A DNA stretch of 64,000 nt from positions 1 to 64,000 of the forward strand of contig NZ_CP101458.1 in NCBI RefSeq assembly GCF_024362525.1, given 5' to 3'. The DNA is from Natrononativus amylolyticus (GTDB lineage: Archaea; Halobacteriota; Halobacteria; Halobacteriales; Natrialbaceae). Under the pieces are notes generated by a model. The model had not been told where the DNA came from and searched no databases. It saw only the letters and a program-made list of their open reading frames with translations. Position numbers and translations under genes: made by a program. Position 1 is the stretch's first letter, and the number at the start of each line of letters is the position of its first letter. Of the stretch, positions 1-64,000 are shown in pieces.

Positions 1-1698
1 CAGGAGGCCGCCCTCGTCCGTGACATTCTGGAGGAGGGCGGCTCCTCGCTCGTCTTCGTCAACTCGAGGCGAAACGCCGAGGCCGCGGCCAGGCGGTTGA
101 GCGGCGTCTCGAGCGCCGAGTTGACCGACGACGAACGGGCGAGGCTGGCCGCCCTCGCCGAGGAGATCCGGGAGGTGAGCGACACCGAGACGAGCGACGA
201 CCTCGCGGCCTGCGTCGAGTGCGGCGGCGCGTTTCACCACGCCGGGCTGGCCGCCGAACACCGGTCCATCGTCGAGAACGCCTTCCGGAGTCGGCTGCTG
301 AAGGTAATCTCGGCGACGCCGACGCTGGCCGCCGGGGTCAACACGCCCGCGCGACGGGTCGTCGTCCGCGACTGGCGGCGCTTCGATTCGACCGCGGGCG
401 GGATGGCACCGCTGTCGGTGCTCGAGGTCCACCAGATGATGGGGCGGGCGGGGCGACCGGGCCTCGACCCCTACGGCGAGGCCGTCCTGCTCGCGAAGAG
501 TCACGACGAGAGCCAGGAACTCTTCGACAGGTATATCTGGGCCGATCCAGAGCCCGTCCGGTCGAAACTCGCCGCAGAGCCCGCCCTGCGAACCCACGTG
601 CTCGCGACCATCGCCTCGGGCTTCGCCCGCACCCGCGGCGGGCTGCTCGAGTTCATGGAAGAAACCCTCTACGCGAGCCAGTCGGCCGAAGCGGGACGAC
701 TCGAGACGGTGACCGACGACGTGCTCACCTACCTCGAGGCGAACGACTTTATCGAGTACGAGGCGCGTAGCGCCTCGGACGCTGCGAGCGGGGAGGAACG
801 ACCCGCGAGCGGCGCGGAAGAATCCCCCGGCTTCACCTCCGCCGCCGACCTCGCAGAACGCGAGGCGGCTCGTAACGGTGCCGAGCTCCGGGCGACCAGC
901 CTCGGTCACACCGTCTCGCGGCTCTACCTCGATCCGATGAGCGCCGCGGAAATCGTCCACGGCCTCGAGTCCGCCGACGAGCGACCCACCGCGCTCGGGC
1001 TCTACCAGTTGCTCTCGCGCACGCCGGACATGTACGAACTCTACCTCCGCTCCGGCGAGGACGAGCAGTTCGGCGAACTCTACTACGAACGGGAGGCCGA
1101 GCTACTGGGAGATGCCCCCAGCGAGTTCGAAGACGAGCGCTTCGAGGACTGGCTCGCCGCCCTGAAGACCGGCAAACTGCTCGAGGACTGGGCCGACGAG
1201 CACGACGAGGACCGGCTCACCGACCGCTACAAGATCGGCCCCGGCGACCTGCGGGGGAAAGTCGACACCGCCGAGTGGCTGCTCGGCGCGGCGGAGTCGC
1301 TCGCCGCCGAGATCGACAGCGAGTGGACCGTCGCGGTGCGGGAAGCCCGCGCCCGCGTCGAACACGGGGTGCGCGAGGAGCTGCTCGAGCTGGTGTCGGT
1401 TCGGGGCGTCGGCCGCAAACGCGCCCGCCAGCTGTACGCCGTCGGCCTCGAGACGCCCGCCGACCTCCGGGAAGCCGACAAGGGCGTCGTACTCGCCGCA
1501 CTGCGGGGAGAGAAGACCGCGGAGAACATCCTCGAGAACGCCGGACGAGACGATCCCTCGATGGAGGGGGTGGAGCCGCGAACGGATCTCGACGGTGCCG
1601 AAACCGACGTGGACGGCTCGAGTCCGTCCGGAGCCGAGACGGAGCCGGGCGACGACCAGGAACCGGATGACAGCCAGGCCAGTCTGGGTGACTTCTGA
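1..1698 (+). CDS. hel308: Hel308 Ski2-type DNA helicase, C-terminal part (5' end outside window)
   Basis: Last 565 codons of a superfamily-2 ATP-dependent 3'-5' DNA helicase that acts at stalled replication forks. The reading frame is open from base 1, so the Walker A and DEAH boxes lie upstream of the window. Visible are [16 protein letters not shown] (motif V region), [15 protein letters not shown] (motif VI, from nt 433), the winged-helix and ratchet regions, and a C-terminal helix-hairpin-helix [16 protein letters not shown] (from nt 1402). The final residues QASLGDF fit a QxxLxxF PCNA-binding box after an acidic linker. The stop codon shares one base with the ATG of the next gene, which suggests translational coupling with the KEOPS subunit. 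Confidence 0.95.
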
Positions 1699-2207
1699 TG
1701 GAGGCGCTCGAGTGCCGCCTCGTCGTCGGGGACATCGACGCGTTCGTGACCGAACTGGGCGGGGTCGGCGCCGACCACGGCGTGACGGTCCAGGCGGTCG
1801 ACGCCCGCTACGTCGCCGGCGAGACCCACCTCGAGCGCGCAGTCGAGTTAGCGGACCGCGCCCGCGAGCGCGGGGAGAACGTCGCCCGCGACCGGGCGGT
1901 CGAGATCCTGCTGTACGCGGCCGGTCGGCGACAGATCGACCGCGCCCTCGAGATGGGTGTGAGCGAGGGCGAAACGGACGCAGTGGTACTGATCGCCACC
2001 GAGGGCGGTGCGGGTGACGAAACCGCAGCGGCGGCCGCCATCGAGTCCCTCGAGTCGTTCGGCGGTCGGATCGACGCGCTCGGACAGGTGGACGAGGAAA
2101 CCCTGTGTACCTTTTTCGGGATCACCGACGCCGAGCGGGCGGCGACCGACGCGAGCCTCGAGGAACTGGTCTGTGAGCGGGCCGCGCTGCTCGAGGTGGA
2201 GAAGTGA
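1698..2207 (+). CDS. KEOPS complex subunit Cgi121
   Basis: 169-residue Cgi121-family protein, an accessory subunit of KEOPS, which makes the tRNA modification N6-threonylcarbamoyladenosine (t6A). Cgi121 binds Bud32 and the tRNA 3' end (family knowledge). The family signature is seen in the central AVEILLYAAGRRQIDRALEMG and in the TDAVVLIA strand. The ATG overlaps the hel308 stop by one base, and its own TGA overlaps the GTG of the following methyltransferase by four bases, so three genes form a tight operon. The partner t6A enzyme Sua5 is also in this window (61899-62483) but is not linked. A hel308-cgi121 pairing is common in haloarchaea. Confidence 0.88.
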   Translation: MEALECRLVVGDIDAFVTELGGVGADHGVTVQAVDARYVAGETHLERAVELADRARERGENVARDRAVEILLYAAGRRQIDRALEMGVSEGETDAVVLIATEGGAGDETAAAAAIESLESFGGRIDALGQVDEETLCTFFGITDAERAATDASLEELVCERAALLEVEK

Positions 2208-2818
2208 GTTTCGAGCGCACCGGCCAGCCCGACTGGGACTGGTGGGGAAACCTCTTTCCGGACCCGCAACGGCTGCTGCGGGACGTCGGCGTGGGGGATG
2301 GGACGCGAGTCGCCGACGTCTGCTGCGGCGACGGCTACTTCACGCTCGCTGCCGCCGAGCAGGTCGGCGACGAACCCGTCTACGCGACCGACATCGACCC
2401 CGAGATGCTCGGTCGACTCGAGCGACTGGCGGCCGAACGTGGGCTGACGACCGTCGAACCCATCGAGGGCGACGCTCGTAATCTTCCCGAGCTGCTGCCG
2501 GAAAACGTCGACGTCGTCCTGCTGGCGAACGTCCTCCACGGCGTTCCCGAGCCCGCCGCGCTGGCCGACGCCGTCCGCGACGTGCTCGCATCCGACGGCC
2601 GGTTCGTGGTGATCAACTGGCACGACCTGCCCCGCGAGGAGACGACCGTTCCGCGCGGCGACGACGACGCCCCCGAACCGCGCGGGCCGCCGACGGAGCT
2701 GCGGCTCTCGTCCGAGCAGGCCGAGGCGGTCGTTGACGAGGCAGGGTTCGACCTCAAGTCGCTCGCGGACGTCCCGCCCTACGAGTACCACTACGTCTCC
2801 GTCTTCGAGGAGGGCTGA
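2204..2818 (+). CDS. class I SAM-dependent methyltransferase
   Basis: 204 residues from a GTG start that overlaps the cgi121 stop (GTGA). Rossmann-fold methyltransferase: motif I VADVCCGDGYFTLAAAE (about residues 31-47) binds S-adenosylmethionine, an acidic residue follows in YATDIDPEML, and VDVVLLANVLHGV is motif IV. The start of the protein, PDWDWWGNLFPDP, is typical of the haloarchaeal members. The substrate cannot be told from the sequence. Its position in the hel308-cgi121 operon could hint at RNA or tRNA metabolism, but that is inference. Confidence 0.85.
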   Translation: MSFERTGQPDWDWWGNLFPDPQRLLRDVGVGDGTRVADVCCGDGYFTLAAAEQVGDEPVYATDIDPEMLGRLERLAAERGLTTVEPIEGDARNLPELLPENVDVVLLANVLHGVPEPAALADAVRDVLASDGRFVVINWHDLPREETTVPRGDDDAPEPRGPPTELRLSSEQAEAVVDEAGFDLKSLADVPPYEYHYVSVFEEG

Positions 2819-2855
2819 CCGCGCGTTCTTTGTCCCGGCGGCCGAACGGGTAGTC

Positions 2856-4238
2856 ATGGCTACCCTCGAGGACCCGCTCGAGATCGGCGGGATCGAGATC
2901 CCGAATCGCCTCTATCGCGCGCCGCTGCTCGAGTGTGCGGGCAACGGCCCCGACGCCGTCGACACGCTGATCGACGACCTCGAACCCGCCGCCGCGTCGG
3001 GCGTCGGACTGCTCTGTCAGGGCGCGACGATCGTCCGCGGCGAGGGCGGGTGCGCCGCGCCGGGGATGACCCGCGTCGACGACCCGAAGTTCGTCTCGAA
3101 ACTCTCGCGTCTTACCGACCGGATTCACGATCACGGGAGCCGGATCTTCGTCCAGCTCGAGCACGGCGGCCTCCGGAGCATGGAAACCTGGCACGCCGAG
3201 TTTCGCGAGCGGAACCCGGGGCTCGAGCAGCTCGCGGTCTCCGAACCGCCCTGGCAGCTTCGGCTGCTAGATCGGCTCGGCTTTCTCTCCTACGACCCGC
3301 AGGTCCTCGCCACGGAGGAGGTGTACGACCTCGCGGCCGACTTCGGCCGTTCTGCCGCCTACGCCGCCGACGCCGGCTACGACGGGATCCACCTCGCCGG
3401 GGCGAACATGGGGATCGTCCAGCAGTTCCTCTCACCGTTTTACAACCGCCGCGACGACGAGTTCGGCGGCTCGCCCGAGGCGCGACTGCGGTTTCTCGAG
3501 GTCGTCTACGGGGAGATCCGCGACCGGGCGGGCGAGATTCCGGTGATAACGAAGGTGCCGGCGGAGACGCCCGCACCGCCCTCGCCGGTGGTCCGCCTGA
3601 AGCTCTCGCTCGACGACGGCGTCGAGATCGCCCGCCGACTCGAGAGGATCGGCTACGACGCGGTCGTTCCCGTCCAGACGTCGGTCACCTGGGACATGAG
3701 CATCGTCCGCGGGAAGTACCCGTCGCGGGCGTGGGCGAACGAGCCATTGCGCGAGGAGTACGACGCGGCCTTCGGCGGCGCCACCCGTCGGCGGCTGGTC
3801 GCAGCCGCCAACTGGGTCCAGTCATTGCAGTACGGCACCGATCCCGCCTGGAACGAGGCGTTCTGCCGACGGGTGCGAGAGGAGGTTTCGGTACCCGTCC
3901 TCGCGGAGGGCGGAATCCGCGAGCGCGGCGAGATGGACCGACTGCTCGGCGGCGAGCGCGGCGGAGACAACGACTCGAGCGGCCCGGCCTGCGACATGGT
4001 CGGGATGGCCCGGCCGTTCTACGCCGAGCCGCGACTCGGCGCGCGGTTGCTCGAGGACGGTGACGAAGCGGACGAAACCGACGGGCGCGCCCGCGTGCTC
4101 TGTGAGAGCTGTAACAACTGCACGGTGCCGCAGGTGACGGGGGCGCCGGGGCTCTGTCGGACGCCCTCGGTGTTGCGAAAGCGCGGCGACCTCGAGCGGG
4201 CGGGCGCCTACGAGATCGCCGAGAAAGCCGACGACTGA
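2856..4238 (+). CDS. old yellow enzyme family NADH:flavin oxidoreductase
   Basis: 460-residue FMN-dependent TIM-barrel oxidoreductase. Start at ATG 2856 (MATLEDPLEIGGIEIPNR), the usual family N-terminus; the frame is open further upstream but that part looks like noise. Visible family features: EIPNRLYRAPLLE at the barrel start, QLEHGG (FMN and substrate site), FLSPFYNRRDDEFGGS, and VLAEGGIRERGEM near the phosphate-binding end. The C-terminus has CESCNNCTVPQ, resembling the Fe-S cysteine cluster of 2,4-dienoyl-CoA reductase-like members, but without their FAD/NAD domains. The substrate is unknown. It lies 37 bp after the methyltransferase on the same strand and may belong to that operon. Confidence 0.88.
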   Translation: MATLEDPLEIGGIEIPNRLYRAPLLECAGNGPDAVDTLIDDLEPAAASGVGLLCQGATIVRGEGGCAAPGMTRVDDPKFVSKLSRLTDRIHDHGSRIFVQLEHGGLRSMETWHAEFRERNPGLEQLAVSEPPWQLRLLDRLGFLSYDPQVLATEEVYDLAADFGRSAAYAADAGYDGIHLAGANMGIVQQFLSPFYNRRDDEFGGSPEARLRFLEVVYGEIRDRAGEIPVITKVPAETPAPPSPVVRLKLSLDDGVEIARRLERIGYDAVVPVQTSVTWDMSIVRGKYPSRAWANEPLREEYDAAFGGATRRRLVAAANWVQSLQYGTDPAWNEAFCRRVREEVSVPVLAEGGIRERGEMDRLLGGERGGDNDSSGPACDMVGMARPFYAEPRLGARLLEDGDEADETDGRARVLCESCNNCTVPQVTGAPGLCRTPSVLRKRGDLERAGAYEIAEKADD

Positions 4239-4244
4239 CCCGAG

Positions 4245-5003
4245 TCAGCCCGTGATCGGACCGCTCGTGAGGTCGGCCAGCGTCGCCTCGAGGGCGTAGT
4301 CGGGTGCCTCGAGCGAGAGGAGCGAGTCGTCCTCGAGGCCGGAGAACCGAAGCGTCATCTCGTAGCTGCCGTCGTCGGCGATTCGGGCGATCTCGTGCTG
4401 GTCGGCGACGGTGTCGGAAACCCAGACGAACTCGCCGGTGTGAGCGGCGTCGGCGACCCCGTGGAGGGTGTACGCCGGCAGGTCCATAGAGGCGTTGACG
4501 CCGTCGGTCGGGTAGTTGTTTTCGCGCCACGGGACGAACCCCTCGTCGATCGCGTACACCTCCTCGAAGCCGTCGTCTATGAGCAAACTCGCACGAATGC
4601 CCGCGAGCTGGTGTGGACAGTCACAGTAGGTGACGACGCGGTCGGAGGTGTCCCAGTCGGCGACGGGATCGTCGTCGAAGTCGCCTTCGACGGCCTTCGC
4701 CGCCGGCGACAGCGCCGCGCCGGTGATGTGGCTGTCGTTGAACTGGTCCTCGCCCCGCGTATCGACCATGCGCGCCTCCTGGCGTTTGTACCAGTAGAGC
4801 GCGTCGTCGATCGGTGCGAGCGGTACGTCGTTGCCGCCGAAGTCCATCGTTTCGTACCCGCTGGTGTCGATCGAGCGCTCCTCGGGAACGTCGTCGGAGT
4901 CCGCCGCGTAGCCGTCACCGCTTTCGGGCTCGTCCGCGAGACAGCCGGCGAGGCCGCCGAGTGCGGCCGCCCCGGTCGCGGCGAGCAGCGTCCGTCGGTT
5001 CAT
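4245..5003 (-). CDS. Tat lipoprotein with rhodanese domain
   Basis: 252 residues; start MNRRTLLAATGAAALG chosen because it gives a twin-arginine signal followed by lipobox LAGC, so the protein is likely exported folded and lipid-anchored. A rhodanese-like domain spans about residues 60-165: MVDTRGEDQFNDSHITGA, then the active-site loop VVTYCDCPHQLAG with the candidate catalytic cysteine. The last 80 residues are a separate beta-rich region of unknown role. Likely handles sulfur or acts as a sulfur carrier outside the membrane; the exact substrate is unknown. It converges with the oxidoreductase gene (6 bp apart). A TATA-like stretch near 5025-5035 and an ORB-like motif at 5063-5082 lie upstream. 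Confidence 0.85.
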   Translation of the reverse strand: MNRRTLLAATGAAALGGLAGCLADEPESGDGYAADSDDVPEERSIDTSGYETMDFGGNDVPLAPIDDALYWYKRQEARMVDTRGEDQFNDSHITGAALSPAAKAVEGDFDDDPVADWDTSDRVVTYCDCPHQLAGIRASLLIDDGFEEVYAIDEGFVPWRENNYPTDGVNASMDLPAYTLHGVADAAHTGEFVWVSDTVADQHEIARIADDGSYEMTLRFSGLEDDSLLSLEAPDYALEATLADLTSGPITG

Positions 5004-5062
5004 TTGGAACCCGTAGGGCCGCCCAAATGATATGAGTTCTGGTGAGCGAGTGCGCGCGACAA

Positions 5063-5082
5063 ACCCCTTCGTTTCGAGTGGA
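5063..5082 (-). promoter_or_regulatory. ORB-like motif beside tRNA-Gln
   Basis: On the minus strand this reads TCCACTCGAAACGAAGGGGT, a full match to the haloarchaeal origin recognition box core (TCCA-N2-CGAAACGAAGGGGT) bound by Orc1/Cdc6. It lies 60 bp upstream of the rhodanese start and 48 bp from the tRNA 3' end, about 28 kb from oriC1. The match is seen directly; binding is inference. Confidence 0.6.
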
Positions 5083-5129
5083 AATCGAGAGGCTGCGCTG
5101 GGAGGTTGCTCGAGTCGAAGTACGAGAAG

Positions 5130-5202
5130 TAGTCCCACCAGGATTCGAACCTGGGTCGAAGCCCCCAGAAGGCTTCAGGATTGGCCGCTACCCCATGGGA
5201 CT
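5130..5202 (-). tRNA. tRNA-Gln (anticodon CTG)
   Basis: The minus strand folds as a full cloverleaf: acceptor AGTCCCA pairs with TGGGACT, discriminator A at 5130, anticodon stem AAGCC/GGCTT with loop TTCTGGG (anticodon CTG, decodes CAG), and T-arm with GGTTCGAATCC. CCA is not encoded. No intron is seen. A likely box A (TCATAAAT on the minus strand, 5231-5238) lies about 30 bp upstream. Confidence 0.96.
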
Positions 5203-5230
5203 GCTGCATCACTGGTTTGGAAACAGGCCT

Positions 5231-5238
5231 ATTTATGA
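5231..5238 (-). promoter_or_regulatory. TATA-like box A of tRNA-Gln
   Basis: TCATAAAT on the minus strand, about 30 bp upstream of the tRNA 5' end, which is the spacing expected for archaeal TBP/TFB promoters. It is the only AT-rich octamer between the tRNA and purO. Confidence 0.5.
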
Positions 5239-5324
5239 TTGTCGGGTTCGGGCGATGACGAGAGGTGAACGGAGTTCGAGTCGGAACCGACACCCATTTT
5301 CCCGCCACCCGCACACCTGCGAGT

Positions 5325-5915
5325 ATGTACGTCGGACGATTCCTCGTCGTCGGCCCCGATGTCGGCGCCTACCGCGTCTCCTCGAGATCGTTTCCAAACC
5401 GGCAGATCAGCGCCCGCGATGGAGCGCTCACCGTCGGCCCTACGGAAGATGCCCCCGAGACGGACAACCCGTACGTCGCCTACAACTGCCTGCGGGTCGT
5501 CGAGACGCCGACCGACGAGGCGGTCGCGTTCGGAAACGGCTCGCACGTCGATCCCATCGCGGAGAAACTCGAGTCGGGCTACCCCGCCCGCGACGCTCTC
5601 GCGGTGAGCCTCCTCGCGCTCGACTACGAGAAGGACGACTACGACACGCCCCGGATCGCGGCGACGATCGACGCGGACGGCGAGGCGCTGATCGGCACCG
5701 TCCGCCGGGACGCCCTGCTGATCGAGACCGTCGAGGAACCGACGCTCGTGGCAACCTACGAGAAGAACTCGCCGGAGGCGTTCGAGTTCGCCGCCAGCGG
5801 GGCCGACGAGGCCGCGAGCGAGGCGTACGGCCTCGAGTTCGACCACGCCGTCTGTGCGGCGGGCGTTTTCCGAAGCGACGACGGCTTCGAGACGGCGGTC
5901 GAGAACGGCGACTGA
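5325..5915 (+). CDS. purO: IMP cyclohydrolase PurO
   Basis: 196-residue archaeal-type inosinate cyclohydrolase, which closes FAICAR to IMP in the last step of purine synthesis. The start [10 protein letters not shown] at ATG 5325 is the family's highly conserved N-terminus; the open frame upstream is not conserved. Other family marks are [12 protein letters not shown] and [11 protein letters not shown] near residues 18-60. Length fits the family (about 200). It is followed after 39 bp by a metallophosphoesterase on the same strand. Confidence 0.93.
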
Positions 5916-5954
5916 GAGCCAACCTACAAGCGACTGGCGACCCCATCTCGAGCC

Positions 5955-6614
5955 ATGCGAATCGGGCTCGTCTCCGATATCCACGGCAACCGGGTCGCCC
6001 TCGAGGCCGTCCTCTCGGACATGCCGGCCGTCGGCGCGCTCGCGTGTGCGGGCGACGTGGTCGGCTACAACCCCTGGCCGGGCGAGTGCATCGACGAACT
6101 CCGGGTGCGGGAGGTGCCGACGGTTCGGGGTAACCACGACGCCGCGGCGCTCGCGGAGACCGCGTTCGGGTTCAACGGGATGGCCCGCGCCGGCATCGAG
6201 TACACCCGCGAGCGGTTGAGCGACGACCAGCGGAAGTGGCTGGCCTCGCTGCCGAGCGACCGACGGCTGTTCGACGGGCGGCTGAAGCTGGTCCACGGCC
6301 ACCCCGACGACCCCGACCGCTACACCTACCCCGAGGACTTCTCCCCCCGACTGCTCGGCGAGGAGGACGTGCTCGTCCTCGGTCACACCCACGTCCAGCA
6401 CGTCGAACGCTACGCGGAGGGGATCGTCGTCAACCCCGGTAGCGTGGGCCAGCCACGGGATCGAGATCCCAGAGCGGGGTACGCCGTCGTCGACCTGGAC
6501 GCGATGACGGTCGACACGCGTCGGGTATCCTACGACATCGAGGCCGTACGAGCGGAGATCGAGGCGGTCGGACTGCCGGAACGTCTCGGAACGCGGCTCA
6601 CCGCGGGTCAGTGA
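5955..6614 (+). CDS. calcineurin-like metallophosphoesterase
   Basis: 219 residues. Contains the metal-binding motifs of the superfamily in order: DIHGN (8-12), GDVVGYNPWP, RGNHD near residue 58, HGHPDD and GHTHVQ. The two-metal phosphoesterase core is complete, so the enzyme should be active. The family includes YfcE-type phosphodiesterases and small-molecule phosphatases; the substrate is not defined here. Probable co-transcription with purO (39-bp gap). Confidence 0.88.
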   Translation: MRIGLVSDIHGNRVALEAVLSDMPAVGALACAGDVVGYNPWPGECIDELRVREVPTVRGNHDAAALAETAFGFNGMARAGIEYTRERLSDDQRKWLASLPSDRRLFDGRLKLVHGHPDDPDRYTYPEDFSPRLLGEEDVLVLGHTHVQHVERYAEGIVVNPGSVGQPRDRDPRAGYAVVDLDAMTVDTRRVSYDIEAVRAEIEAVGLPERLGTRLTAGQ

Positions 6615-6636
6615 GGTCGCGGCGGGTTCGGTATCC

Positions 6637-6885
6637 TCAGGCCGTATCCGAATCGTAGACGAGCTCGAGCGAGAGCTGAGCGCCGCAGTCCATCGACCCC
6701 TCGTCGACCTCGGTCTCCCCTCTCTCCTGATCGAGATAGGCGTTACACCGACCGTGCTCGACGACGTTCATCAGCGTCGCCGCCGAGCCACACTCCGGAC
6801 AGTCGAGGTAGTAGTCGCCCTCGTCGTTCTGGTGCCAGGCGTCGGGCTCGAGTTCCATCCGCGCCGGGCCGTCGTCTGAGCTCAT
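6637..6885 (-). CDS. small zinc-ribbon protein
   Basis: 82 residues from ATG 6885 (MSSDDGPARMELEP). CPECG at 29-33, a further Cys at 47 and another at 67 could bind zinc. The acidic composition and the strand break before the sugar mutase show it is a separate gene; the longer open frame that extends upstream of 6885 is a shadow of that mutase. Resembles haloarchaeal small CPxCG-type proteins. Function unknown; such proteins often act in regulation or protein contacts. Confidence 0.75.
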   Translation of the reverse strand: MSSDDGPARMELEPDAWHQNDEGDYYLDCPECGSAATLMNVVEHGRCNAYLDQERGETEVDEGSMDCGAQLSLELVYDSDTA

Positions 6886-6968
6886 ACGCGAAGAAACGGC
6901 GTCGACATGGGTAAGGTCCCACCCGGAGAGCGCAACCCGGCGACGGAACGGAGCGCGAACGACCGCGT

Positions 6969-8363
6969 TCAGACGAACCGCTCGACGAGCGCCTCGCCCG
7001 CATCCAGCAGTTCCGCGACGCGCTCGTCGTCGGTCGCCTCGGCGTACACTCGCATCTTGGGCTCCGTCCCACTGGGTCGGACCAGCAGCCAGGAGCCGTC
7101 GGAGAGTTGCAGTTTGAATCCGTCCGCCGTGTTCACCTCCTCGACGGGCGTGTCGGCGACCGCCTCGGGGATCTCCGCCTCGAGATCGGCGAGCACGCGG
7201 GCCTTCTCGTGGTCGGGGCAGGCGACGCTGCGCTTGTTCTGGGCGACGGTGCCGTGGGCCTCGAGCAGGCGGTCGACCCGGTCGTCCAGCGATTCCTCGA
7301 CCTCCATCGCGGCGGCGAACAGCGCCAGCAGGACGCCGTCTTTCTCGCGGACGTGGCCCCGGATCGTGAAGCCGCCCGACTCCTCGCCGCCGACCAGCGC
7401 GTCGTGGTCGGCCATCGCCTTCGCGATCCACTTGAAGCCGACGGGGACCTCGTGAACGTCCTCGCCGTGGGCGGCGGCGACGCGGTCGATAAGGTACGTC
7501 GTCGAGACGGAGCGGACGACCGGGCCCGCGTCGTTCTCGAGCAGGTAGTCGTACAGCGCGGCGAAAAACAGGTTCTCGTCGAGGTAGCCCCGCTCGGGGG
7601 TGACGACCGCGATCCGGTCGGCGTCGCCGTCGTTGGCGATCCCCAGCATCGCGTCGGTATCGGGGTCGGTCACCCGGTCGGCGAGCGCCGTGAGGTTCTC
7701 CGGGGCGGGTTCGGGCGCCGCGCCGCCGAACTCGGGATCGCGCGCACAGCGCAGGCGGTCGACGCTCACGCCGACGTCCTCGAGCAGCGCGTCGGTCGTG
7801 TCCCGACCGCTGCCGTGCATCGCGTCGTAGGCGACGGTGAGCCCCTCGAGGTCCGTACCCGCGGCGTAGGCGTCGAGCAACTCGAGGCAGTGAGCGGCGT
7901 GGGGGGTAACGAAGTCGACCTCCCGAACCGTTCCGTGTTCGTCCTCGGGAAGCGACTCGGGTTCGGCCAGCCGGTCGGCGACGGCGTCCATCACCCCGGG
8001 GAGCGCCGGGGCGCCGTTCTCGGGGATGAACTTCACGCCGTTGTACTCCGGCGGGTTGTGCGAGGCCGTGACGACCATCGCACCCGCGAGCTCTCGTTCG
8101 ACGATGGCGTGGGCGTACAGCGGCGTCGGGCGGTCGCGCTCCGACAGCAGGACGTCGAACCCGTTGGCACACAGCACGCGGCTGAGCTCCTCGGCGAACC
8201 CGCGGGAGGTCTCGCGGGCGTCGTAGCCGACGGCGACCGGCGCGTCGGCCCCCTCGTCTCTGAGGTACGATGCGACGCCCTGTCCGACGATCCGGACGCG
8301 CGGAGCGGTGAACTCCTCGAGCGGCGCCCGCCAGCCATCAGTTCCGAACGAAATCGTCTCCAT
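6969..8363 (-). CDS. phosphoglucomutase/phosphomannomutase family protein
   Basis: 464-residue alpha-D-phosphohexomutase that moves phosphate between C1 and C6 of hexoses (or glucosamine). Start METISFGTDGWRAP at ATG 8363; GTDGWR is the conserved N-terminus. All four sites are present: the phosphoserine loop VTASHNPPEYNGVKF, the Mg loop GIANDGDADR, the sugar-recognition loop GGEESGGF, and the phosphate-binding loop RPSGTEPKMRVY at the C-terminus. Whether it serves glucose, mannose or glucosamine cannot be fixed; haloarchaea carry several paralogues used for glycan and surface polymer synthesis. Confidence 0.93.
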   Translation of the reverse strand: METISFGTDGWRAPLEEFTAPRVRIVGQGVASYLRDEGADAPVAVGYDARETSRGFAEELSRVLCANGFDVLLSERDRPTPLYAHAIVERELAGAMVVTASHNPPEYNGVKFIPENGAPALPGVMDAVADRLAEPESLPEDEHGTVREVDFVTPHAAHCLELLDAYAAGTDLEGLTVAYDAMHGSGRDTTDALLEDVGVSVDRLRCARDPEFGGAAPEPAPENLTALADRVTDPDTDAMLGIANDGDADRIAVVTPERGYLDENLFFAALYDYLLENDAGPVVRSVSTTYLIDRVAAAHGEDVHEVPVGFKWIAKAMADHDALVGGEESGGFTIRGHVREKDGVLLALFAAAMEVEESLDDRVDRLLEAHGTVAQNKRSVACPDHEKARVLADLEAEIPEAVADTPVEEVNTADGFKLQLSDGSWLLVRPSGTEPKMRVYAEATDDERVAELLDAGEALVERFV

Positions 8364-8524
8364 ACCCCCACCCTCACGGGCGGGGGCGAAAAAGGCGACG
8401 CCCGGCGGCGGAGTGATCGGTGCCGCCACCCCGCCCGAGTTCACAATCCGGACATGAAACACAGATAGCGGCCGTCCCCGTCGGTTCCGACGATGTTTTA
8501 CGATCCGAAACGATAGGAACGGTT

Positions 8525-9118
8525 ATGAGCGATTCCCCCGCCATCCTCGCGGTCTGCGGTAGCCTGCGCGAGGAGAGTTACACCCGAACGACGCTCGAGT
8601 ACGTCCTCGAGGCCGCCGCGGCGGCCGGCGCCGAGACCGAGTTGCTCGATCTCCGGGAGTACGACCTGCCCGTCTACGACCCCGACGTCGACGATCAGGG
8701 CGACGGCGAGGAGGCCATGCGTCTGGTCCGAGAGGCCGACGCAGTCGTCCTCGGGACGCCGGTGTACCACGGCTCGTACTCGGGCGCGCTGAAGAACTTC
8801 CACGACTACTGCGGCTGGGACGAGTACGAGGACACGACGGTCGGACTCGTCGCCATCGCCGGCGGCGGCAGCTACGGCTCGACGCTCGATCACCTCCGGA
8901 TCACGGTTCGCGGGGTCCACGGCTGGGTCCTCCCCCACCAGGTCGGTATCCGGAGCGCCTCCGATAAGTTCGAAGCCGACCCCGACGCCGTCGACGGACG
9001 GGCGTTCGTCGACGACAGCCTCGAGGAGCGCGTCGAGAAACTCGGGCGGATGCTCGTCGAGTACGCCTACATCGACCCCGAGGTCACGACCTCCCGGACG
9101 GCCGCCGCCGACGACTGA
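8525..9118 (+). CDS. NADPH-dependent FMN reductase / quinone reductase-like flavoprotein
   Basis: 197 residues; start at ATG 8525 (MSDSPAILAVCGSLR). Flavodoxin-like fold: the phosphate loop CGSLREESYTR near residues 10-20, LLDLREYDLPVYDPD, and GTPVYHGSYSGALKNFHDY, the hallmark of the NADPH-dependent FMN reductase family. GGGSYGS near the isoalloxazine site is also present. Likely reduces FMN, quinones or azo compounds using NAD(P)H in the cytoplasm. A TATA-like TTTTACGAT about 30 bp before the start suggests a short leader. Confidence 0.87.
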   Translation: MSDSPAILAVCGSLREESYTRTTLEYVLEAAAAAGAETELLDLREYDLPVYDPDVDDQGDGEEAMRLVREADAVVLGTPVYHGSYSGALKNFHDYCGWDEYEDTTVGLVAIAGGGSYGSTLDHLRITVRGVHGWVLPHQVGIRSASDKFEADPDAVDGRAFVDDSLEERVEKLGRMLVEYAYIDPEVTTSRTAAADD

Positions 9119-9139
9119 CGGCGCCGACGGACGCAGATC

Positions 9140-9772
9140 TCACTCCCCGGAGACGCCGCCGTACTTGAGAAATACGTACGAGAGCCCTAACACCGCGACC
9201 AGCGAGGCGACCGTCGCGACGACCAGCGTCGTCGCCGTATCGGGGACGAGCTCGGCCGGACCCGCGGCGCCTGCGTCGCCGTTCTCCGAGACCACGATTT
9301 CGGCGACCATGCCGAGCCCGATGTGTGGCGTGCAGTGGTACTCGTACTCGCCCTCGACCTCGAACGTGTGTTCGTACTCGAATCCCGCGTTCTCGATCGG
9401 CTCGTGTCCCTCCCAGTCGGACTCCTCGGGCTGTGAATCGACCGCGATGTTGTGGTTGTCCGTCTCCCAGATCCAGTGGACGGTCGTTCCGGGTTCGATC
9501 GTGAGCGGTGAATCCGTCCCCGGCTCGTACGCGTAGTCGACCACGGCGACCTCGACGACGTCACCGTTCCCGGTTTCCGCCCCGTCCCCGTCGTCTTCGG
9601 CCGGTTCCTCCTCGTCTTCGGCCGGTTCGTCGTCCTGTGCGAGGGCCCTCGAGGGAACCGCGAGCCAGCCGAGGCCGAGCGCCGTCGTCCGGAGGAGCCG
9701 ACGGCGAGCCAGTCGGGAGTCGCTCGATCGCGCGTCGTCGCGAGAGTAGAGGGGCGATCTGCGTGGTGACAT
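9140..9772 (-). CDS. halocyanin-like cupredoxin, Tat-exported and membrane-anchored
   Basis: 210 residues. A Tat signal (RLARRRLLRTTALGLGWLA) is followed by an acidic linker and one cupredoxin domain. Type I copper ligands are visible: His in DNHNIAVDSQ, then Cys, His and Met in YHCTPHIGLGMVAE. A C-terminal hydrophobic helix (LVVATVASLVAVLGLSYVFL) anchors it outside the membrane. It probably carries electrons in the respiratory chain. The small blue copper family is typical of haloarchaea. No oxidase genes are adjacent. Confidence 0.9.
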   Translation of the reverse strand: MSPRRSPLYSRDDARSSDSRLARRRLLRTTALGLGWLAVPSRALAQDDEPAEDEEEPAEDDGDGAETGNGDVVEVAVVDYAYEPGTDSPLTIEPGTTVHWIWETDNHNIAVDSQPEESDWEGHEPIENAGFEYEHTFEVEGEYEYHCTPHIGLGMVAEIVVSENGDAGAAGPAELVPDTATTLVVATVASLVAVLGLSYVFLKYGGVSGE

Positions 9773-9830
9773 GGGTTCCGAATCCCTACACCCTCCAGCG
9801 GTAAAGAACGAACACGTGGATCGAGCGCGC

Positions 9831-10079
9831 CTACTCGAGCCCGATCAGTCGCTCCTTCTGTCCCCGCGAGAGCTGTTTGATCTCGTACTCCCGGGACATC
9901 GCCCGCGAGCGCGAGTCGTGTCGCTCGCTGTAGACCAGTTCGACCGGCGTCCGCCCGCGGGTGTACTTCGCACCGTCGCCGGCTCCGTGCTCTGCGATCC
10001 GGCGCTCGAGATCGGTCGTGTAGCCGGTGTACAGCGTCCCGTCGGCGCACTCGAGGACGTAGACGGTGTGGGTAGCCAT
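9831..10079 (-). CDS. GIY-YIG domain protein
   Basis: 82-residue single-domain protein beginning [23 protein letters not shown] and YTGYT are the GIY and YIG equivalents, and RRIAEH carries the conserved Arg. Members of this UPF0213-like set are small putative endonucleases of unknown target. It ends in the basic-rich [18 protein letters not shown] segment of the family. The longer open frame upstream of 10079 is not conserved-looking. Confidence 0.9.
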
Positions 10080-10156
10080 CGCTTCGAACGTCGTCTCCGT
10101 CGAGCAAAAAGGGTCCCGTAACGTGGTGGGGGCGTGTGGTCGTTCTGTGTGGGGAC

Positions 10157-10306
10157 TCAGACGGTTCGTGATCGTTCTCGCGCGACCTCCGCGATTCCGG
10201 CGTTCGCGGAGCAGCTGATACAGGCATGAATTTCGCCGTACTCGTCGGCGAACACTCGTGCGAACCGTTCCGAGACGTGCGCGCTGCAGTGGTTGCACTC
10301 GGGCAT
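10157..10306 (-). CDS. 49-residue zinc-finger microprotein
   Basis: ATG 10306 opens a 49-codon gene: [19 protein letters not shown], then [16 protein letters not shown]. CxxC at 4-7 and CxxC at 29-32 make a probable four-cysteine zinc site. It resembles the small haloarchaeal MPEC-type zinc proteins (DUF7563-like). A TATA-like GCTATTTATC on the minus strand (10351-10360) sits about 45 bp upstream. Too short for standard gene calling but the composition, start and promoter support it. Confidence 0.75.
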
Positions 10307-10404
10307 GATCACACCGGCGTCGGCCGGCAACCAACTCTACTCGGCCGAGCGATAAATAGCCTTTCCCAAACCCTGCATTGATTTTTGCTATCGGAACAAT
10401 ATCT

Positions 10405-11172
10405 TCATGGTTCCCCAGTTCTAGCCGTCTCGATCGCCCGGGCGATCAACACCGCCTGGGCGCCGGCGACGAACCCCGCATCCACGTTGACCACGGACAG
10501 CACCGTACACGACTGTAACATCCCCGAGAGCGCCGCCGCCCCGTCGCCACCGTATCCGTACCCGCTCGAGACCGGCACCCCGATCACCGGCGTATCGACG
10601 AGGCCGGCGACCACCGTCGGCAGCGCCCCCTCGCGGCCGGCGGCGACGATCAGCACGTCCAGTTCGCGGAGGCGCTCGACCTGATCGAGGATCCGGTCGA
10701 GGGCGGCGACGCCGACGTCGTCGATGCGCTCTACGGCCGCCCCTGCGCCCTCACAGACGACCTGAGCCTCCGCGGCGACCGGCCCGTCGACGGTGCCGGC
10801 CGTGACGATGCCGATCGTCGCCGACAGCGACGGCCGCTCGTACTCCGGGCCGGTCGCGACCAGCGTCCCCGCCCGGGCCTCGAGTGCGACCTCGGGGTGG
10901 TCGTCCTCGAGCGCTCGCTCGACCGTGCTCGCGTGTTCGTCGGGGAGACGAGTGACCAGCGCCCGACCGGTGGCCTCCAGGGCGGCCGAGGCGAGCGCAG
11001 CGATCTGCTCGGGCGATTTCCCCTCGGCGAGGATGGCCTCGGGAATGCCCCGCCGGCGCTCTCTCGCGGCGTCGAACCGGCCGGCGTCGTCGGTTACGTA
11101 CCCTCTGAGTTCGGCCTCCGCCCGCGTCGGTGAGAGGTCACCGGCGGCGACGGCCTCGAGAAGCTCTCGCAT
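10405..11172 (-). CDS. larB: LarB, nickel-pincer cofactor biosynthesis carboxylase
   Basis: 255-residue AIR-carboxylase-like protein. LarB carboxylates and hydrolyses nicotinic acid adenine dinucleotide as the first step toward the nickel-pincer nucleotide of lactate racemase. N-terminal helical region, then the PurE-like domain with [37 protein letters not shown], and [17 protein letters not shown], a conserved LarB motif. LarC, LarE and LarA are not in the window. Its upstream region (11173-11413) is shared with the divergent histone-fold gene. Confidence 0.9.
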
Positions 11173-11380
11173 ACGTCACGCTCGGTCGCCCATCTACTCG
11201 AATCCGTCGGCTGGAGGCCACCAGTCTGTCGCATCGGCGCGCGCGAGGGCCGAACCGGAGAAACGTCGGTCTTCGAGACCTGTCGGCGGTTCATACAACA
11301 TATACTTTCTGGTGGTGAACCGGGTCGAAACGCACGTTTCGGACCCCAACGGGCCGGTATCACCGATTCTAAACGCAACA

Positions 11381-11388
11381 CTTATATG
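11381..11388 (+). promoter_or_regulatory. TATA box of the histone-fold gene
   Basis: CTTATATG, 26-33 bp before the ATG at 11414. This spacing puts the transcription start at or next to the start codon, so the mRNA should be leaderless. Confidence 0.65.
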
Positions 11389-11413
11389 AGGGAAGGGGGA
11401 ACGGGTATATCGT

Positions 11414-11581
11414 ATGGCAGACCTTATCGTCAAAGCCGCGGTGAAGGAAGCACTCGATGACAAGAACGTTGCCTCGGACTTCTACGACGCGCTCGACGAG
11501 GAAGTCTCCGAGCTTCTCGACGACGCCGCACGCCGTGCAGAGGACAACGACCGAAAGACCGTCCAGCCCCGCGACCTGTAA
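11414..11581 (+). CDS. 55-residue histone-fold protein (DUF1931-like)
   Basis: ATG 11414 to TAA 11581. The protein begins MADLIVKAAVKEALDDKN and ends AEDNDRKTVQPRDL. The RKTVQPRDL end is the loop and short helix that closes an archaeal histone fold, and the middle is a long amphipathic helix. Much more acidic than classical archaeal histones, so DNA compaction is unlikely; a dimer or regulatory role is possible. Strong leaderless promoter upstream. Small size explains why it is easy to miss. Confidence 0.85.
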   Translation: MADLIVKAAVKEALDDKNVASDFYDALDEEVSELLDDAARRAEDNDRKTVQPRDL

Positions 11582-11644
11582 ATCGGACGATCACCGTTCT
11601 TTTATCGAGACCGACCGCTGAGCGGTCGCGCCGGTACTGTACGA

Positions 11645-12670
11645 TCAGACTGACCGCCCGGTAGTCGACAGCTTCCAGCGGCCGTCGTCCCGACTCTCGA
11701 GGCGGTCGGCCGATCCCGCCGCGAGCCGGTAGCCACCCTCGGCGCGCTCGACGTCGCCCGCCTCGAGGAGGTGTTCGAGGTGGGCGTACGCCTCGCCGGG
11801 ACCGTGAAGGATGTGGATCGCCTCGAGGTCGCCGAACAGCCGCGCGCTGACCGTCCAGGCGTCGGCCGGCTGATCCTCCGAGAGCGCCGAGAGCACGCGG
11901 TAGGCGCGTTCCTCGTGGTGCTCGAGGATGAACCGGGCCCTGTCGGCCGGCTCGTCGATCGGATCGCGGTGGCCAGGCCACGCCCGGTCGAACCCCCGAC
12001 CCGCGAGCGTCTCGAGCGTCTCGACGTAGGCGGCGAGCGGGCGGTCGACGCGAACGTCCGCCCCGCCGACGTTCGGCGTGTACTTCGGGAGCAGCGCGTC
12101 GCCCGTGAGCACCGCCGTTCCGTCCCCCGGCGCGGTGGGACCCCGCGGAACGAAACACGACAGCCCCGCCGTGTGTCCAGGCGCGTGGAGCACCTCGAGT
12201 TCGAGCCCGTCGAACTCGAGGGTGTCGCCGGCCGCAAAGGTCGTGACGTCGACGTCCGCGCCGTAGATACCGGCCTCCTCGCCGGCGGCGAAGAACGCCA
12301 GCAGCTCCTCGCGGGCCTCGGCGGGCATCCCCCACTGCTCGAACAGCTCCCGCTGGGTGGCTTCCATCGCCGCCCAGGCGTCCTCGTCGCCGGCGATCAG
12401 CGGCGCGTCGGCCTCGTGGGCGTACACGTCGGCTCCGCTCGCGGTCTGGATCTCGCCGGCCAGCCCCGTGTGGTCGGCGTGGTAGTGGGTGAGAACGACG
12501 GCGTCGAGGTCCGAAAACGAGCGGCCGTGGGCCTCGAGACCGGCCGCGAGCTGGTCTCGAGTGTCGTCAACGGCGACCCCGGTGTCCACCAGGACCGTCT
12601 GCGCGCCGTCGAACAGGTAGGCGTTGTTCTTCCCCTCGAAGACGGTGTTCCCGAGCGTGATCCGTTCCAT
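11645..12670 (-). CDS. MBL-fold metallo-hydrolase with C-terminal winged helix
   Basis: 341 residues. Metallo-beta-lactamase fold with the HxHxDH motif in VVLTHYHADHTGLAGE (about 59-74), a second metal His in LHAPGHTAGLSCFVP and a third in WPGHRDPI. The last 80 residues resemble the LACTB2-type helical or winged-helix tail (HILHGPGEAYAHLEHLLEAGDVE). Likely hydrolyses a thioester or similar bond; substrate unknown. It starts 28 bp after the stop of the upstream membrane protein gene on the same strand, so the two may be co-transcribed. Confidence 0.88.
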   Translation of the reverse strand: MERITLGNTVFEGKNNAYLFDGAQTVLVDTGVAVDDTRDQLAAGLEAHGRSFSDLDAVVLTHYHADHTGLAGEIQTASGADVYAHEADAPLIAGDEDAWAAMEATQRELFEQWGMPAEAREELLAFFAAGEEAGIYGADVDVTTFAAGDTLEFDGLELEVLHAPGHTAGLSCFVPRGPTAPGDGTAVLTGDALLPKYTPNVGGADVRVDRPLAAYVETLETLAGRGFDRAWPGHRDPIDEPADRARFILEHHEERAYRVLSALSEDQPADAWTVSARLFGDLEAIHILHGPGEAYAHLEHLLEAGDVERAEGGYRLAAGSADRLESRDDGRWKLSTTGRSV

Positions 12671-12698
12671 TAACGGAGGGGTAGACGGCGGACGGTTA

Positions 12699-13181
12699 TC
12701 AGTCGTCGGAAGCCCGATGGAAAACGTCCCCGACGTCGTCCTGCAGATCGGTGTGTTCCTCGTACAGCCGAACCATTTGCCCGAAAAAGACGACCATTAC
12801 GAGGAGCGAAACCCCCGTTCCGACCGCCGTTCGAACGGGCTGGCGCTCGACTGCTGCGCGGATCGTGTACAGGTAGATCGGCACACAGATCGCGGTAAAT
12901 AGCGTCTCTCTCGACGCCAACAGTCCTCGCTCGATCCACACCCGTTCACCGAGCACGACCCGCGTTGCCCAGGCCTCGTCGTCTCGAGGCGGAGAAAACA
13001 CGAGCGGGTTCGCGATGACGAACCCGAGCGCTCCGGCTGCGAGCAGACGATCCCGGCGGTACACCGCCAGGATCAACACCGGATAGGTCAGCACGAGCGT
13101 CCAGACGCTCCACGGGTTGGCGTGTCGGGACCAGAAGCGCCGGTTTTCGAGTGGGCCCGCATTCGAGTTTGTTGCAGCCAT
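12699..13181 (-). CDS. small membrane protein (DUF6653-like)
   Basis: 160 residues. RHANPWSVWTLVLTYPVLIL near the N-terminus is the recognisable family motif. Hydrophobic segments at about 24-42, 47-64, 93-110 and 121-138 suggest four membrane helices with an acidic C-terminal tail. No catalytic motif seen. A TATA-like element on the minus strand near 13203-13213 precedes the start. The family has no assigned function. Confidence 0.78.
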   Translation of the reverse strand: MAATNSNAGPLENRRFWSRHANPWSVWTLVLTYPVLILAVYRRDRLLAAGALGFVIANPLVFSPPRDDEAWATRVVLGERVWIERGLLASRETLFTAICVPIYLYTIRAAVERQPVRTAVGTGVSLLVMVVFFGQMVRLYEEHTDLQDDVGDVFHRASDD

Positions 13182-13289
13182 GGCGGTATCGAATAGCGCC
13201 AGGAGAATAAACGCCTCACCACCGTAACCGACGATCGATTCGCCGCGGCGGGGACGCAGCGCATCGAGTGCTCTCGAATCCCGATCTAC

Positions 13290-14366
13290 TCAATCCCGAG
13301 CCGTCGCCAGACCTCGCTCCTCGAGGTACTGCTTCGTCCGGCCGAGAACCACGTACTCCGCGGTCTGGAGCTCCGCGACCGACGCCGAGCCGGTGACGAA
13401 CATCGCGGTTCGCAACTCGAGTTCGAGCGTCTCGATCAGGTCGACGACCGCCTCGGTGCCCTGTCCCGCCGGCGCGAGGAAGGGTTTGGCGAGCCCGCCA
13501 GCCCGCGCGCCCAGCGCGATCGCCTTCGCGACGTCGAGACCCGAGCGGACGCCGCCGCTGGCGATCACGCAGTCGTGGGCGTTCGCGGCCTCGAGCGTGC
13601 TCACCGCGGTCGGGACCCCCCAGGCGCGAAACAGCTGGCCGATCCCCTCCTGGCGAGTGGCGCCGACCGCGGCGGCCCGGTAGGACTCGATCCCCGACCA
13701 GGTCGTCCCGCCCTGGCCGGCGGTGTCGATGGCGTCGACGCCGGCGTCGGCGAGACGCTTTGCGGTCGATCGGGAGATGCCGTTGCCGGTCTCCTTGACC
13801 ACGACGGGGACCGAGAGCTCCGCGGCGACGGTCTCGATCTCGGCGAGACAGCCCCGGGCGTCGACGTCGCCCTCGGGCTGGACGGCCTCCTGGAGGAAGT
13901 TCAGGTGGATCGCCATCGCGTCCGCCTCGATCATCTCGACGGCCCGCTCGACGTCTCCAACGTCGTACTCGAGCAGCTGGGCCGCACCCACGTTGCCGTA
14001 CAGCAGCGCGTCGGGGGCGACCTCCCGGACGACGGTGTACGACTCGAGGAGGTCCTCGTCGTCGAGTTCGAGCCCCGCCCGCTGGCTGCCGACGCCCATC
14101 GCGATCCCGGTCTCCTGGGCCGCTTCGGCGAGCGAGCGGTTGATCTTCGTCGTGTTGGGATGTCCGCCGGTCATGCTCTCGATGACGATCGGGGCGGCCA
14201 GCTCGTGGCCGAACAGCGTCGTCGAGGTGTCGATCTCGTCTCTGTGCAGTTCGGGGAGCGCCTCGTGGACGAGGTCGATCTCCGCGAAGCCGGCGCCGGA
14301 CGTTTCGACGTCCTCTTCCTGGATGATGCGGATGTGGTCGTCCTTCCGGTCGGATGTCTCGGGCAT
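13290..14366 (-). CDS. fni: type 2 isopentenyl-diphosphate delta-isomerase
   Basis: 358-residue FMN- and NADPH-dependent enzyme that interconverts isopentenyl and dimethylallyl diphosphate for archaeal lipid and carotenoid synthesis. Start [14 protein letters not shown] at ATG 14366; RKDDHI is the conserved N-terminus. Further marks are [55 protein letters not shown] and [19 protein letters not shown], which form the FMN phosphate pocket. Length is typical. It is 104 bp downstream of rpiA on the same strand. Confidence 0.95.
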
Positions 14367-14470
14367 CGCTCTCTTACGGAGAGGTGGGAAGGGGGTATTG
14401 AAAAGGTGTCCATTCGACGGCTCCTCGAGCGCACCGAATCGCACGCGCCGCGGTGGCCTCGAGGCCGCCG

Positions 14471-15172
14471 TCAGTGCTCGAGCGCGTCGGCCCCCTCGTC
14501 GGTTCCGACGTACGTCGCGTCGGCGAGGTCGACGAACAGCCCGTGCTCGAGGACCCCCGGCAGCGCCGACAGTCGGCTCGCCAGCGTCGCCGGATCGTCG
14601 ATCGGTCCGAACGCGCAGTCGAGCACCAGGTTCCCGTTGTCGGTGACGACCGGGCCGTCCTTGCGTTCTGCATCGCGAAGCGTCGGCTCACCGCCCAGCT
14701 CACGGACCCGCTCCGCGACGACCGTGTGCGCCGCCGGCAGCACCTCGAGAGGCACCGCGCCGTCGAGAGTTTCGACGAGCTTCGAGGGGTCCGCGACGAC
14801 GACGAATCGGTCGGCCGCCGCGTCGACGAGCTTCTCGCGGGCGTGGGCCGCCCCGCCGCCCTTGATCAGCGCGCCGTCGTGGCCCCCGCCGTCGACGACC
14901 TGATCCGCGCCGTCGATGGCGAGGTCGACACCGGAGACGGCGTCGAGATCGGTAAGCGGGATCCCCGCCTCGAGCGCCAGCCGTCGGGACTGAAAGGAGG
15001 TCGGAATCCCCCGCACCTCGAGGCCGTCGGCGACCGCCTCGCCGATCGCCTCGATCGCGTACGCCGTCGTCGAGCCGGTTCCGAGGCCGACGACGGAGCC
15101 GTCCGTGACCGCCTCGGCCGCGCGTTCGCCCGCTCGCCGCTTCGCCGTCTCGGAGCCGCCCGCTGTCTTCAT
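14471..15172 (-). CDS. rpiA: ribose-5-phosphate isomerase A
   Basis: 233 residues; interconverts ribose 5-phosphate and ribulose 5-phosphate. [16 protein letters not shown] near residue 29 is the phosphate loop, and [29 protein letters not shown] and [12 protein letters not shown] carry the catalytic residues. Start [16 protein letters not shown] fits family length. It is the first gene of a possible two-gene unit with fni. Confidence 0.94.
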
Positions 15173-15284
15173 ACCTCCACGAGCGGGCGGTGGCGGGAAA
15201 AGCGTTCACCCTCGGCGACCGGACCGTCGGCGGACGTGATCGTACCCGCGAAGGTTTTTCGCCCACGGTGTCGACTGAACGGTA

Positions 15285-16087
<803 letters not shown>

Positions 16088-16091
<4 letters not shown>

Positions 16092-17368
16092 ACCCGCTCG
16101 AGTCACTCAGACTCTCCTGGCGGTCGATCCGGGGCCACCGGCTGCGGTCGGCGCTGACGACCCTGGGCGTGATCATCGGCATCGCGGCGGTGATCACGTT
16201 CGTCACGCTGGGGGCGAGCCTGCAGGCGGGGCTGATCGGCGACATCAGCCCGGACGACCAGCGCAACCTCTACGGCTGGGCCGCCGACCCCGACACCGAG
16301 GGTGGCCCGCTCGCGGGCGCCCAGCCGGTGTTCAGCCAGTCGGATACCGACGCGGTAGCCGAACTCGAGGGCGTCGAGGCGGCGTACGGCTACGCGGCGA
16401 TCCAGGCGCAGGCCGTGAGCTACGACGGCGAGCGGGTCCCCCAGGGCGACGGGGTGATCGCGGCGGGGCCGTCGTACATCCGCGACGGCGACCTCCGGGA
16501 AGGGAGGCAGTTCGAGGCGGGCGAGCGCGAGGCGGTGATCAACCCCGCCGCGGCCGCCCAGTTCGAGACGAACGTGAGCGTCGGCGACGAGCTGGCGATC
16601 ACGACCATCGGCGGCCAGGAGACGACGGCGACGGTCGTCGGCATCACCGACACCTCCGAGGGGCTGAGCCCGTTCGAAGGGTTCGAAGCGTCGCCCCGGA
16701 TCTACCTCCCGACCGACCCCTACTACGCCGAGGGAGCGGCGGGGATCGGGTTCGGCGGAGAGGGCGAGGAAGGCGACGGCGAGGGCGCCAACCCGCGGTT
16801 CGTCGCCATCGTCGTCGAGGCGACCGCGCCCGACCAGGAGGCGGTCGACCGCGCCCGCGAGGCCGCGATCGCCTACCTCGAGAGCGAGGAGAGCGACGCC
16901 GGCGAGTTCCTCGGCGACGACCTCGCGGTCACCATGCAGACGAGCACGGAGCTGCTCCAGCAGCTCCAGGACATCCTCGACTTGCTCCAGAACTTCATCG
17001 TGGGCATCGCGGCCATCTCGTTGCTCGTGGGCTCGATCGGCATCGCGAACATCATGCTCGTCTCCGTCACGGAGCGAACCCGCGAGATCGGGATCATGAA
17101 AGCCGTCGGCGCCCAGAACCGGGACGTCCTCGGGCTCTTTCTCGCCGAGGCGGTGATCCTCGGCGTGATCGGTGCCGTGCTGGGAACCGCCCTCGGGCTG
17201 GCCGCGGGCTACCTCGGCGCGTGGTACATCGACCTCCCGCTGGTCTACCCCCTCGAGTACGTCGCGCTCGCGATCGTCGTCGGGATCGTCGTCGGCGTCG
17301 CCTCCGGGCTGTACCCCGCCTGGCGAGCGGCCCGGACCGACCCGATCGACGCCCTCCGGTACGAGTGA
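16088..17368 (+). CDS. ABC transporter permease (MacB/FtsX family)
   Basis: 426 residues from a GTG start overlapping the ATPase stop. N-terminal RSALTTLGVIIGIAAVITFV is the first membrane helix, then a large extracellular MacB-type domain (about 60-280), then three C-terminal helices including GIANIMLVSVTERTREIGIM, the FtsX-domain hallmark. Ends TDPIDALRYE, the usual C-terminus. Likely exports a peptide, lipid or drug, or transmits force to an outer partner. It converges directly with the next gene, with no bases between the stops. Confidence 0.93.
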
Positions 17369-17956
17369 CTACCGGTCGAAGCGATCCTCGGGGTCGCCTC
17401 GGTCGGTGGCGCTCGAGTCGCGATCCACCTCACCGACGGGTTCGTCGGCGAACGGGTCCTCCCCCTCGGCGGGAGAATCGGCGCGCGAACCGGCTCGTGG
17501 GCCACCCCGTCGGCTCCGGCGACCGGCGCGGCGGGACCGGTCCGGCGCGTCCGCGAACCCGATCGTCTCGCGCGTCCTGTGGCGGTGTTCCGGGTAGTCG
17601 CGGGCGACGTACGCGCCGAGGTAGCCGCCGAGTGCGCTCAACCCGACGGTGTAGACGAACACGACGGCGCCGATGAGCCCGAAGACGAGCAGGACGACGA
17701 CGAACCCCTCGACTGGCAGACCGCCGACGCCGAACCCGAAGCCGAAGAGGCCGAGGAACACGAACGCGACCGCGGCGATCGGCAGGAACATGATCGCGCC
17801 CGCGACGGCGCCGACGACCGCGCCCGCACGACCGTCGGGTCCCTCGAGAAACCCGCTGACTGCACCCCCGAGCAGCGTCGAGAACGGGAGAAACGAGAGG
17901 ACGACCGCGACGAGGGCACCGATGATCGCGTGAACGGCGGTTCGACTGGCACTCAT
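17369..17956 (-). CDS. DUF5518-like membrane protein
   Basis: 195 residues from ATG 17956 (MSASRTAVHAIIGALVAVVL). Four hydrophobic segments (about 8-28, 48-72, 78-95, 99-125) rich in glycine, then a charged, disordered cytoplasmic tail of about 70 residues ([18 protein letters not shown] onward). The fold type matches haloarchaeal DUF5518 proteins of unknown function. The upstream part of the open frame beyond 17956 is arginine-rich noise. Confidence 0.75.
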   Translation of the reverse strand: MSASRTAVHAIIGALVAVVLSFLPFSTLLGGAVSGFLEGPDGRAGAVVGAVAGAIMFLPIAAVAFVFLGLFGFGFGVGGLPVEGFVVVLLVFGLIGAVVFVYTVGLSALGGYLGAYVARDYPEHRHRTRETIGFADAPDRSRRAGRRSRRGGPRAGSRADSPAEGEDPFADEPVGEVDRDSSATDRGDPEDRFDR

Positions 17957-18101
17957 GGCTCGAGATACGGGGGCGAGCGGCAAAAATCGGCGGGTTCGGC
18001 GACGACGACGCGAGCGGGTACTAACGGACACTCCGCCGAATCCGTCGTCTCGCGTGAACGTGATCACGGCGTTTAAGACCACCCAGTGTCAAAACCGTAT
18101 A

Positions 18102-19196
18102 ATGAACAGACGGGCGTTTCTGCGGGCCACCGGCGGCGCCGGCGCGGTCGCGCTGGCGGGCTGTGTCACCCGCGAAAGCGACGAAGAGGAGCCCGAACCC
18201 GAGGAGGGCGACGAGGGTGAGCTTCGGATCGCCACCTACAGCTCGTTCGTCGACACCGAAGACGCTCCCGGCGAGTGGATCAGGGAGGCGTTCGAGGAGG
18301 AGTACCCAGACGCGGAACTCGTCTGGACGACGCCCGAAGAGCGGGTGAACCACTACATCCAGCAGGAAGAACAGGGCGTCACCATCGAGGCCGACGTCTA
18401 CGTCGGATTGAACGTCGACGACCTCGCGCGCATCGACGACCAGCTCGGCGCCGGCGCGCTGTTCGGCGAACTCGACCGGGGACGCCTCGAGCACGCCCAC
18501 CGCGTCCAGACGGGCCTCGAGATGGGGGACCCGAGCGGCCGGGTGATTCCCTACGACACCGGCTACATCAGCCTGGTGTACGACGAGAACGAAGTCGAGA
18601 CGCCGGAGACGTTCGACGATCTGATCGACTCCGAGTACGAGAGCACGCTGCTGGCCCAGAGCGCCCAGACCTCCGATCCGGGACAGGCGTTCCTGCTGTG
18701 GACGATTCACGAGTTCGGGGAGGAGGACTACCTCGGCTACTGGAGCGACCTGGTCGCAAACGACGTTCGAATCCTCGGCGACTGGTCGAGTTCCTACGAG
18801 GCCTACACCAACGAGGAGCGCCCGATGGTCGTCTCCTACTCGACCGATCAGGTGTTCGCGAGCGCCGAAGGTGCGGACATGAGCCGCCACCAGGTCGCCT
18901 TTCTGAACGACCAGGGGTACGCCAACCCCGAGGGGATGGCGATCTTCGAGGACACCACGCACCCCGACCTGGCCTACGCGTTCGTCGACTTCATGCTCTC
19001 GGAGGAGGCTCAGGCCGAGATCGCGGTCCGAAACGTCCAGTTCCCCGCCGTCTCCGAGGAGTACGTCGATCTGCCCGACGACTTCGACCAGTACGCCCAC
19101 GAGCCCGAGGAGGCGGTGACGATGGGGTACGACGACCTCCGCGGAAATCTCGAGGAGTGGCTCGACGACTGGTCCCGGGAGGTCATCGAGCAGTAA
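18102..19196 (+). CDS. thiamine-type ABC transporter substrate-binding lipoprotein
   Basis: 364 residues; start MNRRAFLRATGGAGAV at ATG 18102 gives a Tat signal with lipobox LAGC. The mature part is a class II binding protein: ELRIATYSSFVDTEDAPGEW, EADVYVGLNVDDLARI, VIPYDTGYISLVYDENEV and the TctC-unrelated SSSYEAYTNEERPMVVSYSTD, characteristic of the ThiB/TbpA family. No permease or ATPase gene follows; the next gene is a low-GC acetyltransferase. A TATA-like GTTTAAGAC lies about 30 bp upstream of the start. Confidence 0.85.
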   Translation: MNRRAFLRATGGAGAVALAGCVTRESDEEEPEPEEGDEGELRIATYSSFVDTEDAPGEWIREAFEEEYPDAELVWTTPEERVNHYIQQEEQGVTIEADVYVGLNVDDLARIDDQLGAGALFGELDRGRLEHAHRVQTGLEMGDPSGRVIPYDTGYISLVYDENEVETPETFDDLIDSEYESTLLAQSAQTSDPGQAFLLWTIHEFGEEDYLGYWSDLVANDVRILGDWSSSYEAYTNEERPMVVSYSTDQVFASAEGADMSRHQVAFLNDQGYANPEGMAIFEDTTHPDLAYAFVDFMLSEEAQAEIAVRNVQFPAVSEEYVDLPDDFDQYAHEPEEAVTMGYDDLRGNLEEWLDDWSREVIEQ

Positions 19197-19364
19197 CTCG
19201 ACGGTTTCTTTCACTCGAGGTTGCTGTGCGCAGCCACGTTCAATACAGGCCGCACACATATCACCGGACATCTGGCCGGGCAGGCTGTCCAACCTAAAAT
19301 TAACCATCCAGCGTGCGTTCAGCTCACACACTAGCACTATGATTATCAAGGGATGCTGTGACCA

Positions 19365-20090
19365 GTGAGTGTGAGACTGAGTTCCCGCACTCGTACAACG
19401 CTCCAACAATATTGGGGTGACCGTCTTGGTATTTCATCTGAGGCATTCACGCGGAATGGCGTATCAGTTGGCACGACTGCACACGGTGGAGTACATCTGT
19501 TTTGTTTCGATGAGACTCTGATTATCAGTGTTCCAACCCCACTTCAGAGTATAGCTGAACACCGAACTCATAGCCTAGAAAACCTCGATACCTCCAATCG
19601 GGCTGAAATTGTAGAGTGGTTCGGTAACTTCGATACTATCGAGACTGTGCTTGGTCCAGCGTTCTGGGGATATACCGACCAAGGGGTGTTCAACTCTATA
19701 GAATCCGATGCTCGTATTCTTGTCACCGCTGACGATTCTGCCTATGATGCATTCCGGAGTGTTGTTTCTGAAGACGACTGGGACAATGGCGGGCCGAGTT
19801 TCGTTTCCGGGGAAACAGTCGGCCTTTTTGTTGAGGGCAAACTTGTTGCAGTGTCAGGATACGAGGTGTGGGATGAATTGATCGCACATATTTCGGTCGT
19901 AACCCATCCGGAGTACCGAGGGAATGGCTATGGTCAAGCAGTTGTGTCACGAGCAACTGAAACAGCCCTTACTGAAGGTCTCCTCCCTCAATATCGCACC
20001 TTAGATGCATGGCCGTGGTCAGTCGCACTCGCTCAGAAACTCGGATATACACGGTTTGCGACGGGGTATTTTGGCGTCGGTGGGCAGTAA
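19365..20090 (+). CDS. GNAT family acetyltransferase of foreign composition
   Basis: 241 residues from a GTG start (MSVRLSSRTRTTLQQYWG). The acetyl-CoA-binding motif of GNAT enzymes is seen near residue 175: ISVVTHPEYRGNGYGQAVV, with the RGxGxG loop. The first 120 residues are a separate domain resembling other haloarchaeal and bacterial two-part GNATs. Codon use is markedly AT-richer than neighbours (GAT, ATT, ACT, TTT frequent), and the leader from about 19260 is also AT-rich, which points to recent transfer. Substrate unknown. Confidence 0.85.
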   Translation: MSVRLSSRTRTTLQQYWGDRLGISSEAFTRNGVSVGTTAHGGVHLFCFDETLIISVPTPLQSIAEHRTHSLENLDTSNRAEIVEWFGNFDTIETVLGPAFWGYTDQGVFNSIESDARILVTADDSAYDAFRSVVSEDDWDNGGPSFVSGETVGLFVEGKLVAVSGYEVWDELIAHISVVTHPEYRGNGYGQAVVSRATETALTEGLLPQYRTLDAWPWSVALAQKLGYTRFATGYFGVGGQ

Positions 20091-20176
20091 CTACTGCTGC
20101 CGGCTGGTCAATACGCAGGGCAGAGATAGCACGTCAGCCCGCTTCGCGAGAATCGAGCTACCTGAATAGCCGACAA

Positions 20177-22558
20177 TCACTCGAGCCGACTTCGAAACCG
20201 CTCGAGGCCGAACTCGAGCATGTCCGGGCTCACCGGCTGGAACTCGTCGTCGTCGGGGAGGTATTCGCGCACCGAGTCCCAGCTGTCGCGGGCGTAGCGC
20301 TCGTCCAAGAGCACCCGGACGCCGACGTCCTCCGGCGAGCGGATTACCCGCCCGATCGCCTGCCGCGCTTTTCGGACCGCCGGGACCGTGAGCGCGTAGG
20401 CGAAGCCGTCCCCGAACTCGTCGTCGTAGGCTCGCCGAACCGCTTTCGTCCGGGGACTCGAGGTGTTGACGATCGGCACCCCGCAGATCACCGCCGCCGT
20501 CAGGCGATCCCCGCTGTAGTCGACGCCCTCGGTGAGCGTTCCCCGGAGGCTGGTGACGAGCACCTTCCCCCCGCCCGCGAAGAACTCGTCCTTGAGGGAT
20601 TCGGTCGCCTCGTCGCCGCTCGAGGCGTCGAGCAGGACGGGCTTCTCGAGGCGGTCCTCGAGAACGCCCGCGGCCCACTCGGCCTCGCCGTAGCTGGGCA
20701 TCCCGACGAGGACGTTGCCGGGGACGTGGGCGACCTTCGCGAGGGCGTCGGCGTATGTGGTTCGCGTCGGGTTCTCCTCGTGTGGCGGTCCCCGGTTGCC
20801 GTAGGTGAACTTCGGGAGCGATACTGCGAAGCTCTCCCGGTTCTCTTCGGGGAAGTGGAGTCCGTACTGGCGTTCGGCGACGGGGCGGCCGTCCTCGAGT
20901 TCCAGATACTGGAGCCCCGTCACTTCGGTGAAGGCGTCCATCGGCTCGAGGGTCGCGCTCATCAGGACGCCGCCGCCGAACTCGGCGAGGCGGGCGCCGA
21001 TGGCGTCGCTCGGAACGCAGTTATAGAGGGCGAGCCGGGCGGTGTACGCGCGCCGCCAAGAGTCGGCCGGTTCGGTGTCGTCCCAGGTGCGTTCGAGTTC
21101 GATCTCCCGGAAGTAGTCCGTGTGGCCCTGGCGGTACCACTCCCCGAACAGCCGGCCCACGGCGGGGGCCGCGCGGCTCTTCTCCTCATCCTCCGCCTCG
21201 TTCAGAATCCGCTCGACGACGGCGCCGACGGTTTCGGCACGCACCCAGACCGCGTCGCTGAAGCCAGCGCGGGTGGCCCACTCGCTAATCTCGTCTTCCG
21301 CCGGTTCGGCCGGATCCCGCAGCGGAATCTCCGCGTCCTCGAGGCTCGTCAGATCCGCCTCCCAGTTCGGGAACTCCTCGTCGAGGTGGGCGCGCACCCG
21401 CCGGTCGAGTTCCCCCCGCAGATCCTGGAGGAACTCGAGGGTCCGGCGAAGTTCCTCGATCGAGACGTCGGTGTCGTTCAACTCCGCGCGCACGAGGTCG
21501 GCGTCGGCGGTCTTCGACCCGCCCTGGGTCCGGTTGCCCCGCCGGTCGTCCCGGATCGGCTGGAGCACCCGAGAGAGTTCTGTTTCCGCGTCTCTCAGGG
21601 TCGCGTCGGCCACGCCGTCGCTGACCAGGTCGCGCACGCGAGGCTCGAGCATGTGCGCCTCGTCACAGACGACGAACGTCGACTCGTCGAGCAGCGCTCC
21701 GGTGAACGCCGCCGTCGTGGTCGGGTCGAAGGCGTGGTAGTAGTTCCCGATGACGACCTCGACCGATCCCAAAAGGGCACCCATCACCGAGTGGGGGCAG
21801 GTGCCGTGGCGAACCGACTCGGCGACGAGGTCCTCGGGGGTGATCAGCCCCGCCTCGGTGAAATCGAACGGCACCGCCTCGGAGGCGTGTCCCTCGTCCT
21901 CGGGGAGGTCCTCGAGATACTGGGCGTAGAACGGACAGTACTCGACCTCGCTGCCGACGGGGCCGCCCTCGCTGTACTCGGGAATCTCAGGGGGGTAGGG
22001 CGTTGGCTCGCCCGCCGTCTCGAGGTATTGTCCTGCCGTCGACCGACTCCCGCTATCGGCGAGGCCGATCTGCTGGCTGCGCGCCTGGCTGACGAGCGCG
22101 CCGGCGGTCGTCGAGCCGCCCTCTCCCGTGAGGTCACGGGTTCGATCGCGCAGGGTCTCACAGCGATCGTAGACGTTCCCGTCGTCGATGCCGCCCGCGT
22201 TCTCGCGGTTGTACGGGCAGACGTCGGCCTTGCCGACGAGGGTGAGCCCCGAGACCGGCTTCCAGTCGGCCGGGAGGTTCGCGTTGATCGTCTCGAGGTC
22301 GGTCTCGAACTGGCGCAGCTGCTGTTTGACGCTCGTGAGCACGAACACGCGCTCGAAGTCGGTGTCGGGGTCGCGAACGAGGTCGATGCCGGCGGTGAGG
22401 GCGATCATCGTCTTTCCGGTCCCGCAGGCCCCCTCGATCACGGTGTAGCCGCCCTCGCGCGCGGTGTCGACGGCGGTCTCGATGCCGTCGACCTGCTCGT
22501 CGTAGGGCGTGTCGTGACCGAACACCGCTCGCCAGTCGCTCATCTTCTCCGTACTCAT
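20177..22558 (-). CDS. XPD/DinG-like superfamily-2 DNA helicase
   Basis: 793 residues. Walker A IEGACGTGKTMIALTAG (about 40-56), DEAH box FVVCDEAHMLEPRVR, motif VGMPSYGEAEWAAGVLE and motif VI RKARQAIGRVIRSPEDVGV are present. Cysteines in VCPY, EYCPFY and GTCPHS, with another in YDRCE, could hold the 4Fe-4S cluster of the Rad3/XPD/DinG group. Such 5'-3' helicases act in repair or unwinding of replication intermediates. It is probably one of several haloarchaeal XPD-like paralogues. Convergent with the low-GC acetyltransferase. Confidence 0.9.
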   Translation of the reverse strand: MSTEKMSDWRAVFGHDTPYDEQVDGIETAVDTAREGGYTVIEGACGTGKTMIALTAGIDLVRDPDTDFERVFVLTSVKQQLRQFETDLETINANLPADWKPVSGLTLVGKADVCPYNRENAGGIDDGNVYDRCETLRDRTRDLTGEGGSTTAGALVSQARSQQIGLADSGSRSTAGQYLETAGEPTPYPPEIPEYSEGGPVGSEVEYCPFYAQYLEDLPEDEGHASEAVPFDFTEAGLITPEDLVAESVRHGTCPHSVMGALLGSVEVVIGNYYHAFDPTTTAAFTGALLDESTFVVCDEAHMLEPRVRDLVSDGVADATLRDAETELSRVLQPIRDDRRGNRTQGGSKTADADLVRAELNDTDVSIEELRRTLEFLQDLRGELDRRVRAHLDEEFPNWEADLTSLEDAEIPLRDPAEPAEDEISEWATRAGFSDAVWVRAETVGAVVERILNEAEDEEKSRAAPAVGRLFGEWYRQGHTDYFREIELERTWDDTEPADSWRRAYTARLALYNCVPSDAIGARLAEFGGGVLMSATLEPMDAFTEVTGLQYLELEDGRPVAERQYGLHFPEENRESFAVSLPKFTYGNRGPPHEENPTRTTYADALAKVAHVPGNVLVGMPSYGEAEWAAGVLEDRLEKPVLLDASSGDEATESLKDEFFAGGGKVLVTSLRGTLTEGVDYSGDRLTAAVICGVPIVNTSSPRTKAVRRAYDDEFGDGFAYALTVPAVRKARQAIGRVIRSPEDVGVRVLLDERYARDSWDSVREYLPDDDEFQPVSPDMLEFGLERFRSRLE

Positions 22559-22677
22559 CGTCGGTCGTCCATAGGGGTGTCGGACCGTACTCGCCGCGGC
22601 ATCGTACGTAAACCTCGAGAGCCTACGAGGGTCGCCGCGAGCGCAATCGATTTCCCCCCGCCGCGAGAGGTGCGCGT

Positions 22678-23520
22678 ATGCGCGTATTCATCTCCGCCGA
22701 CATGGAGGGCGTGTCGGGCATCGCGGCGCCAGAGGACGTCTCGAAGGGCGAACCGGAGTACGGCCGGGGCACGGAACTGATGGCTGCCGACGTCAACGCG
22801 GCGATAGACGGCGCCCTCGAGTCCGGTGCAGACGAAATTCTCGTCAACGACTCCCACTCGACGATGCGAAACCTCGAGGCGGGAGCCCTGCGGGAGGAGG
22901 CACGGCTGATCCGCGGGGGGTCGAAGCCGCGGTCGATGATGCAGGGGCTCACCGCGGACCACGACGTCGCCTTCTTCGTCGGCTACCACGCGATGGCCGG
23001 AACGCCGGGAGCGGTGCTCAACCACACCTACTACGCCCACGAACTCGTTTCGTTGCACGTCGACGGTCGCGAGGTGGGCGAACTCGGCTACAACGCCGCC
23101 CTGGCCCGCGCGCTCGGCGTTCCCGTGGGGCTGGTCACCGGCGACGACAAGACCGCGCTCGAGGCCGAGGCCGAACTCGAGGACGTCGAGACCGCCGTCG
23201 TCAAGGAAGGCGTCTACCGGTTCGCCGCGGACTGTCTCCCGCTCGAGGCCGCCCGCCGAGAGATCCGCGAAGCGGCGGCGACGGCCGTCGAGCGCGCGCG
23301 AAGCGGCGATTTCGACCAGCCGGACAGGCCGCAGTCGGCGACCGTCGAGGCGGCGTGGGCGACGACGAACCTGGCGCGGGCGGCCGCGCGGGCCGACGGC
23401 GTCGAGCGCTCCGACGGCCGGACGACCCGCGTCGAGCGCGAGAGTTATCTGGACGCGTTCGACGCGGCGACCGCGATGCTCGGCTCCGCGGCGGGCAACC
23501 GATCGGAGCACTTCGGCTGA
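22678..23520 (+). CDS. M55 family D-aminopeptidase (DppA-like)
   Basis: 280 residues. MRVFISADMEGVSGIA is the zinc-binding N-terminus (Asp8, Glu10). GADEILVNDSHSTMRNL carries the conserved DSH, and FFVGYHAMAGTPGAVLNHTY carries GYHAMAG and the catalytic His region. EVGELGYNAALA with the zinc Glu is also present. DppA peptidases cleave peptides with N-terminal D-amino acids. Start ATG 22678 is divergent from the helicase. A DUF1684 gene follows 47 bp later. Confidence 0.9.
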   Translation: MRVFISADMEGVSGIAAPEDVSKGEPEYGRGTELMAADVNAAIDGALESGADEILVNDSHSTMRNLEAGALREEARLIRGGSKPRSMMQGLTADHDVAFFVGYHAMAGTPGAVLNHTYYAHELVSLHVDGREVGELGYNAALARALGVPVGLVTGDDKTALEAEAELEDVETAVVKEGVYRFAADCLPLEAARREIREAAATAVERARSGDFDQPDRPQSATVEAAWATTNLARAAARADGVERSDGRTTRVERESYLDAFDAATAMLGSAAGNRSEHFG

Positions 23521-23567
23521 GGACCCGAAACCGCAACCCACTCGAGGCCAAACTACCTACCCCCGGT

Positions 23568-24155
23568 ATGAGCGACGACGCGGCGTTCGACTCGGAGCGC
23601 TGGCGCGCCGAACTCGAGGAGAAGCGCGCCGAGAAGGAGGAGTTCTTCGCCGACCACCCCCAGTCGCCGGTGCCGCCCGAAGACCGCGACGGGTTCGAGG
23701 GGCTCGAGTTCTTCGAGCCCGACCCCCAGTACCGGGTTCGGGCGACGGTTTCGCTGGCCGACGATCCGGCCGCCGACCCCGTCTACATGGAGACGACGAC
23801 GGGCGGAGAGGTGCGCTATCTTCGGACCGTGACCCTCGCGTTCGACCTCGAGCGCGACGATCCCGACCTCGCAGACGGCACGTTCGAGCTCTCGGGGTAC
23901 GAACAGGAGGGGTCGGCGGCGGGAACGCTGTTCGTCCCCTTCCGGGACAAGACGACGGGTCAACAGACCTACGAGGGCGGTCGTTACATGGAGCTCTCCG
24001 CAGACGACGACCTGACCGGTGGCGACGAGATCGTTCTCGACTTCAACCTCGCGTACACGCCCTTCTGTGCGTTCAGCGAGGCGTTCGAGTGTCCGCTCCC
24101 GCCGGCGGAGAACTGGCTCGAGGTGGCGATTCCCGCCGGCGAGCAGTTCGAGTAG
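23568..24155 (+). CDS. DUF1684 domain protein
   Basis: 195 residues from ATG 23568 (MSDDAAFDSERWRAELEEKR). The family pattern is complete: RAEKEEFFADHPQSPVP with the conserved KD/KxxFF helix, LEFFEPDPQYRV, LFVPFRDKTTGQQTYEGGRY, and LDFNLAYTPFCAFSEAFECP, which ends in the conserved P-x-C-a-Y-n region. Function unknown. The N-terminal helix plus beta sandwich suggests a small-molecule binding role. Same strand as the peptidase gene. Confidence 0.9.
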   Translation: MSDDAAFDSERWRAELEEKRAEKEEFFADHPQSPVPPEDRDGFEGLEFFEPDPQYRVRATVSLADDPAADPVYMETTTGGEVRYLRTVTLAFDLERDDPDLADGTFELSGYEQEGSAAGTLFVPFRDKTTGQQTYEGGRYMELSADDDLTGGDEIVLDFNLAYTPFCAFSEAFECPLPPAENWLEVAIPAGEQFE

Positions 24156-24197
24156 GGGGCGCCTCGAGGGCGAGTGAAACGCGACTCGAGTCGAAAC

Positions 24198-24878
24198 TCA
24201 GGGTGCGACGCCCACAGTGAGAAGCGTGCCGAACTCGCGGTAGCGCTCGACCATCTCCTCGCGGGTGTCCCACTTTTCGGTCGGGAACTCGGCCTCGGCG
24301 GGAATCGCGATCTCCCGGTCCGGAACGTTGTCCTGTTCGGCGACGTGAAGTCCCGCCTCCCGGAACGCCTCGCGGTACTCCGCCCGACTCCAGCGGGTCA
24401 TCTCGACGGAGATGTACTCCTGCCACTCGTGGGAGTGGACGTTCTCCTCGTAGTAGTTGACGGCGCAGTAGACGGTGCCACCAGGTCGGAGGACGCGAGT
24501 GATCTCCTCGAGCGTCTCGTGCGGATCTGCCGCGTAGTAAAAGGCCTCCATCGTCCAGACGTGGTCGATCGAGTCGGCGGCGAATGGAAGCGACCCGAAG
24601 TCGCCGACGACGTAGCCGACCCGCGGATCGTCGGTGTAGCTCGCGGCATTGCGCGTCATCTCGGGCGCGCCGTCGAGACCGTAGACGCGGCCCGCGTTCT
24701 TGGTGTCGCACAGCGCGCGCCCGGCGTAGCCGCTGCCACAGCCGAGGTCGAGCACCGTCTCGCCGGCCTCGACGGGCATTCGCGCGAGCGCGTGTTTGGC
24801 CGTGTGCCAGTGGCGCTCTTCCATTCCTCTGTCGCGGCCGTCTGCGGCCCAGGCGTCGAACTCCTCGCGAACGCTCAT
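24198..24878 (-). CDS. class I SAM-dependent methyltransferase
   Basis: 226 residues from ATG 24878 (MSVREEFDAWAADGRDRGME). Motif I VLDLGCGSGYAGRAL (about 42-56), VYGLDGAPEMTRNA and the post-motif PGGTVYCAVNYYEENVHSH are typical of the UbiE/COQ5-like group. Substrate unknown. It diverges from the iron-uptake gene: the first iron palindrome (24945-24960) lies 67 bp upstream of this start, so iron control of this gene is possible but not shown. Confidence 0.85.
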   Translation of the reverse strand: MSVREEFDAWAADGRDRGMEERHWHTAKHALARMPVEAGETVLDLGCGSGYAGRALCDTKNAGRVYGLDGAPEMTRNAASYTDDPRVGYVVGDFGSLPFAADSIDHVWTMEAFYYAADPHETLEEITRVLRPGGTVYCAVNYYEENVHSHEWQEYISVEMTRWSRAEYREAFREAGLHVAEQDNVPDREIAIPAEAEFPTEKWDTREEMVERYREFGTLLTVGVAP

Positions 24879-24944
24879 AGCCGGGGTGTTTACCCCCTGC
24901 GGCAAAACGGGTTCGGTCCCGTCGCGTTCGGGATCGACACGTTC

Positions 24945-24960
24945 TTTAGGTCGGCCTAAA
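24945..24960. promoter_or_regulatory. DtxR/Idr-like iron operator, copy 1
   Basis: TTTAGGTCGGCCTAAA, a near-perfect palindrome of the TTTAGG-N4-CCTAAA type. Such palindromes fit haloarchaeal DtxR/SirR/Idr metal-dependent repressors. It is the copy nearest the divergent methyltransferase gene. Confidence 0.7.
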
Positions 24961-24978
24961 AAGATTCGATCGGAGGGG

Positions 24979-24994
24979 TTTAGGTCAGCCGAAA
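24979..24994. promoter_or_regulatory. DtxR/Idr-like iron operator, copy 2 (imperfect)
   Basis: TTTAGGTCAGCCGAAA; the right half has one change (CCGAAA instead of CCTAAA). It starts 34 bp from the start of copy 1. Confidence 0.6.
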
Positions 24995-25083
24995 CCCGTG
25001 GGCATCGGGTTTCGTCGGTCGAAGAGCGACAGCTGACCGGCCCCGTCACCGGTTCTCGCTCGAGAAATCGGAACCTATTAGTG

Positions 25084-25101
25084 TTTTAGGCCGGCCTAAA
25101 A
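25084..25101. promoter_or_regulatory. DtxR/Idr-like iron operator, copy 3 (perfect)
   Basis: TTTTAGGCCGGCCTAAAA, a perfect 18-bp palindrome ending 5 bp before the ATG of the iron-binding protein gene. A bound repressor would cover the transcription start of what looks like a leaderless mRNA. Confidence 0.75.
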
Positions 25102-25106
25102 CAATT

Positions 25107-26291
25107 ATGGACGCGACCGACGACCGACAGTCCGGCCCGACGATCGGCCGACGACGACTCCTCGCCAGTTCGACGCTCGCACTCGGCGCAGTCGCGGGAC
25201 TCGCCGGCTGTCTCGGGGAAAGCGGCGACGAAAATAGCGACGACCACAGCGGATCCACCGAAGACGACACCGACGGCGGTTCGTCCGACGGTCCCGTCGA
25301 CGACGACTATCCGACCGTCAGCCCCGAGGGAACCTCCTGGGACGATCTCGAGCCCCTCTCCGGCTCGCTCGCGATCTACTCCGGACGGACCGCAGACCAG
25401 ATCGAGCCCGTCCTCCGGGAGATCGAGACACTGTACGACGACTTCACACTCGAGGTTCGCTACGGTGACTCCTCGGGGATGGTGGGCCAGATCGTCGAGG
25501 AGGGGGATAACTCGCCCGCGGACCTGTTCTACACGCAGGACTCCGGCACTCTCGGCGCGCTCAAAGCCCGGGGACGGACGGCGCCGCTGACCGAGGACGT
25601 CCTCGAGACGGTCCCCGAGGAGTACCGCGACCCCGACGGCACGTGGACGGGCGTCTCCGGGCGGACTCGGTGTGTCGCCTACAACACCGACGTCTGGGAG
25701 GCCGACGAGCTGCCGGACGACATCTTCGCGTACGCCGAGGACGACCGCTTCGACGGCGAGATGGGCTGGCGCGTCGACTCCGGTTCGTTCCTCTCGTTCA
25801 TCCGCGCGATGATGCTCGAGTACGGTGAGGAGGACACCCGCGAGTGGATCGAGGGGCTGCAAGAGCGGGGAATTACGAACAACGAGGGCGGCTCGACGAC
25901 CCCGCAGGCGATCGCCGACGGCGAGCTCTCGATCGGCTTCGTCAACCACTACTACGTCGGCCGACACCTCGACGACAACCCGAACGCGCCGATGAGCGTC
26001 ACGTTCACCGACGGCGACATCGGCTCGCTGTTCAACGTCTCCGGCGTCGCTCCGATCGACACCGCGGAGGACCTCGACCTCGTCCGCAACTTCGTCCGCC
26101 ACCTGCTCACCCTCGAGGGCCAGGAGTTCTTCGTCGACACCAACGCCGAGTACGCCGTGATCCCCGCCGTCGAGTACGACCGCGGCGACGTTCCGGAACA
26201 GGACGAACTCGCCGTCCCCTCGTTCGACCTGAACGAGCTCGCCGACGTCGAACCCGCTCAGGACCTCCTGCGGGACACCGGCGTGCTCTGA
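25107..26291 (+). CDS. iron(III) ABC transporter substrate-binding lipoprotein
   Basis: 394 residues. Tat signal RRRLLASSTLALGAVAGLAG with lipobox LAGC, an acidic Asp/Ser linker (about 40-75), then a FbpA-like class II binding domain: LAIYSGRTADQIEPVL, ADLFYTQDSGTLGALKARG, SGRTRCVAYNTDVWE and NEGGSTTPQAIADGE. The NHYYVGRHL segment supplies the tandem tyrosines that bind ferric iron in this family. Three palindromic operators precede it and one follows, so iron repression is likely. Part of an uptake locus with the permease at 26346. Confidence 0.92.
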   Translation: MDATDDRQSGPTIGRRRLLASSTLALGAVAGLAGCLGESGDENSDDHSGSTEDDTDGGSSDGPVDDDYPTVSPEGTSWDDLEPLSGSLAIYSGRTADQIEPVLREIETLYDDFTLEVRYGDSSGMVGQIVEEGDNSPADLFYTQDSGTLGALKARGRTAPLTEDVLETVPEEYRDPDGTWTGVSGRTRCVAYNTDVWEADELPDDIFAYAEDDRFDGEMGWRVDSGSFLSFIRAMMLEYGEEDTREWIEGLQERGITNNEGGSTTPQAIADGELSIGFVNHYYVGRHLDDNPNAPMSVTFTDGDIGSLFNVSGVAPIDTAEDLDLVRNFVRHLLTLEGQEFFVDTNAEYAVIPAVEYDRGDVPEQDELAVPSFDLNELADVEPAQDLLRDTGVL

Positions 26292-26304
26292 TCGGCGGCC
26301 GGAG

Positions 26305-26320
26305 TTTAGGAAGCCCTAAA
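26305..26320. promoter_or_regulatory. DtxR/Idr-like iron operator, copy 4 (between the two iron genes)
   Basis: TTTAGGAAGCCCTAAA, intact half-sites with a different centre. It lies between the binding-protein stop and the permease GTG (25 bp before it), so the permease may have its own iron-controlled start. Confidence 0.65.
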
Positions 26321-26345
26321 ACGACGCGTCGGCTACCGACACCTC

Positions 26346-27953
26346 GTGAGCGACTCCGACCCGACCTCGAGTCACCGCCCCACCGTCTTCGGGCGCGTCG
26401 ACCACGCGCTGGGGTTGACGCTCGTCAGCGGCGCCGTCGCCGCCGTCATGGTCTTCCCGCTGACCTGGATCTTCCTCCGGGCTCTCGAGGTCGACCCCGG
26501 CCGGGCCGGCGCGATCCTGTTCCGGCCGCGCTCGCTCGAGATCGTCGCCAACAGCCTGCTGCTCATGGCCGGCGTCACGGCGCTGTCGGTGCTGCTCGGC
26601 GTTCCGCTCGCGTGGCTCACCGTCAGAACCGACCTGCCGTTCGCCCGGTTCTGGACCGTCGTCGTCGCCCTGCCGCTGGCGATTCCGAGCTACCTCGGCG
26701 CGCTCGCCTACATCGCCGCCTTCGGCCCGCACGGCCAGTTGCAGTCGCTGCTCGAACCCCTCGGCGTCGACTCGCTGCCGGAGATCTACGGCCTCGGCGG
26801 CGCCATCCTCGTCATCACCCTCTACACCTACCCCTACGTCTACCTCACGACCCGCGCCGCGTTGAAGACGTTCGATACGACCCTCGTCGACGCCGCACGC
26901 ACGCTCGAGGCGGGCTACCGCGAGACGTTCCGCCGGGTGACTCTCCCACAGATCCGCCCGGCGATCACCGCCGGCGCGCTGCTCGTCGCCCTCTACGCCG
27001 TCTCTGACTTCGGAACGCCCGCGTTCATGCGACTCGACGTCTTCACCCGGCAGATCTACGTCGAGTACCGCGGCTGGAACCTCGATTACGCCGCGATGCT
27101 CTCGATCCAGCTGATCGTCCTCACCGTCTTCATACTGGCACTCGAGTCGCGCGTCCGCGGCCGCGAGCGGCTGTACACCGAGTCCGGTGGCGGTCACGGG
27201 GGCGGTCACACCGTCGAACTCGGCGCGTGGCGCCTGCCGGCCACGGCGTTCTGTGCGCTGGTCATGGTCGCGACGCTCGTGCTCCCGGTCGCCGTCTTCG
27301 GCTCGTGGCTCGCCGGCGGGGCGACGAGCGACGTCGCGGCTTACCAGTTCCAGTGGGAGTACGCACTCAACTCGACGTACGTCTCCGCTGCGGCGGCGGT
27401 CGTCGCCGGCATCGCCGCGCTCCCCGTCGCCTACCTGGCCGCCCGCTACCGCTCCCGACTCAGCGAGCTGTTCGAGCGGGCGACGTACGTCGGCTACGCC
27501 GTCCCCGGTATCGTCATCGGACTCGCGCTCGTCTTCTTCGGCGCGAACTACGCAGGGGTGCTCTACCAGACGCTGCCGCTGTTGATCTTCGCCTACGTCG
27601 TGCGGTTTATGCCTCAGTCGGTCGGCTCGACGCGGACCGCCATCCTCCAGGTGAACCCGAAGCTCGTCGAAGCCTCGCGCACCCTCGGGCGCGGGCACGT
27701 CGAGACGTTCCGGTCGGTGACCCTGCCGCTGATCGCGCCGGGGATCCTCGCCGGCGCGGCGCTCGTCTTCCTGACGACGATGAAGGAGCTCCCGGCGACG
27801 CTACTGTTGCGCCCGACCGGGTTCGAGACGCTCGTCACGCACATCTGGCGGGCCGAGGAAGCCGCCTACATGAGCCACGCCGCGATTCCCGCGATCGTCA
27901 TCCTCCTCGTTTCGGGGCTGTCGATGGTCATCATCCTCCGCCAGGAGCGGTGA
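26346..27953 (+). CDS. iron ABC transporter permease (FbpB type)
   Basis: 535 residues from a GTG start. Fused double permease with about 12 membrane helices. Two EAA loops that contact the ATPase are seen: VDAARTLEAGYRETFRRVTL (about 175-195) and VEASRTLGRGHVETFRSVTL in the second half. PSYLGALAYIAAFGP is typical of the ferric-iron and thiamine group. No ATPase gene follows on this strand within the window, so the transporter must use an ATP-binding protein encoded elsewhere or in a lost position. Confidence 0.92.
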   Translation: MSDSDPTSSHRPTVFGRVDHALGLTLVSGAVAAVMVFPLTWIFLRALEVDPGRAGAILFRPRSLEIVANSLLLMAGVTALSVLLGVPLAWLTVRTDLPFARFWTVVVALPLAIPSYLGALAYIAAFGPHGQLQSLLEPLGVDSLPEIYGLGGAILVITLYTYPYVYLTTRAALKTFDTTLVDAARTLEAGYRETFRRVTLPQIRPAITAGALLVALYAVSDFGTPAFMRLDVFTRQIYVEYRGWNLDYAAMLSIQLIVLTVFILALESRVRGRERLYTESGGGHGGGHTVELGAWRLPATAFCALVMVATLVLPVAVFGSWLAGGATSDVAAYQFQWEYALNSTYVSAAAAVVAGIAALPVAYLAARYRSRLSELFERATYVGYAVPGIVIGLALVFFGANYAGVLYQTLPLLIFAYVVRFMPQSVGSTRTAILQVNPKLVEASRTLGRGHVETFRSVTLPLIAPGILAGAALVFLTTMKELPATLLLRPTGFETLVTHIWRAEEAAYMSHAAIPAIVILLVSGLSMVIILRQER

Positions 27954-28076
27954 CCCGCCGGGCGCCCGCCGACGTATCCGATCCCGCCGCCGCGACCCCG
28001 GCGAGCGGGACCGCCAGACGGAACGACTGCACACACCCGCACTCTTAAGTCGATTCCGCAAGTTGTTCACGCCAGC

Positions 28077-28655
28077 ATGGAGTATTCACTCGAAATCGAC
28101 GGGACGCCGGAGACAGTCCCTGGGGGAACCAGCGTTCTTCTCTTGCATCCGAGCACGGGCGAGACGGACCGCATCGACACCGACTTTCTGAAGACCGACA
28201 CCGACTCCTTCCTCGTCGTTTCCACCCGAACGACCGCCCGCGAAGTGCGCCAGAAACTCGAGTACTACGACGTCGACGAGTCCCGCGCGGAGATCCTCGA
28301 CACGTTGAGCATCGAACGCGGCTACTCCCGGCGCTCGAGTGCGAACGTCCACTACGTCTCCGCACCCGACAACTTAGACGCCATCGTCGAACACGTCGAG
28401 GGGTTCCTCGAGGCACACGACGGCAAGCTCCGGGTGAGCTTCGACTCGATCACCGAACTCGCCTACTACGCGGGCGAGGAGCCCACACTCGAGGCGACCA
28501 AGCGGATCCTGGAACTGCTCGAAGCACACGACGCGGTCGGCCTCTTTCATCTCTCCGACGAGGTCCACGACGAGCGCGTCGTCGACGACTTCCGGGCGCT
28601 GTTCGACGGCGTCATCGACCTCCACGAGGACGACACCGTCGACGTCGAGTTCTAG
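28077..28655 (+). CDS. haloarchaeal RecA/RAD55-fold-like protein (DUF7090-like)
   Basis: 192 residues, acidic. VPGGTSVLLLHPSTGETDRI stands where RecA-fold proteins have a P-loop, but no GxxxxGK[ST] is present. Later strands and helices (FLVVSTRTTAREVRQKLEYY, LRVSFDSITELAYY, AVGLFHLSDEVHD) follow the KaiC/RAD55 order. This looks like a RecA-type fold that no longer binds ATP. The DUF7090 name is from memory. A TATA-like CTTAAGT lies 29 bp upstream of the start. Function unknown; possibly regulatory. Confidence 0.75.
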   Translation: MEYSLEIDGTPETVPGGTSVLLLHPSTGETDRIDTDFLKTDTDSFLVVSTRTTAREVRQKLEYYDVDESRAEILDTLSIERGYSRRSSANVHYVSAPDNLDAIVEHVEGFLEAHDGKLRVSFDSITELAYYAGEEPTLEATKRILELLEAHDAVGLFHLSDEVHDERVVDDFRALFDGVIDLHEDDTVDVEF

Positions 28656-28719
28656 CCGGCTCTCGAGACCCGCAGACGACCGACGTCAACTCGCTCAAGA
28701 CCGCCGACTCGCTCAAGAC

Positions 28720-29181
28720 ATGACACGCCCGCCTACACGCGACGACGAGCACCCGCCTGCGAGCGACGACGAACGCGCGTCCACGGCCGACGACGAACGA
28801 CGCGAATCCACAGCCGGCGTCGACCACCGGTCGGCCCACGACGACCCCGCGACCAGAACGTACGACAAACTGGTTCGCGATCGGATTCCAGAGCTAATCC
28901 GCGAGAGCGGCGACCGACCGGTCACGCACGCAGCGACCGGCGCAGAGTACGACCGTCGACTCGCCGAGAAGCTCCAGGAGGAGGCTACGGAGTTCTGCGA
29001 GGACGGCGACCTCGAGGAGCTCGCGGACGTCCTCGCCGTCGTCGAAGCGATCTGTGAGCGAGCGGGCGTCTCGAGGGAGGAGCTGGCGACGGTACAGCGG
29101 GAAAAACGGGCCGAACGGGGCGGGTTTTCCGAGGGGATCGTCCTCGAGCGCGTCGAGGTCGACGGGGCGACCGACGGGTAA
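28720..29181 (+). CDS. MazG-like nucleotide pyrophosphohydrolase with disordered N-terminus
   Basis: 153 residues. The catalytic part starts at TYDKLVRDRIPELIRESG (about residue 47), where most family members begin, and has the metal-binding EExxE...ExxD pattern in EKLQEEATEFCEDGDLEELADVL. It likely hydrolyses NTPs or phosphoribosyl-ATP-like substrates to monophosphates. The first 46 residues are a repetitive, Asp/Glu/Arg-rich extension (DDER repeats). No ATG, GTG or TTG lies nearer the core, so the start at 28720 is the only choice. Confidence 0.85.
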   Translation: MTRPPTRDDEHPPASDDERASTADDERRESTAGVDHRSAHDDPATRTYDKLVRDRIPELIRESGDRPVTHAATGAEYDRRLAEKLQEEATEFCEDGDLEELADVLAVVEAICERAGVSREELATVQREKRAERGGFSEGIVLERVEVDGATDG

Positions 29182-29253
29182 GTCGCCGGCTCGAGGGCCG
29201 TCCGAGCACCGGTCGGCGACGGCCGACCGGGACCGTCGCCCCAGCGCGCCCGG

Positions 29254-30036
29254 TCACTCCGCCAGTGCGTCGAACGTCTTCTCGGCCCAGCGAACCGCGT
29301 AGGCGGCGCCGTGGTCCGCGTAGGCCGTCGTTTCGAGTGCGGCGAACGGCGCGGGCAGGTCGATCCCGTGTTTGATCGCGCTACAGGCGAGCTCCGTCGC
29401 GTCGGCGAAGTCGGTCTCGCCGCGGGCGACCGCGCTCGGGAGCGCGGAGACCCGTCCCTCGAGCCGCGAACCGGCGTCCCGCCAGGCGTCGAAGAGCGCC
29501 GGACGGTCGTCCTCCCAGTCCGCGAAGACCGCCCGCGTGTGCAACCCGACCCAGCCGTCGTACAGCGCGGCGGCGATCTGGTAGGTGGCGTTCGGGTCGA
29601 GGGGGACGGCCGCGTCGAGCTCCCGGTAGCGGTCCTCGAAGAAGCCGATGAAGTGTTCGGGGACCTCGAGGCCGACCTGCACGAGCGCCTCCGCGACGAG
29701 GAAGTCGATGAACGCCTCCGGCGACCCCTGGACGCGCGGTTTCACCAGCACCACCGGCGGGTCGGTCTGGCGGGTCCAGGCGACGCTGCCGTCGCCGGGC
29801 ATTCCGATGGTGAACTCGCCGCTCGCGTAGCGCGCGAGCAGCCGCGGCGCGTCCTCCGGCAGCCACGCCGCGGGATAGCTCGACGGCGCGAGCCCGTCGA
29901 CGAGCACTCCCAGCTCCTCGGCGACTGCCGGCGGGAGCGTCTCAAAATCCCGTTCGGTGTCGAGAACGAGCGCAGCCGGGGCGTGGGCTTGCCGGACCGC
30001 GTCAGCGGAACTCGAGAGCGCTCGCGTCTCGAACAT
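29254..30036 (-). CDS. conserved haloarchaeal protein (DUF7089-like)
   Basis: 260 residues, acidic, mostly helical. No signal peptide, membrane segment or known catalytic motif seen. Segments such as AEALVQVGLEVPEHFIGFFE and YQIAAALYDGWVGLHTRAVF look structured and conserved-like. The DUF7089 label is a recollection and unproven. The ATG overlaps the stop of a 29-residue membrane microprotein by one base, so the two are translated together. Confidence 0.75.
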   Translation of the reverse strand: MFETRALSSSADAVRQAHAPAALVLDTERDFETLPPAVAEELGVLVDGLAPSSYPAAWLPEDAPRLLARYASGEFTIGMPGDGSVAWTRQTDPPVVLVKPRVQGSPEAFIDFLVAEALVQVGLEVPEHFIGFFEDRYRELDAAVPLDPNATYQIAAALYDGWVGLHTRAVFADWEDDRPALFDAWRDAGSRLEGRVSALPSAVARGETDFADATELACSAIKHGIDLPAPFAALETTAYADHGAAYAVRWAEKTFDALAE

Positions 30037-30125
30037 CAGACGAAAACGATCTGGAAGACGAGCAGGATCGACAGCAGCGTCGAGGCGCCGACGGTCGTGA
30101 GAACGATCTTGGTTGCAGTGCTCAT
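30036..30125 (-). CDS. 29-residue single-helix membrane microprotein
   Basis: ATG 30125 opens MSTATKIVLTTVGASTLLSI followed by a hydrophobic end LLVFQIVFV and TGA. One membrane helix covers almost the whole peptide. The TGA overlaps the ATG of the next gene (TGATG). A TATA-like ATTTAAGC on the minus strand at 30147-30154 is at leaderless spacing. Coupling, promoter and composition support a real gene. Function unknown. Confidence 0.7.
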   Translation of the reverse strand: MSTATKIVLTTVGASTLLSILLVFQIVFV

Positions 30126-30235
30126 ACTCCGTGGCTATCGGTCGGATCGCTTAAATCCATCCTTCCGCCCCCGCCGTACCGGGTTCGTCTGGCGCAGGCA
30201 GGAGGAGGCGCGAAGTGAGAGACGAGGCACTCGAG

Positions 30236-30358
30236 GTAGTGAGCCAACGGGAGAGTGCGGAGGTAGTGAGCCAACGGGAGAGTGCGGAGGTAGTGAGCCA
30301 ACGGGAGAGTGCGGAGGTAGTGAGCCAACGGGAGAGTGCGGAGGTAACGAGCCAACGG
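30236..30358. repeat. 27-bp minisatellite, four perfect copies plus a decayed fifth
   Basis: Unit begins GTAGTGAGCCAACGGGAGAG and ends TGCGGAG. Copies start at 30236, 30263, 30290 and 30317; a partial copy with changes starts at 30344. As 27 is a multiple of three the array stays open in several frames; in one plus frame it would encode VVSQRESAE repeats. No gene evidence accompanies it. Confidence 0.95.
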
Positions 30359-30496
30359 ACAATACGCACACCGGTTCGGTTGCGACCGGCGGGGACCGCA
30401 ACCGAACGAACTGCGACCAGGAGTACGGAAGCAGCCACTCTTCGTGTCGAGCCTAAAGTCAGGGGTTGAGTAAGGCAACAGGTAGTCTCGAGTGTG

Positions 30497-30518
30497 TTCC
30501 AGTGGAAACAGAAGGGGT
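30497..30518 (+). promoter_or_regulatory. ORB-like motif downstream of oapC
   Basis: TTCCAGTGGAAAC followed by A and GAAGGGGT: the haloarchaeal ORB core with one inserted base. It lies 130 bp past the oapC stop, about 2.2 kb left of the main origin region. Confidence 0.5.
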
Positions 30519-30649
30519 TCGGGCGGGCACAAAGAAGCGGCGCCGGCAACCGAGGATCGAAAGTCACCGTCACCGGCGACGGGCCCCGGGTGTCGTCGCA
30601 GTCGGCAACGGGGCCTCGAGCGATCCCCAAGTCGTCACGTGAGAGGAGC

Positions 30650-31513
30650 TTACTCGGACCCGTCGCGCCAGGAGTCGGGAACGTTGATCACGTACCGGCC
30701 GTCTTCCTGGAGCGAGACGATGTACTCCTCGCGGTCGTACAGCTCCATCAGGTTGAGTTCGTACTGGCCGGGGCTGACGATCTTGATGCTCTCGAACTGG
30801 TCGTTGAGTTCCTCGCGGAGGTCCTCGAGCGACTGCTCCTCGCCTGACGGTTCGCTGACGACGCGACCGTGGTTCGGTGGCCGTTCGCTTCCCTCCTGGT
30901 CGCTCGGAAGCTCCTCGGGCGAGACGACCTCGCTTCGGGCGTCGGCCTGTGCCGAATCCTCACCGTCGGTCCGGTCGTCCGGTTCCGGTGACCGCTGAGC
31001 CTCGTCCTCCTGCGTCTCGGTCGACGGCCGACTCGAGTCCGGCGACGGCGAGCGGATCGGGGGCGACACCTCGGTCGTCGTTGTCGCGACGTCGGCAGCC
31101 GACTCCGGTGTCGACTCGCGGTCCTCCGGGGGGCGTGCGGTCTCCGGCCACTCGGCGAACCCCGTCTCGCTCGAGCGCGCGACTGCTCGATCCGGTTCGG
31201 CCCGATCTACAGCCCGGTCGCCGGGGCCGACACTCGAGTGTGAGGCGTCGGTGTCGGACGAGGCGGGTGCCTCCTCCTCGACGGACGTCGCCGTCGGTCG
31301 ATCGACCTGTTCCGTGACGGATCGGTCGGCGACGGAGCGGTCGGCGGCGGATCGGTCCTCGTCACCTTCGATCTCGCCGCTGTCGCCCGCGTCGTCCGAA
31401 GCGCCCGCGGGGGTGAACTGGAACTTGTTCCCGCCGCAGTCCGGACACCCCGACAGCATCTCCTTCGAGCCGTCGGGAAACGTGCGACCGCAGGTCGTAC
31501 ACTGGTGGGGCAT
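30650..31513 (-). CDS. oapC: OapC, origin-associated zinc-ribbon protein
   Basis: 287 residues. N-terminal zinc ribbon MPHQCTTCGRTF plus SGCPDCGGNKF (Cys 5, 8, 23, 26), a long acidic, disordered middle (about 35-225), and a conserved C-terminal domain (LREELNDQFESIKIVSPGQY, YVINVPDSWRDG). This three-part layout matches OapC, encoded next to oriC1 in haloarchaea. Role is not well known; position suggests origin function. The ATG overlaps the oapB stop by one base; last gene of the oapA-B-C operon. Confidence 0.85.
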   Translation of the reverse strand: MPHQCTTCGRTFPDGSKEMLSGCPDCGGNKFQFTPAGASDDAGDSGEIEGDEDRSAADRSVADRSVTEQVDRPTATSVEEEAPASSDTDASHSSVGPGDRAVDRAEPDRAVARSSETGFAEWPETARPPEDRESTPESAADVATTTTEVSPPIRSPSPDSSRPSTETQEDEAQRSPEPDDRTDGEDSAQADARSEVVSPEELPSDQEGSERPPNHGRVVSEPSGEEQSLEDLREELNDQFESIKIVSPGQYELNLMELYDREEYIVSLQEDGRYVINVPDSWRDGSE

Positions 31514-31914
31514 TAGTTGCGGGAGACGAGAGCGCTGATGAGTGTTTCGTCCTTGTGGAGGGTTTCGATCTGGTTCGCCGGCCCGATCACCGTGAGTTTG
31601 TTCGCCGACTCGTCGGTTCCCATGATCCGTCCGAGCAGCGAGGAGTCGCGCGTGCTGGATTTCGGGTAGGTCTCGATTTCGATCCCGTTGAACTCGTCGG
31701 GGCTGATCTCCGCCATCGTCACCTCGATGAGTTTGCTCTCCTCGTCGGGAGAGAGCCCCTCCTCGAGGATCACGATGTTACCGTCGTGGACGCCGTCGAG
31801 GATCATCCGGATCTTCTCCATGCTCGTCAGCCCGTTCATTCGCTCGCCGCTGATCAGGTCGATCTGGACGCCGTCGGCGCCTTTCCCGTCGTCTGCGTTC
31901 GTTGCTTCTGGCAT
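31513..31914 (-). CDS. oapB: OapB, DUF2073 family
   Basis: 133 residues. Family features: VQIDLISGERMNGLTSMEKI near residue 16, GNIVILEEGLSPDEESKLIE and LTVIGPANQIETLHKDE. Member of the DUF2073 family linked to origins in euryarchaea. Starts 5 bp after the oapA stop. Molecular function unknown; conserved pairing with an Era-like GTPase and orc1 suggests a replication-linked or signalling role. Confidence 0.88.
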   Translation of the reverse strand: MPEATNADDGKGADGVQIDLISGERMNGLTSMEKIRMILDGVHDGNIVILEEGLSPDEESKLIEVTMAEISPDEFNGIEIETYPKSSTRDSSLLGRIMGTDESANKLTVIGPANQIETLHKDETLISALVSRN

Positions 31915-31919
31915 TCAGC

Positions 31920-32558
31920 TCACCCGAAGTACTCCGCGATATTTTCGTACACTTCGTCCATGTTCTTTCCCTCTTTCGCCGACAGCGGGACCGTCTTGTG
32001 CTGTGGGAACGCGTCTTCGATCCGCTTGATGCTCGACTCCTCGAGGTCGATCTTGTTCGCGAAGATGAGAACCGGGAGATCGCGGGACTCGATGATGCCG
32101 ATCAACATCGTGTTGACCTGCGTGATCGGGTCCTCCGCGCTGTCGAGGACGTAGATAACGCCGTCGACGTCCTCGCGCAGCCAGTGCATCGCCTCGGCGA
32201 CGCCCTCGGTCGCCTCCCGCGAGCGACGGATCGCGTCCTCCTTGTCCATCTCGTCGGTGAACTCCTCGTAGTCGACTTTGGTCGTGACGCCGGGGGTGTC
32301 GACGATGTCGATCGTCACCGACTTGCCGTTGCGCTCGATTTCGACGTTCTCCTTGCGGCGGGCGCGGCGCGTTTCGTGTGGAACGTGGCTTTCGGTCCCG
32401 ATCGCGTCACCGGTCCAGTCGCGGGCGATGCGGTTCGCAAGCGTCGTCTTCCCTGCGTTGGGCGGGCCGTAGATGCCGATCCGCTTTGGCTCCTGTTCGG
32501 AGAACAGGCGATCCGTAACGCGAGAGATGCTGTCTTTGAGTCCTGTAAACAATCCCAT
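31920..32558 (-). CDS. oapA: OapA, Era-like GTP-binding protein
   Basis: 212 residues from ATG 32558 (MGLFTGLKDSISRVTDRLFS). Complete G-protein motifs: G1 IYGPPNAGKTTLANR (about 30-44), G3 IVDTPGV, G4 IFANKIDLEE and G5 PLSAKEGKNMDE. The open frame upstream of 32558 has no family match. A small GTPase of the Era/Obg-like group always found beside oriC1 in haloarchaea. First gene of oapA-B-C and divergent from orc1 across the origin. Confidence 0.92.
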   Translation of the reverse strand: MGLFTGLKDSISRVTDRLFSEQEPKRIGIYGPPNAGKTTLANRIARDWTGDAIGTESHVPHETRRARRKENVEIERNGKSVTIDIVDTPGVTTKVDYEEFTDEMDKEDAIRRSREATEGVAEAMHWLREDVDGVIYVLDSAEDPITQVNTMLIGIIESRDLPVLIFANKIDLEESSIKRIEDAFPQHKTVPLSAKEGKNMDEVYENIAEYFG

Positions 32559-32653
32559 CCTTGAGATCCTCCATGCACCAGGGGGTGCGTCTGCGCGTAC
32601 TACTGAACCGAACTCACTTAAGCCTACGTCAGACGTGTGGACTATCCAAGAGA

Positions 32654-32707
32654 TAACACGTACCACGATCGGTGAGAGAACGGTAACACGTGCCATGGGT
32701 GAGAGAA
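32654..32707 (+). repeat. imperfect direct repeat near the oapA side of oriC1
   Basis: Two copies of a segment starting TAACACGT[AG]CCA and ending GGTGAGAGAA, at 32654-32680 (27 bp) and 32684-32707 (24 bp). They lie about 100-150 bp upstream of the oapA start, so could be promoter or origin elements. Confidence 0.8.
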
Positions 32708-32728
32708 GAAGGTAGTGGCAGGGGTGGG

Positions 32729-32750
32729 TTCCACCCGAAACTATGGTTGG
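32729..32750 (+). promoter_or_regulatory. weak ORB-like motif in oriC1
   Basis: TTCCACCCGAAAC matches the left half of the origin recognition box, but the right half is changed (TATGGTTGG in place of GAAGGGGTG). A degenerate site. Confidence 0.45.
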
Positions 32751-32883
32751 TGTGATGAGCCGACGGATTCATGGTCAACGATAACACAAACCGTGCTAAT
32801 TTGACCCACAGTAAGTGGGCGAAATCCATCACGTCAGACGAGGATAGTGTGGAATCATTGTCCTTTTCTCTCTCGAGGCGAGA

Positions 32884-32910
32884 CCCCCACCCCTTCGTTT
32901 CGGGTGGAGA
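32884..32910 (-). promoter_or_regulatory. long ORB, left arm of oriC1
   Basis: On the minus strand TCCACCCGAAACGAAGGGGT followed by a G-run (GGGGG), i.e. the full ORB including the G-string. It points left and pairs in inverted orientation with 33203-33234 across the AT-rich core. Confidence 0.85.
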
Positions 32911-33029
32911 CCCGATCGGGTGTGGGGTCGAGATCGGCGGTTGAGTCCAACGAGCGTGACGTTCGGACCCCTGATCTCGCGTCGAGCAGAAGTGTCGAGC
33001 GCTGGCTCGAGTGATTTCGACGGTTTCGG

Positions 33030-33180
33030 GAGGTCTAGTAACAGAGTGCCGTTAGTGGAGCGAATCTAGTAGACTCTAGTAATATAAACCGACAGACCTA
33101 GTAACACTATGGTTTTTCTAATGCTACGGACCGTGTTCTACTCACACCCACATAAAACCTTCCAGTCCAAAATCTTCGGT
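33030..33180. other. AT-rich core of oriC1 (candidate duplex-unwinding element)
   Basis: A clear AT-rich stretch in otherwise GC-rich DNA, between the inverted ORBs. Contains CTAGTA at 33035, 33066, 33076 and 33098 plus TAATATAAA and TTTTTCTAATG. The spacings of 31, 10 and 22 bp are near whole helical turns. Confidence 0.7.
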
Positions 33181-33202
33181 ACCCCCTCCCCCCTCGGTCC
33201 CG

Positions 33203-33234
33203 TCTCCACCTGAAACAAAGGGGTGGGGGGTGTC
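33203..33234 (+). promoter_or_regulatory. long ORB, right arm of oriC1
   Basis: TCCACCTGAAACAAAGGGGT, then a G-run (GGGGGG) and TGTC. One change from the core (CAAAG for CGAAG). Opposite in orientation to the ORB at 32884-32910. Confidence 0.85.
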
Positions 33235-33454
33235 CGAAGAATCGACTCACGTTTCTCAGGGTCGAACTGTCGATTCTACCGGCGTATTCTCACACTCCCA
33301 ACGTCTCGCGGCCTTGGGACTCGCGTCTCTCCGGACGCTCGTCGGTGACTGCCGAACGCACGCCCGTTGAACGAGACTCAGCTCGGACCGGCCGTCGGCG
33401 GCATCTCGGACTCCGAGTTGATTCGGTGGCACGCATCCGACGAAGTTCGGGCTC

Positions 33455-33580
33455 TCCTACACGCGTGGCCCCATCCTCCTCCATGCGTCCACATTACACG
33501 TCCACCGTCCTCCTACACGCGTACACACATTACACGTCCTCGCACATTTCCTCATTATACACGCGTGCATACATTATGTG
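33455..33580 (+). repeat. interspersed TACACGCGT / CACATTACACGTCC repeats
   Basis: TCCTACACGCGT at 33455 and 33511, a related ATACACGCGT near 33557, and CACATTACACGTCC at 33490 and 33526, with a decayed CATACATTATG at the end. The units alternate. The open frames here are poor in acidic residues and not gene-like. Confidence 0.7.
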
Positions 33581-33958
33581 TAAACAATTCACAGGCGCTC
33601 TCGCTCAGTCTCGGCTCCGGCCGTCCACCCGGACTGCTCGAGTCGAACCGATCGGCACGCCGTCGTCTCGAGACGACAACCGATCCCCGTTCGCTCGTTC
33701 GCCCGTCGGCATGGTTTGCGGTCGTCTGTCGATCAGTACAGCTGGTTGCGTGACTGAGCGGGCAGCACGTTACTGTAACGTAGATAGATTGCTTTACTGT
33801 CCAGGGGTATTACTGGTCTACGACCTGAAGGGAAGAGTTTATTAGCTAGGTATTCCTCTGGTTCGTTTGCATCAACTGGACCCGACGGGAGCGACGAATC
33901 TCCTGAAACAGGGCATCTGAGGCCTACCACCTCCATTCTCTGTGCTGTCGGGCCGTAC

Positions 33959-33978
33959 TCCACACGAAACAAGGGGGT
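33959..33978 (+). promoter_or_regulatory. ORB-like motif immediately upstream of orc1
   Basis: TCCACACGAAACAAGGGGGT, two changes from the ORB core. It ends 12 bp before the orc1 start codon, so Orc1 bound here could repress its own gene. Confidence 0.65.
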
Positions 33979-33990
33979 TTCGAACAACGG

Positions 33991-35622
33991 ATGTCTGACG
34001 ATGAACTCGAGTCGGGGCAAACCTCCGACTCCGGCGCCGCTCGCGGGTTTGCAACGGACTTCGGGGAGAGCGACCTCTCCGAGGAGGAGTCGAACCAGGG
34101 ACTGTTCGACGACCTGCTCAGCGGGGAACCGATCTTCGAGAACAAGGAAGTGCTCCGGCCGTCGTACACGCCCCACGAGCTGCCCCATCGCAGCGACCAG
34201 ATCAACAAGATGGCGACGATCCTGGTCGCCGCGCTCCGAGGCGAGACGCCGTCGAACATCCTGATCTACGGGAAGACGGGAACCGGCAAGACCGCGAGCG
34301 CGAAGTTCGTGAGCAAGGAACTAGAAAGCACCTCCCAGAAGTACAGCGTCCCGTGCGACGTCGAGTACATCAACTGCGAGGTGACCGACACCCAGTACCG
34401 GGTGCTGGCACAGCTCGCCAACAAGTTCATCGAGGAGAACGAGGCGATGATCGACGAGCGGATCGCCTCCCTCGAGTCGCTCCTCGAGTCCCTCGAGGCC
34501 GACACACCGGCGGTCGCCGACGAGGGCGACTCTCCAGTCGAAACGGAGGGGTCTGCGACCACCTCCCGGCGTTCCGAAGCGGGCGCGACGAACGAAGCGG
34601 ACGAGACGCCGGCGGGCGATTCGACGGAGACGGACGACCCGGCGGCGGAACCCCACCCGCTCGCGGAGACGCCGTTCGATTCGGCCGAGGAGGTCAAAGC
34701 CCGGATCGAGTCGCTCGCGGCCGACCGCGAGAGCTTCGAGGAGGTTCCGATGACGGGCTGGCCGACCGACCGGGTGTACAGCGTCTTCTTTGACGCGGTC
34801 GACTACTCCGAGCGGGTGGTCGTCATTATGCTCGACGAGATCGACAAACTGGTCGAGAAGAGCGGCGACGACACCCTGTACAACCTCTCGCGGATGAACT
34901 CCGAACTCGAGAACTCGCGGGTGTCGATCATCGGCATCTCGAACGACCTCAAGTTCACCGATTTCCTCGACCCGCGCGTGAAGTCGAGCCTGGGCGAGGA
35001 GGAGATCGTCTTCCCGCCGTACGACGCGAACCAGCTCCGGGACATCCTCCAGCACCGCTCCGAAGTCGCGTTCAAGGAGGGCGCGCTCTCGGATGACGTG
35101 ATCCCGCTGTGTGCCGCCTTCGCCGCCCAGGAACACGGCGACGCACGGCGCGCACTCGATCTGCTGCGAACGGCGGGCGAACTCGCAGAGCGCAGCCAGT
35201 CCGAGACCATCGTCGAGGACCACGTTCGACAGGCCCAGGACAAGATCGAACTCGATCGGGTCGTCGAAGTGGTGCGGACCCTCCCCACCCAGAGCAAGCT
35301 CGTCCTGTTTTCGATCATCCTCCTCGAGAAAAACGGCGTCCACAGCATCAACACCGGCGAGGTGTTCAACATCTACAAACGCCTCTGCGAGGAGATCGAC
35401 GCCGACGTCCTCACGCAGCGGCGGGTCACGGACCTCATCAGCGAACTCGACATGCTGGGGATCGTCAACGCAGTCGTCGTCTCGAAAGGCCGGTACGGCC
35501 GAACCAAGGAGATCAGCCTCTCGGTACCGATCGAGGAGACGGAGGTCGTCTTGCTCTCCGACTCGCGGCTCTCGGATATCGACGACGTCCAGCCGTTCGT
35601 CCAGGCACGCTTCGAAAACTGA
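33991..35622 (+). CDS. orc1: Orc1/Cdc6 replication initiator
   Basis: 543 residues; AAA+ origin-binding ATPase that recognises ORBs and loads MCM. Walker A IYGKTGTGKTASAKF (92-106), Walker B VVIMLDEIDKL (about 273), sensor 1 IIGISNDLKF, arginine and sensor 2 region EHGDARRALDLLRTAGE, and a C-terminal winged helix (INTGEVFNIYKRLCEEID, VTDLISELDMLGIVN). Between the Walker boxes, about residues 165-250 form an acidic, low-complexity insertion not needed for the fold; that insertion contains an ORB-like DNA sequence (34533-34552). Longer than usual Orc1/Cdc6 (about 400) because of it. Confidence 0.95.
   Translation: MSDDELESGQTSDSGAARGFATDFGESDLSEEESNQGLFDDLLSGEPIFENKEVLRPSYTPHELPHRSDQINKMATILVAALRGETPSNILIYGKTGTGKTASAKFVSKELESTSQKYSVPCDVEYINCEVTDTQYRVLAQLANKFIEENEAMIDERIASLESLLESLEADTPAVADEGDSPVETEGSATTSRRSEAGATNEADETPAGDSTETDDPAAEPHPLAETPFDSAEEVKARIESLAADRESFEEVPMTGWPTDRVYSVFFDAVDYSERVVVIMLDEIDKLVEKSGDDTLYNLSRMNSELENSRVSIIGISNDLKFTDFLDPRVKSSLGEEEIVFPPYDANQLRDILQHRSEVAFKEGALSDDVIPLCAAFAAQEHGDARRALDLLRTAGELAERSQSETIVEDHVRQAQDKIELDRVVEVVRTLPTQSKLVLFSIILLEKNGVHSINTGEVFNIYKRLCEEIDADVLTQRRVTDLISELDMLGIVNAVVVSKGRYGRTKEISLSVPIEETEVVLLSDSRLSDIDDVQPFVQARFEN
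34533..34552 (+). promoter_or_regulatory. ORB-like motif inside orc1 coding sequence
   Basis: TCCAGTCGAAACGGAGGGGT, one base from the perfect motif seen twice at 37.1 kb. It encodes residues about 181-188 (SPVETEGS) of the acidic insertion of Orc1. Confidence 0.55.
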
Positions 35623-35724
35623 GCAGCCGTCGTCGACGGTCGGCGCCGTCTCGGATCGTTTCGACCTCGCTGTCCCCGATCCGTTTTCGACTCACTCGAG
35701 TTGAAACACCGCCCGCGTCGCCCG

Positions 35725-36714
35725 CTACCAGTGCCCGGAGCGACGACCGCCGACCACGGCGACGGCGCTGGCGAGGCCGACGAGGCCGACGGGGACGCTC
35801 GACGGTCCGGTGCTCGTTCCCTCTGGCAGCGTCGGCGAGTCGATGAGCATCCCTGCGAGGAGCTCGTCGAACGTGAGTCGGACGTAGCCGAGCCACGGGA
35901 TGCGGAACATCCCCTTCCCGGTGACCCACTCGGACTGGACGACGTCGGTCGGGGCGCCGCGCGAGAGCGGGTCCTGATCGTAGCCCGGATTGTTGTCCCC
36001 TTTCGTGATGAAGCCGTCGTGTTCGGCCGGACAGGTCTGGATCTGATCGCAGTTCGTCGCCTCGACGTAGTCAGGGTTCGCCATCTCGACCCAGTCGTCG
36101 CCCTCCTCGACCCAGAAGTGCGCGCGATGGATGATCGGCGTCTCGAACTCGTTCCCGTTCGGCGCGAAGACGATCACGTCGCCGTACTCGCCGAACTTGT
36201 CGTAGCCGTTCTGCTCGCCGCTCTCGAGCGTGACCACGCCGGTGCCGTCGACGGCGTCGTCGCCGACGAAGCGGTCGTCGGCGGTGATGAAGATCAGGTC
36301 GCCGCGCTCCATGTTCGGCTCCATGCTGCCGCTCTCGACGGCGACCAGCGGCGGCCAGATCCCGCTGACCGCGAAGAGGATCAATCCGATGAGTGCGACC
36401 ACCGCGATGCTGCTCAACACGTCGCGGACGGCGACGACCGTTCCGTCGTCCGATTTCAGGAACCAGCGGACGACGCCGTCGTCCTCGATCGTGACCTCGT
36501 CGGTCGAACTCGCGGCCGGCGGCGGCGCCGACCTCGAGCCCTCGCGTCCCTCGCGCGTCGCGCCGTCTTCCGTGTGATCGCTCGAGGCGGCCGCGGTCGA
36601 GTCGAGCGCGTCCCCGGACCCGGCCGCGGGAGCCGCGTCAGTGTCCTCGGCGTCGATCTCCTCGGAATCTCGGTCGTATCGCTCGTCGTCATCGCCGGGG
36701 CCGGGGCCGCTCAT
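35725..36714 (-). CDS. signal peptidase I (archaeal/ER type, S26B)
   Basis: 329 residues from ATG 36714 (MSGPGPGDDDERYDRD); a start at 36741 is possible. An acidic, disordered N-terminal tail of about 85 residues precedes a membrane helix (SSIAVVALIGLILFAVSG). Catalytic Ser130 lies in VESGSMEPNMERGDLIF, the His in PIIHRAHFWV (His replaces the bacterial Lys), and the Asp in FITKGDNNPGYDQDPL. A second C-terminal helix (VGLVGLASAVAVVGG) follows. It cleaves Sec signal peptides outside the membrane. It lies between orc1 and polD1, as in related genomes. Confidence 0.9.
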   Translation of the reverse strand: MSGPGPGDDDERYDRDSEEIDAEDTDAAPAAGSGDALDSTAAASSDHTEDGATREGREGSRSAPPPAASSTDEVTIEDDGVVRWFLKSDDGTVVAVRDVLSSIAVVALIGLILFAVSGIWPPLVAVESGSMEPNMERGDLIFITADDRFVGDDAVDGTGVVTLESGEQNGYDKFGEYGDVIVFAPNGNEFETPIIHRAHFWVEEGDDWVEMANPDYVEATNCDQIQTCPAEHDGFITKGDNNPGYDQDPLSRGAPTDVVQSEWVTGKGMFRIPWLGYVRLTFDELLAGMLIDSPTLPEGTSTGPSSVPVGLVGLASAVAVVGGRRSGHW

Positions 36715-36827
36715 TGCACCACGTTTTACCGGGACCGGCAATCAAGGTTCTGTTCCGAACGGTGGTCGGAGCCGTCGCCGGGTGTACATTCGCCACGCTT
36801 TTCTCGCCGCCCTCGAATGCGAGTCGT

Positions 36828-38420
36828 GTGCCACTCGAGGGGCCCGCACGGATCGTCAGCGAACTCACGAGCCGCGGCTACAACGTCGAGCGTGAGGCCG
36901 TGACCCTCATCGCGTCGGCGGACGACCCCGCGCGCGCACTCGAGCGCGTCGTCGACGCTGCGCCGGCGGAAACGCTCGTGGTGACGACCGACCACGTCCG
37001 GTCGGTGCTCTCGACGGCTGAGCCGGCGGCGGACCCGACCGCAGCCGACGGTGCCGGCGCTGCTACCGGGAGGTCCCCAACACCGTCTTCCACCGATTCA
37101 GACCCCTTCGTTTCGACTGGAGAACCGGATCGGAATCCCACGGACGACGGCGGGTCCGCTCCAGTCGAAACGAAGGGGTCTTCGACGGGGTTCGAACGCA
37201 CCAGTGATCCGACCCTGCGCTCGCTCGAGATCGCGAACGACATGACCGGCGAGAGCACGGGAACCGGGGAGTACAGGGACTTCGTGACGGTGTTTCGCGA
37301 TCGCCTCGAGCGCCTCGGATCGAAGCTCCGGGGCCGGGTGAACCACCGGCCCGCGACGGCGATCCAGAGCATGCCCGGCGGTGCGGAGGCGGGAATGGTC
37401 GGGCTGGTCAACGACGTCCGTTCGACGGCCAGCGGCCACTGGCTGGTCGAACTCGAGGACGCCACCGGCACCTTCCCGTGGTTGGTGATGAAAGACCGCG
37501 AGTACGCGGACCTCGTCGGCGAACTGCTCTGCGACGAGGTGCTGGCGATGGAGGGAACGCTGTCGGACGACGCGGGGATCGCGTTCACGGACGCGATGTA
37601 CTTCCCCGACGTTCCCCGGACCCACGAGCCCTCGACCGCGGATCGCCACGTTCAGGCCGCGCTCATCAGCGACGTTCACGTCGGCAGCCAGGAGTTCATG
37701 CGCGACGCCTGGAACGCGTTCACCGACTGGCTCCACACCGAAACCGCCCAGCACGTCGAGTACCTGCTGATCGCGGGCGACATGGTCGAGGGCGTCGGCG
37801 TCTACCCCAACCAGGACGAGGAGCTCGACGTCGTCGACATCTACGAGCAGTACGAGGTGTTCAACGAGTATCTGAAACAGGTTCCCGGCGACATGGAGAT
37901 CGTGATGATCCCGGGGAACCACGACGCGGTCCGACTCGCAGAACCCCAGCCGGGGTTCGACGAGGAGCTCCGGTCGATCATGTCCGCCCACGACGCCCGC
38001 ATCGTGAGCAACCCCTCGACGGTGACCCTCGAGGGCGTCTCGGTGCTCATGTACCACGGCGTCTCCCTCGACGAGGTCATCGCGGAGCTTCCCGAGGAGA
38101 AAGCCAGCTACGACGAACCTCACAAGGCGATGTACCACCTGCTGAAAAAGCGCCACGTCGCCCCGCAGTTCGGCGGCCACACCAGACTCGCACCCGAGGA
38201 ACGCGACTACCTCGTCATCGAGGACGTGCCGGACATCTTCCACACCGGTCACGTTCACAAACTCGGCTTCGGCAAGTACCACAACGTGCTCGCGATCAAC
38301 TCCGGCTGCTGGCAGTCCCAGACCGACTTCCAGAAGAGCGTCAACATCGACCCCGACTCGGGATACGCCCCGATCGTCGACCTCGATACGCTCGACGTAA
38401 CCGTCCAGAAGTTCAGCTAG
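36828..38420 (+). CDS. polD1: DNA polymerase D small subunit DP1 (exonuclease)
   Basis: 530 residues; GTG 36828 chosen because VPLEGPARIVSELTSRGYN is the conserved N-terminus. N-terminal helical domain (1-60), then a low-complexity linker (about 62-150) that carries two ORB-like DNA motifs, an OB-fold (about 150-260), and the Mre11-like phosphoesterase domain: ISDVHVGSQEF, IAGDMVEGVGVYP, MIPGNHDAVRLAEPQPG, YHGVSLDEVI and HTGHVHKLG. DP1 proofreads for the large subunit DP2, which is not in the window. Confidence 0.94.
   Translation: MPLEGPARIVSELTSRGYNVEREAVTLIASADDPARALERVVDAAPAETLVVTTDHVRSVLSTAEPAADPTAADGAGAATGRSPTPSSTDSDPFVSTGEPDRNPTDDGGSAPVETKGSSTGFERTSDPTLRSLEIANDMTGESTGTGEYRDFVTVFRDRLERLGSKLRGRVNHRPATAIQSMPGGAEAGMVGLVNDVRSTASGHWLVELEDATGTFPWLVMKDREYADLVGELLCDEVLAMEGTLSDDAGIAFTDAMYFPDVPRTHEPSTADRHVQAALISDVHVGSQEFMRDAWNAFTDWLHTETAQHVEYLLIAGDMVEGVGVYPNQDEELDVVDIYEQYEVFNEYLKQVPGDMEIVMIPGNHDAVRLAEPQPGFDEELRSIMSAHDARIVSNPSTVTLEGVSVLMYHGVSLDEVIAELPEEKASYDEPHKAMYHLLKKRHVAPQFGGHTRLAPEERDYLVIEDVPDIFHTGHVHKLGFGKYHNVLAINSGCWQSQTDFQKSVNIDPDSGYAPIVDLDTLDVTVQKFS
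37102..37121 (-). promoter_or_regulatory. ORB-like motif in polD1, minus orientation
   Basis: Minus strand reads TCCAGTCGAAACGAAGGGGT. It encodes residues about 92-98 (PFVSTGE) of the DP1 linker. First arm of an inverted pair with 37160-37179 (38 bp apart). Confidence 0.6.
37160..37179 (+). promoter_or_regulatory. ORB-like motif in polD1, plus orientation
   Basis: TCCAGTCGAAACGAAGGGGT, an exact inverted copy of 37102-37121, pointing away from it. It encodes about residues 111-118 (APVETKGS) of the DP1 linker. Confidence 0.6.
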
Positions 38421-38442
38421 CGCTCGCCGGAGCCGGCTTCCG

Positions 38443-38895
38443 CTACGGCTCGAGTCGGTACCGGCGCGTCTTGATGCCGTCGAAGCACGGCCCGGTGCCC
38501 GTCTCGGTGAACCCGAGTTCGTGAGCGGCCCCCTCGACGGTCGGATCGTCCGGCGGTACCAGCACCTCGACGGCCATCGACTCGCGCTCGGCGAACCTGA
38601 CCGGTTCGGCGAGCAGCCGCTGGCAGGCGTCGGGAGTGCCGCCGAGCTGGGTCACGTGGACCGTGTCCGATTTCGCGTCGAAGCTCACGAAACCCAGGAG
38701 GTCCTCCGGATCGGAGCCGCCGTACTGCGAGCCGGCGGTCGTGTCGCTCGAGACGTCCGCGTTCGGATCTCTCGGTCCGTCTTCGGCGACGCGCACCGTG
38801 CGGTCGTGGACCAGATTTCGCATCACGTCGGTCGGCGAGTCCGCGATCGACGCGAGCGCGTCGGCGTCGGCCTCGAGTGCGTCCCGTACGTTCAT
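38443..38895 (-). CDS. GNAT-like acetyltransferase
   Basis: 150 residues (MNVRDALEADADALASIADS). DLLGFVSFDAKSDTVHVTQL is the central strand pair, and the last part (VPPDDPTVEGAAHELGFTET) is the usual GNAT end. The acetyl-CoA loop is weak: no clear RGxGxG, with GGTPDACQRLLAEPVRFAER in its place. It may be a diverged acetyltransferase. A TATA-like GGATTTATAT on the minus strand (38921-38930) is at leaderless spacing. It converges with polD1. Confidence 0.75.
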   Translation of the reverse strand: MNVRDALEADADALASIADSPTDVMRNLVHDRTVRVAEDGPRDPNADVSSDTTAGSQYGGSDPEDLLGFVSFDAKSDTVHVTQLGGTPDACQRLLAEPVRFAERESMAVEVLVPPDDPTVEGAAHELGFTETGTGPCFDGIKTRRYRLEP

Positions 38896-38975
38896 TGGTG
38901 CGTGGTAATGACTTGCACGAATATAAATCCCGCCCGAACGGACGGCAGTCGGTAATTTCTACGCGCAATCCGGGA

Positions 38976-38992
38976 GGACCGCTCTGCGGTCC
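38976..38992. other. short perfect hairpin
   Basis: GGACCGC TCT GCGGTCC: a 7-bp stem with a 3-base loop, in the gap between the acetyltransferase and aspartate kinase. Not followed by a T-run, so it is not a clear terminator. Confidence 0.6.
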
Positions 38993-39100
38993 GGACAGGG
39001 GTAAAAATCCGGCGGAGGGACACAGTTATCTGCCCGCTCTGGTAACGAACCCACAGATGAGCTACACTGTTTGCGCGGGCGGCGCAGTCGGGGTGAACCG

Positions 39101-40279
39101 ATGCGCGTCGTAGCCAAGTTCGGCGGGACGAGTCTCGGCAGCGGCGATCGGATCAATCGCGCCGCGGACTCGATCACCGCCGCCGTCGAGGACGGCCACG
39201 AGATCGCCGTCGTCGCCAGCGCGATGGGTTCGACGACCGACGACTTACTCGAGGAGATCACCTTCGAGGCAGACGAGGAAGACCGTGCCCAGATCGTCAG
39301 CATGGGCGAGCGAACCAGCGTCCGGATGCTGAAAGCCGCTCTCTCGGCGCGGGGGGTCGACGCCACGTTTCTCGAACCCGGCAGCGAGGGCTGGCCGGTC
39401 GTCACCGACGAGTACGGCGAGGTCGACGCCGAAGAGACGCGAAGCCGGGCGCTAGCGGTCGCCGACGCGCTCGACGCGGAGGTGCCCGTGATCACGGGCT
39501 TTCTCGCGGAGGGCCCCGACGGCTCGGTAACGACGCTCGGCCGCGGCGGCTCCGATACGACCGCCGTGATGCTCGGAAAGTACATGGAAGCCGACGAGGT
39601 CGTCATCATCACCGACGTCGAGGGCGTGATGACCGGCGACCCCCACGTCGTCGAAGGTGCCCGGAACGTCGGCGAGATTTCCGTCGACGAGCTCCGAAAC
39701 CTCTCGTTTCGCGGCGCCGAGGTCGTCGCTCCGTCGGCGCTGTCGTACAAGGACGGCGGCCTCGACGTCCGCGTCGTTCACTACCAGCACGGCGACCTGC
39801 TCACCGGCGGGACGAGCATCGAGGGGCAGTTCGAGAACCTGGTCGACATGCGCGAGCGGCCGCTGGCCTGTCTCACCGTCGCCGGCCGGGCGATCCGGAA
39901 CCAACCCGGCGTCTTCCAGTCGCTGTCGGCCGCCCTCGGCGAGAGCAACGTCAACATCGATTCCGTCGCCAGCGGTCTCGACTCCGTGACGTTCTACGTC
40001 GACGACGAGGAGGCCGAACGCGCCGAGAACATCCTCCATCGCGAGGTCATCGCGCGCGAGGAACTCTCGAGCGTCACCGTCGACTCGCCGCTCGCGGTTA
40101 TCCGCGTGACCGGCGGCGAACTGCCCAACCAGCCCGGCATCATCAGCACGATCGTCGACCCGCTCACGGACGCACGCATCAACGTCCACGACCTGATCAC
40201 GAGCGCGACCAGCGTCGCGCTGTTCGTCGACTGGAGAGACCGCGAGCGCACGCTCGAGTTGACCCAGGACCTGTTCTGA
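39101..40279 (+). CDS. aspartate kinase
   Basis: 392 residues; start MRVVAKFGGTSLGSG at ATG 39101. KFGGTS is the conserved substrate loop, and VTTLGRGGSDTTAVMLGKYM, DVEGVMTGDPHVV and LSFRGAEVVAPSAL belong to the amino-acid kinase fold. Two C-terminal ACT domains (CLTVAGRAIRNQPGVFQSL, LAVIRVTGGELPNQPG) suggest feedback by lysine or threonine. It makes aspartyl phosphate for lysine, threonine and methionine. No amino-acid biosynthesis gene is adjacent. Confidence 0.95.
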   Translation: MRVVAKFGGTSLGSGDRINRAADSITAAVEDGHEIAVVASAMGSTTDDLLEEITFEADEEDRAQIVSMGERTSVRMLKAALSARGVDATFLEPGSEGWPVVTDEYGEVDAEETRSRALAVADALDAEVPVITGFLAEGPDGSVTTLGRGGSDTTAVMLGKYMEADEVVIITDVEGVMTGDPHVVEGARNVGEISVDELRNLSFRGAEVVAPSALSYKDGGLDVRVVHYQHGDLLTGGTSIEGQFENLVDMRERPLACLTVAGRAIRNQPGVFQSLSAALGESNVNIDSVASGLDSVTFYVDDEEAERAENILHREVIAREELSSVTVDSPLAVIRVTGGELPNQPGIISTIVDPLTDARINVHDLITSATSVALFVDWRDRERTLELTQDLF

Positions 40280-40443
40280 GACGGATCGTTGTAACGGCTT
40301 ACAACGGACCGTCCGCGTGACAGCCGGCCGACCCGAAACGAGGGTATCGGTAATCCTCTCCTGAACGAGTACGGTTTACGCAGGCGTCGAAAATGGCGCA
40401 TCCAAGCCCAAGCCCTTTTACCCAATTCGTTGTCGTCGGTACC

Positions 40444-40590
40444 ATGCTCGAGTTAGCAATCGTGTTCTTCGTGATCGCGATCATCGCCGGTGCACTCGGC
40501 GCAACGGGCGTCGCAGGCGTAACGATGACCATCGCCAAGTGGCTGGTCCTGATCTTCCTGGTGCTCGCGGTCGTGTCGCTGCTGCTGTGA
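40444..40590 (+). CDS. 48-residue membrane protein (DUF1328/YtjA type)
   Basis: From ATG 40444 ([20 protein letters not shown]). Two hydrophobic helices with a GATGVAG turn between, the pattern of the DUF1328 family (bacterial YtjA). Length matches. The frame opens earlier at 40393 but the family starts at MLEL. A TATA-like CCTTTTACC about 28 bp upstream supports this start. Function unknown; often stress-linked in bacteria. Confidence 0.85.
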
Positions 40591-40809
40591 CGCCACCGCG
40601 GGACGACCCGCACCGACGCTAACCACCTCGAGTCGCCTCGAGGTCCGCGACCCCCTCGAGGGGAACACCTTCCTGGTGTCCGTTCGCCCGCCGAGCCGTC
40701 GGCTCGTCCGGCTGGTTCGTCCCGGCGGTCGTCGAACTACCCGCGAGGTGACGCCTCGACGACGGGTTCGTCGGACGGCTCGCCGAGCGGTGGTGAGAAC
40801 GAACGGGCC

Positions 40810-41175
40810 CTACCGTCGGTCGCCGACGGCTCGCTTCGCCCGGTCGCGGAGCGTCGGATCGGGTTCGGGTTCCGACTCACCGCCGAGGCGGCGCTTCGCT
40901 CGCGTCTTCAGCCCCGCGGACTCCGATTCGGTGTCGTCGATCATCCAGTCGGGAAGCCGCTCGTTGAGCTCCCGTCGCTTCTCTTCTTTGAGCGAACTGT
41001 ACTGTCGGAGGGCCAGACCGACGGCGAGAAACAGCCCGGCGTCGAGCAGCTCGCGCCGAAAGCGGACCCTGTCGTTGCGCACCGCGATCGCCTTGAGCAG
41101 CGAGAGCACGCCGATCGCGATGTACAGCGTCGCACTTCTCGCCGGATCGCCGCTGAGCAGCCGTTGTAGCGCCAT
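40810..41175 (-). CDS. small membrane-associated haloarchaeal protein
   Basis: 121 residues. One or two hydrophobic helices (LYIAIGVLSLLKAIAV, ELLDAGLFLAVGLALRQ) are followed by a charged tail (SSLKEEKRRELNERLPDWMI) and an acidic and basic end. No known motif found. The gap 40591-40809 before it holds only CTCGAG-rich short inverted repeats. Confidence 0.65.
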   Translation of the reverse strand: MALQRLLSGDPARSATLYIAIGVLSLLKAIAVRNDRVRFRRELLDAGLFLAVGLALRQYSSLKEEKRRELNERLPDWMIDDTESESAGLKTRAKRRLGGESEPEPDPTLRDRAKRAVGDRR

Positions 41176-41218
41176 GGGCCCCGACTACCACCTTCTGGCT
41201 GATAAATCTGGTCCGCGC

Positions 41219-41635
41219 TCACTCCTCGCGGCTCCGAACGCCGCGGCTGCGGCGGTCGTCGATCGGTTCGATGGCGAACTCGAGGGACTCGTAGAACGGC
41301 CGCACGCGCTCGTCGAAGTTCGCGGTGAGCCGACGCCGGCGGTCGAGGGCGGCGTCGACGAGCGCGGTTCCGATACCCCGGTCCCGTCGCCGCTTGCGGA
41401 CGGCGAGCGCCGCGATGTGGTCGGCCTCCTCGCCGGGCTCGAGGACGATCGCGCCGACGATCCGTCCGTCGGCCGCGTCGGTCGTCGTCCCCGCGTTCGA
41501 CGGAGAGCCCTCCACTGCGACGAGAACGTCTCCCTCCCGGATTCGGACGTCGACGTCGCCGGGCTCGAGCATGGCCGCGTCGAGGATTCGGCGGATCTCG
41601 AGGGCGTCTGCGGGGGTGGCGTTGCGAACGTACAT
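41219..41635 (-). CDS. GNAT family N-acetyltransferase
   Basis: 138 residues from ATG 41635 (MYVRNATPADALEIRRILD). Complete GNAT core: VGAIVLEPGEEADHIAALAV (strand 4) and RKRRRDRGIGTALVDAAL with the R-x-x-G-x-G/A acetyl-CoA loop. Last part VRPFYESLEFAIE is the usual GNAT end. Substrate unknown. A redoxin gene follows on the same strand, starting 32 bp upstream of this one. Confidence 0.87.
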   Translation of the reverse strand: MYVRNATPADALEIRRILDAAMLEPGDVDVRIREGDVLVAVEGSPSNAGTTTDAADGRIVGAIVLEPGEEADHIAALAVRKRRRDRGIGTALVDAALDRRRRLTANFDERVRPFYESLEFAIEPIDDRRSRGVRSREE

Positions 41636-41667
41636 CGGAGGTAGCACTTCGGTCGCGTGTCGGCGGC

Positions 41668-42204
41668 TCACTCGAGGGCCTCGAGTTCGGCGAGCAACTC
41701 GTCGATTTCGGGGCGATCCCAGCGCGAACTGCCGCGGTGGACGGAGGCGACGTCGACCTCCTCGGGCGCGCCCAAGTCGAGAACCACCGCGACGGGCATC
41801 CGGCCGATAAGATCGGAGAGTCGCCCCAGGGGTCCCAGGCGAACGGGTTGGTCGAACGCCTCGCCGGCGACGGTTTCGGGGTCGGCACACAGCGGGAACG
41901 GGAGGTCGTAGGACGCCTGCCAGCGCTCGACGGTCTCTCTGGACTCTGGAACGATCGAGACGACCTCCGCGCGCCGCTCGCGAAACTCGTCGTACCGGTC
42001 GGCGACGGCCCGGACCTGCCGACGGCAGTTGCCGCAGTAGTGGTCGCGCTGTAACAGCACGACCGCGGCGTCGTAGGCCGGGTCGACGCCCGCCCCCGTC
42101 GTGGGGTCGGCCGGCTCGACAGAGGCGGCGAGCGCCGACAGCCGCAGCGGGTCCGGCCCGGGTCCGACGTTCGGGAGTGCGAAGTCGACATCGGTGGAGG
42201 TCAT
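41668..42204 (-). CDS. peroxiredoxin-like protein (AhpC/TSA fold)
   Basis: 178 residues. FALPNVGPGPDPLRLSALAA is the N-terminal edge, and VVLLQRDHYCGNCRRQVRAV has the redox-active CxxC in place of the single peroxidatic Cys, as in the thioredoxin-like peroxiredoxin group. VSIVPESRETVERW and LPFPLCADPETVAGEAF follow the family order. It may act as a thiol peroxidase or thiol-disulfide protein. Same strand as the GNAT gene at 41219-41635. Confidence 0.82.
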   Translation of the reverse strand: MTSTDVDFALPNVGPGPDPLRLSALAASVEPADPTTGAGVDPAYDAAVVLLQRDHYCGNCRRQVRAVADRYDEFRERRAEVVSIVPESRETVERWQASYDLPFPLCADPETVAGEAFDQPVRLGPLGRLSDLIGRMPVAVVLDLGAPEEVDVASVHRGSSRWDRPEIDELLAELEALE

Positions 42205-42319
42205 ACCGCCCGTTCGAGGGGGAGGCTCAAAACGACCGACCTTTCACCGTCTGGGCGGGACGCGTCGGCTCCGGGCTCGAGCGACGTCGTCACCGAGGAC
42301 GACTGAGCGCCCCTTCCGC

Positions 42320-42532
42320 TCACCCGCCCGTGATCAACCGGAGCACGGTAACTTCCTCGGCGTCGACCGGCTGGTCCTCGGGGACGGGGCGACCGTCGAC
42401 CAGGACGCTCACCTCGTGGGGACTCAACTCGAGTTCGGCGAGCAGGTCGGCGTAGCTCGGCTCGGCGGCCGGGAGCTCCGCGAGGTCGATCTCGTGGACC
42501 GCATCCCCCTTCACGTCGACGGTAACGCGCAT
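42320..42532 (-). CDS. samp2: SAMP2-like ubiquitin-fold modifier
   Basis: 70 residues, ending in VLRLITGG. The C-terminal Gly-Gly is used for covalent linking to target proteins and for sulfur transfer. HEVSVLVDGRPVPEDQPVDA closely follows the SAMP2 protein of Haloferax, which modifies proteins and is needed for tRNA thiolation. ThiS/MoaD-type beta-grasp fold. The E1 partner UbaA is not in the window. The gene is a single unit between a redoxin and a bactofilin-like gene. Confidence 0.9.
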   Translation of the reverse strand: MRVTVDVKGDAVHEIDLAELPAAEPSYADLLAELELSPHEVSVLVDGRPVPEDQPVDAEEVTVLRLITGG

Positions 42533-42579
42533 GGTCGAAGGGTCGGCATCGCGGGCCCTTGAGCGCGTCGCTCGAGCGG

Positions 42580-43644
42580 CTAGCCGACCGTCGGCTCCTC
42601 CGGGCCAGTCGCCGAGGGCGACTCGCGGACCCGCCGCCGGTGGCCGTAGAGCGCCATCGAGAGCGCACCCAGCCCGAGCAGGAAGATCACGAAGTTCAGA
42701 AGGCCCCCGAGATAGGGGATCTGTGCGAGGACCGCACCGCCGACCAGACCCACGACGAGCGCGAGCCAGCGGTTGTCGACGTCGGCGTAGGAGAGCGCCC
42801 AGGCGGCGACGGCGAAGCGGCCGTAGACGATCCCAATCCAGACGAACAGCGCGAACGCGAGCGCGCCGACGATCGTGATGGGGATGCCGATCACGGTGAT
42901 GGCGATCGCGGCCAGCAGGATCGGAACCCCGACGAGCACCAGCAGGCCGACGAGCCCCGAGCGAACGGGATCGGTCGCCACGCGGTCGGCGACCCGGTCG
43001 GTGAACGACGGGAACAGCGCGAGCAACACCGCACCGAGCAGCAGGTTCAGCACGAGCGCGTACAGCGCGAACAGCCAGTCGGCCAGCGGCTGGACCGTCG
43101 GCGCGACGTCGAAGCCGAGCGTCGAGTCGCGGGTCACGTCGCCGGCGACGGCTCCGGTGTTGCCCTCGAGGGCCCCGTCGTAGCGCAGGTCGCCCGCGAT
43201 GGCGGCGCTCTCGCCGAGCGCAATCGTCTCCGCGCCGATCGCCGCGTCACCCGCGATTTCGCCGTCGATCACGACGTTGCCGGCGCCGGCCTGTAACGCC
43301 CCGATCGTCGCTCCCTCGGCGATTACGACGTTGCCGGCGCCCGCGGAGACCTCGCCGTCGACGGTACCGGTGATCTCGAGGTTGCCCGTCGCGACGCTGA
43401 CGTCGCCGCCGACCTCGCCGGCGACGTGTACGTTGCCGGCGAGGGCGCTGACGTCACCGGTCACCGTCCCCTCGATGAAGACGTCACCGGCGACCGCGCT
43501 CACCTCGTCGACCGTTTCCCCCTCCGCCACGGTGATCGTCCCGCCGACGCCGCTGCGGTCCTGTGCGGCGACGATCCCCGGCAGCGAGCCGAGGACGACC
43601 GCGAGCACCAGGAGTACCACGAGGAATCGCGTTCTAGAACCCAT
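42580..43644 (-). CDS. bactofilin-like polymer-forming membrane protein
   Basis: 354 residues from ATG 43644. N-terminal signal helix (FLVVLLVLAVVLGSLPGIVA), then an extracellular beta-helix of Gly/Ala/Val-rich repeats (GDVFIEGTVTGDVSALAGNV, VHVAGEVGGDVSVATGNLEI and more, about 30-165), the shape of bactofilin. Then four or five membrane helices (ALVLNLLLGAVLLALF onward) with a charged end. Such fusions may build surface scaffolds or sense stress. The protein is unusually repetitive for the region. Confidence 0.82.
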   Translation of the reverse strand: MGSRTRFLVVLLVLAVVLGSLPGIVAAQDRSGVGGTITVAEGETVDEVSAVAGDVFIEGTVTGDVSALAGNVHVAGEVGGDVSVATGNLEITGTVDGEVSAGAGNVVIAEGATIGALQAGAGNVVIDGEIAGDAAIGAETIALGESAAIAGDLRYDGALEGNTGAVAGDVTRDSTLGFDVAPTVQPLADWLFALYALVLNLLLGAVLLALFPSFTDRVADRVATDPVRSGLVGLLVLVGVPILLAAIAITVIGIPITIVGALAFALFVWIGIVYGRFAVAAWALSYADVDNRWLALVVGLVGGAVLAQIPYLGGLLNFVIFLLGLGALSMALYGHRRRVRESPSATGPEEPTVG

Positions 43645-43813
43645 ACCGTAGGTACGCCGTTCTCGAGCATAAACTCGTAGTGGACATGATATGTGGTGCG
43701 AGGCTCTCTCGCGCCGACTCGAGTCGCCTGCGGTTCCGAGAGCGGGCTCGACTGCGTCGGTGGCGACGACCGCGTTCGGTCGTTTTATCTCCCGCCCACC
43801 CCTTCCCGGTGGT

Positions 43814-44812
43814 ATGAGCGAGGCCGACGCCGAAGGCGACGCGCCGTCCGGCGGGAAGACCGAGGTCTGGATCGAGAAGTACCGGCCGGAGCGGTTGGCC
43901 GAGATCAAAGGTCACGAGAACATCGTGCCCCGCCTGCTGCGCTACGTCGAGCAGAACGACCTCCCCCATTTATTATTTGCAGGGCCTGCAGGAACGGGAA
44001 AAACTACCGCATCGCAAGCCATCGCCCGCGAAATCTACGGCGACGACTGGCGAGAGAACTTTCTCGAGTTAAACGCCTCCGACCAGCGCGGGATCGACGT
44101 CGTCCGCGACCGAATCAAGAACTTCGCGCGCGCGAGCTTCGGCGGCTACGACCATCGCATCATCTTTCTCGACGAGGCCGACGCGCTCACGAGCGACGCC
44201 CAGTCGGCGCTGCGCCGAACCATGGAGGAGTTCTCCCACAACACCCGCTTCATCCTCTCGTGTAACTACTCGAGTCAGATCATCGACCCCATCCAGTCTC
44301 GCTGTGCGGTCTTTCGGTTCACCCAGCTCGGCGAGGACGCCGTCGAGGCGCAGATCCGCGAAATCGCCGCAACCGAGGGGATCGAGGTGGCCGACGACGG
44401 GGTCGACGCGCTGATCTACGCCGCCGACGGTGACATGCGAAAGGCGATCAACGCCCTCCAGGCGGCCGCGGTTATGGGCGAAACCGTCGACGAGGAGACG
44501 GTGTTCGCGATCACCGCGACCGCCCGTCCCGAGGAGGTCGAGGCGATGGTCGCCCACGCCATCGACGGCGACTTCACGGCGGCGCGGGCCGCCCTGGATG
44601 ACCTGCTCACCGACCGCGGGCTCGCCGGCGGCGACGTCATCGACCAGCTCCACCGCTCGGCCTGGGAGTTCGACATCTCTGAACGGGCGACGGTGCGGCT
44701 GCTCGAGCGTCTCGGCGAGGTCGACTACCGGATCACCGAGGGCGCGAGCGAGCGGCTCCAGCTCGAGGCGCTGCTCGCCTCGCTGGCGCTCGAGACCGAC
44801 GCCGACGCGTAG
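43814..44812 (+). CDS. rfcS: replication factor C small subunit
   Basis: 332 residues from ATG 43814 ([15 protein letters not shown]). AAA+ clamp-loader subunit that opens PCNA. Walker [16 protein letters not shown] (55-69), Walker [15 protein letters not shown] motif [10 protein letters not shown], sensor 2 [14 protein letters not shown]. Length typical. A run of AT-rich, otherwise rare codons (TTA TTA TTT GCA ... AAA ACT) covers Walker A at about 43967-44020; this is the site where inteins insert in other archaea. No intein is present here. Confidence 0.94.
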
Positions 44813-45319
44813 CTCGAACCGGTGTTCAGCGGTCGCCTCGCCGAGACGCTCGAGCGAGGACCGACGGCCGGCTCGAGGCCGCAGTGTCTCGCGTACTAAA
44901 AGCCACGACTACTGAAGGCGAACGGGTACCCGTCTCGTCCCCCTCGGTGTAGATGACGGGAGCCCGAACAGACAGGCAACTCGAACCATAGCACACCCCC
45001 GGGCCCCGTTGCGTGTATCGTGCGGTCGACCAGACCCTCCCCCACTGCCTCCCCCGGGCAGTTTTCGACGGACGTTCGATACCGGCCAGCGACGCGGCTG
45101 GTGCGATTCCCGTACCCACGGATCTGCTGGTCTGTGAGGGAACGGCACCGACGCGACGACAGCGGCGGTGCCACGGAGGGATGTCGCCTCGCGCCGCGTT
45201 CGTCGACGGGTCGTCTAGGGCGGTTCGCGGGTACATCGGAGCTGACTCCAGGAGTCCGTCCGAAGGGACTGGCCGTTGCGGAACTGTTTTAGGCACTGCA
45301 TGGTCAACAGCACATAGCA
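44813..45319. other. 507-bp intergenic region, no supported gene
   Basis: Open frames here are rich in Arg, Ser and Pro and lack the acidic bias of neighbouring genes. Hairpins are seen at 45144-45172 (7-bp stem GGCACCG/CGGTGCC) and 45086-45101 (CCAGC/GCTGG), and C/G-runs are frequent around 44990-45058. A structured RNA is possible; the motifs of RNase P RNA and SRP RNA were not found. The region also holds the alaS promoter near its right end. Confidence 0.4.
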
Positions 45320-48100
45320 ATGAGTGAACTGGAGGAAGAGTACCAACTCGAGTACTTCGAGGAGGAGGGGTTCGACCGGAAGACGTGTCCCTCCTGTGGC
45401 GCGCACTTCTGGACGCGCGACCACGAGCGGGAGACCTGCGGCGAGCCGCCCTGCGAGGAGTACGACTTCATCGGGAACCCCGGCTTCGACGAGGAGTACA
45501 GCCTTGAGGAGATGCGAGAGACGTTCCTCTCCTTTTTCGAGGAGCACGGCCACGAGCGGATCGACCCCTACCCGGTCGCGGCGAACCGCTGGCGCGACGA
45601 CGTCCTGCTCACGCAGGCGTCGGTCTACGACTTCCAGCCGCTTGTGACCAGCGGCCAGTCGCCGCCGCCGGCGAACCCGCTGACCATCTCGCAACCGTGC
45701 ATCCGGATGCAGGACATCGACAACGTCGGCAAGACCGGCCGACACACGATGGCCTTCGAGATGATGGCCCACCACGCGTTCAACGCCCGGGAGGACCTCG
45801 AGGACCCCGAGCAGTACGCCTATCAGGGGGAGGTGTACTGGAAGGACGAAACCGTCGAGTACTGCGACGAGTTTTTCACCTCGCTGGGGGTTGACCTCGA
45901 GGAGATCGTCTACATCGAGGACCCGTGGGTCGGCGGCGGCAACGCCGGCCCGGCGATCGAGGTCATCTTCAAGGGCGTCGAACTCGCGACGCTCGTTTTC
46001 ATGTGTATGGAGCAGGACCCCGACGGCGAGTTCGAGATGAAAGACGGGAACCGCTACTCCTACATGGACACCTACATCGTCGACACCGGCTACGGGCTCG
46101 AGCGCTGGGCCTGGGTCTCTCAAGGAACGCCGACGGTGTACGAGGCGATCTACCCGGACATGATCGACTTCCTCACCGAGAACGCCGACCTCGAGTACAC
46201 CGACGCGGAGGAAGAACTCGTCCACCGTGCCGCGAAACGGGCGGGTCACATGGACATCGACGAGGCAGAAGACATGGAGACCGCCCGCGCCACGATCGCC
46301 GACGAACTCGGCGTCGACCGGGCCGACCTCGAGGAGTTGATGGCGCCGCTCGAGGCGATCTACGCCATCGCCGACCACTGTCGGACCCTCGCGTACATGT
46401 TCGGCGACGGGATCGTCCCCTCGAACGTCGCCACCGGTTACCTCGCGCGGATGGTGCTCCGACGCACCAAGCGCCTCTGCGACACGGTGGGCGTCGACGC
46501 GCCGCTGGACGAACTCGTCGACATGCAGGCCGAGCGGCTCGGATACGAAAATCGGGATACGATCCGGGACGTCGTCCGCACGGAGGTCGAGAAGTACCGC
46601 GAGACCCTGGAGCGGGGCGGCCGCCGGGTCGAGACGCTCGCCGCGGAGTACGCAGAGCGCGGCGAGACGATCCCCACCTCGGAGCTGATCGAACTCTACG
46701 ACTCTCACGGCATTCAGCCGGATATGGTCGCCGAAATCGCAGCGGAGGTCGGCGCCGACGTGCAGGTTCCCGACGACTTCTACAGCCTCGTCGCAGAACG
46801 CCACGACACCGCCGAGGCGCTCGAGACGACCGACGAGGAGCCCGACGAGCGATTCGCCGACCTGCCGGAGACGGAGCAGCTGTACTACGACGACCAGCAG
46901 CGCACCCAGTTCGAGGCCGTCGTTCTGGACGTCTTCGAACGCGAGGAGGGGTACGACGTCGTGCTCGATCAGACGATGTTCTACCCCGAAGGCGGGGGCC
47001 AGCCCGCCGACTGGGGGACGCTGTCGACCGACGAGACGACCGCGGAGGTCACCGACGTCCAGATCGAAGAGGGCGTCATCCTCCACCGGACCGACGAGCC
47101 ACTCGGCAAGGGCGAGTTCGTCAACGGCCAGCTCAATGCACCCCGCCGGCGCCAGCTGATGCGCCACCACACGGCGACGCACATCATCATGCACGCCGCC
47201 CGGCAGGTACTCGGCGAGCACGTCCGCCAGGCGGGCGCCCAGAAGGGCGTCGACTCTTCGCGGATCGACCTGCGCCACTACGCCCGGATCTCCCGGAGCG
47301 ACGTCAAGCGCATCGAGCGCGTCGCGAACGGGATGGTGATGGACAACACCTCGGTGAGTCAGGAGTGGCCCCACCGCCAGGACGCCGAGGCAGAACACGG
47401 CTTCGACCTCTATCAGGGCGGCATTCCACCGGGAACGAACATCAGGCTGATCCACGTCGCCGAGGACGTCCAGGCCTGCGGGGGGACCCACGTCGCTCGC
47501 ACCGGCGACATCGGCGCGATCAAGGTCCTCACGACCGAACGGGTCCAGGACGGCGTCGAGCGGATCGTCTTCGCGGCCGGCGACGCCGCGGTCGAGGCGA
47601 CCCAGCGCACCGAGGACGCCCTCTACGAGGCGGCCGAGGAGCTCGACGTCTCCCCCGAGAACGTCCCCGAGACCGCCCGGCGGTTCTTCGAGGAGTGGAA
47701 AGAACGCGGCAAGCAGATCGAGGAACTGAACGAGCAACTCGCCGAAGCTCGCGCCAGCGGCGGCGGAGGCGGCGAGGAGCTCGAGGTCGGCGAGGCGACG
47801 GCGGTCGTCCAGCGCATCGACGCCGGCATGGACGAACTCCGGGCGACGGCGAACGCGCTCGTCGAGGAGGGGAAGATCGCCGTCCTCGGCTCCGGGGAGA
47901 GCGGCGCCCAGTTCGTCGTTGCGGTTCCCGACGGCTCGGCGGTCAACGCCGGCGAGGTCGTCGGCGAACTCGCGGGTCGGGTCGGTGGCGGCGGCGGCGG
48001 GCCGCCGGACTTCGCGCAGGGCGGCGGTCCCGACGCGGAGGCGCTGGACGACGCCCTCGAGGACGCGCCGACCATCCTTCAGCGGACGCTCGACGCCTGA
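45320..48100 (+). CDS. alaS: alanyl-tRNA synthetase
   Basis: 926 residues, archaeal type. N-terminal zinc-like part [20 protein letters not shown], then the class II core ([27 protein letters not shown]). The editing domain has [12 protein letters not shown] and [11 protein letters not shown], the zinc-binding motifs that remove mischarged Ser and Gly. A C-terminal DHHA1-type domain follows ([19 protein letters not shown]) with a glycine-rich end ([18 protein letters not shown]). Full family length. Attaches alanine to tRNA-Ala. Confidence 0.97.
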
Positions 48101-48408
48101 GACGATCTGCTGTAGTCTCGAACTCCCGACACACCTACAAGGGTGGTTCGCGGGGTGCCGACACTGACGTACAGTACTTCCTTTCAGCGCGCTCGCGTCG
48201 TCCCCTTTCTGTCGGCCACGGCCACGATTCGTGCGACCATAGAAACATTATTATATGCATAGAAATAACAGAATAAATACTGAATGGGCGCCGGTGGTGT
48301 TGACGCAGGAACACGCTATAGTAAATATCCGGATTAATTAATTGGTAAACTATCTGAAAACGCAAGACGGTACGTAATACTTATGTTGGCGTGCGATTCT
48401 CTACCAGT
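48101..48408. promoter_or_regulatory. AT-rich control region upstream of tctC
   Basis: 308 bp; the part from about 48240 to 48390 is strikingly AT-rich (ATTATTATATGCATAG, GGATTAATTAATTGG). A TATA-like TAATACTTATG at 48375-48385 lies 24-34 bp before the ATG at 48409, so the transcript should be leaderless. The large AT-rich part suggests activator or repressor sites, or a foreign edge. No gene seen. Confidence 0.55.
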
Positions 48409-49497
48409 ATGCGACGGAGGCACTTCGTAAAAAGTGGGGCGGTCGCGGCAACCGGTGTAACGCTCGGACTGGCAGGGTGTCTCGGTAACGGCGACGACGA
48501 CGCCGACGACACCGCTGACGATACCGCTGACGACGCGGGGGATGCCGGCGACGACTTCCCGACGGATTCGCTCACGTGGATGATTCCGTGGTCGGAGGGA
48601 GGGGGGACGGACACGTACGCCCGACAGCTCCAGCCGCTCATGGAGGATCCGCTCGGGCAGACGGTCGAAATCGACAACCGGGAGGGTGCCGGCGGGATGG
48701 TCGGTGCACAGTGGCTGGCCGAACAGGACGCCGACGGCTACACGTTCGGGACGATCAACTCGGTCGGCTCGCACTTCACCTGGCTCGCGACCGAGACCGA
48801 CACTTTCCACATCGAAGAGGACTTCGACCCGATCGCGTACTCGGGGATCTTCGGTTACACGCTCATCGTCAACAACGACGCCGCCGACGACGCGGGGATC
48901 GACGACTACGGCGACCTGCGGGACGCCTACGCCGACGGCGAAATCTCCGGCTTCGGTTACCAGGGCGCCGGCAGCGACAGTCATCTCACCACCCTGTTGC
49001 TCAGAGACGAGTACGGCCTCGAGTACGACACCGCGGTGCCGTACGACGGCGGTGGCCCGACCTCCGAGGCCGTTATCAGCGGCGAGGTTGCGGCCGGCTT
49101 CGCGACGAACACGTCCGCCATCGGTGCCGAGGAGTCCGGTGAAGCGACCGCGCTCGTGAACCTGATGGACATCGACATCAGCGACGCGTTCCCGGATATC
49201 GACGAGATCACGAACTACGGCGACAGTCTCGCCTGGATCACGGAGTTCCACCAGGTCCAGCTGGCACCGGCAGGGACGCCCGAGGACGCCCGCCAGACGA
49301 TCTCGGAGGCGATCGAGGAGGCGGCAACCAGCGACGAGGCGCAGGAGTGGGCCGAGGACACCGGCAACGTCCTCGAGTACGGTGACATGGACGAGGCCGA
49401 GGAGGTGTACTTCGGCCTTGTCGACGAGATCGAACAGAACGTCGAGGAGGCGATCGGCGGCATCGACGAGTTCATCCAGATGGCCGAAGAGGAGTAG
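48409..49497 (+). CDS. tctC: TctC family solute-binding lipoprotein
   Basis: 362 residues; ATG 48409 chosen over GTG 48391 since it places the Tat signal (MRRRHFVKSGAVAATG) with lipobox LAGC at the N-terminus and fits the leaderless promoter. Acidic Asp/Ala linker, then the TctC fold: TWMIPWSEGGGTDTYARQLQ, VEIDNREGAGGMVGAQWLAE and PYDGGGPTSEAVISGEVAAG, which are the family signatures. Delivers tricarboxylates or other carboxylates to the TctAB transporter. First gene of tctC-tctB-tctA. Confidence 0.9.
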   Translation: MRRRHFVKSGAVAATGVTLGLAGCLGNGDDDADDTADDTADDAGDAGDDFPTDSLTWMIPWSEGGGTDTYARQLQPLMEDPLGQTVEIDNREGAGGMVGAQWLAEQDADGYTFGTINSVGSHFTWLATETDTFHIEEDFDPIAYSGIFGYTLIVNNDAADDAGIDDYGDLRDAYADGEISGFGYQGAGSDSHLTTLLLRDEYGLEYDTAVPYDGGGPTSEAVISGEVAAGFATNTSAIGAEESGEATALVNLMDIDISDAFPDIDEITNYGDSLAWITEFHQVQLAPAGTPEDARQTISEAIEEAATSDEAQEWAEDTGNVLEYGDMDEAEEVYFGLVDEIEQNVEEAIGGIDEFIQMAEEE

Positions 49498-49653
49498 CCG
49501 ATACGAGACGCGGTAACCGCACCGAATCGACGGGGCTGACGAAGTCGACCCGAGGACGCCGCCGTTCGGTATCCGTTCCGAAGCAGGGTCGGCTGTCCGT
49601 CCGCCGTACGAACGAACCAGTTCGAACGCGATTTCCAACGACGTAGAAAGACG

Positions 49654-50583
49654 ATGACACAGGACGGATCGGGGGTGGACGGTATACAGGAGACGACACT
49701 GGCCGTGGTTCGAAGCGTTGCCGACGCCGTCGAACCGGTGTTGGGCGAGCGCCCGACGATGGAGCACGTGCTGTTGTTGTTGTTCCTCGTGACGGGTATC
49801 TACATGTACTACGGCGCTCGAGAGTTCTCTCCGGCCGCAGCGGAGTTTCCGCAGGTCATGGCCGGGCTGACGATCATCCTCTCTGTGCTGCTTCTCGCCA
49901 GGAACTACCTGACGGTCGTCGGTCCGGTGATGCTGGCCGCGCTCGGCCTGTACGCGGTCTACACCGGCGCGACCACGTATCTGGAAACCGGCGATGGGCT
50001 GTTACGAACCGTGGTCGGACTCGTCTTCGTGATCGTGAGCGTCGTCTACCGGGAGCAGGTCGGCCAGTCCGCGGAGTCGTTCGTCGCCGAACCCATGCAG
50101 ATAATGGGCGAGGAGGACATGGATCTCCCCGGCGGCGACGCGGAGGAGGACGACCTCGAGGAGTCGGCCGAAGACGGCGACGGATCGGGAGCGATGTACA
50201 CCTACGACATCGACGACCCGAGGGGGCCGGTCGTGACCGGCGTCCTCTGTATCGCCTACATGCTGGTGACGTTCGCGATCGGGATGCTGTACGCGACGCC
50301 ACTGTTCGTGGCGGCCTGGGCGCTCTGGGTCCGGATGGAACTCCTCAGGGCGGTCGCGCTCACGTTCATCAGCTTCGCCAGCGCGCACCTCTTCTACGAG
50401 TACATCCAGTCCGACATCGCCGAGGGCTGGCTCACCGGCTGGGAGCCCACGCCGCCGGACGTCCTGCTCGAGCCGATCACCGAGCCGCTGTTCGATCTGA
50501 TCGGGCAGGTACTCGACCAGCTGTTCGACGCCGTGGGGCTGTCGACGCAGGTCGTTGACGTTCTCGTGGTGATTCTCGCATGA
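49654..50583 (+). CDS. tctB: TctB family membrane protein
   Basis: 309 residues. Four or more membrane helices (MEHVLLLLFLVTGIYMYYGA, VMAGLTIILSVLLLARNYL and the pair VLCIAYMLVTFAIGMLYATP, FVAAWALWVRM). Between them is an acidic loop (EEDMDLPGGDAEEDDLEESA) that is longer than in bacterial TctB. TctB is the small membrane component of tripartite tricarboxylate transporters. It starts 156 bp after tctC; its stop overlaps the tctA start by four bases. Confidence 0.82.
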   Translation: MTQDGSGVDGIQETTLAVVRSVADAVEPVLGERPTMEHVLLLLFLVTGIYMYYGAREFSPAAAEFPQVMAGLTIILSVLLLARNYLTVVGPVMLAALGLYAVYTGATTYLETGDGLLRTVVGLVFVIVSVVYREQVGQSAESFVAEPMQIMGEEDMDLPGGDAEEDDLEESAEDGDGSGAMYTYDIDDPRGPVVTGVLCIAYMLVTFAIGMLYATPLFVAAWALWVRMELLRAVALTFISFASAHLFYEYIQSDIAEGWLTGWEPTPPDVLLEPITEPLFDLIGQVLDQLFDAVGLSTQVVDVLVVILA

Positions 50584-52094
50584 GCATGGAGACGCTGTTC
50601 GGCGCGATCGACGCGCTGTTGACCACCCAGACGATGTTCTGGCTGCTTCTCGGGGTCGTCATCGGCATCATCGTCGGCGGCCTCCCGGGACTCGGCCCGC
50701 CGCTCGGGATGGCGATCATCCTGCCGCTGACGCTGCCGCTCGAGGCGGCGGACGCGATCATCCTCCTCGTCGGCGTCTACAGCGGCTCGATGTACGGGGG
50801 GTCGATCGCGGCGATCCTGATCAACACGCCGGGCGTCTCGTCGTCCGCGGCGACGATGTTCGACGGCTACCCCATGTCCCAGCAGGGGCGGGCAGCGACG
50901 GCGCTCTCGATCTCGGCGACGGCCTCCGCGTTCGCGGGGCTGTTCACGATCACGGCGCTGATCCTGTTCTCGCCGCTGCTGATCGAGATGGTGCTCGCCG
51001 TCGGCACCCCCGAGCGGTTCCTCGTGGCGCTGCTCGGGCTGTCGATGATCACGGTCATCACCCGCGGTTCGTTCGCGAAGGGGCTGCTCGCCGGTGTCGC
51101 GGGGCTGCTCATCACGACCATCGGCTCCGCCCAGCCGATCTCGATCGAGCGGCGGTACGCCGAGTCGCTGTTGCTCTTCGACGGCATCGACTTCGTCGCG
51201 GTGCTGATCGGCCTGTTCGCGATCGCGGAGATGATGAAACTCGCCGGCCAGAAGGGCGGCATCGCGGAGGGCGAAGTCAGGATCGACCGGAAGGGGATCA
51301 CGGAGGGGATCACGTCGACGGTCACTCGCCCCGTCACGGTGATCAAGTCGGGGCTGATCGGGATGCTCGTCGGCGCGATCCCCGGCGCGGGCGCGACCGT
51401 CTCGAACTTCGTCGCCTACTCCGAGGCGGTGCGGGCCTCCTCCGATCCCGACTCGTTCGGCTCCGGAAACGAGGTCGGCGTCGTCGCGAGCGAGGCGTCG
51501 AACAACGGGACCGTCGCGGGTTCGCTCGTCCCCGCGATCTCGTTCGGTATCCCCGGCAGCTCCTCGACGGCGGTCCTCATCGGCGGCCTGCTCATGCATG
51601 GGCTGCGGCCCGGACCGAGCATGTTCCAGGCCGACGGCGAACTCCTGTTGACGTACACGATGTTGCTCGCGCTGCTCGTCGGAAACGTCGTGATCCTCGT
51701 CTTCGGACTCACGATGGTCACTCGCCTCGGCTACCTGACGAAGATCGACACGGACTACATCATCCCGATGGTCGTCGTCCTCTCGTTCCTGGGAACGTAC
51801 GCGCTTCGGATCAACCCCATCGACATCGTGACGATCATCGTCTTCGGGGTGATCGGCTTCTACATGGTGCGGTACAACTACTCCGTGATCGCGTTCGTTC
51901 TCGGAGTGGTCCTCGGGGACATCGCGGAGGACAACCTGTACACCGCCTTGCAGCTCTCCGACGGCTCGTACATGATCTTCGTCAACCCGCTCGAGTACGG
52001 CCGCTGGCTCTCGCTCGTCCTCTCGCTCATGATCTTCGCGCTGCTGTTCGGACCGTTCATCAAGCGCGGAATCGCGAACTTCCGGTCCGCCTGA
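50580..52094 (+). CDS. tctA: TctA family large membrane subunit
   Basis: 504 residues with about 12 membrane helices. Family motifs: GLPGLGPPLGMAIILPLTLP, SMYGGSIAAILINTPGVSSS (the conserved TctA GGS-I-INTPG region), AIPGAGATVSNFVAYSEAV and PAISFGIPGSSSTAVLIGGL. The start overlaps the tctB stop (ATGA). It moves the carboxylate driven by an ion gradient. Nearby convergent acetamidase may indicate that the substrate relates to amide or formate use, but this is inference. Confidence 0.93.
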   Translation: MSMETLFGAIDALLTTQTMFWLLLGVVIGIIVGGLPGLGPPLGMAIILPLTLPLEAADAIILLVGVYSGSMYGGSIAAILINTPGVSSSAATMFDGYPMSQQGRAATALSISATASAFAGLFTITALILFSPLLIEMVLAVGTPERFLVALLGLSMITVITRGSFAKGLLAGVAGLLITTIGSAQPISIERRYAESLLLFDGIDFVAVLIGLFAIAEMMKLAGQKGGIAEGEVRIDRKGITEGITSTVTRPVTVIKSGLIGMLVGAIPGAGATVSNFVAYSEAVRASSDPDSFGSGNEVGVVASEASNNGTVAGSLVPAISFGIPGSSSTAVLIGGLLMHGLRPGPSMFQADGELLLTYTMLLALLVGNVVILVFGLTMVTRLGYLTKIDTDYIIPMVVVLSFLGTYALRINPIDIVTIIVFGVIGFYMVRYNYSVIAFVLGVVLGDIAEDNLYTALQLSDGSYMIFVNPLEYGRWLSLVLSLMIFALLFGPFIKRGIANFRSA

Positions 52095-52133
52095 GACGGT
52101 TCGGCTGCGTTTTCTGAATCTCCTCCTGTGAGC

Positions 52134-53099
52134 CTACGCCTCCGGGAAGATGCTCTCGGGCAGATAGGCGGTGACGATCCAGTTGGGCGCGTCGACGACC
52201 TCGCTGATCTTCAGGTCGACGGCGGCCGAACAGAGGATGTACGCCTCCCCTCGCGTGAGTCCGCGCTCCTCGTGGAGGTGGTCGATCATGTGCAACACCG
52301 CGAGCTTCGTCGCCTCCATCAGGTCGTCGTCGATTCCGGTGGTGGCGTACATCCGCTCGTCCCGGCCGGTGGGCGTGAACGGACCGCTGGTTTCGAACTG
52401 GGGCTGGTCGATCTCGCGGTCTTTCTCGAGGCCGAACCGGGCGGTGACGAACATCGGCGCCTCGATGCCGGTGACACAGACCTCGCCGTCGCCCTGGGCG
52501 GCGTGGCAGTCGCCCACCGAAAACAGCGCGTCTTCGACCGCGACGGGGAGGTACACCGTCGAACCGGTGGTCATGTGTTTGACGTCCATGTTGCCGCCCA
52601 CGTTCCGGGGCGGCAGCGTCTCGTGTTCGCCCGCCTCCGCGGGTGCGACGCCGATCGTCCCCGGGAACGGCTCGAGGGGCACTTCGATGCCGTTTACGAA
52701 GTGGCCGACGTCACCCTCGAGATCCCAGATGTGGACGTCGGCCTCGGGGAACTCATCGGGGAGGAGGCCGAGCCCCATCTCGCCGGGGAGGAAGCCGGTG
52801 TATCCCCAGCCCTTGTGCTGGAAGCCCAGCAGTTCGACGACGAGGGTGTCGCCGGGTTCGGCTCCCTCGACGGCGACGGGACCGGTCAGCGGGTGGACGG
52901 GGTCGAAGCTGACGTTCTGGAACTCCTCGGGGCCGGACTCGACGTCGACCTGGCGGTCGACGGCGTCGCGACACTCGAAGCGGACGACGTCGCCGGGTTC
53001 GACGGTGAGCACGGGGTCGAGGGCGTTGTCCCAGGCGTTGTGGATGTTTCGGTCGGCGTCGCTCAGTCGGTGGTCGACGGTGTACGCTGGCTCCGACAT
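52134..53099 (-). CDS. acetamidase/formamidase
   Basis: 321 residues. Family features: NIHNAWDNALDPVLTVEPGD, LTGPVAVEGAEPGDTLVVEL, GGNMDVKHMTTGSTVYLPV and FSVGDCHAAQGDGEVCVTGI, which contain the catalytic and metal residues of the FmdA/AmdA family. It hydrolyses formamide or acetamide to the acid and ammonia. Ends TAYLPESIFPEA. Convergent with tctA (39 bp apart). Confidence 0.9.
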   Translation of the reverse strand: MSEPAYTVDHRLSDADRNIHNAWDNALDPVLTVEPGDVVRFECRDAVDRQVDVESGPEEFQNVSFDPVHPLTGPVAVEGAEPGDTLVVELLGFQHKGWGYTGFLPGEMGLGLLPDEFPEADVHIWDLEGDVGHFVNGIEVPLEPFPGTIGVAPAEAGEHETLPPRNVGGNMDVKHMTTGSTVYLPVAVEDALFSVGDCHAAQGDGEVCVTGIEAPMFVTARFGLEKDREIDQPQFETSGPFTPTGRDERMYATTGIDDDLMEATKLAVLHMIDHLHEERGLTRGEAYILCSAAVDLKISEVVDAPNWIVTAYLPESIFPEA

Positions 53100-53159
53100 G
53101 TGCTCGTGGCAACGACGAGTACGGTATTAATTGTCGGGCTGTCGATCCCGAACCGCCAG

Positions 53160-53531
53160 TCAGCGGCGCCGACCGTCGGTGGGTCGCTTCCGTGCGAGCG
53201 CCAGCAAGCCGAGTTCGACCGCCAGCACGCCGAGACCGAAGCCGGCGACCAGTCCCGTCACCTGTGGGCGACTGACGGTGACGGCGATCACCCCGAGCGA
53301 GAGGATCGCCAGCGCGTAGACGGCGGTGGCTTTCGGACTCGAGGAGAGCCAGGAGAGCGCGGCGACGACGCCACAGGCGACCCCGCCGCCGACGGCGAGC
53401 GGGGAGAGGGCGACGCCGTAGAGCCACGCGAACGCCGGAACGCCGACCAGAAGGATCGCCAGCGCCGTCAGCAGTTCGCCCCCGCGCCCGGATCGCTCGA
53501 CCGTTCGCTCGGGCCGGTCGCCCGCGGTCAT
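53160..53531 (-). CDS. small four-helix membrane protein
   Basis: 123 residues from ATG 53531 (MTAGDRPERTVERSGRGGE). Four hydrophobic segments (LLTALAILLVGVPAFAWLYG, LAVGGGVACGVVAALSWLS, AVYALAILSLGVIAVTVS, TGLVAGFGLGVLAVELGLLA) and a basic end. ATG overlaps the stop of the HD-domain gene by four bases, so it is translated with it. Function unknown. Confidence 0.72.
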   Translation of the reverse strand: MTAGDRPERTVERSGRGGELLTALAILLVGVPAFAWLYGVALSPLAVGGGVACGVVAALSWLSSSPKATAVYALAILSLGVIAVTVSRPQVTGLVAGFGLGVLAVELGLLALARKRPTDGRRR

Positions 53532-54688
53532 CCTTCGAGCAACCGGCGCTCTGCGACGCGCTCGACGGCCGCCGCGTCTCCCTCGGGCGCGTAGACGCCG
53601 AGTCGCCACTGGGCTCGCTGGGCCGCCTGGAGCCCCTGGACCAGCGGGGACTGCTCGCGGAGGCGACGCACCTCGCCGGCGACGACCACTCCCGTCTCGG
53701 TTTCGGGCATACTCGGCCGGCCGGGACAGTCGACGACGACCGCTCGCGGCTCGACCCCCGCGGCCTCGGCGAGTTCGGCCTCGAGCTCTCGAACGTCGTC
53801 GTGGTCGGCCTCGAGCAGCCACTCCGGGGCGGCCTCGAGTTCGGCCCAGACGGCGCGCTTGTACAGCCGCCGCTCGGCCAGCCTGGCGGCGACGTCGGCG
53901 GTTGCCGGACAGTCGTGCAGCGCGGCGAGCAACTGGGCGTCGGTCATCCGGGCGAACGTCTCGACCGCGAGGTCGGTCTCGTCGAGCAGGGTTTCGGAGG
54001 CGCGCTCGAGCATCGCGCCGGCGATCCGGGAGACGTGGTGGCGGTAGACGGTCGCGTTCATCAGCGCGCGGGCGACCAGCAGGCTTTCGGCGGCGGCGAC
54101 GTTCCCCTCCGCCAGCGCGAGGTCGCCGTCGACGAACCGGAGGACCCGAACGAGCCGGCCGGGGTCGACGGTGCCGTAGGGAACGCCCGTGTGGTGGGCG
54201 TCCCGCACGAGGTAGTCCATCCGGTCCACGTCGAGGTCGCTCGAGACGAGCTGACCTAGCTTCCCCTCGCCGGCGATCAGGTCGGCCACCGCACCCGCGT
54301 CGAGCCCGTGGGAGCCGAGAACGTCGCCGAGTTCGCCGTTTTCGAGCAGGTGGGCGACGTCGTCGTGGTGTCTTCCGAGGCGGCGTTCGATGATTCGCTC
54401 GGTCTGGTGGCCGTAGGGGCCGTGGCCCACGTCGTGGAGCAGCGCCGCCGCGCGGACGGCGTCGGCGCGGGCGCCCTCGATCTCGAGCTGTGAGAGCGCC
54501 TGGCGAGCGAGGTGGTAGACGCCGAGGCTGTGTTCGAACCGGGTGTGGCTCGCCGACGGATAGACCAGCCGCACCGTCGAGAGCTGTTTGACGTGTCGCA
54601 GCCGCTGCATCGCCGCCGTATCGAGCAGGTCGCGGGCGACGCCGTCGACCTCCACGTAGTCGTGGACGGCGTCTTTGATCGCTTGCAT
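53528..54688 (-). CDS. HD-domain phosphohydrolase (dNTPase-like)
   Basis: 386 residues. HTRFEHSLGVYHLARQA (His48, His53), AALLHDVGHGPYGH (HD at about 84-85) and DLDVDRMDYLVRDAHHTG form the SAMHD1/dGTPase-like metal site. It likely hydrolyses dNTPs or a nucleotide signal. The stop overlaps the start of the small membrane protein, forming a two-gene unit, which may bring the enzyme to the membrane. Confidence 0.9.
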   Translation of the reverse strand: MQAIKDAVHDYVEVDGVARDLLDTAAMQRLRHVKQLSTVRLVYPSASHTRFEHSLGVYHLARQALSQLEIEGARADAVRAAALLHDVGHGPYGHQTERIIERRLGRHHDDVAHLLENGELGDVLGSHGLDAGAVADLIAGEGKLGQLVSSDLDVDRMDYLVRDAHHTGVPYGTVDPGRLVRVLRFVDGDLALAEGNVAAAESLLVARALMNATVYRHHVSRIAGAMLERASETLLDETDLAVETFARMTDAQLLAALHDCPATADVAARLAERRLYKRAVWAELEAAPEWLLEADHDDVRELEAELAEAAGVEPRAVVVDCPGRPSMPETETGVVVAGEVRRLREQSPLVQGLQAAQRAQWRLGVYAPEGDAAAVERVAERRLLEG

Positions 54689-54864
54689 AGGGGTACTCTC
54701 GAGGCTCGCATCAAAACGGAATCGGTAGCTGATCGGTCCTCGGCACCGATCGTTTCTCCCCGATGGTACGTGTCCGTTCCCTGATCAGTGAACGGTGTCT
54801 TCTCGAAAACCGTCGACGATGACTTTATCTGTGCCATTCGCTAACTTTCAACACAGACGTGACA

Positions 54865-55371
54865 ATGAGCAACAACGGAAACGGAGACGACGAACAGGAG
54901 TCAGAAACGCCGCCGGAAGACGACCGGGGCCGGGGCTTCCACCTCGAAGCGGGCTTGCGCCCGCTCTCCGATCTGCTCGGCAGTCTGGTCGAGGTGGATG
55001 CACGCACCGTCCCGCCGCCGTCTGCGGACCCCGTCGAGTGGACGAACGTCGACGAAAACGAACCGCCACGGCCTCGTGAACGGTCCGAACCACGGCGCAA
55101 ACGGACGCGACGCGTGCGGAGAACGTCGTCCGACCAGTGCTTGCTAGACACACGCCGTACCGACGGCGTACTCGTCGTTACTGCCGACGTTCCCGGCGCG
55201 AGCAAGGACGACATCTCGGTCGGTCGCAACCCGAGAACGAACGAACTCGTAATCAGCAAGGAGGGGTCGGTCGTCGGCCGCGTCGACCTCCCGTGGGAGT
55301 CGCCCGAGGTGACGAAGGTGTGGTTCAACAACGGCGTTCTCGAGGTCCACGTCCGATCGGACGGGGGATAA
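54865..55371 (+). CDS. Hsp20/GvpH-like protein
   Basis: 168 residues from ATG 54865 (a GTG at 54859 is possible). Acidic N-terminus, a conserved GFHLEAGLRPLSDLLGSLVE segment, a basic Arg-rich linker (EPRRKRTRRVRRT), then a short alpha-crystallin domain: LVVTADVPGASKDDISVGRN and VTKVWFNNGVLEVHVRS (with NGVLEV, the Hsp20 hallmark). This layout is that of haloarchaeal GvpH. No gas vesicle genes are nearby. It may be a small chaperone unrelated to vesicles. Confidence 0.82.
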   Translation: MSNNGNGDDEQESETPPEDDRGRGFHLEAGLRPLSDLLGSLVEVDARTVPPPSADPVEWTNVDENEPPRPRERSEPRRKRTRRVRRTSSDQCLLDTRRTDGVLVVTADVPGASKDDISVGRNPRTNELVISKEGSVVGRVDLPWESPEVTKVWFNNGVLEVHVRSDGG

Positions 55372-55468
55372 TCGGTTCGCTCTCTCCACTGCGCGACCGG
55401 GCGTCGAAGTCACCAGTGTGCCAGCGGAGATCGAAACGCCCGTCACCGCCCGCCACCTCGAGTCGCAC

Positions 55469-56239
55469 ATGCCGACCGCACGCAACGACGGGGTCGCCCT
55501 CCACTACGAGCGCGACGGGAACGGTGAACCGGTCGTCTTCGTGAGCGAGGCCGGCCTCGGCGGCTGGCTGTGGGGGTGGCAACACGCCGCCCTCGCGGGC
55601 CCGTTCGAGACCGTCGTCTGGGACCTCCGGGGAACCGGCCGCTCGGACGCCCCACCGGGACCGTACGACCTCGAGACGCTCGCGGCCGACTTCGAGGCGG
55701 TCCTCGCCGACTGCGGCCACCGCTCGGCACACGTCGTCGGCGCGGGACTCGGGGGAGCGGTCGCTCTCGAGGCCGCCCGGACGACGACTCGCGTCGAGAC
55801 GCTGGCGCTGTTCGGCACCGCCCCCCGCGGGAGCGACTTCGACCTCGAACCCCTGTTCGCGCCGCCCGACGACCGGCGGGCGCTCCGCGAGTCGCTCGAG
55901 GTCGCACTCTCGCCCGAGTTCCGAACCGACCAGCCCGACGTGCTCGAGGGAATCGCCGACTGGCGAGCCGACGGCGACGCCGCGCGGGCCGGCTTCGAGG
56001 CGCAGGTCGCCGCCCTCGAGGGGTTCGACGCGACCGACTGGCTCGTCGAGGTGACCCAGCCCGCGCTCGTCGTCTACGGCACCACCGACGCACTCGTCCC
56101 CGTCGACGCCGGGCGTGACCTCGCCCGCCGACTCCCCCGCGGCGAGTTCGAGTCCCTCGAGGGTGCGGGCCACCTCGCGTTCGCCGAGCGCTCGCGCGAC
56201 GTGAACGATCGCCTGCTGGGATTCTTCGAGGGCGCGTAA
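55469..56239 (+). CDS. alpha/beta hydrolase fold protein lacking the nucleophilic serine
   Basis: 256 residues from ATG 55469 (MPTARNDGVALHYERDGNG). The fold is complete (VVFVSEAGLGGWLWGWQHAA, VVWDLRGTGRSDAPPGPYDL, acid in VVYGTTDALVPVD, His in LEGAGHLAFAERS). But the nucleophile elbow is VVGAGLGGAVALEAA: Gly93 stands where Ser (G-H-S-L-G-G) is expected. No other serine substitutes at the elbow. It is thus probably not a hydrolase, or uses another mechanism. 43 bp before a truncated acyl-CoA ligase. A GTG start at 55418 is an alternative. Confidence 0.85.
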   Translation: MPTARNDGVALHYERDGNGEPVVFVSEAGLGGWLWGWQHAALAGPFETVVWDLRGTGRSDAPPGPYDLETLAADFEAVLADCGHRSAHVVGAGLGGAVALEAARTTTRVETLALFGTAPRGSDFDLEPLFAPPDDRRALRESLEVALSPEFRTDQPDVLEGIADWRADGDAARAGFEAQVAALEGFDATDWLVEVTQPALVVYGTTDALVPVDAGRDLARRLPRGEFESLEGAGHLAFAERSRDVNDRLLGFFEGA

Positions 56240-56282
56240 CCGGCGGGACGAAACTACGTTCCTCGAGGCCGTACGTTTCCAG

Positions 56283-57419
56283 ATGACGCTCTCGCTCGAC
56301 CGTCGGTCGGCCCGCTGGACGGATCGGCCGGCGGTGGTCGACGTCTCCGAGGCGGAGCGGTTCGCTCCCGCGGGAACCGTCGATACGAACCGGATCACGT
56401 ACGGGGAGCTCCACGCGCTCGCGGCGCACGCGGCGGGCGCGCTCTCGGCGATGGGGGTCGAACCCGGAAACACGGTCTGTTCGCTGACCCGCAACCGGGT
56501 GTCGGTCCTCGCGCTGGTGTTCGCCTGTCGACGCCTCGGCGCGACGTTCGCCCCGCTCTCACACCGGCTGAGCCCGGTGACGGTCGCCCGGCCGCTCGAG
56601 GCGCTCGATCCCGACCTCGTCGTCTTCGAGTCGGCTCAGCGCGACCTGGTCGGCGACCTCCCGCCGACGCGGACGGCGACGTTCGAGGGGCTGACGACGG
56701 CCGGACGCTCGCCGGTCGAGACGCCACCGAAACCGGGGCCGATGCTGGCGCTCCACGACGAGGACGGCTCCGTCGCCGCCTACTCGCCTCGCGCCGTCGA
56801 GTGGAACTGCCTCACCGTCGCCCTGACGCTCGGAATCGGTCGCGACGATCGGCTCCCGCTGCTGGGGCCGCTCTCGTCGTACGACGGCCTGTTGCGGACC
56901 GCGCTGCCGGCGCTGTACGTCGGCGCGACGCTCCTGCTCGACCGGGCGTTCGACCCCGCGGACGCGCTCGCGACCATCCGGGACGAGCGGGCGACGCTGC
57001 TCTGCGGGCGGGCGGTCGCGTTCCGCGAACTCGCCGCTCGAGACGGGTTCGGGGACGCACTCGACTCCGTTTCCCGGATCGTCAGCGAGACGCCGCCCGC
57101 CGTCGAGATCCGTGACGCCTACGCGGCGCGGGGGACGCCGATCGACCGGGCCTACGGCCGCCTCGAGTGTCCGACCGCGCTGGTGCAGTCCCGCGGCGAG
57201 GGTGGCGAAACCGCGGGAACGGTCGTCGGCCGCCCCGTTCTCGACTGCGAGGCGCGACTCGTCGACGGCGAGGGGACGGTACTCGAGGGCGCCGCCGAGG
57301 GGTGGCTCGAACTCGCCGGACCGGTGTGTGCGGACGTCGGCCGGCCGACCGGCGGCTGGGTCGCCACCGGCGACCGGTTCTCCCGCGACGAAACCGGCGT
57401 CTACCGCGTCGACGCGTGA
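56283..57419 (+). CDS. truncated, degenerate acyl-CoA ligase-like (AMP-binding) protein
   Basis: 378 residues; the ANL superfamily fold runs to TGDRFSRDETGVYRVDA at the C-terminus, then stops. The C-terminal lid domain with the catalytic lysine (about 100 residues in MenE-type enzymes) is absent. The A3 P-loop (SGTTGxPKGV) is replaced by LHDEDGSVAAYSPRA at about 157-171. N-terminal features (DRPAVVDVSEAERF, ITYGELHALAAHAAGALSAM) remain. The gene is intact with no frameshift, and no room for a lid before the next gene, so a non-catalytic role is likely. Partner of the serine-less hydrolase upstream. Confidence 0.82.
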   Translation: MTLSLDRRSARWTDRPAVVDVSEAERFAPAGTVDTNRITYGELHALAAHAAGALSAMGVEPGNTVCSLTRNRVSVLALVFACRRLGATFAPLSHRLSPVTVARPLEALDPDLVVFESAQRDLVGDLPPTRTATFEGLTTAGRSPVETPPKPGPMLALHDEDGSVAAYSPRAVEWNCLTVALTLGIGRDDRLPLLGPLSSYDGLLRTALPALYVGATLLLDRAFDPADALATIRDERATLLCGRAVAFRELAARDGFGDALDSVSRIVSETPPAVEIRDAYAARGTPIDRAYGRLECPTALVQSRGEGGETAGTVVGRPVLDCEARLVDGEGTVLEGAAEGWLELAGPVCADVGRPTGGWVATGDRFSRDETGVYRVDA

Positions 57420-57486
57420 CCGGACCGACGGCAACGGCGTCGCCGGTCACAAAACCTATCTCCCTCGAGTCTCCAAGCACCCACAG

Positions 57487-58215
57487 ATGAGTCAGCTCCG
57501 TATCGCCGTCCTGAACGCCTCCCATCGGGATGCGAACACGACGCGGAACTTCCGGCGCGAACTCGACGGTTCGCTCGCCGAGTACGACGTGACCGGCGGA
57601 TCGATCCCCGAGACGTACGCCTTCGACGCCGTGGTGATCACGGGGTCGCGCTCGTCGGTCTACTGGAACGAGTCGTGGATCGAGCCGACGAAGGACTGGG
57701 TCGCCGAGGCGATCGACCGCGGGTTGCCGTGTCTCGGCATCTGCTGGGGCCACCAGCTGCTCGCGGACGTTCTCGGCGGCACCGTCGAGGACATGGGCGC
57801 CTACGAGGTCGGTTACAGCGAGATCGAACACACCGGCGAGTCGCGCCTGTTCGAGGGGATCGACACCGCGTTCACCGCCTTCACCAGCCACTCCGATGAG
57901 GTGTCGGCTCTCCCGGCGGGAGCGGAACCGCTCGCCGAGAACCGCTACTCGAACCACGGCTTCCGGAAGGGGCGCGTCTTCGGGGTGCAGTTCCACCCCG
58001 AGTACGACCAGAAGACCGCCCGCGACCTCGTCCACGAGAAGGAACTGACTACCGAGCGACGGGACTCTGTCCTCGCCGAAATCACCGACGAGAACTACGA
58101 GCGCGCCTGCGAGGCGAAACGGGTGTTCGAGAACTTCCTCGAGTACGTTCGCGAGTTACAGACGTCGGAACCAGTGGTCGACTCCGAGTCGCGTTCCGAA
58201 CCGTCCTCCTCGTAA
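57487..58215 (+). CDS. class I glutamine amidotransferase
   Basis: 242 residues from ATG 57487 (MSQLRIAVLNASHRDANTTR). Triad intact: nucleophile Cys in GLPCLGICWGHQLLADVLGG, and His-Glu in FGVQFHPEYDQ. Similar to the GuaA-type amidotransferase domain but without synthetase domain. Members of this GMP-synthase-like group may act on peptides or glutamate conjugates; the target is unknown. 67 bp after the truncated ligase. Confidence 0.87.
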   Translation: MSQLRIAVLNASHRDANTTRNFRRELDGSLAEYDVTGGSIPETYAFDAVVITGSRSSVYWNESWIEPTKDWVAEAIDRGLPCLGICWGHQLLADVLGGTVEDMGAYEVGYSEIEHTGESRLFEGIDTAFTAFTSHSDEVSALPAGAEPLAENRYSNHGFRKGRVFGVQFHPEYDQKTARDLVHEKELTTERRDSVLAEITDENYERACEAKRVFENFLEYVRELQTSEPVVDSESRSEPSSS

Positions 58216-58228
58216 CTCTCGACCGCGG

Positions 58229-60391
58229 TCAGTCCGCCGAAACCTCGAGGCCCGCCGTCTCCTTCTTCCCGAGCGCCTCGACGATCAGTTCGGCGATGTC
58301 GACGATCTCGATCTCCTCTTCGAAGCCGCCGGTCTTGCGGCCGTCCTCGTACATCGTCATGCACATCGGGCAGGCGACGACGAACTTCTCGACCTCGCGA
58401 CCGGCGTCGGTGTCCTCGAGCGCCTCCCGAAGTCGCTCCTCGCTCGGTTTGGGCTCCTCCTCGAAGTCCATCCAGAGGCCGCCCCCGCCGCCGCCACAGC
58501 AGAAGGAGTTGGCGCGGTTGCGCGGCATCTCGGAGAGCTCGCAGCCGGTGGCTTTGACGAGTTCGCGCGGGGCCTCGTACTCGTCGTTGTACCGGCCGAG
58601 GTGACAGGGGTCGTGGTAGGTGACGGTGTAGTCGAGTTCGGTGCCCGAGAGGCCGAGTGCCCCGCTCTCGACCAGCTCTTCGACGGCCTGGGTCCAGTGG
58701 AGCACCTCGACCTCACCGTCGGCGTTCCAGTGCTCGTCGTACTCGAACGGCATCATCGGGTCGTCGGCGAACTCCGCGAAGTCGACCTCCGGGTACTCGT
58801 TCTTGAACGTGTTGTAGCTGTGCGGGTCGGTGCAGACGATCTTCTCGAACTCGCAGGCCTCGAAGGACTCGACGTGGTGACCCGCCAGCTCGAGGTAGAG
58901 GAACTCCTCGCCGACCCGTCGGATGTCGTTGCCGTCGTACTTCTCGTCCTCGAAGAGGATGCCGAAGGTGACGTCCGCCTCCTCGAGGATGGTCGCCAGC
59001 GAGCGGGCGACCTGCTTGTTGCGCTCGTCGTAGCTCGGGTAGTCGCCGACGTACCAGAGGTAGTCGACTTCCTCCTCGCGGGCGTCGGTGACGTCGAACT
59101 CGAGTTCCCCCGTCCAGTCGCCCCGGTTGCGGGGACTGTCGCCGAACGTGTTGCCGTTTTGCATCACGTTCTGGAAGACGTCTTGCATGCTCGGCTTGAC
59201 GTCGCCCTGGTCGACCATCTGGCGGTTCAACCGGGTGAAGGAGTTGAGGTGCTCGATCTCCACCGGGCAGGCGTCCATACAGGCCATACAGGCCATACAG
59301 GACTCCATCGTCTCCGCGTCGATCACGCTGGTTCCGCCGTCAGCGATGATCGGTTTCGGCTCCGTCGTCTCGGCGTCCAGTTCCTCGCGGTACTTCTTCA
59401 GGTCGAGGATGACGTTTCGCGGGTCGAGCGGGCGGTCGGAGGCCTTCGCGGGACAGACCGCGGAACACCGGCCGCACTTGGTGCAGGCGTCCTGGTCGAG
59501 CATCTCCTTCCAGGTGAAGTCCTCGATCGATTCGGCGTTCGTGGCGTCGAGGTCGGCGGGGATGCCCGGCAGCCTGGCACCGGCTTTCTCGTCGCGGGTG
59601 ACGACGTTCGCGAACGAGGAAATCATGTGGAACGGCTTGGCGTAGGGGATCCAGGCGATGAACACGAGCGCGAGGATCGCGTGGGACCACCAGGCCCACC
59701 AGTGCAAGGAGGCGGCCAGCGCCTGGTCGACGCCGACGGCCTCGAAGGCGAGGGCGGTCCCCCAGCCGACGAAGCTCACGATCTCCCACTCGGGGTAGCC
59801 GGTGCCGAGAATCCGCAGCCCTTCGAGGGCGAAGCCGCCGACGCCGAGCAGAAACAGGGTCCAGATGAACAGGTCGTCCTCGCTCGAGGTGTGCCGATCC
59901 CACAGCCGGTGGTTTTTCACCCAGTACCGGCGGTACATCGCCATCCCGATCCCGACGACGAACAGTAGCCCCATCGCGTCGACCATGAACTGGTAGGCGA
60001 GATAGAAGTCACCGACGAAGAAGGAGTCCTGGCCGAGCGCCTTCGTCCAGATGTCCATGTCGACCGCGAGGATCGTCGTCGCGATGAGCAGCGAGAGAAA
60101 GCCCCACATGATAAACGAGTGCATCAACCCGCCGTAGAGGTCGCGGTTGAACTGCTTCTCGTTCGAGAGGACGATCTTCGCGGCGCTCACGATGCGGCCG
60201 CCGAGGTCGTCGACGCGGTCGAACCAGTCGGCGTCGGCGTCGCCGTAGCGGGCGAACCGCGCGTACACGCCGTAAAGGAAGACGACGATCGCGACCGCAG
60301 CGAGATAGTAAAAGAGGATCTCTTCGACCCCGCTGATTCCCCAGAAGGTCTCGCGGGTCGGAGTGTCCCCCGTCTGTGCGACGTGAAGCAT
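58229..60391 (-). CDS. membrane-anchored HdrD-type Fe-S oxidoreductase
   Basis: 720 residues. N-terminal six-helix NarI/HdrE-like membrane part (IEEILFYYLAAVAIVVFLYG-like segment at 16 on, LHWWAWWSHAILALVFIAWI about 230), then two 4Fe-4S ferredoxin motifs (CTKCGRCSAVCPAKA; CMACMACMDACPVEI), then two CCG domains (YHDPCHLGRYNDEYEAPREL; SFCCGGGGGGLWMD; ACPMCMTMYEDG). Resembles EMO/HdrDE fusions that pass electrons between ETF or other donors and menaquinone. Likely a quinone-linked beta-oxidation enzyme; partner genes are not here. Confidence 0.88.
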   Translation of the reverse strand: MLHVAQTGDTPTRETFWGISGVEEILFYYLAAVAIVVFLYGVYARFARYGDADADWFDRVDDLGGRIVSAAKIVLSNEKQFNRDLYGGLMHSFIMWGFLSLLIATTILAVDMDIWTKALGQDSFFVGDFYLAYQFMVDAMGLLFVVGIGMAMYRRYWVKNHRLWDRHTSSEDDLFIWTLFLLGVGGFALEGLRILGTGYPEWEIVSFVGWGTALAFEAVGVDQALAASLHWWAWWSHAILALVFIAWIPYAKPFHMISSFANVVTRDEKAGARLPGIPADLDATNAESIEDFTWKEMLDQDACTKCGRCSAVCPAKASDRPLDPRNVILDLKKYREELDAETTEPKPIIADGGTSVIDAETMESCMACMACMDACPVEIEHLNSFTRLNRQMVDQGDVKPSMQDVFQNVMQNGNTFGDSPRNRGDWTGELEFDVTDAREEEVDYLWYVGDYPSYDERNKQVARSLATILEEADVTFGILFEDEKYDGNDIRRVGEEFLYLELAGHHVESFEACEFEKIVCTDPHSYNTFKNEYPEVDFAEFADDPMMPFEYDEHWNADGEVEVLHWTQAVEELVESGALGLSGTELDYTVTYHDPCHLGRYNDEYEAPRELVKATGCELSEMPRNRANSFCCGGGGGGLWMDFEEEPKPSEERLREALEDTDAGREVEKFVVACPMCMTMYEDGRKTGGFEEEIEIVDIAELIVEALGKKETAGLEVSAD

Positions 60392-60557
60392 GTGCTATTC
60401 CCTGTGGAGGATAACCTTAACTCTTCCCACACCTCTCAGAGGCCACCCCGACGCAGTCACTCGAGAATCATACCCTCGTTGTGAGTTTATAGCGATCGAT
60501 AGAGCCGACCCTGGTGGGCAACAGGCTTAACTACCCGCCCGTCGCCAGTGTCCATCC

Positions 60558-61148
60558 ATGGACGAAAAAACCGAGGAACTGCGGGACATCTTCACCAGCG
60601 TCACCGACGGCGAGGACACCGTCACCGAATCGCAAGAGGACACCCGCGGCTCGCTCGAGCAGGACGAACGAACCGTCGAGGAGCGTCTCGAGGCCGTTAT
60701 CACGCAGATGCACGACCGCTACGGGTTCGAGACCGACCTCTCCGACGAGGAGCTGATCGCCGTCGCGGAGGGGTTTTACGACGGCGAGAGCGACGCCGAG
60801 ATCGCCGATTCGATCGGGATCGACGCCGAGACCGTTTTCGACGCGCGCCTGGCGATGCACCTGATCGGCGAGGACGACGCCGACGAGGTCGACCTCGCCG
60901 TGATCCGCGCGCGCGAGGAGTCCGACGCCGAACTCGCCGAGCGCTACGGCGTCGACACCGCCGATATCAGCCGCTATCGTCGCGTCGCCGACGCGAAAGA
61001 CGAGTCGCGGGCGGCAAACGACCGCTACCGCGACGAGTTCGACAGCTTACTCGGCGACTCCGACATCTCCGACCGAATGGCGACCGACGTCCGCGAGGAC
61101 GGCCTCGAGGACGCCACCGAAGGCATGGAAACCGACGTCTCCTTCTGA
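60558..61148 (+). CDS. conditioned medium-induced protein 4 family
   Basis: 196 residues; MDEKTEELRDIFTSVTDGED, TVTESQEDTRGSLE and VEERLEAVITQMHDRYGFET follow the haloarchaeal family first named as a conditioned-medium-induced protein. Two helix-turn-helix-like segments (LIAVAEGFYDGESDAEIADS, SDAELAERYGVDTADISRYR) suggest DNA binding or a sigma-like fold. It may be a growth-phase regulator; target unknown. Start ATG 60558, probably leaderless. Confidence 0.82.
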   Translation: MDEKTEELRDIFTSVTDGEDTVTESQEDTRGSLEQDERTVEERLEAVITQMHDRYGFETDLSDEELIAVAEGFYDGESDAEIADSIGIDAETVFDARLAMHLIGEDDADEVDLAVIRAREESDAELAERYGVDTADISRYRRVADAKDESRAANDRYRDEFDSLLGDSDISDRMATDVREDGLEDATEGMETDVSF

Positions 61149-61202
61149 GGGGTTCCCGTCTCCCTCCGAGAGTTTATATACGATCGAGCGGCCCACCGTC
61201 CC

Positions 61203-61883
61203 GTGACGCTCGTCACCTTCAGCGATCTCCGAACGGCCGCCTACTGCCCGCGCAAGTGCTACTACGTCCGCCGCGACGACGACCGCGAGCCACCTCCCGG
61301 CGTCGACCGTCGGCGCGCCCTCGCAACCCGCTACGAGGCGCTTCTCGAGGCCGACGACGACGAACTCGCGGCCGAACCGATCGCCCTCGGACCGGCGGCC
61401 TACCGCGAGCGCCTCGCGGAGAGCCGTCGGCGCCTCGCGGCGGCCGACCGGTGGCGCCCGCTCTGTGAACCGCGGGAACGCAACGTTCTCGCCGAGGGCC
61501 GCCACGTTCGCGGCGTCGTCCACAAGGTACTCACCGATCCCCTCGAGCCGTCCCTCGTCTCGACCGGAAAACCGCCGGAGACGGGCGTCTGGGAGCCCCA
61601 GTCGGTCCACGCCGTCGCGGCGGCGAAGGCCCTCGCCTGGGAGCACGAGACGCCGGTCGAGCGGGCCTGGCTCGAGTACCCCGCCTACGGCGTGATCCGC
61701 GCCGTCCCGCTGACGACTCGTCGGAAGGCGATCTACCGACGGACGCTCCGGACGGTCCGCGAACTCGACGGACCGCCGCCGCGTCTGGGAAACCGGTCGA
61801 AGTGTCGATCCTGCGGCTACGCTGCCGAGTGCGGCGTTCGTACCCGGACGCTGCGGTCGCTCATACAGCGGTTCACGGGGTAG
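61203..61883 (+). CDS. Cas4/DUF83-like protein with altered catalytic residues
   Basis: 226 residues from a GTG start. Cysteine frame of Cas4 is kept: YCPRKC at 14-19, and CRSCGYAAEC at 201-210, likely holding a 4Fe-4S cluster. The RecB-type nuclease site is altered: VRGVVHKV has His in place of the usual Asp, and the E-x-K region is replaced by SLVSTGKPPETG. WEPQSVHAVAAAKAL corresponds to the QL helix. No CRISPR or other cas genes are near. It is probably a non-catalytic or shifted-site relative. Confidence 0.8.
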   Translation: MTLVTFSDLRTAAYCPRKCYYVRRDDDREPPPGVDRRRALATRYEALLEADDDELAAEPIALGPAAYRERLAESRRRLAAADRWRPLCEPRERNVLAEGRHVRGVVHKVLTDPLEPSLVSTGKPPETGVWEPQSVHAVAAAKALAWEHETPVERAWLEYPAYGVIRAVPLTTRRKAIYRRTLRTVRELDGPPPRLGNRSKCRSCGYAAECGVRTRTLRSLIQRFTG

Positions 61884-61898
61884 CGGAAACCGACCCGC

Positions 61899-62483
61899 CT
61901 ACCGGGTCGCCAGCCAGGCCTCGATCTCGTCGGCGAGCGTGCCGCGGCGATGGATCGTCCCGCTCGAGACGTCGACGACGGTGCTCTCGGTGCCCGCCGT
62001 CTCGCCGGCCTCGAGGACGACCCTGGCGACGTCGCGGATTTCGGCATCGAGGTCGCCGGGTCGGCGGGCGCTCGGTCGCCCGCTGACGTTCGCGCTGGTC
62101 GCCGTGATCGGCGTTTCGGCGCGCTCACACAGCGAGAGCGCGAGCGGGTGATCCGGCACCCTGATCCCGACCCGGTCGCCGCCGGCGGTGAGGACGTCCG
62201 GCACGCGCTCGCGGCGCCGGCAGAGCACCGTGACCGGCCCGGGGAGAAACCGGGCCATGAACTGCCGCTCGCGGTCGGTCGCGCGGACGAACTCGAGGGC
62301 CGCCGGCACGGAGGGGACGGCCATCGAGATCGGGTTCGACCGGTCGCGGCCCTTCGCCTCGTAGACGCGCTCGACGGCGGCCGGCTCGAGCGCGTCGGCG
62401 CCGAGGCCGTAGACGGTTTCGGTCGGGTAGACGACCAGCTCGCCGGCGTCGATCGCGGCTGCGGCGGACTCGAGATCGGTCAT
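61899..62483 (-). CDS. sua5: L-threonylcarbamoyladenylate synthase (Sua5/YrdC)
   Basis: 194 residues; makes threonylcarbamoyl-AMP, the first step to t6A. GELVVYPTETVYGLGADAL, VYEAKGRDRSNPISMAV and PGPVTVLCR are the ATP and threonine site, and ITATSANVSGRPS is the conserved SANxSG. STVVDVSSGTIHRRG ends the YrdC domain. No C-terminal Sua5 domain, so it is the short YrdC form. Likely co-transcribed with the redoxin and glutaredoxin upstream (30-bp gap). Confidence 0.92.
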   Translation of the reverse strand: MTDLESAAAAIDAGELVVYPTETVYGLGADALEPAAVERVYEAKGRDRSNPISMAVPSVPAALEFVRATDRERQFMARFLPGPVTVLCRRRERVPDVLTAGGDRVGIRVPDHPLALSLCERAETPITATSANVSGRPSARRPGDLDAEIRDVARVVLEAGETAGTESTVVDVSSGTIHRRGTLADEIEAWLATR

Positions 62484-62513
62484 TCGTCGTTGCTTGGCGT
62501 CGCGTCCTAAAAA

Positions 62514-63041
62514 CTATGCGAGACCGAGTCGCGCCTCGAGGTCGTCGTAGTCGGGGAACTCGGGCCACTCGCGGGCGACCCACGCCGCCTCGACGGCGCC
62601 CTCGCCGCCGACCGCAACGAACGCGAGGCGCGGTTCGCTCACGCCGGCCATCCCGTCTAAGTCGTGGGCGATTCCGTAGGCGGCGGCCACCTCGTTCGCG
62701 GGATCGGCGAAGATCGAGAACGGGTACTCGCGCTCGTCGAGGAAGTGCGAGATCGAATACGGCGTCGAGGCGGTAACGCCGGCTACCGACACGCCGCTCT
62801 CGCCGGCGTCGCCGGCAACACCCCAGCCGCGCTCGCGGAGTTCGTCCCAAACGTACTGGGCGACGAACGAGCCGATCATGGGGGTGAACACCAGGACCGT
62901 CGCCCCCTCCTCGAGCAGGGAGGAAAGCGACCGGTCGGTCCAGTCGTCTGCGGTCACCAGCGGGCGGACGAAGTCGGGGGCCTCGTCGCCGGACGCGGGG
63001 TGGTCGGCGGGTCCGAGATCGACGACGTCGAACTCAGGCAT
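62514..63041 (-). CDS. cysteine-free redoxin (AhpC/TSA fold)
   Basis: 175 residues. Peroxiredoxin order is kept (DEAPDFVRPLVTADDW, TVLVFTPMIGSFVAQYVWDE, VAGVTASTPYSISHF, YPFSIFADPANEVAAAYGI), but the peroxidatic Cys is lost: the active loop is TPMIGSFV. There is no Cys in the whole protein. It cannot be a peroxidase by the known mechanism. The ATG overlaps the stop of the CPYC glutaredoxin gene by one base, so the two are made together. Confidence 0.8.
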   Translation of the reverse strand: MPEFDVVDLGPADHPASGDEAPDFVRPLVTADDWTDRSLSSLLEEGATVLVFTPMIGSFVAQYVWDELRERGWGVAGDAGESGVSVAGVTASTPYSISHFLDEREYPFSIFADPANEVAAAYGIAHDLDGMAGVSEPRLAFVAVGGEGAVEAAWVAREWPEFPDYDDLEARLGLA

Positions 63042-63364
63042 CAGTCGTCACCCCCGGCGTCGGTGGCGGTCACACTACTGTCGGCGGTCGATTCCTCGAG
63101 CGAGCCGTCAGCGTAGGTCGACTCGAGGTAGTCGACGATGTTGGCGCTCTCGGCCATCGTGACGCCGGTGCGCTCGTCGACGAGCACCGGCACGGTGCGG
63201 ACGCCCGCGGCGCGTTTGACGGCGTCCCGCCGGGAGTGCAGCGGCTCGACGAATCGCGAGCGGTACTCGAGGCCGTACTCCTGGAGGCGGCGAACGACTC
63301 GCTCGCAGTACGGACAGGCCTGCAGTCGGTACAGCGTGAGCGGTGGTTCCGTAACGTCTGCCAT
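63041..63364 (-). CDS. glutaredoxin / GST N-terminal-like protein
   Basis: 107 residues from ATG 63364 (a GTG at 63370 is possible). Thioredoxin fold with QACPYCERVVRRLQEYG (Cys17, Cys20), VRTVPVLVDERTG (cis-Pro) and MAESANIVDYLESTY, a glutaredoxin or GST N-terminal half. The end is a Ser/Thr/Asp-rich tail. It may reduce disulfides or bind gamma-glutamylcysteine. First gene of the operon with the cysteine-free redoxin and sua5. Confidence 0.88.
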   Translation of the reverse strand: MADVTEPPLTLYRLQACPYCERVVRRLQEYGLEYRSRFVEPLHSRRDAVKRAAGVRTVPVLVDERTGVTMAESANIVDYLESTYADGSLEESTADSSVTATDAGGDD

Positions 63365-63461
63365 ATCCACGTTTTCGGAGAAGGACGGGGTAAACGTGTC
63401 GCCGGTGGCGGCGAGAAAGGAGAAAGCGTTAATCGGCCGGCGGATAAATCTCCGCCAGTCA

Positions 63462-64000
63462 ATGGTGCTGATTTCGCTCCTGGAGGTGGTGCCTCTCGCC
63501 TACGAGATCCCCGGAACCGGGATCGAGATCGCGGAGTCGACGGTCACGTGGTTCGGGATCGCCGCCGTCGCCGTGCTCATCCTGCTGTCGGGGTTTTTCT
63601 CCTCCTCGGAGATCGCGATGTTCTCGCTGCCGAAACACCGCGTCGAGGGGATGGTCGAGGAGGAGGTTCCGGGAGCGGCCCGCGTCAAGGCGCTCAAGGA
63701 CGACCCCCACCGGCTGCTCGTGACGATCCTCGTCGGAAACAACATCGTCAACATCGCGATGTCCTCGATCGCGACGGCCGTGATCTCGCTTCACCTCGGC
63801 GGGCTGTACGGCGTCATCTTCGCGACGTTCGGTATCACCGCGATCGTTCTGCTGTTCGGTGAGAGCGCCCCCAAATCCTACGCGGTCGAGAACACCGAGT
63901 CGTGGGCGATCCGGGTCGCCAAACCGCTGAAAACCACCGAGTACCTGCTGTACCCGATGGTCGTCCTCTTCGACTACCTCACCCGCCAGGTCAACAAAGT
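63462..64000 (+). CDS. CNNM/HlyC-CorC family membrane protein, N-terminal part (3' end outside window)
   Basis: First 179 codons from ATG 63462 (MVLISLLEVVPLAYEIPGTG). Transmembrane DUF21 (CNNM) domain: FGIAAVAVLILLSGFFSSSE and EIAMFSLPKHRVEGMVEEEV, then RLLVTILVGNNIVNIAMSSI and LLFGESAPKSYAVENTE (conserved GE-x-x-PK). CBS and CorC domains should follow beyond the window. Such proteins move Mg2+ or Na+ or sense them. A TATA-like GATAAATC is present about 18-25 bp before the start. Confidence 0.9.
   Translation, partial: MVLISLLEVVPLAYEIPGTGIEIAESTVTWFGIAAVAVLILLSGFFSSSEIAMFSLPKHRVEGMVEEEVPGAARVKALKDDPHRLLVTILVGNNIVNIAMSSIATAVISLHLGGLYGVIFATFGITAIVLLFGESAPKSYAVENTESWAIRVAKPLKTTEYLLYPMVVLFDYLTRQVNK

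Follow-up and report, generated by a model that had tools for sequence, protein, structure and literature searches.

A conserved inverted pair of ORB-like sites inside the haloarchaeal DNA polymerase D small-subunit gene, a predicted Orc1-binding element near oriC1

The window, a 64,000-nucleotide stretch of DNA from Natrononativus amylolyticus (contig NZ_CP101458.1, positions 1 to 64,000), contains in this order oriC1, the initiator gene orc1, a signal-peptidase-like gene on the minus strand and polD1 (Table 1). The gene between orc1 and polD1 was named from its SGSMEP-type motif, and a Pfam search of it gave no match. The start codon of polD1 is probably GTG, judging by the conserved VPLEG N-terminus of relatives, and the Pfam DNA_pol_E_B match covers DP1 residues 278-475. 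Some 275 bp into polD1, where the sequence links the N-terminal region to the phosphoesterase-type domain, lies an inverted pair of ORB-like sites. Elsewhere in the window, an ORF call at 30122-30532 (minus strand) carries the in-frame peptide repeat LPLAHYLRT in several copies, a sign of a small tandem repeat in the DNA.

Table 1. Genes and ORB-like sites in the window.
Feature	Position	Strand	Remarks
ORB-like site near tRNA-Gln	5063..5082	-	single intergenic ORB, about 46 bp past the 3' end of tRNA-Gln(CTG)
tRNA-Gln(CTG)	5129-5202	-	
Left ORB of oriC1	32889..32908	-	extended G-string GGGGTGGGG
Right ORB of oriC1	33205..33224	+	TCCACCTGAAACAAAGGGGT, then GGGGG
ORB-like site upstream of orc1	33959..33978	+	TCCACACGAAACAAGGGGGT; directly upstream of the orc1 start codon
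orc1/cdc6	33991..35622	+	initiator gene of oriC1; Pfam Cdc6_C, Cdc6_lid
ORB-like site within orc1	34533..34552	+	in coding sequence; encodes SPVETEGS
polD1	36828..38420	+	small subunit (DP1) of DNA polymerase D; Pfam DNA_pol_E_B
ORB-like site, left arm of pair	37102..37121	-	reads TCCAGTCGAAACGAAGGGGT on the minus strand; exact match
Spacer between arms	37122..37159		38 bp, about 71% G+C, without AT-rich unwinding element
ORB-like site, right arm of pair	37160..37179	+	TCCAGTCGAAACGAAGGGGT; exact match

The first-pass annotation had described a perfect inverted motif pair with arms 38 bp apart in the DP1 linker, about 4 kb from oriC1. This description was confirmed: both arms matched exactly, the pair sits in the variable linker that precedes the DNA_pol_E_B domain, and its distance to the right-hand ORB of oriC1 is 3.9 kb. 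Read on the plus strand, the left arm encodes the peptide D-P-F-V-S-T-G, and the right arm encodes A-P-V-E-T-K-G-S. Both arms carry the dyad element TCCANNNGAAAC followed by the G-string RAGGGG, as a haloarchaeal oriC1-type ORB requires. With up to three mismatches allowed, TCCAGTCGAAACGAAGGGGT matched five times in the window against 0.00 expected from dinucleotide shuffles, and seven times in the whole 3.99-Mb genome, where the reversed control pattern had no match. The 13-mer core GAAACGAAGGGGT occurs exactly at four places in the genome (5063, 32889, 37102 and 37167), less than 33 kb from one another.

Several of the other ORB-like sites recur in related genomes. The site directly 5' of the orc1 start, which has an extra G (GAAACRAGGGGGT), is found at the same place in many relatives and is possibly an autoregulatory site. 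The site within the orc1 coding sequence is read in the same frame as the plus arm in polD1 and also occurs in orc1 of about ten relatives. The tRNA-Gln ORB is conserved, at the orthologous position, in ten or more further Natrialbaceae, although its distance to oriC1 ranges from about 20 to 108 kb; in a check on whether the presence of this ORB depends on closeness to oriC1, tRNA-Gln was located in only 12 of 49 genomes by the pattern used. Eight genomes have a single, orthologous ORB of variant sequence (often TCCATGCGAAACGAAGGGGT) in the intergenic region that separates nmd3 from an M48 peptidase gene, on the chromosome's oriC1 side. In the N. amylolyticus genome this nmd3 site is at position 2926462, about -83 kb across the start if the 2,976,992-base contig is circular. 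Another genome (G060:C1:3308347-3308704) has an inverted ORB pair with an oriC1-like spacing of 338 bp, about 157 kb from polD1, which is possibly a second oriC1-like origin.

The chromosomal distribution of ORBs was followed by pattern searches of whole genomes. Among 22 Natrialbaceae genomes, all 97 placed matches to TCCANNNGAAACGRAGGGGT were no more than 195 kb from oriC1; one further match lies across a contig start and is close to oriC1 too if the 3,889,038-base contig is circular. Exact cores typically number two to nine per whole genome in the family. Outside that family, 27 genomes had 100 ORB 20-mers, 97 of them within 200 kb of polD1. The figures for both sets should be read as a strong trend and not as a formal probability, since the 27 genomes were picked for carrying the pair and genomes related to one another are not independent. 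A mobile or neutral repeat that chanced to sit in coding linkers, which the first-pass annotation had also considered, would explain the several near-identical copies in one genome. However, these copies are not scattered: they stand at a few orthologous places, are kept across families and are confined to the oriC1 side. This reading, to which we give almost no credence, was rejected on the grounds of orthology and chromosome distribution.

We gathered 80 polD1 loci from named haloarchaeal contigs. Most of them show a minus-strand ORB, a plus-strand ORB or both, always at the corresponding position of the linker. When both arms were strictly required and the gap between them could range freely from 20 to 50 bp, the pattern occurred in 115 of 391 Halobacteria genomes. 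These represent 37 of the 86 genera and belong to several families; the count is a lower bound as diverged or one-arm cases were left uncounted, and controls gave no match. The gap was 38 bp in almost all of the strict-pattern matches listed, and all 30 loci fetched from this search were polD1. These are raw counts from related and hence non-independent genomes, and they overstate the number of evolutionary events. The strict pair is missing from many genera, including most of three families (f2, f4 and f6), and some lineages retain a single arm. When GAAACGAAGGGG was fixed in both arms, an exact-pair search in the family found no genome except N. amylolyticus; such a search would give a misleading negative because most relatives vary at the GAAACGAAGGGG letters.

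Seven loci (three of Haladaptatus, three of Halobellus and one of Natrarchaeobius) have polD1 split from orc1 by about 14-36 kb. Haladaptatus with polD1 away from orc1 has the plus ORB only, Halobellus in the same situation has weakened sites, and Natrarchaeobius AArcht7 has kept both arms with orc1 about 33 kb off and no longer adjacent. Retention of the pair is mixed in genomes with polD1 unlinked from orc1, where the two genes are still 14-36 kb apart or are on split contigs, and it favours neither control of the origin nor control of polD1.

The pair had been sought in the polD1 genes of relatives in order to see which is conserved, the DNA motif or the linker residues. The DNA motif is conserved across Halobacteria, and the residues drift at positions where the ORB itself is degenerate. 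The islands (63 and 71) were selected on their peptide pattern, which left codon choice free of preselection. Plus-arm Pro is encoded by CCA in 71/71 (14% in the linker background) and plus-arm Glu by GAA in 71/71 (background 36%). For the minus arm the figures are 47/47 GTT for Val (12%), 59/59 ACT for Thr (9%) and 57/57 GGA for Gly (19%). Gly is GGG in 67/69 in the polD1 islands, compared with 23% in the linker background. Third codon positions in the islands are as fixed as first and second positions, though rare codons are required. Residue changes occur mainly at ORB positions that are variable among oriC1 ORBs too: PVET, PLET, PPET and PHET correspond to ORB variants that are likewise present among the ORBs of oriC1, and when V is swapped for L, P, H or A, or K for E or G, the DNA mostly becomes another known ORB form. 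Judged by these codons, the polD1 islands are under selection on DNA.

The peptides DPSVSTG and PVETKGS are recognisable in most polD1 genes and always in the same frame, as would be expected if the conserved letters encoded a protein motif of the DP1 linker. All copies share one reading frame because of common descent, and a protein motif would leave synonymous positions free to vary and would not fix rare codons, nor would its residues vary just where the ORB consensus is loose. The codon data led us to reject this reading, which is barely credible. Selection for an mRNA hairpin is similarly improbable in the extreme. In the window the arms are perfectly complementary over 20 nt, but this is so only in the window among 56 genes. 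In these 56 genes each gene's own arms paired at 982 of 1120 positions, compared with 979.6 when arms were taken from other species (SD 3.8, p 0.31). A hairpin was rejected since there is no covariation between the arms.

What is conserved along with the two sites is the distance between them. Of 78 genes, 66 have 57 nt from the Pro codon of one arm to the Pro codon of the other (SD 6, with 7 distinct values overall). For 30 of the loci in this set, the underlying search admitted only gaps of 20-50 bp; where no such restriction applied, 57 nt was seen in 43 of 56 genes. The linker lengths before and after the pair take 30 and 19 distinct values, with SD of 85 and 44, respectively. The spacer is conserved in length and not in sequence. 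The fixed spacing suggests that both sites are read together.

By motif identity, the protein that reads them is likely Orc1. Like the ORB pair of haloarchaeal oriC1 (PMC3528665, PMC3936714), the polD1 pair consists of the same 20-bp motif in inverted orientation with G-strings outward. Unlike that pair, its interval is 38 bp in place of about 300 bp, and it has neither an AT-rich element nor an extended second G-tract. The oriC-type extension GGGGTGGGG was found in 0 of 52 polD1 ORBs, compared with 119 copies elsewhere, and the AT-rich unwinding region that is a hallmark of archaeal origins between inverted ORBs is missing from the polD1 pair. Because the second G-tract GGGGTGGGG and the AT-rich element are lacking, the polD1 ORBs look like binding sites and not like an origin.

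The same observations bear on whether the pair serves as an origin, cryptic or auxiliary, at which two Orc1 molecules load MCM, which we consider highly improbable. Two inverted ORBs with their G-strings outward, oriented as the ORBs of oriC1 are, would fit such an origin, but the absence of an AT-rich element between the arms and of the extended G-string from all 52 polD1 ORBs argues against it. In Haloarcula hispanica, mutations of the G-strings of oriC1 abolish plasmid replication, and the minimal oriC1 replicates on a plasmid without polD1 (PMC3936714). Orc1 on the pair could instead act on the host gene, as a roadblock or operator within polD1 that ties DP1 expression to the level of the initiator. 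The pair is in polD1 at every locus checked and stays there wholly or partly where orc1 is 14-36 kb away, and with ORB-like sites also before orc1 and between nmd3 and the M48 peptidase gene, transcriptional roles are conceivable. On the other hand, the pair lies some 275 bp into the gene, orc1 has coding sites of a similar kind, and ORBs are confined to the origin side in varied contexts and do not form a regulon of replication genes. Control of polD1 seems to us unlikely.

Bacterial parS sites are palindromic, are bound by ParB and are found in small number around the origin, some of them in coding sequence. The polD1 ORBs are like parS in being few, conserved and clustered at the origin, with some in coding sequence, and unlike parS in that they are not palindromic and no partner such as ParB has been shown for them. 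The origin-proximal ORBs might then be a parS-like array of the origin domain, on which Orc1 or another protein nucleates an organising or segregating structure. A few near-identical 20-mers, some of them coding, within about 200 kb around oriC1 and the fixed geometry of the pair are consistent with such an array, whereas the lack of palindromy and the identity of the motif with the established Orc1 site speak against it, and we regard it as very unlikely. To our knowledge there is no partner or loader protein for the ORB array. With slightly less doubt, still as a speculation, the array (polD1, orc1, tRNA-Gln and nmd3 sites) could be an origin-domain organiser or centromere-like element that is read by Orc1 and has the polD1 pair as its core. 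If so, an array read by Orc1 would couple the control of initiation with the positioning or segregation of the origin.

The pair, conserved at the DNA level, fixed in spacing, accompanied by origin-proximal ORBs and devoid of origin hallmarks, is in our assessment probably, with considerable room for doubt, an element to which Orc1 binds and through which oriC1 is restrained or tuned. It would represent two inverted sites for the oriC1-type Orc1/Cdc6 that lie within a permissive linker of polD1 and are kept for their DNA sequence. Orc1 would occupy both sites in fixed geometry, and no replication would start there because the second G-tract of the origin type and the AT-rich unwinding element are missing. 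Lying only 4 kb from oriC1, the sites would be duplicated moments after initiation. Together with the ORBs in orc1 and beside tRNA-Gln, the pair could then draw Orc1 off oriC1 and limit re-initiation; alternatively, these ORBs could hold Orc1 in an inactive complex with oriC1, to the same effect. A constant spacing of 57 nt goes beyond what titration by itself would demand and may point to a more ordered complex. An ordered Orc1 complex, perhaps touching oriC1, would account for the spacing. The first-pass annotation had proposed an auxiliary Orc1 site or a titration site; the conserved DNA, the locked third positions and the fixed spacing favour this proposal, whereas for its functional part we infer that Orc1 binds, as well as how and in which direction oriC1 is affected. 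A literature search for haloarchaeal Orc1 ChIP or Orc1 binding at such sites found none, with subscription papers mostly outside the search.

DnaA-box clusters outside oriC are present in bacteria other than E. coli. We know of no datA or DnaA-box site that is locked inside a replication polymerase gene. In E. coli itself, datA is a DnaA titration site outside oriC, according to its citation in PMC3936714. Like datA and the DnaA-box sites, the polD1 pair would be a set of non-origin initiator sites limiting or tuning initiation, and unlike it those sites use an unrelated initiator and box. A closer parallel in H. hispanica is oriC2D, in which ORBs outside the origin and without origin activity restrain oriC2, most likely through titration of Cdc6E as proposed from genetics; a construct with only two downstream ORBs had an intermediate effect and already lowered plasmid concentration (PMC3936714). 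Both oriC2D and the polD1 pair are initiator boxes outside the origin and near the initiator gene. The eleven boxes of oriC2D, however, are intergenic by oriC2-cdc6E, while here there are two, at fixed spacing, in the coding sequence of polD1 and next to oriC1. The pair shares with titration loci the closeness of non-origin boxes to the origin (3.9 kb from oriC1); it lacks their high-capacity box cluster and would be a small sink compared with the 11 ORBs of oriC2D.

The published survey of haloarchaeal ORBs covered intergenic regions beside orc/cdc6 genes (PMC3528665), and a survey limited to intergenic DNA overlooked conserved coding sites. Our literature search for ORBs in coding sequence or in polD1 found no earlier report, with subscription papers mostly outside its reach. 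Initiator sites outside origins are an established class, in which conserved pairs for oriC1 embedded in coding sequence seem to be a new type.

In the literature surveyed, titration as a means of keeping an origin from firing again has been put forward, on genetic grounds, only for oriC2 of one species. The polD1 pair and a few other origin-proximal ORBs provide a concrete candidate for the control of oriC1, and the pair would be a case of regulatory DNA constraining the protein linker in which it lies.
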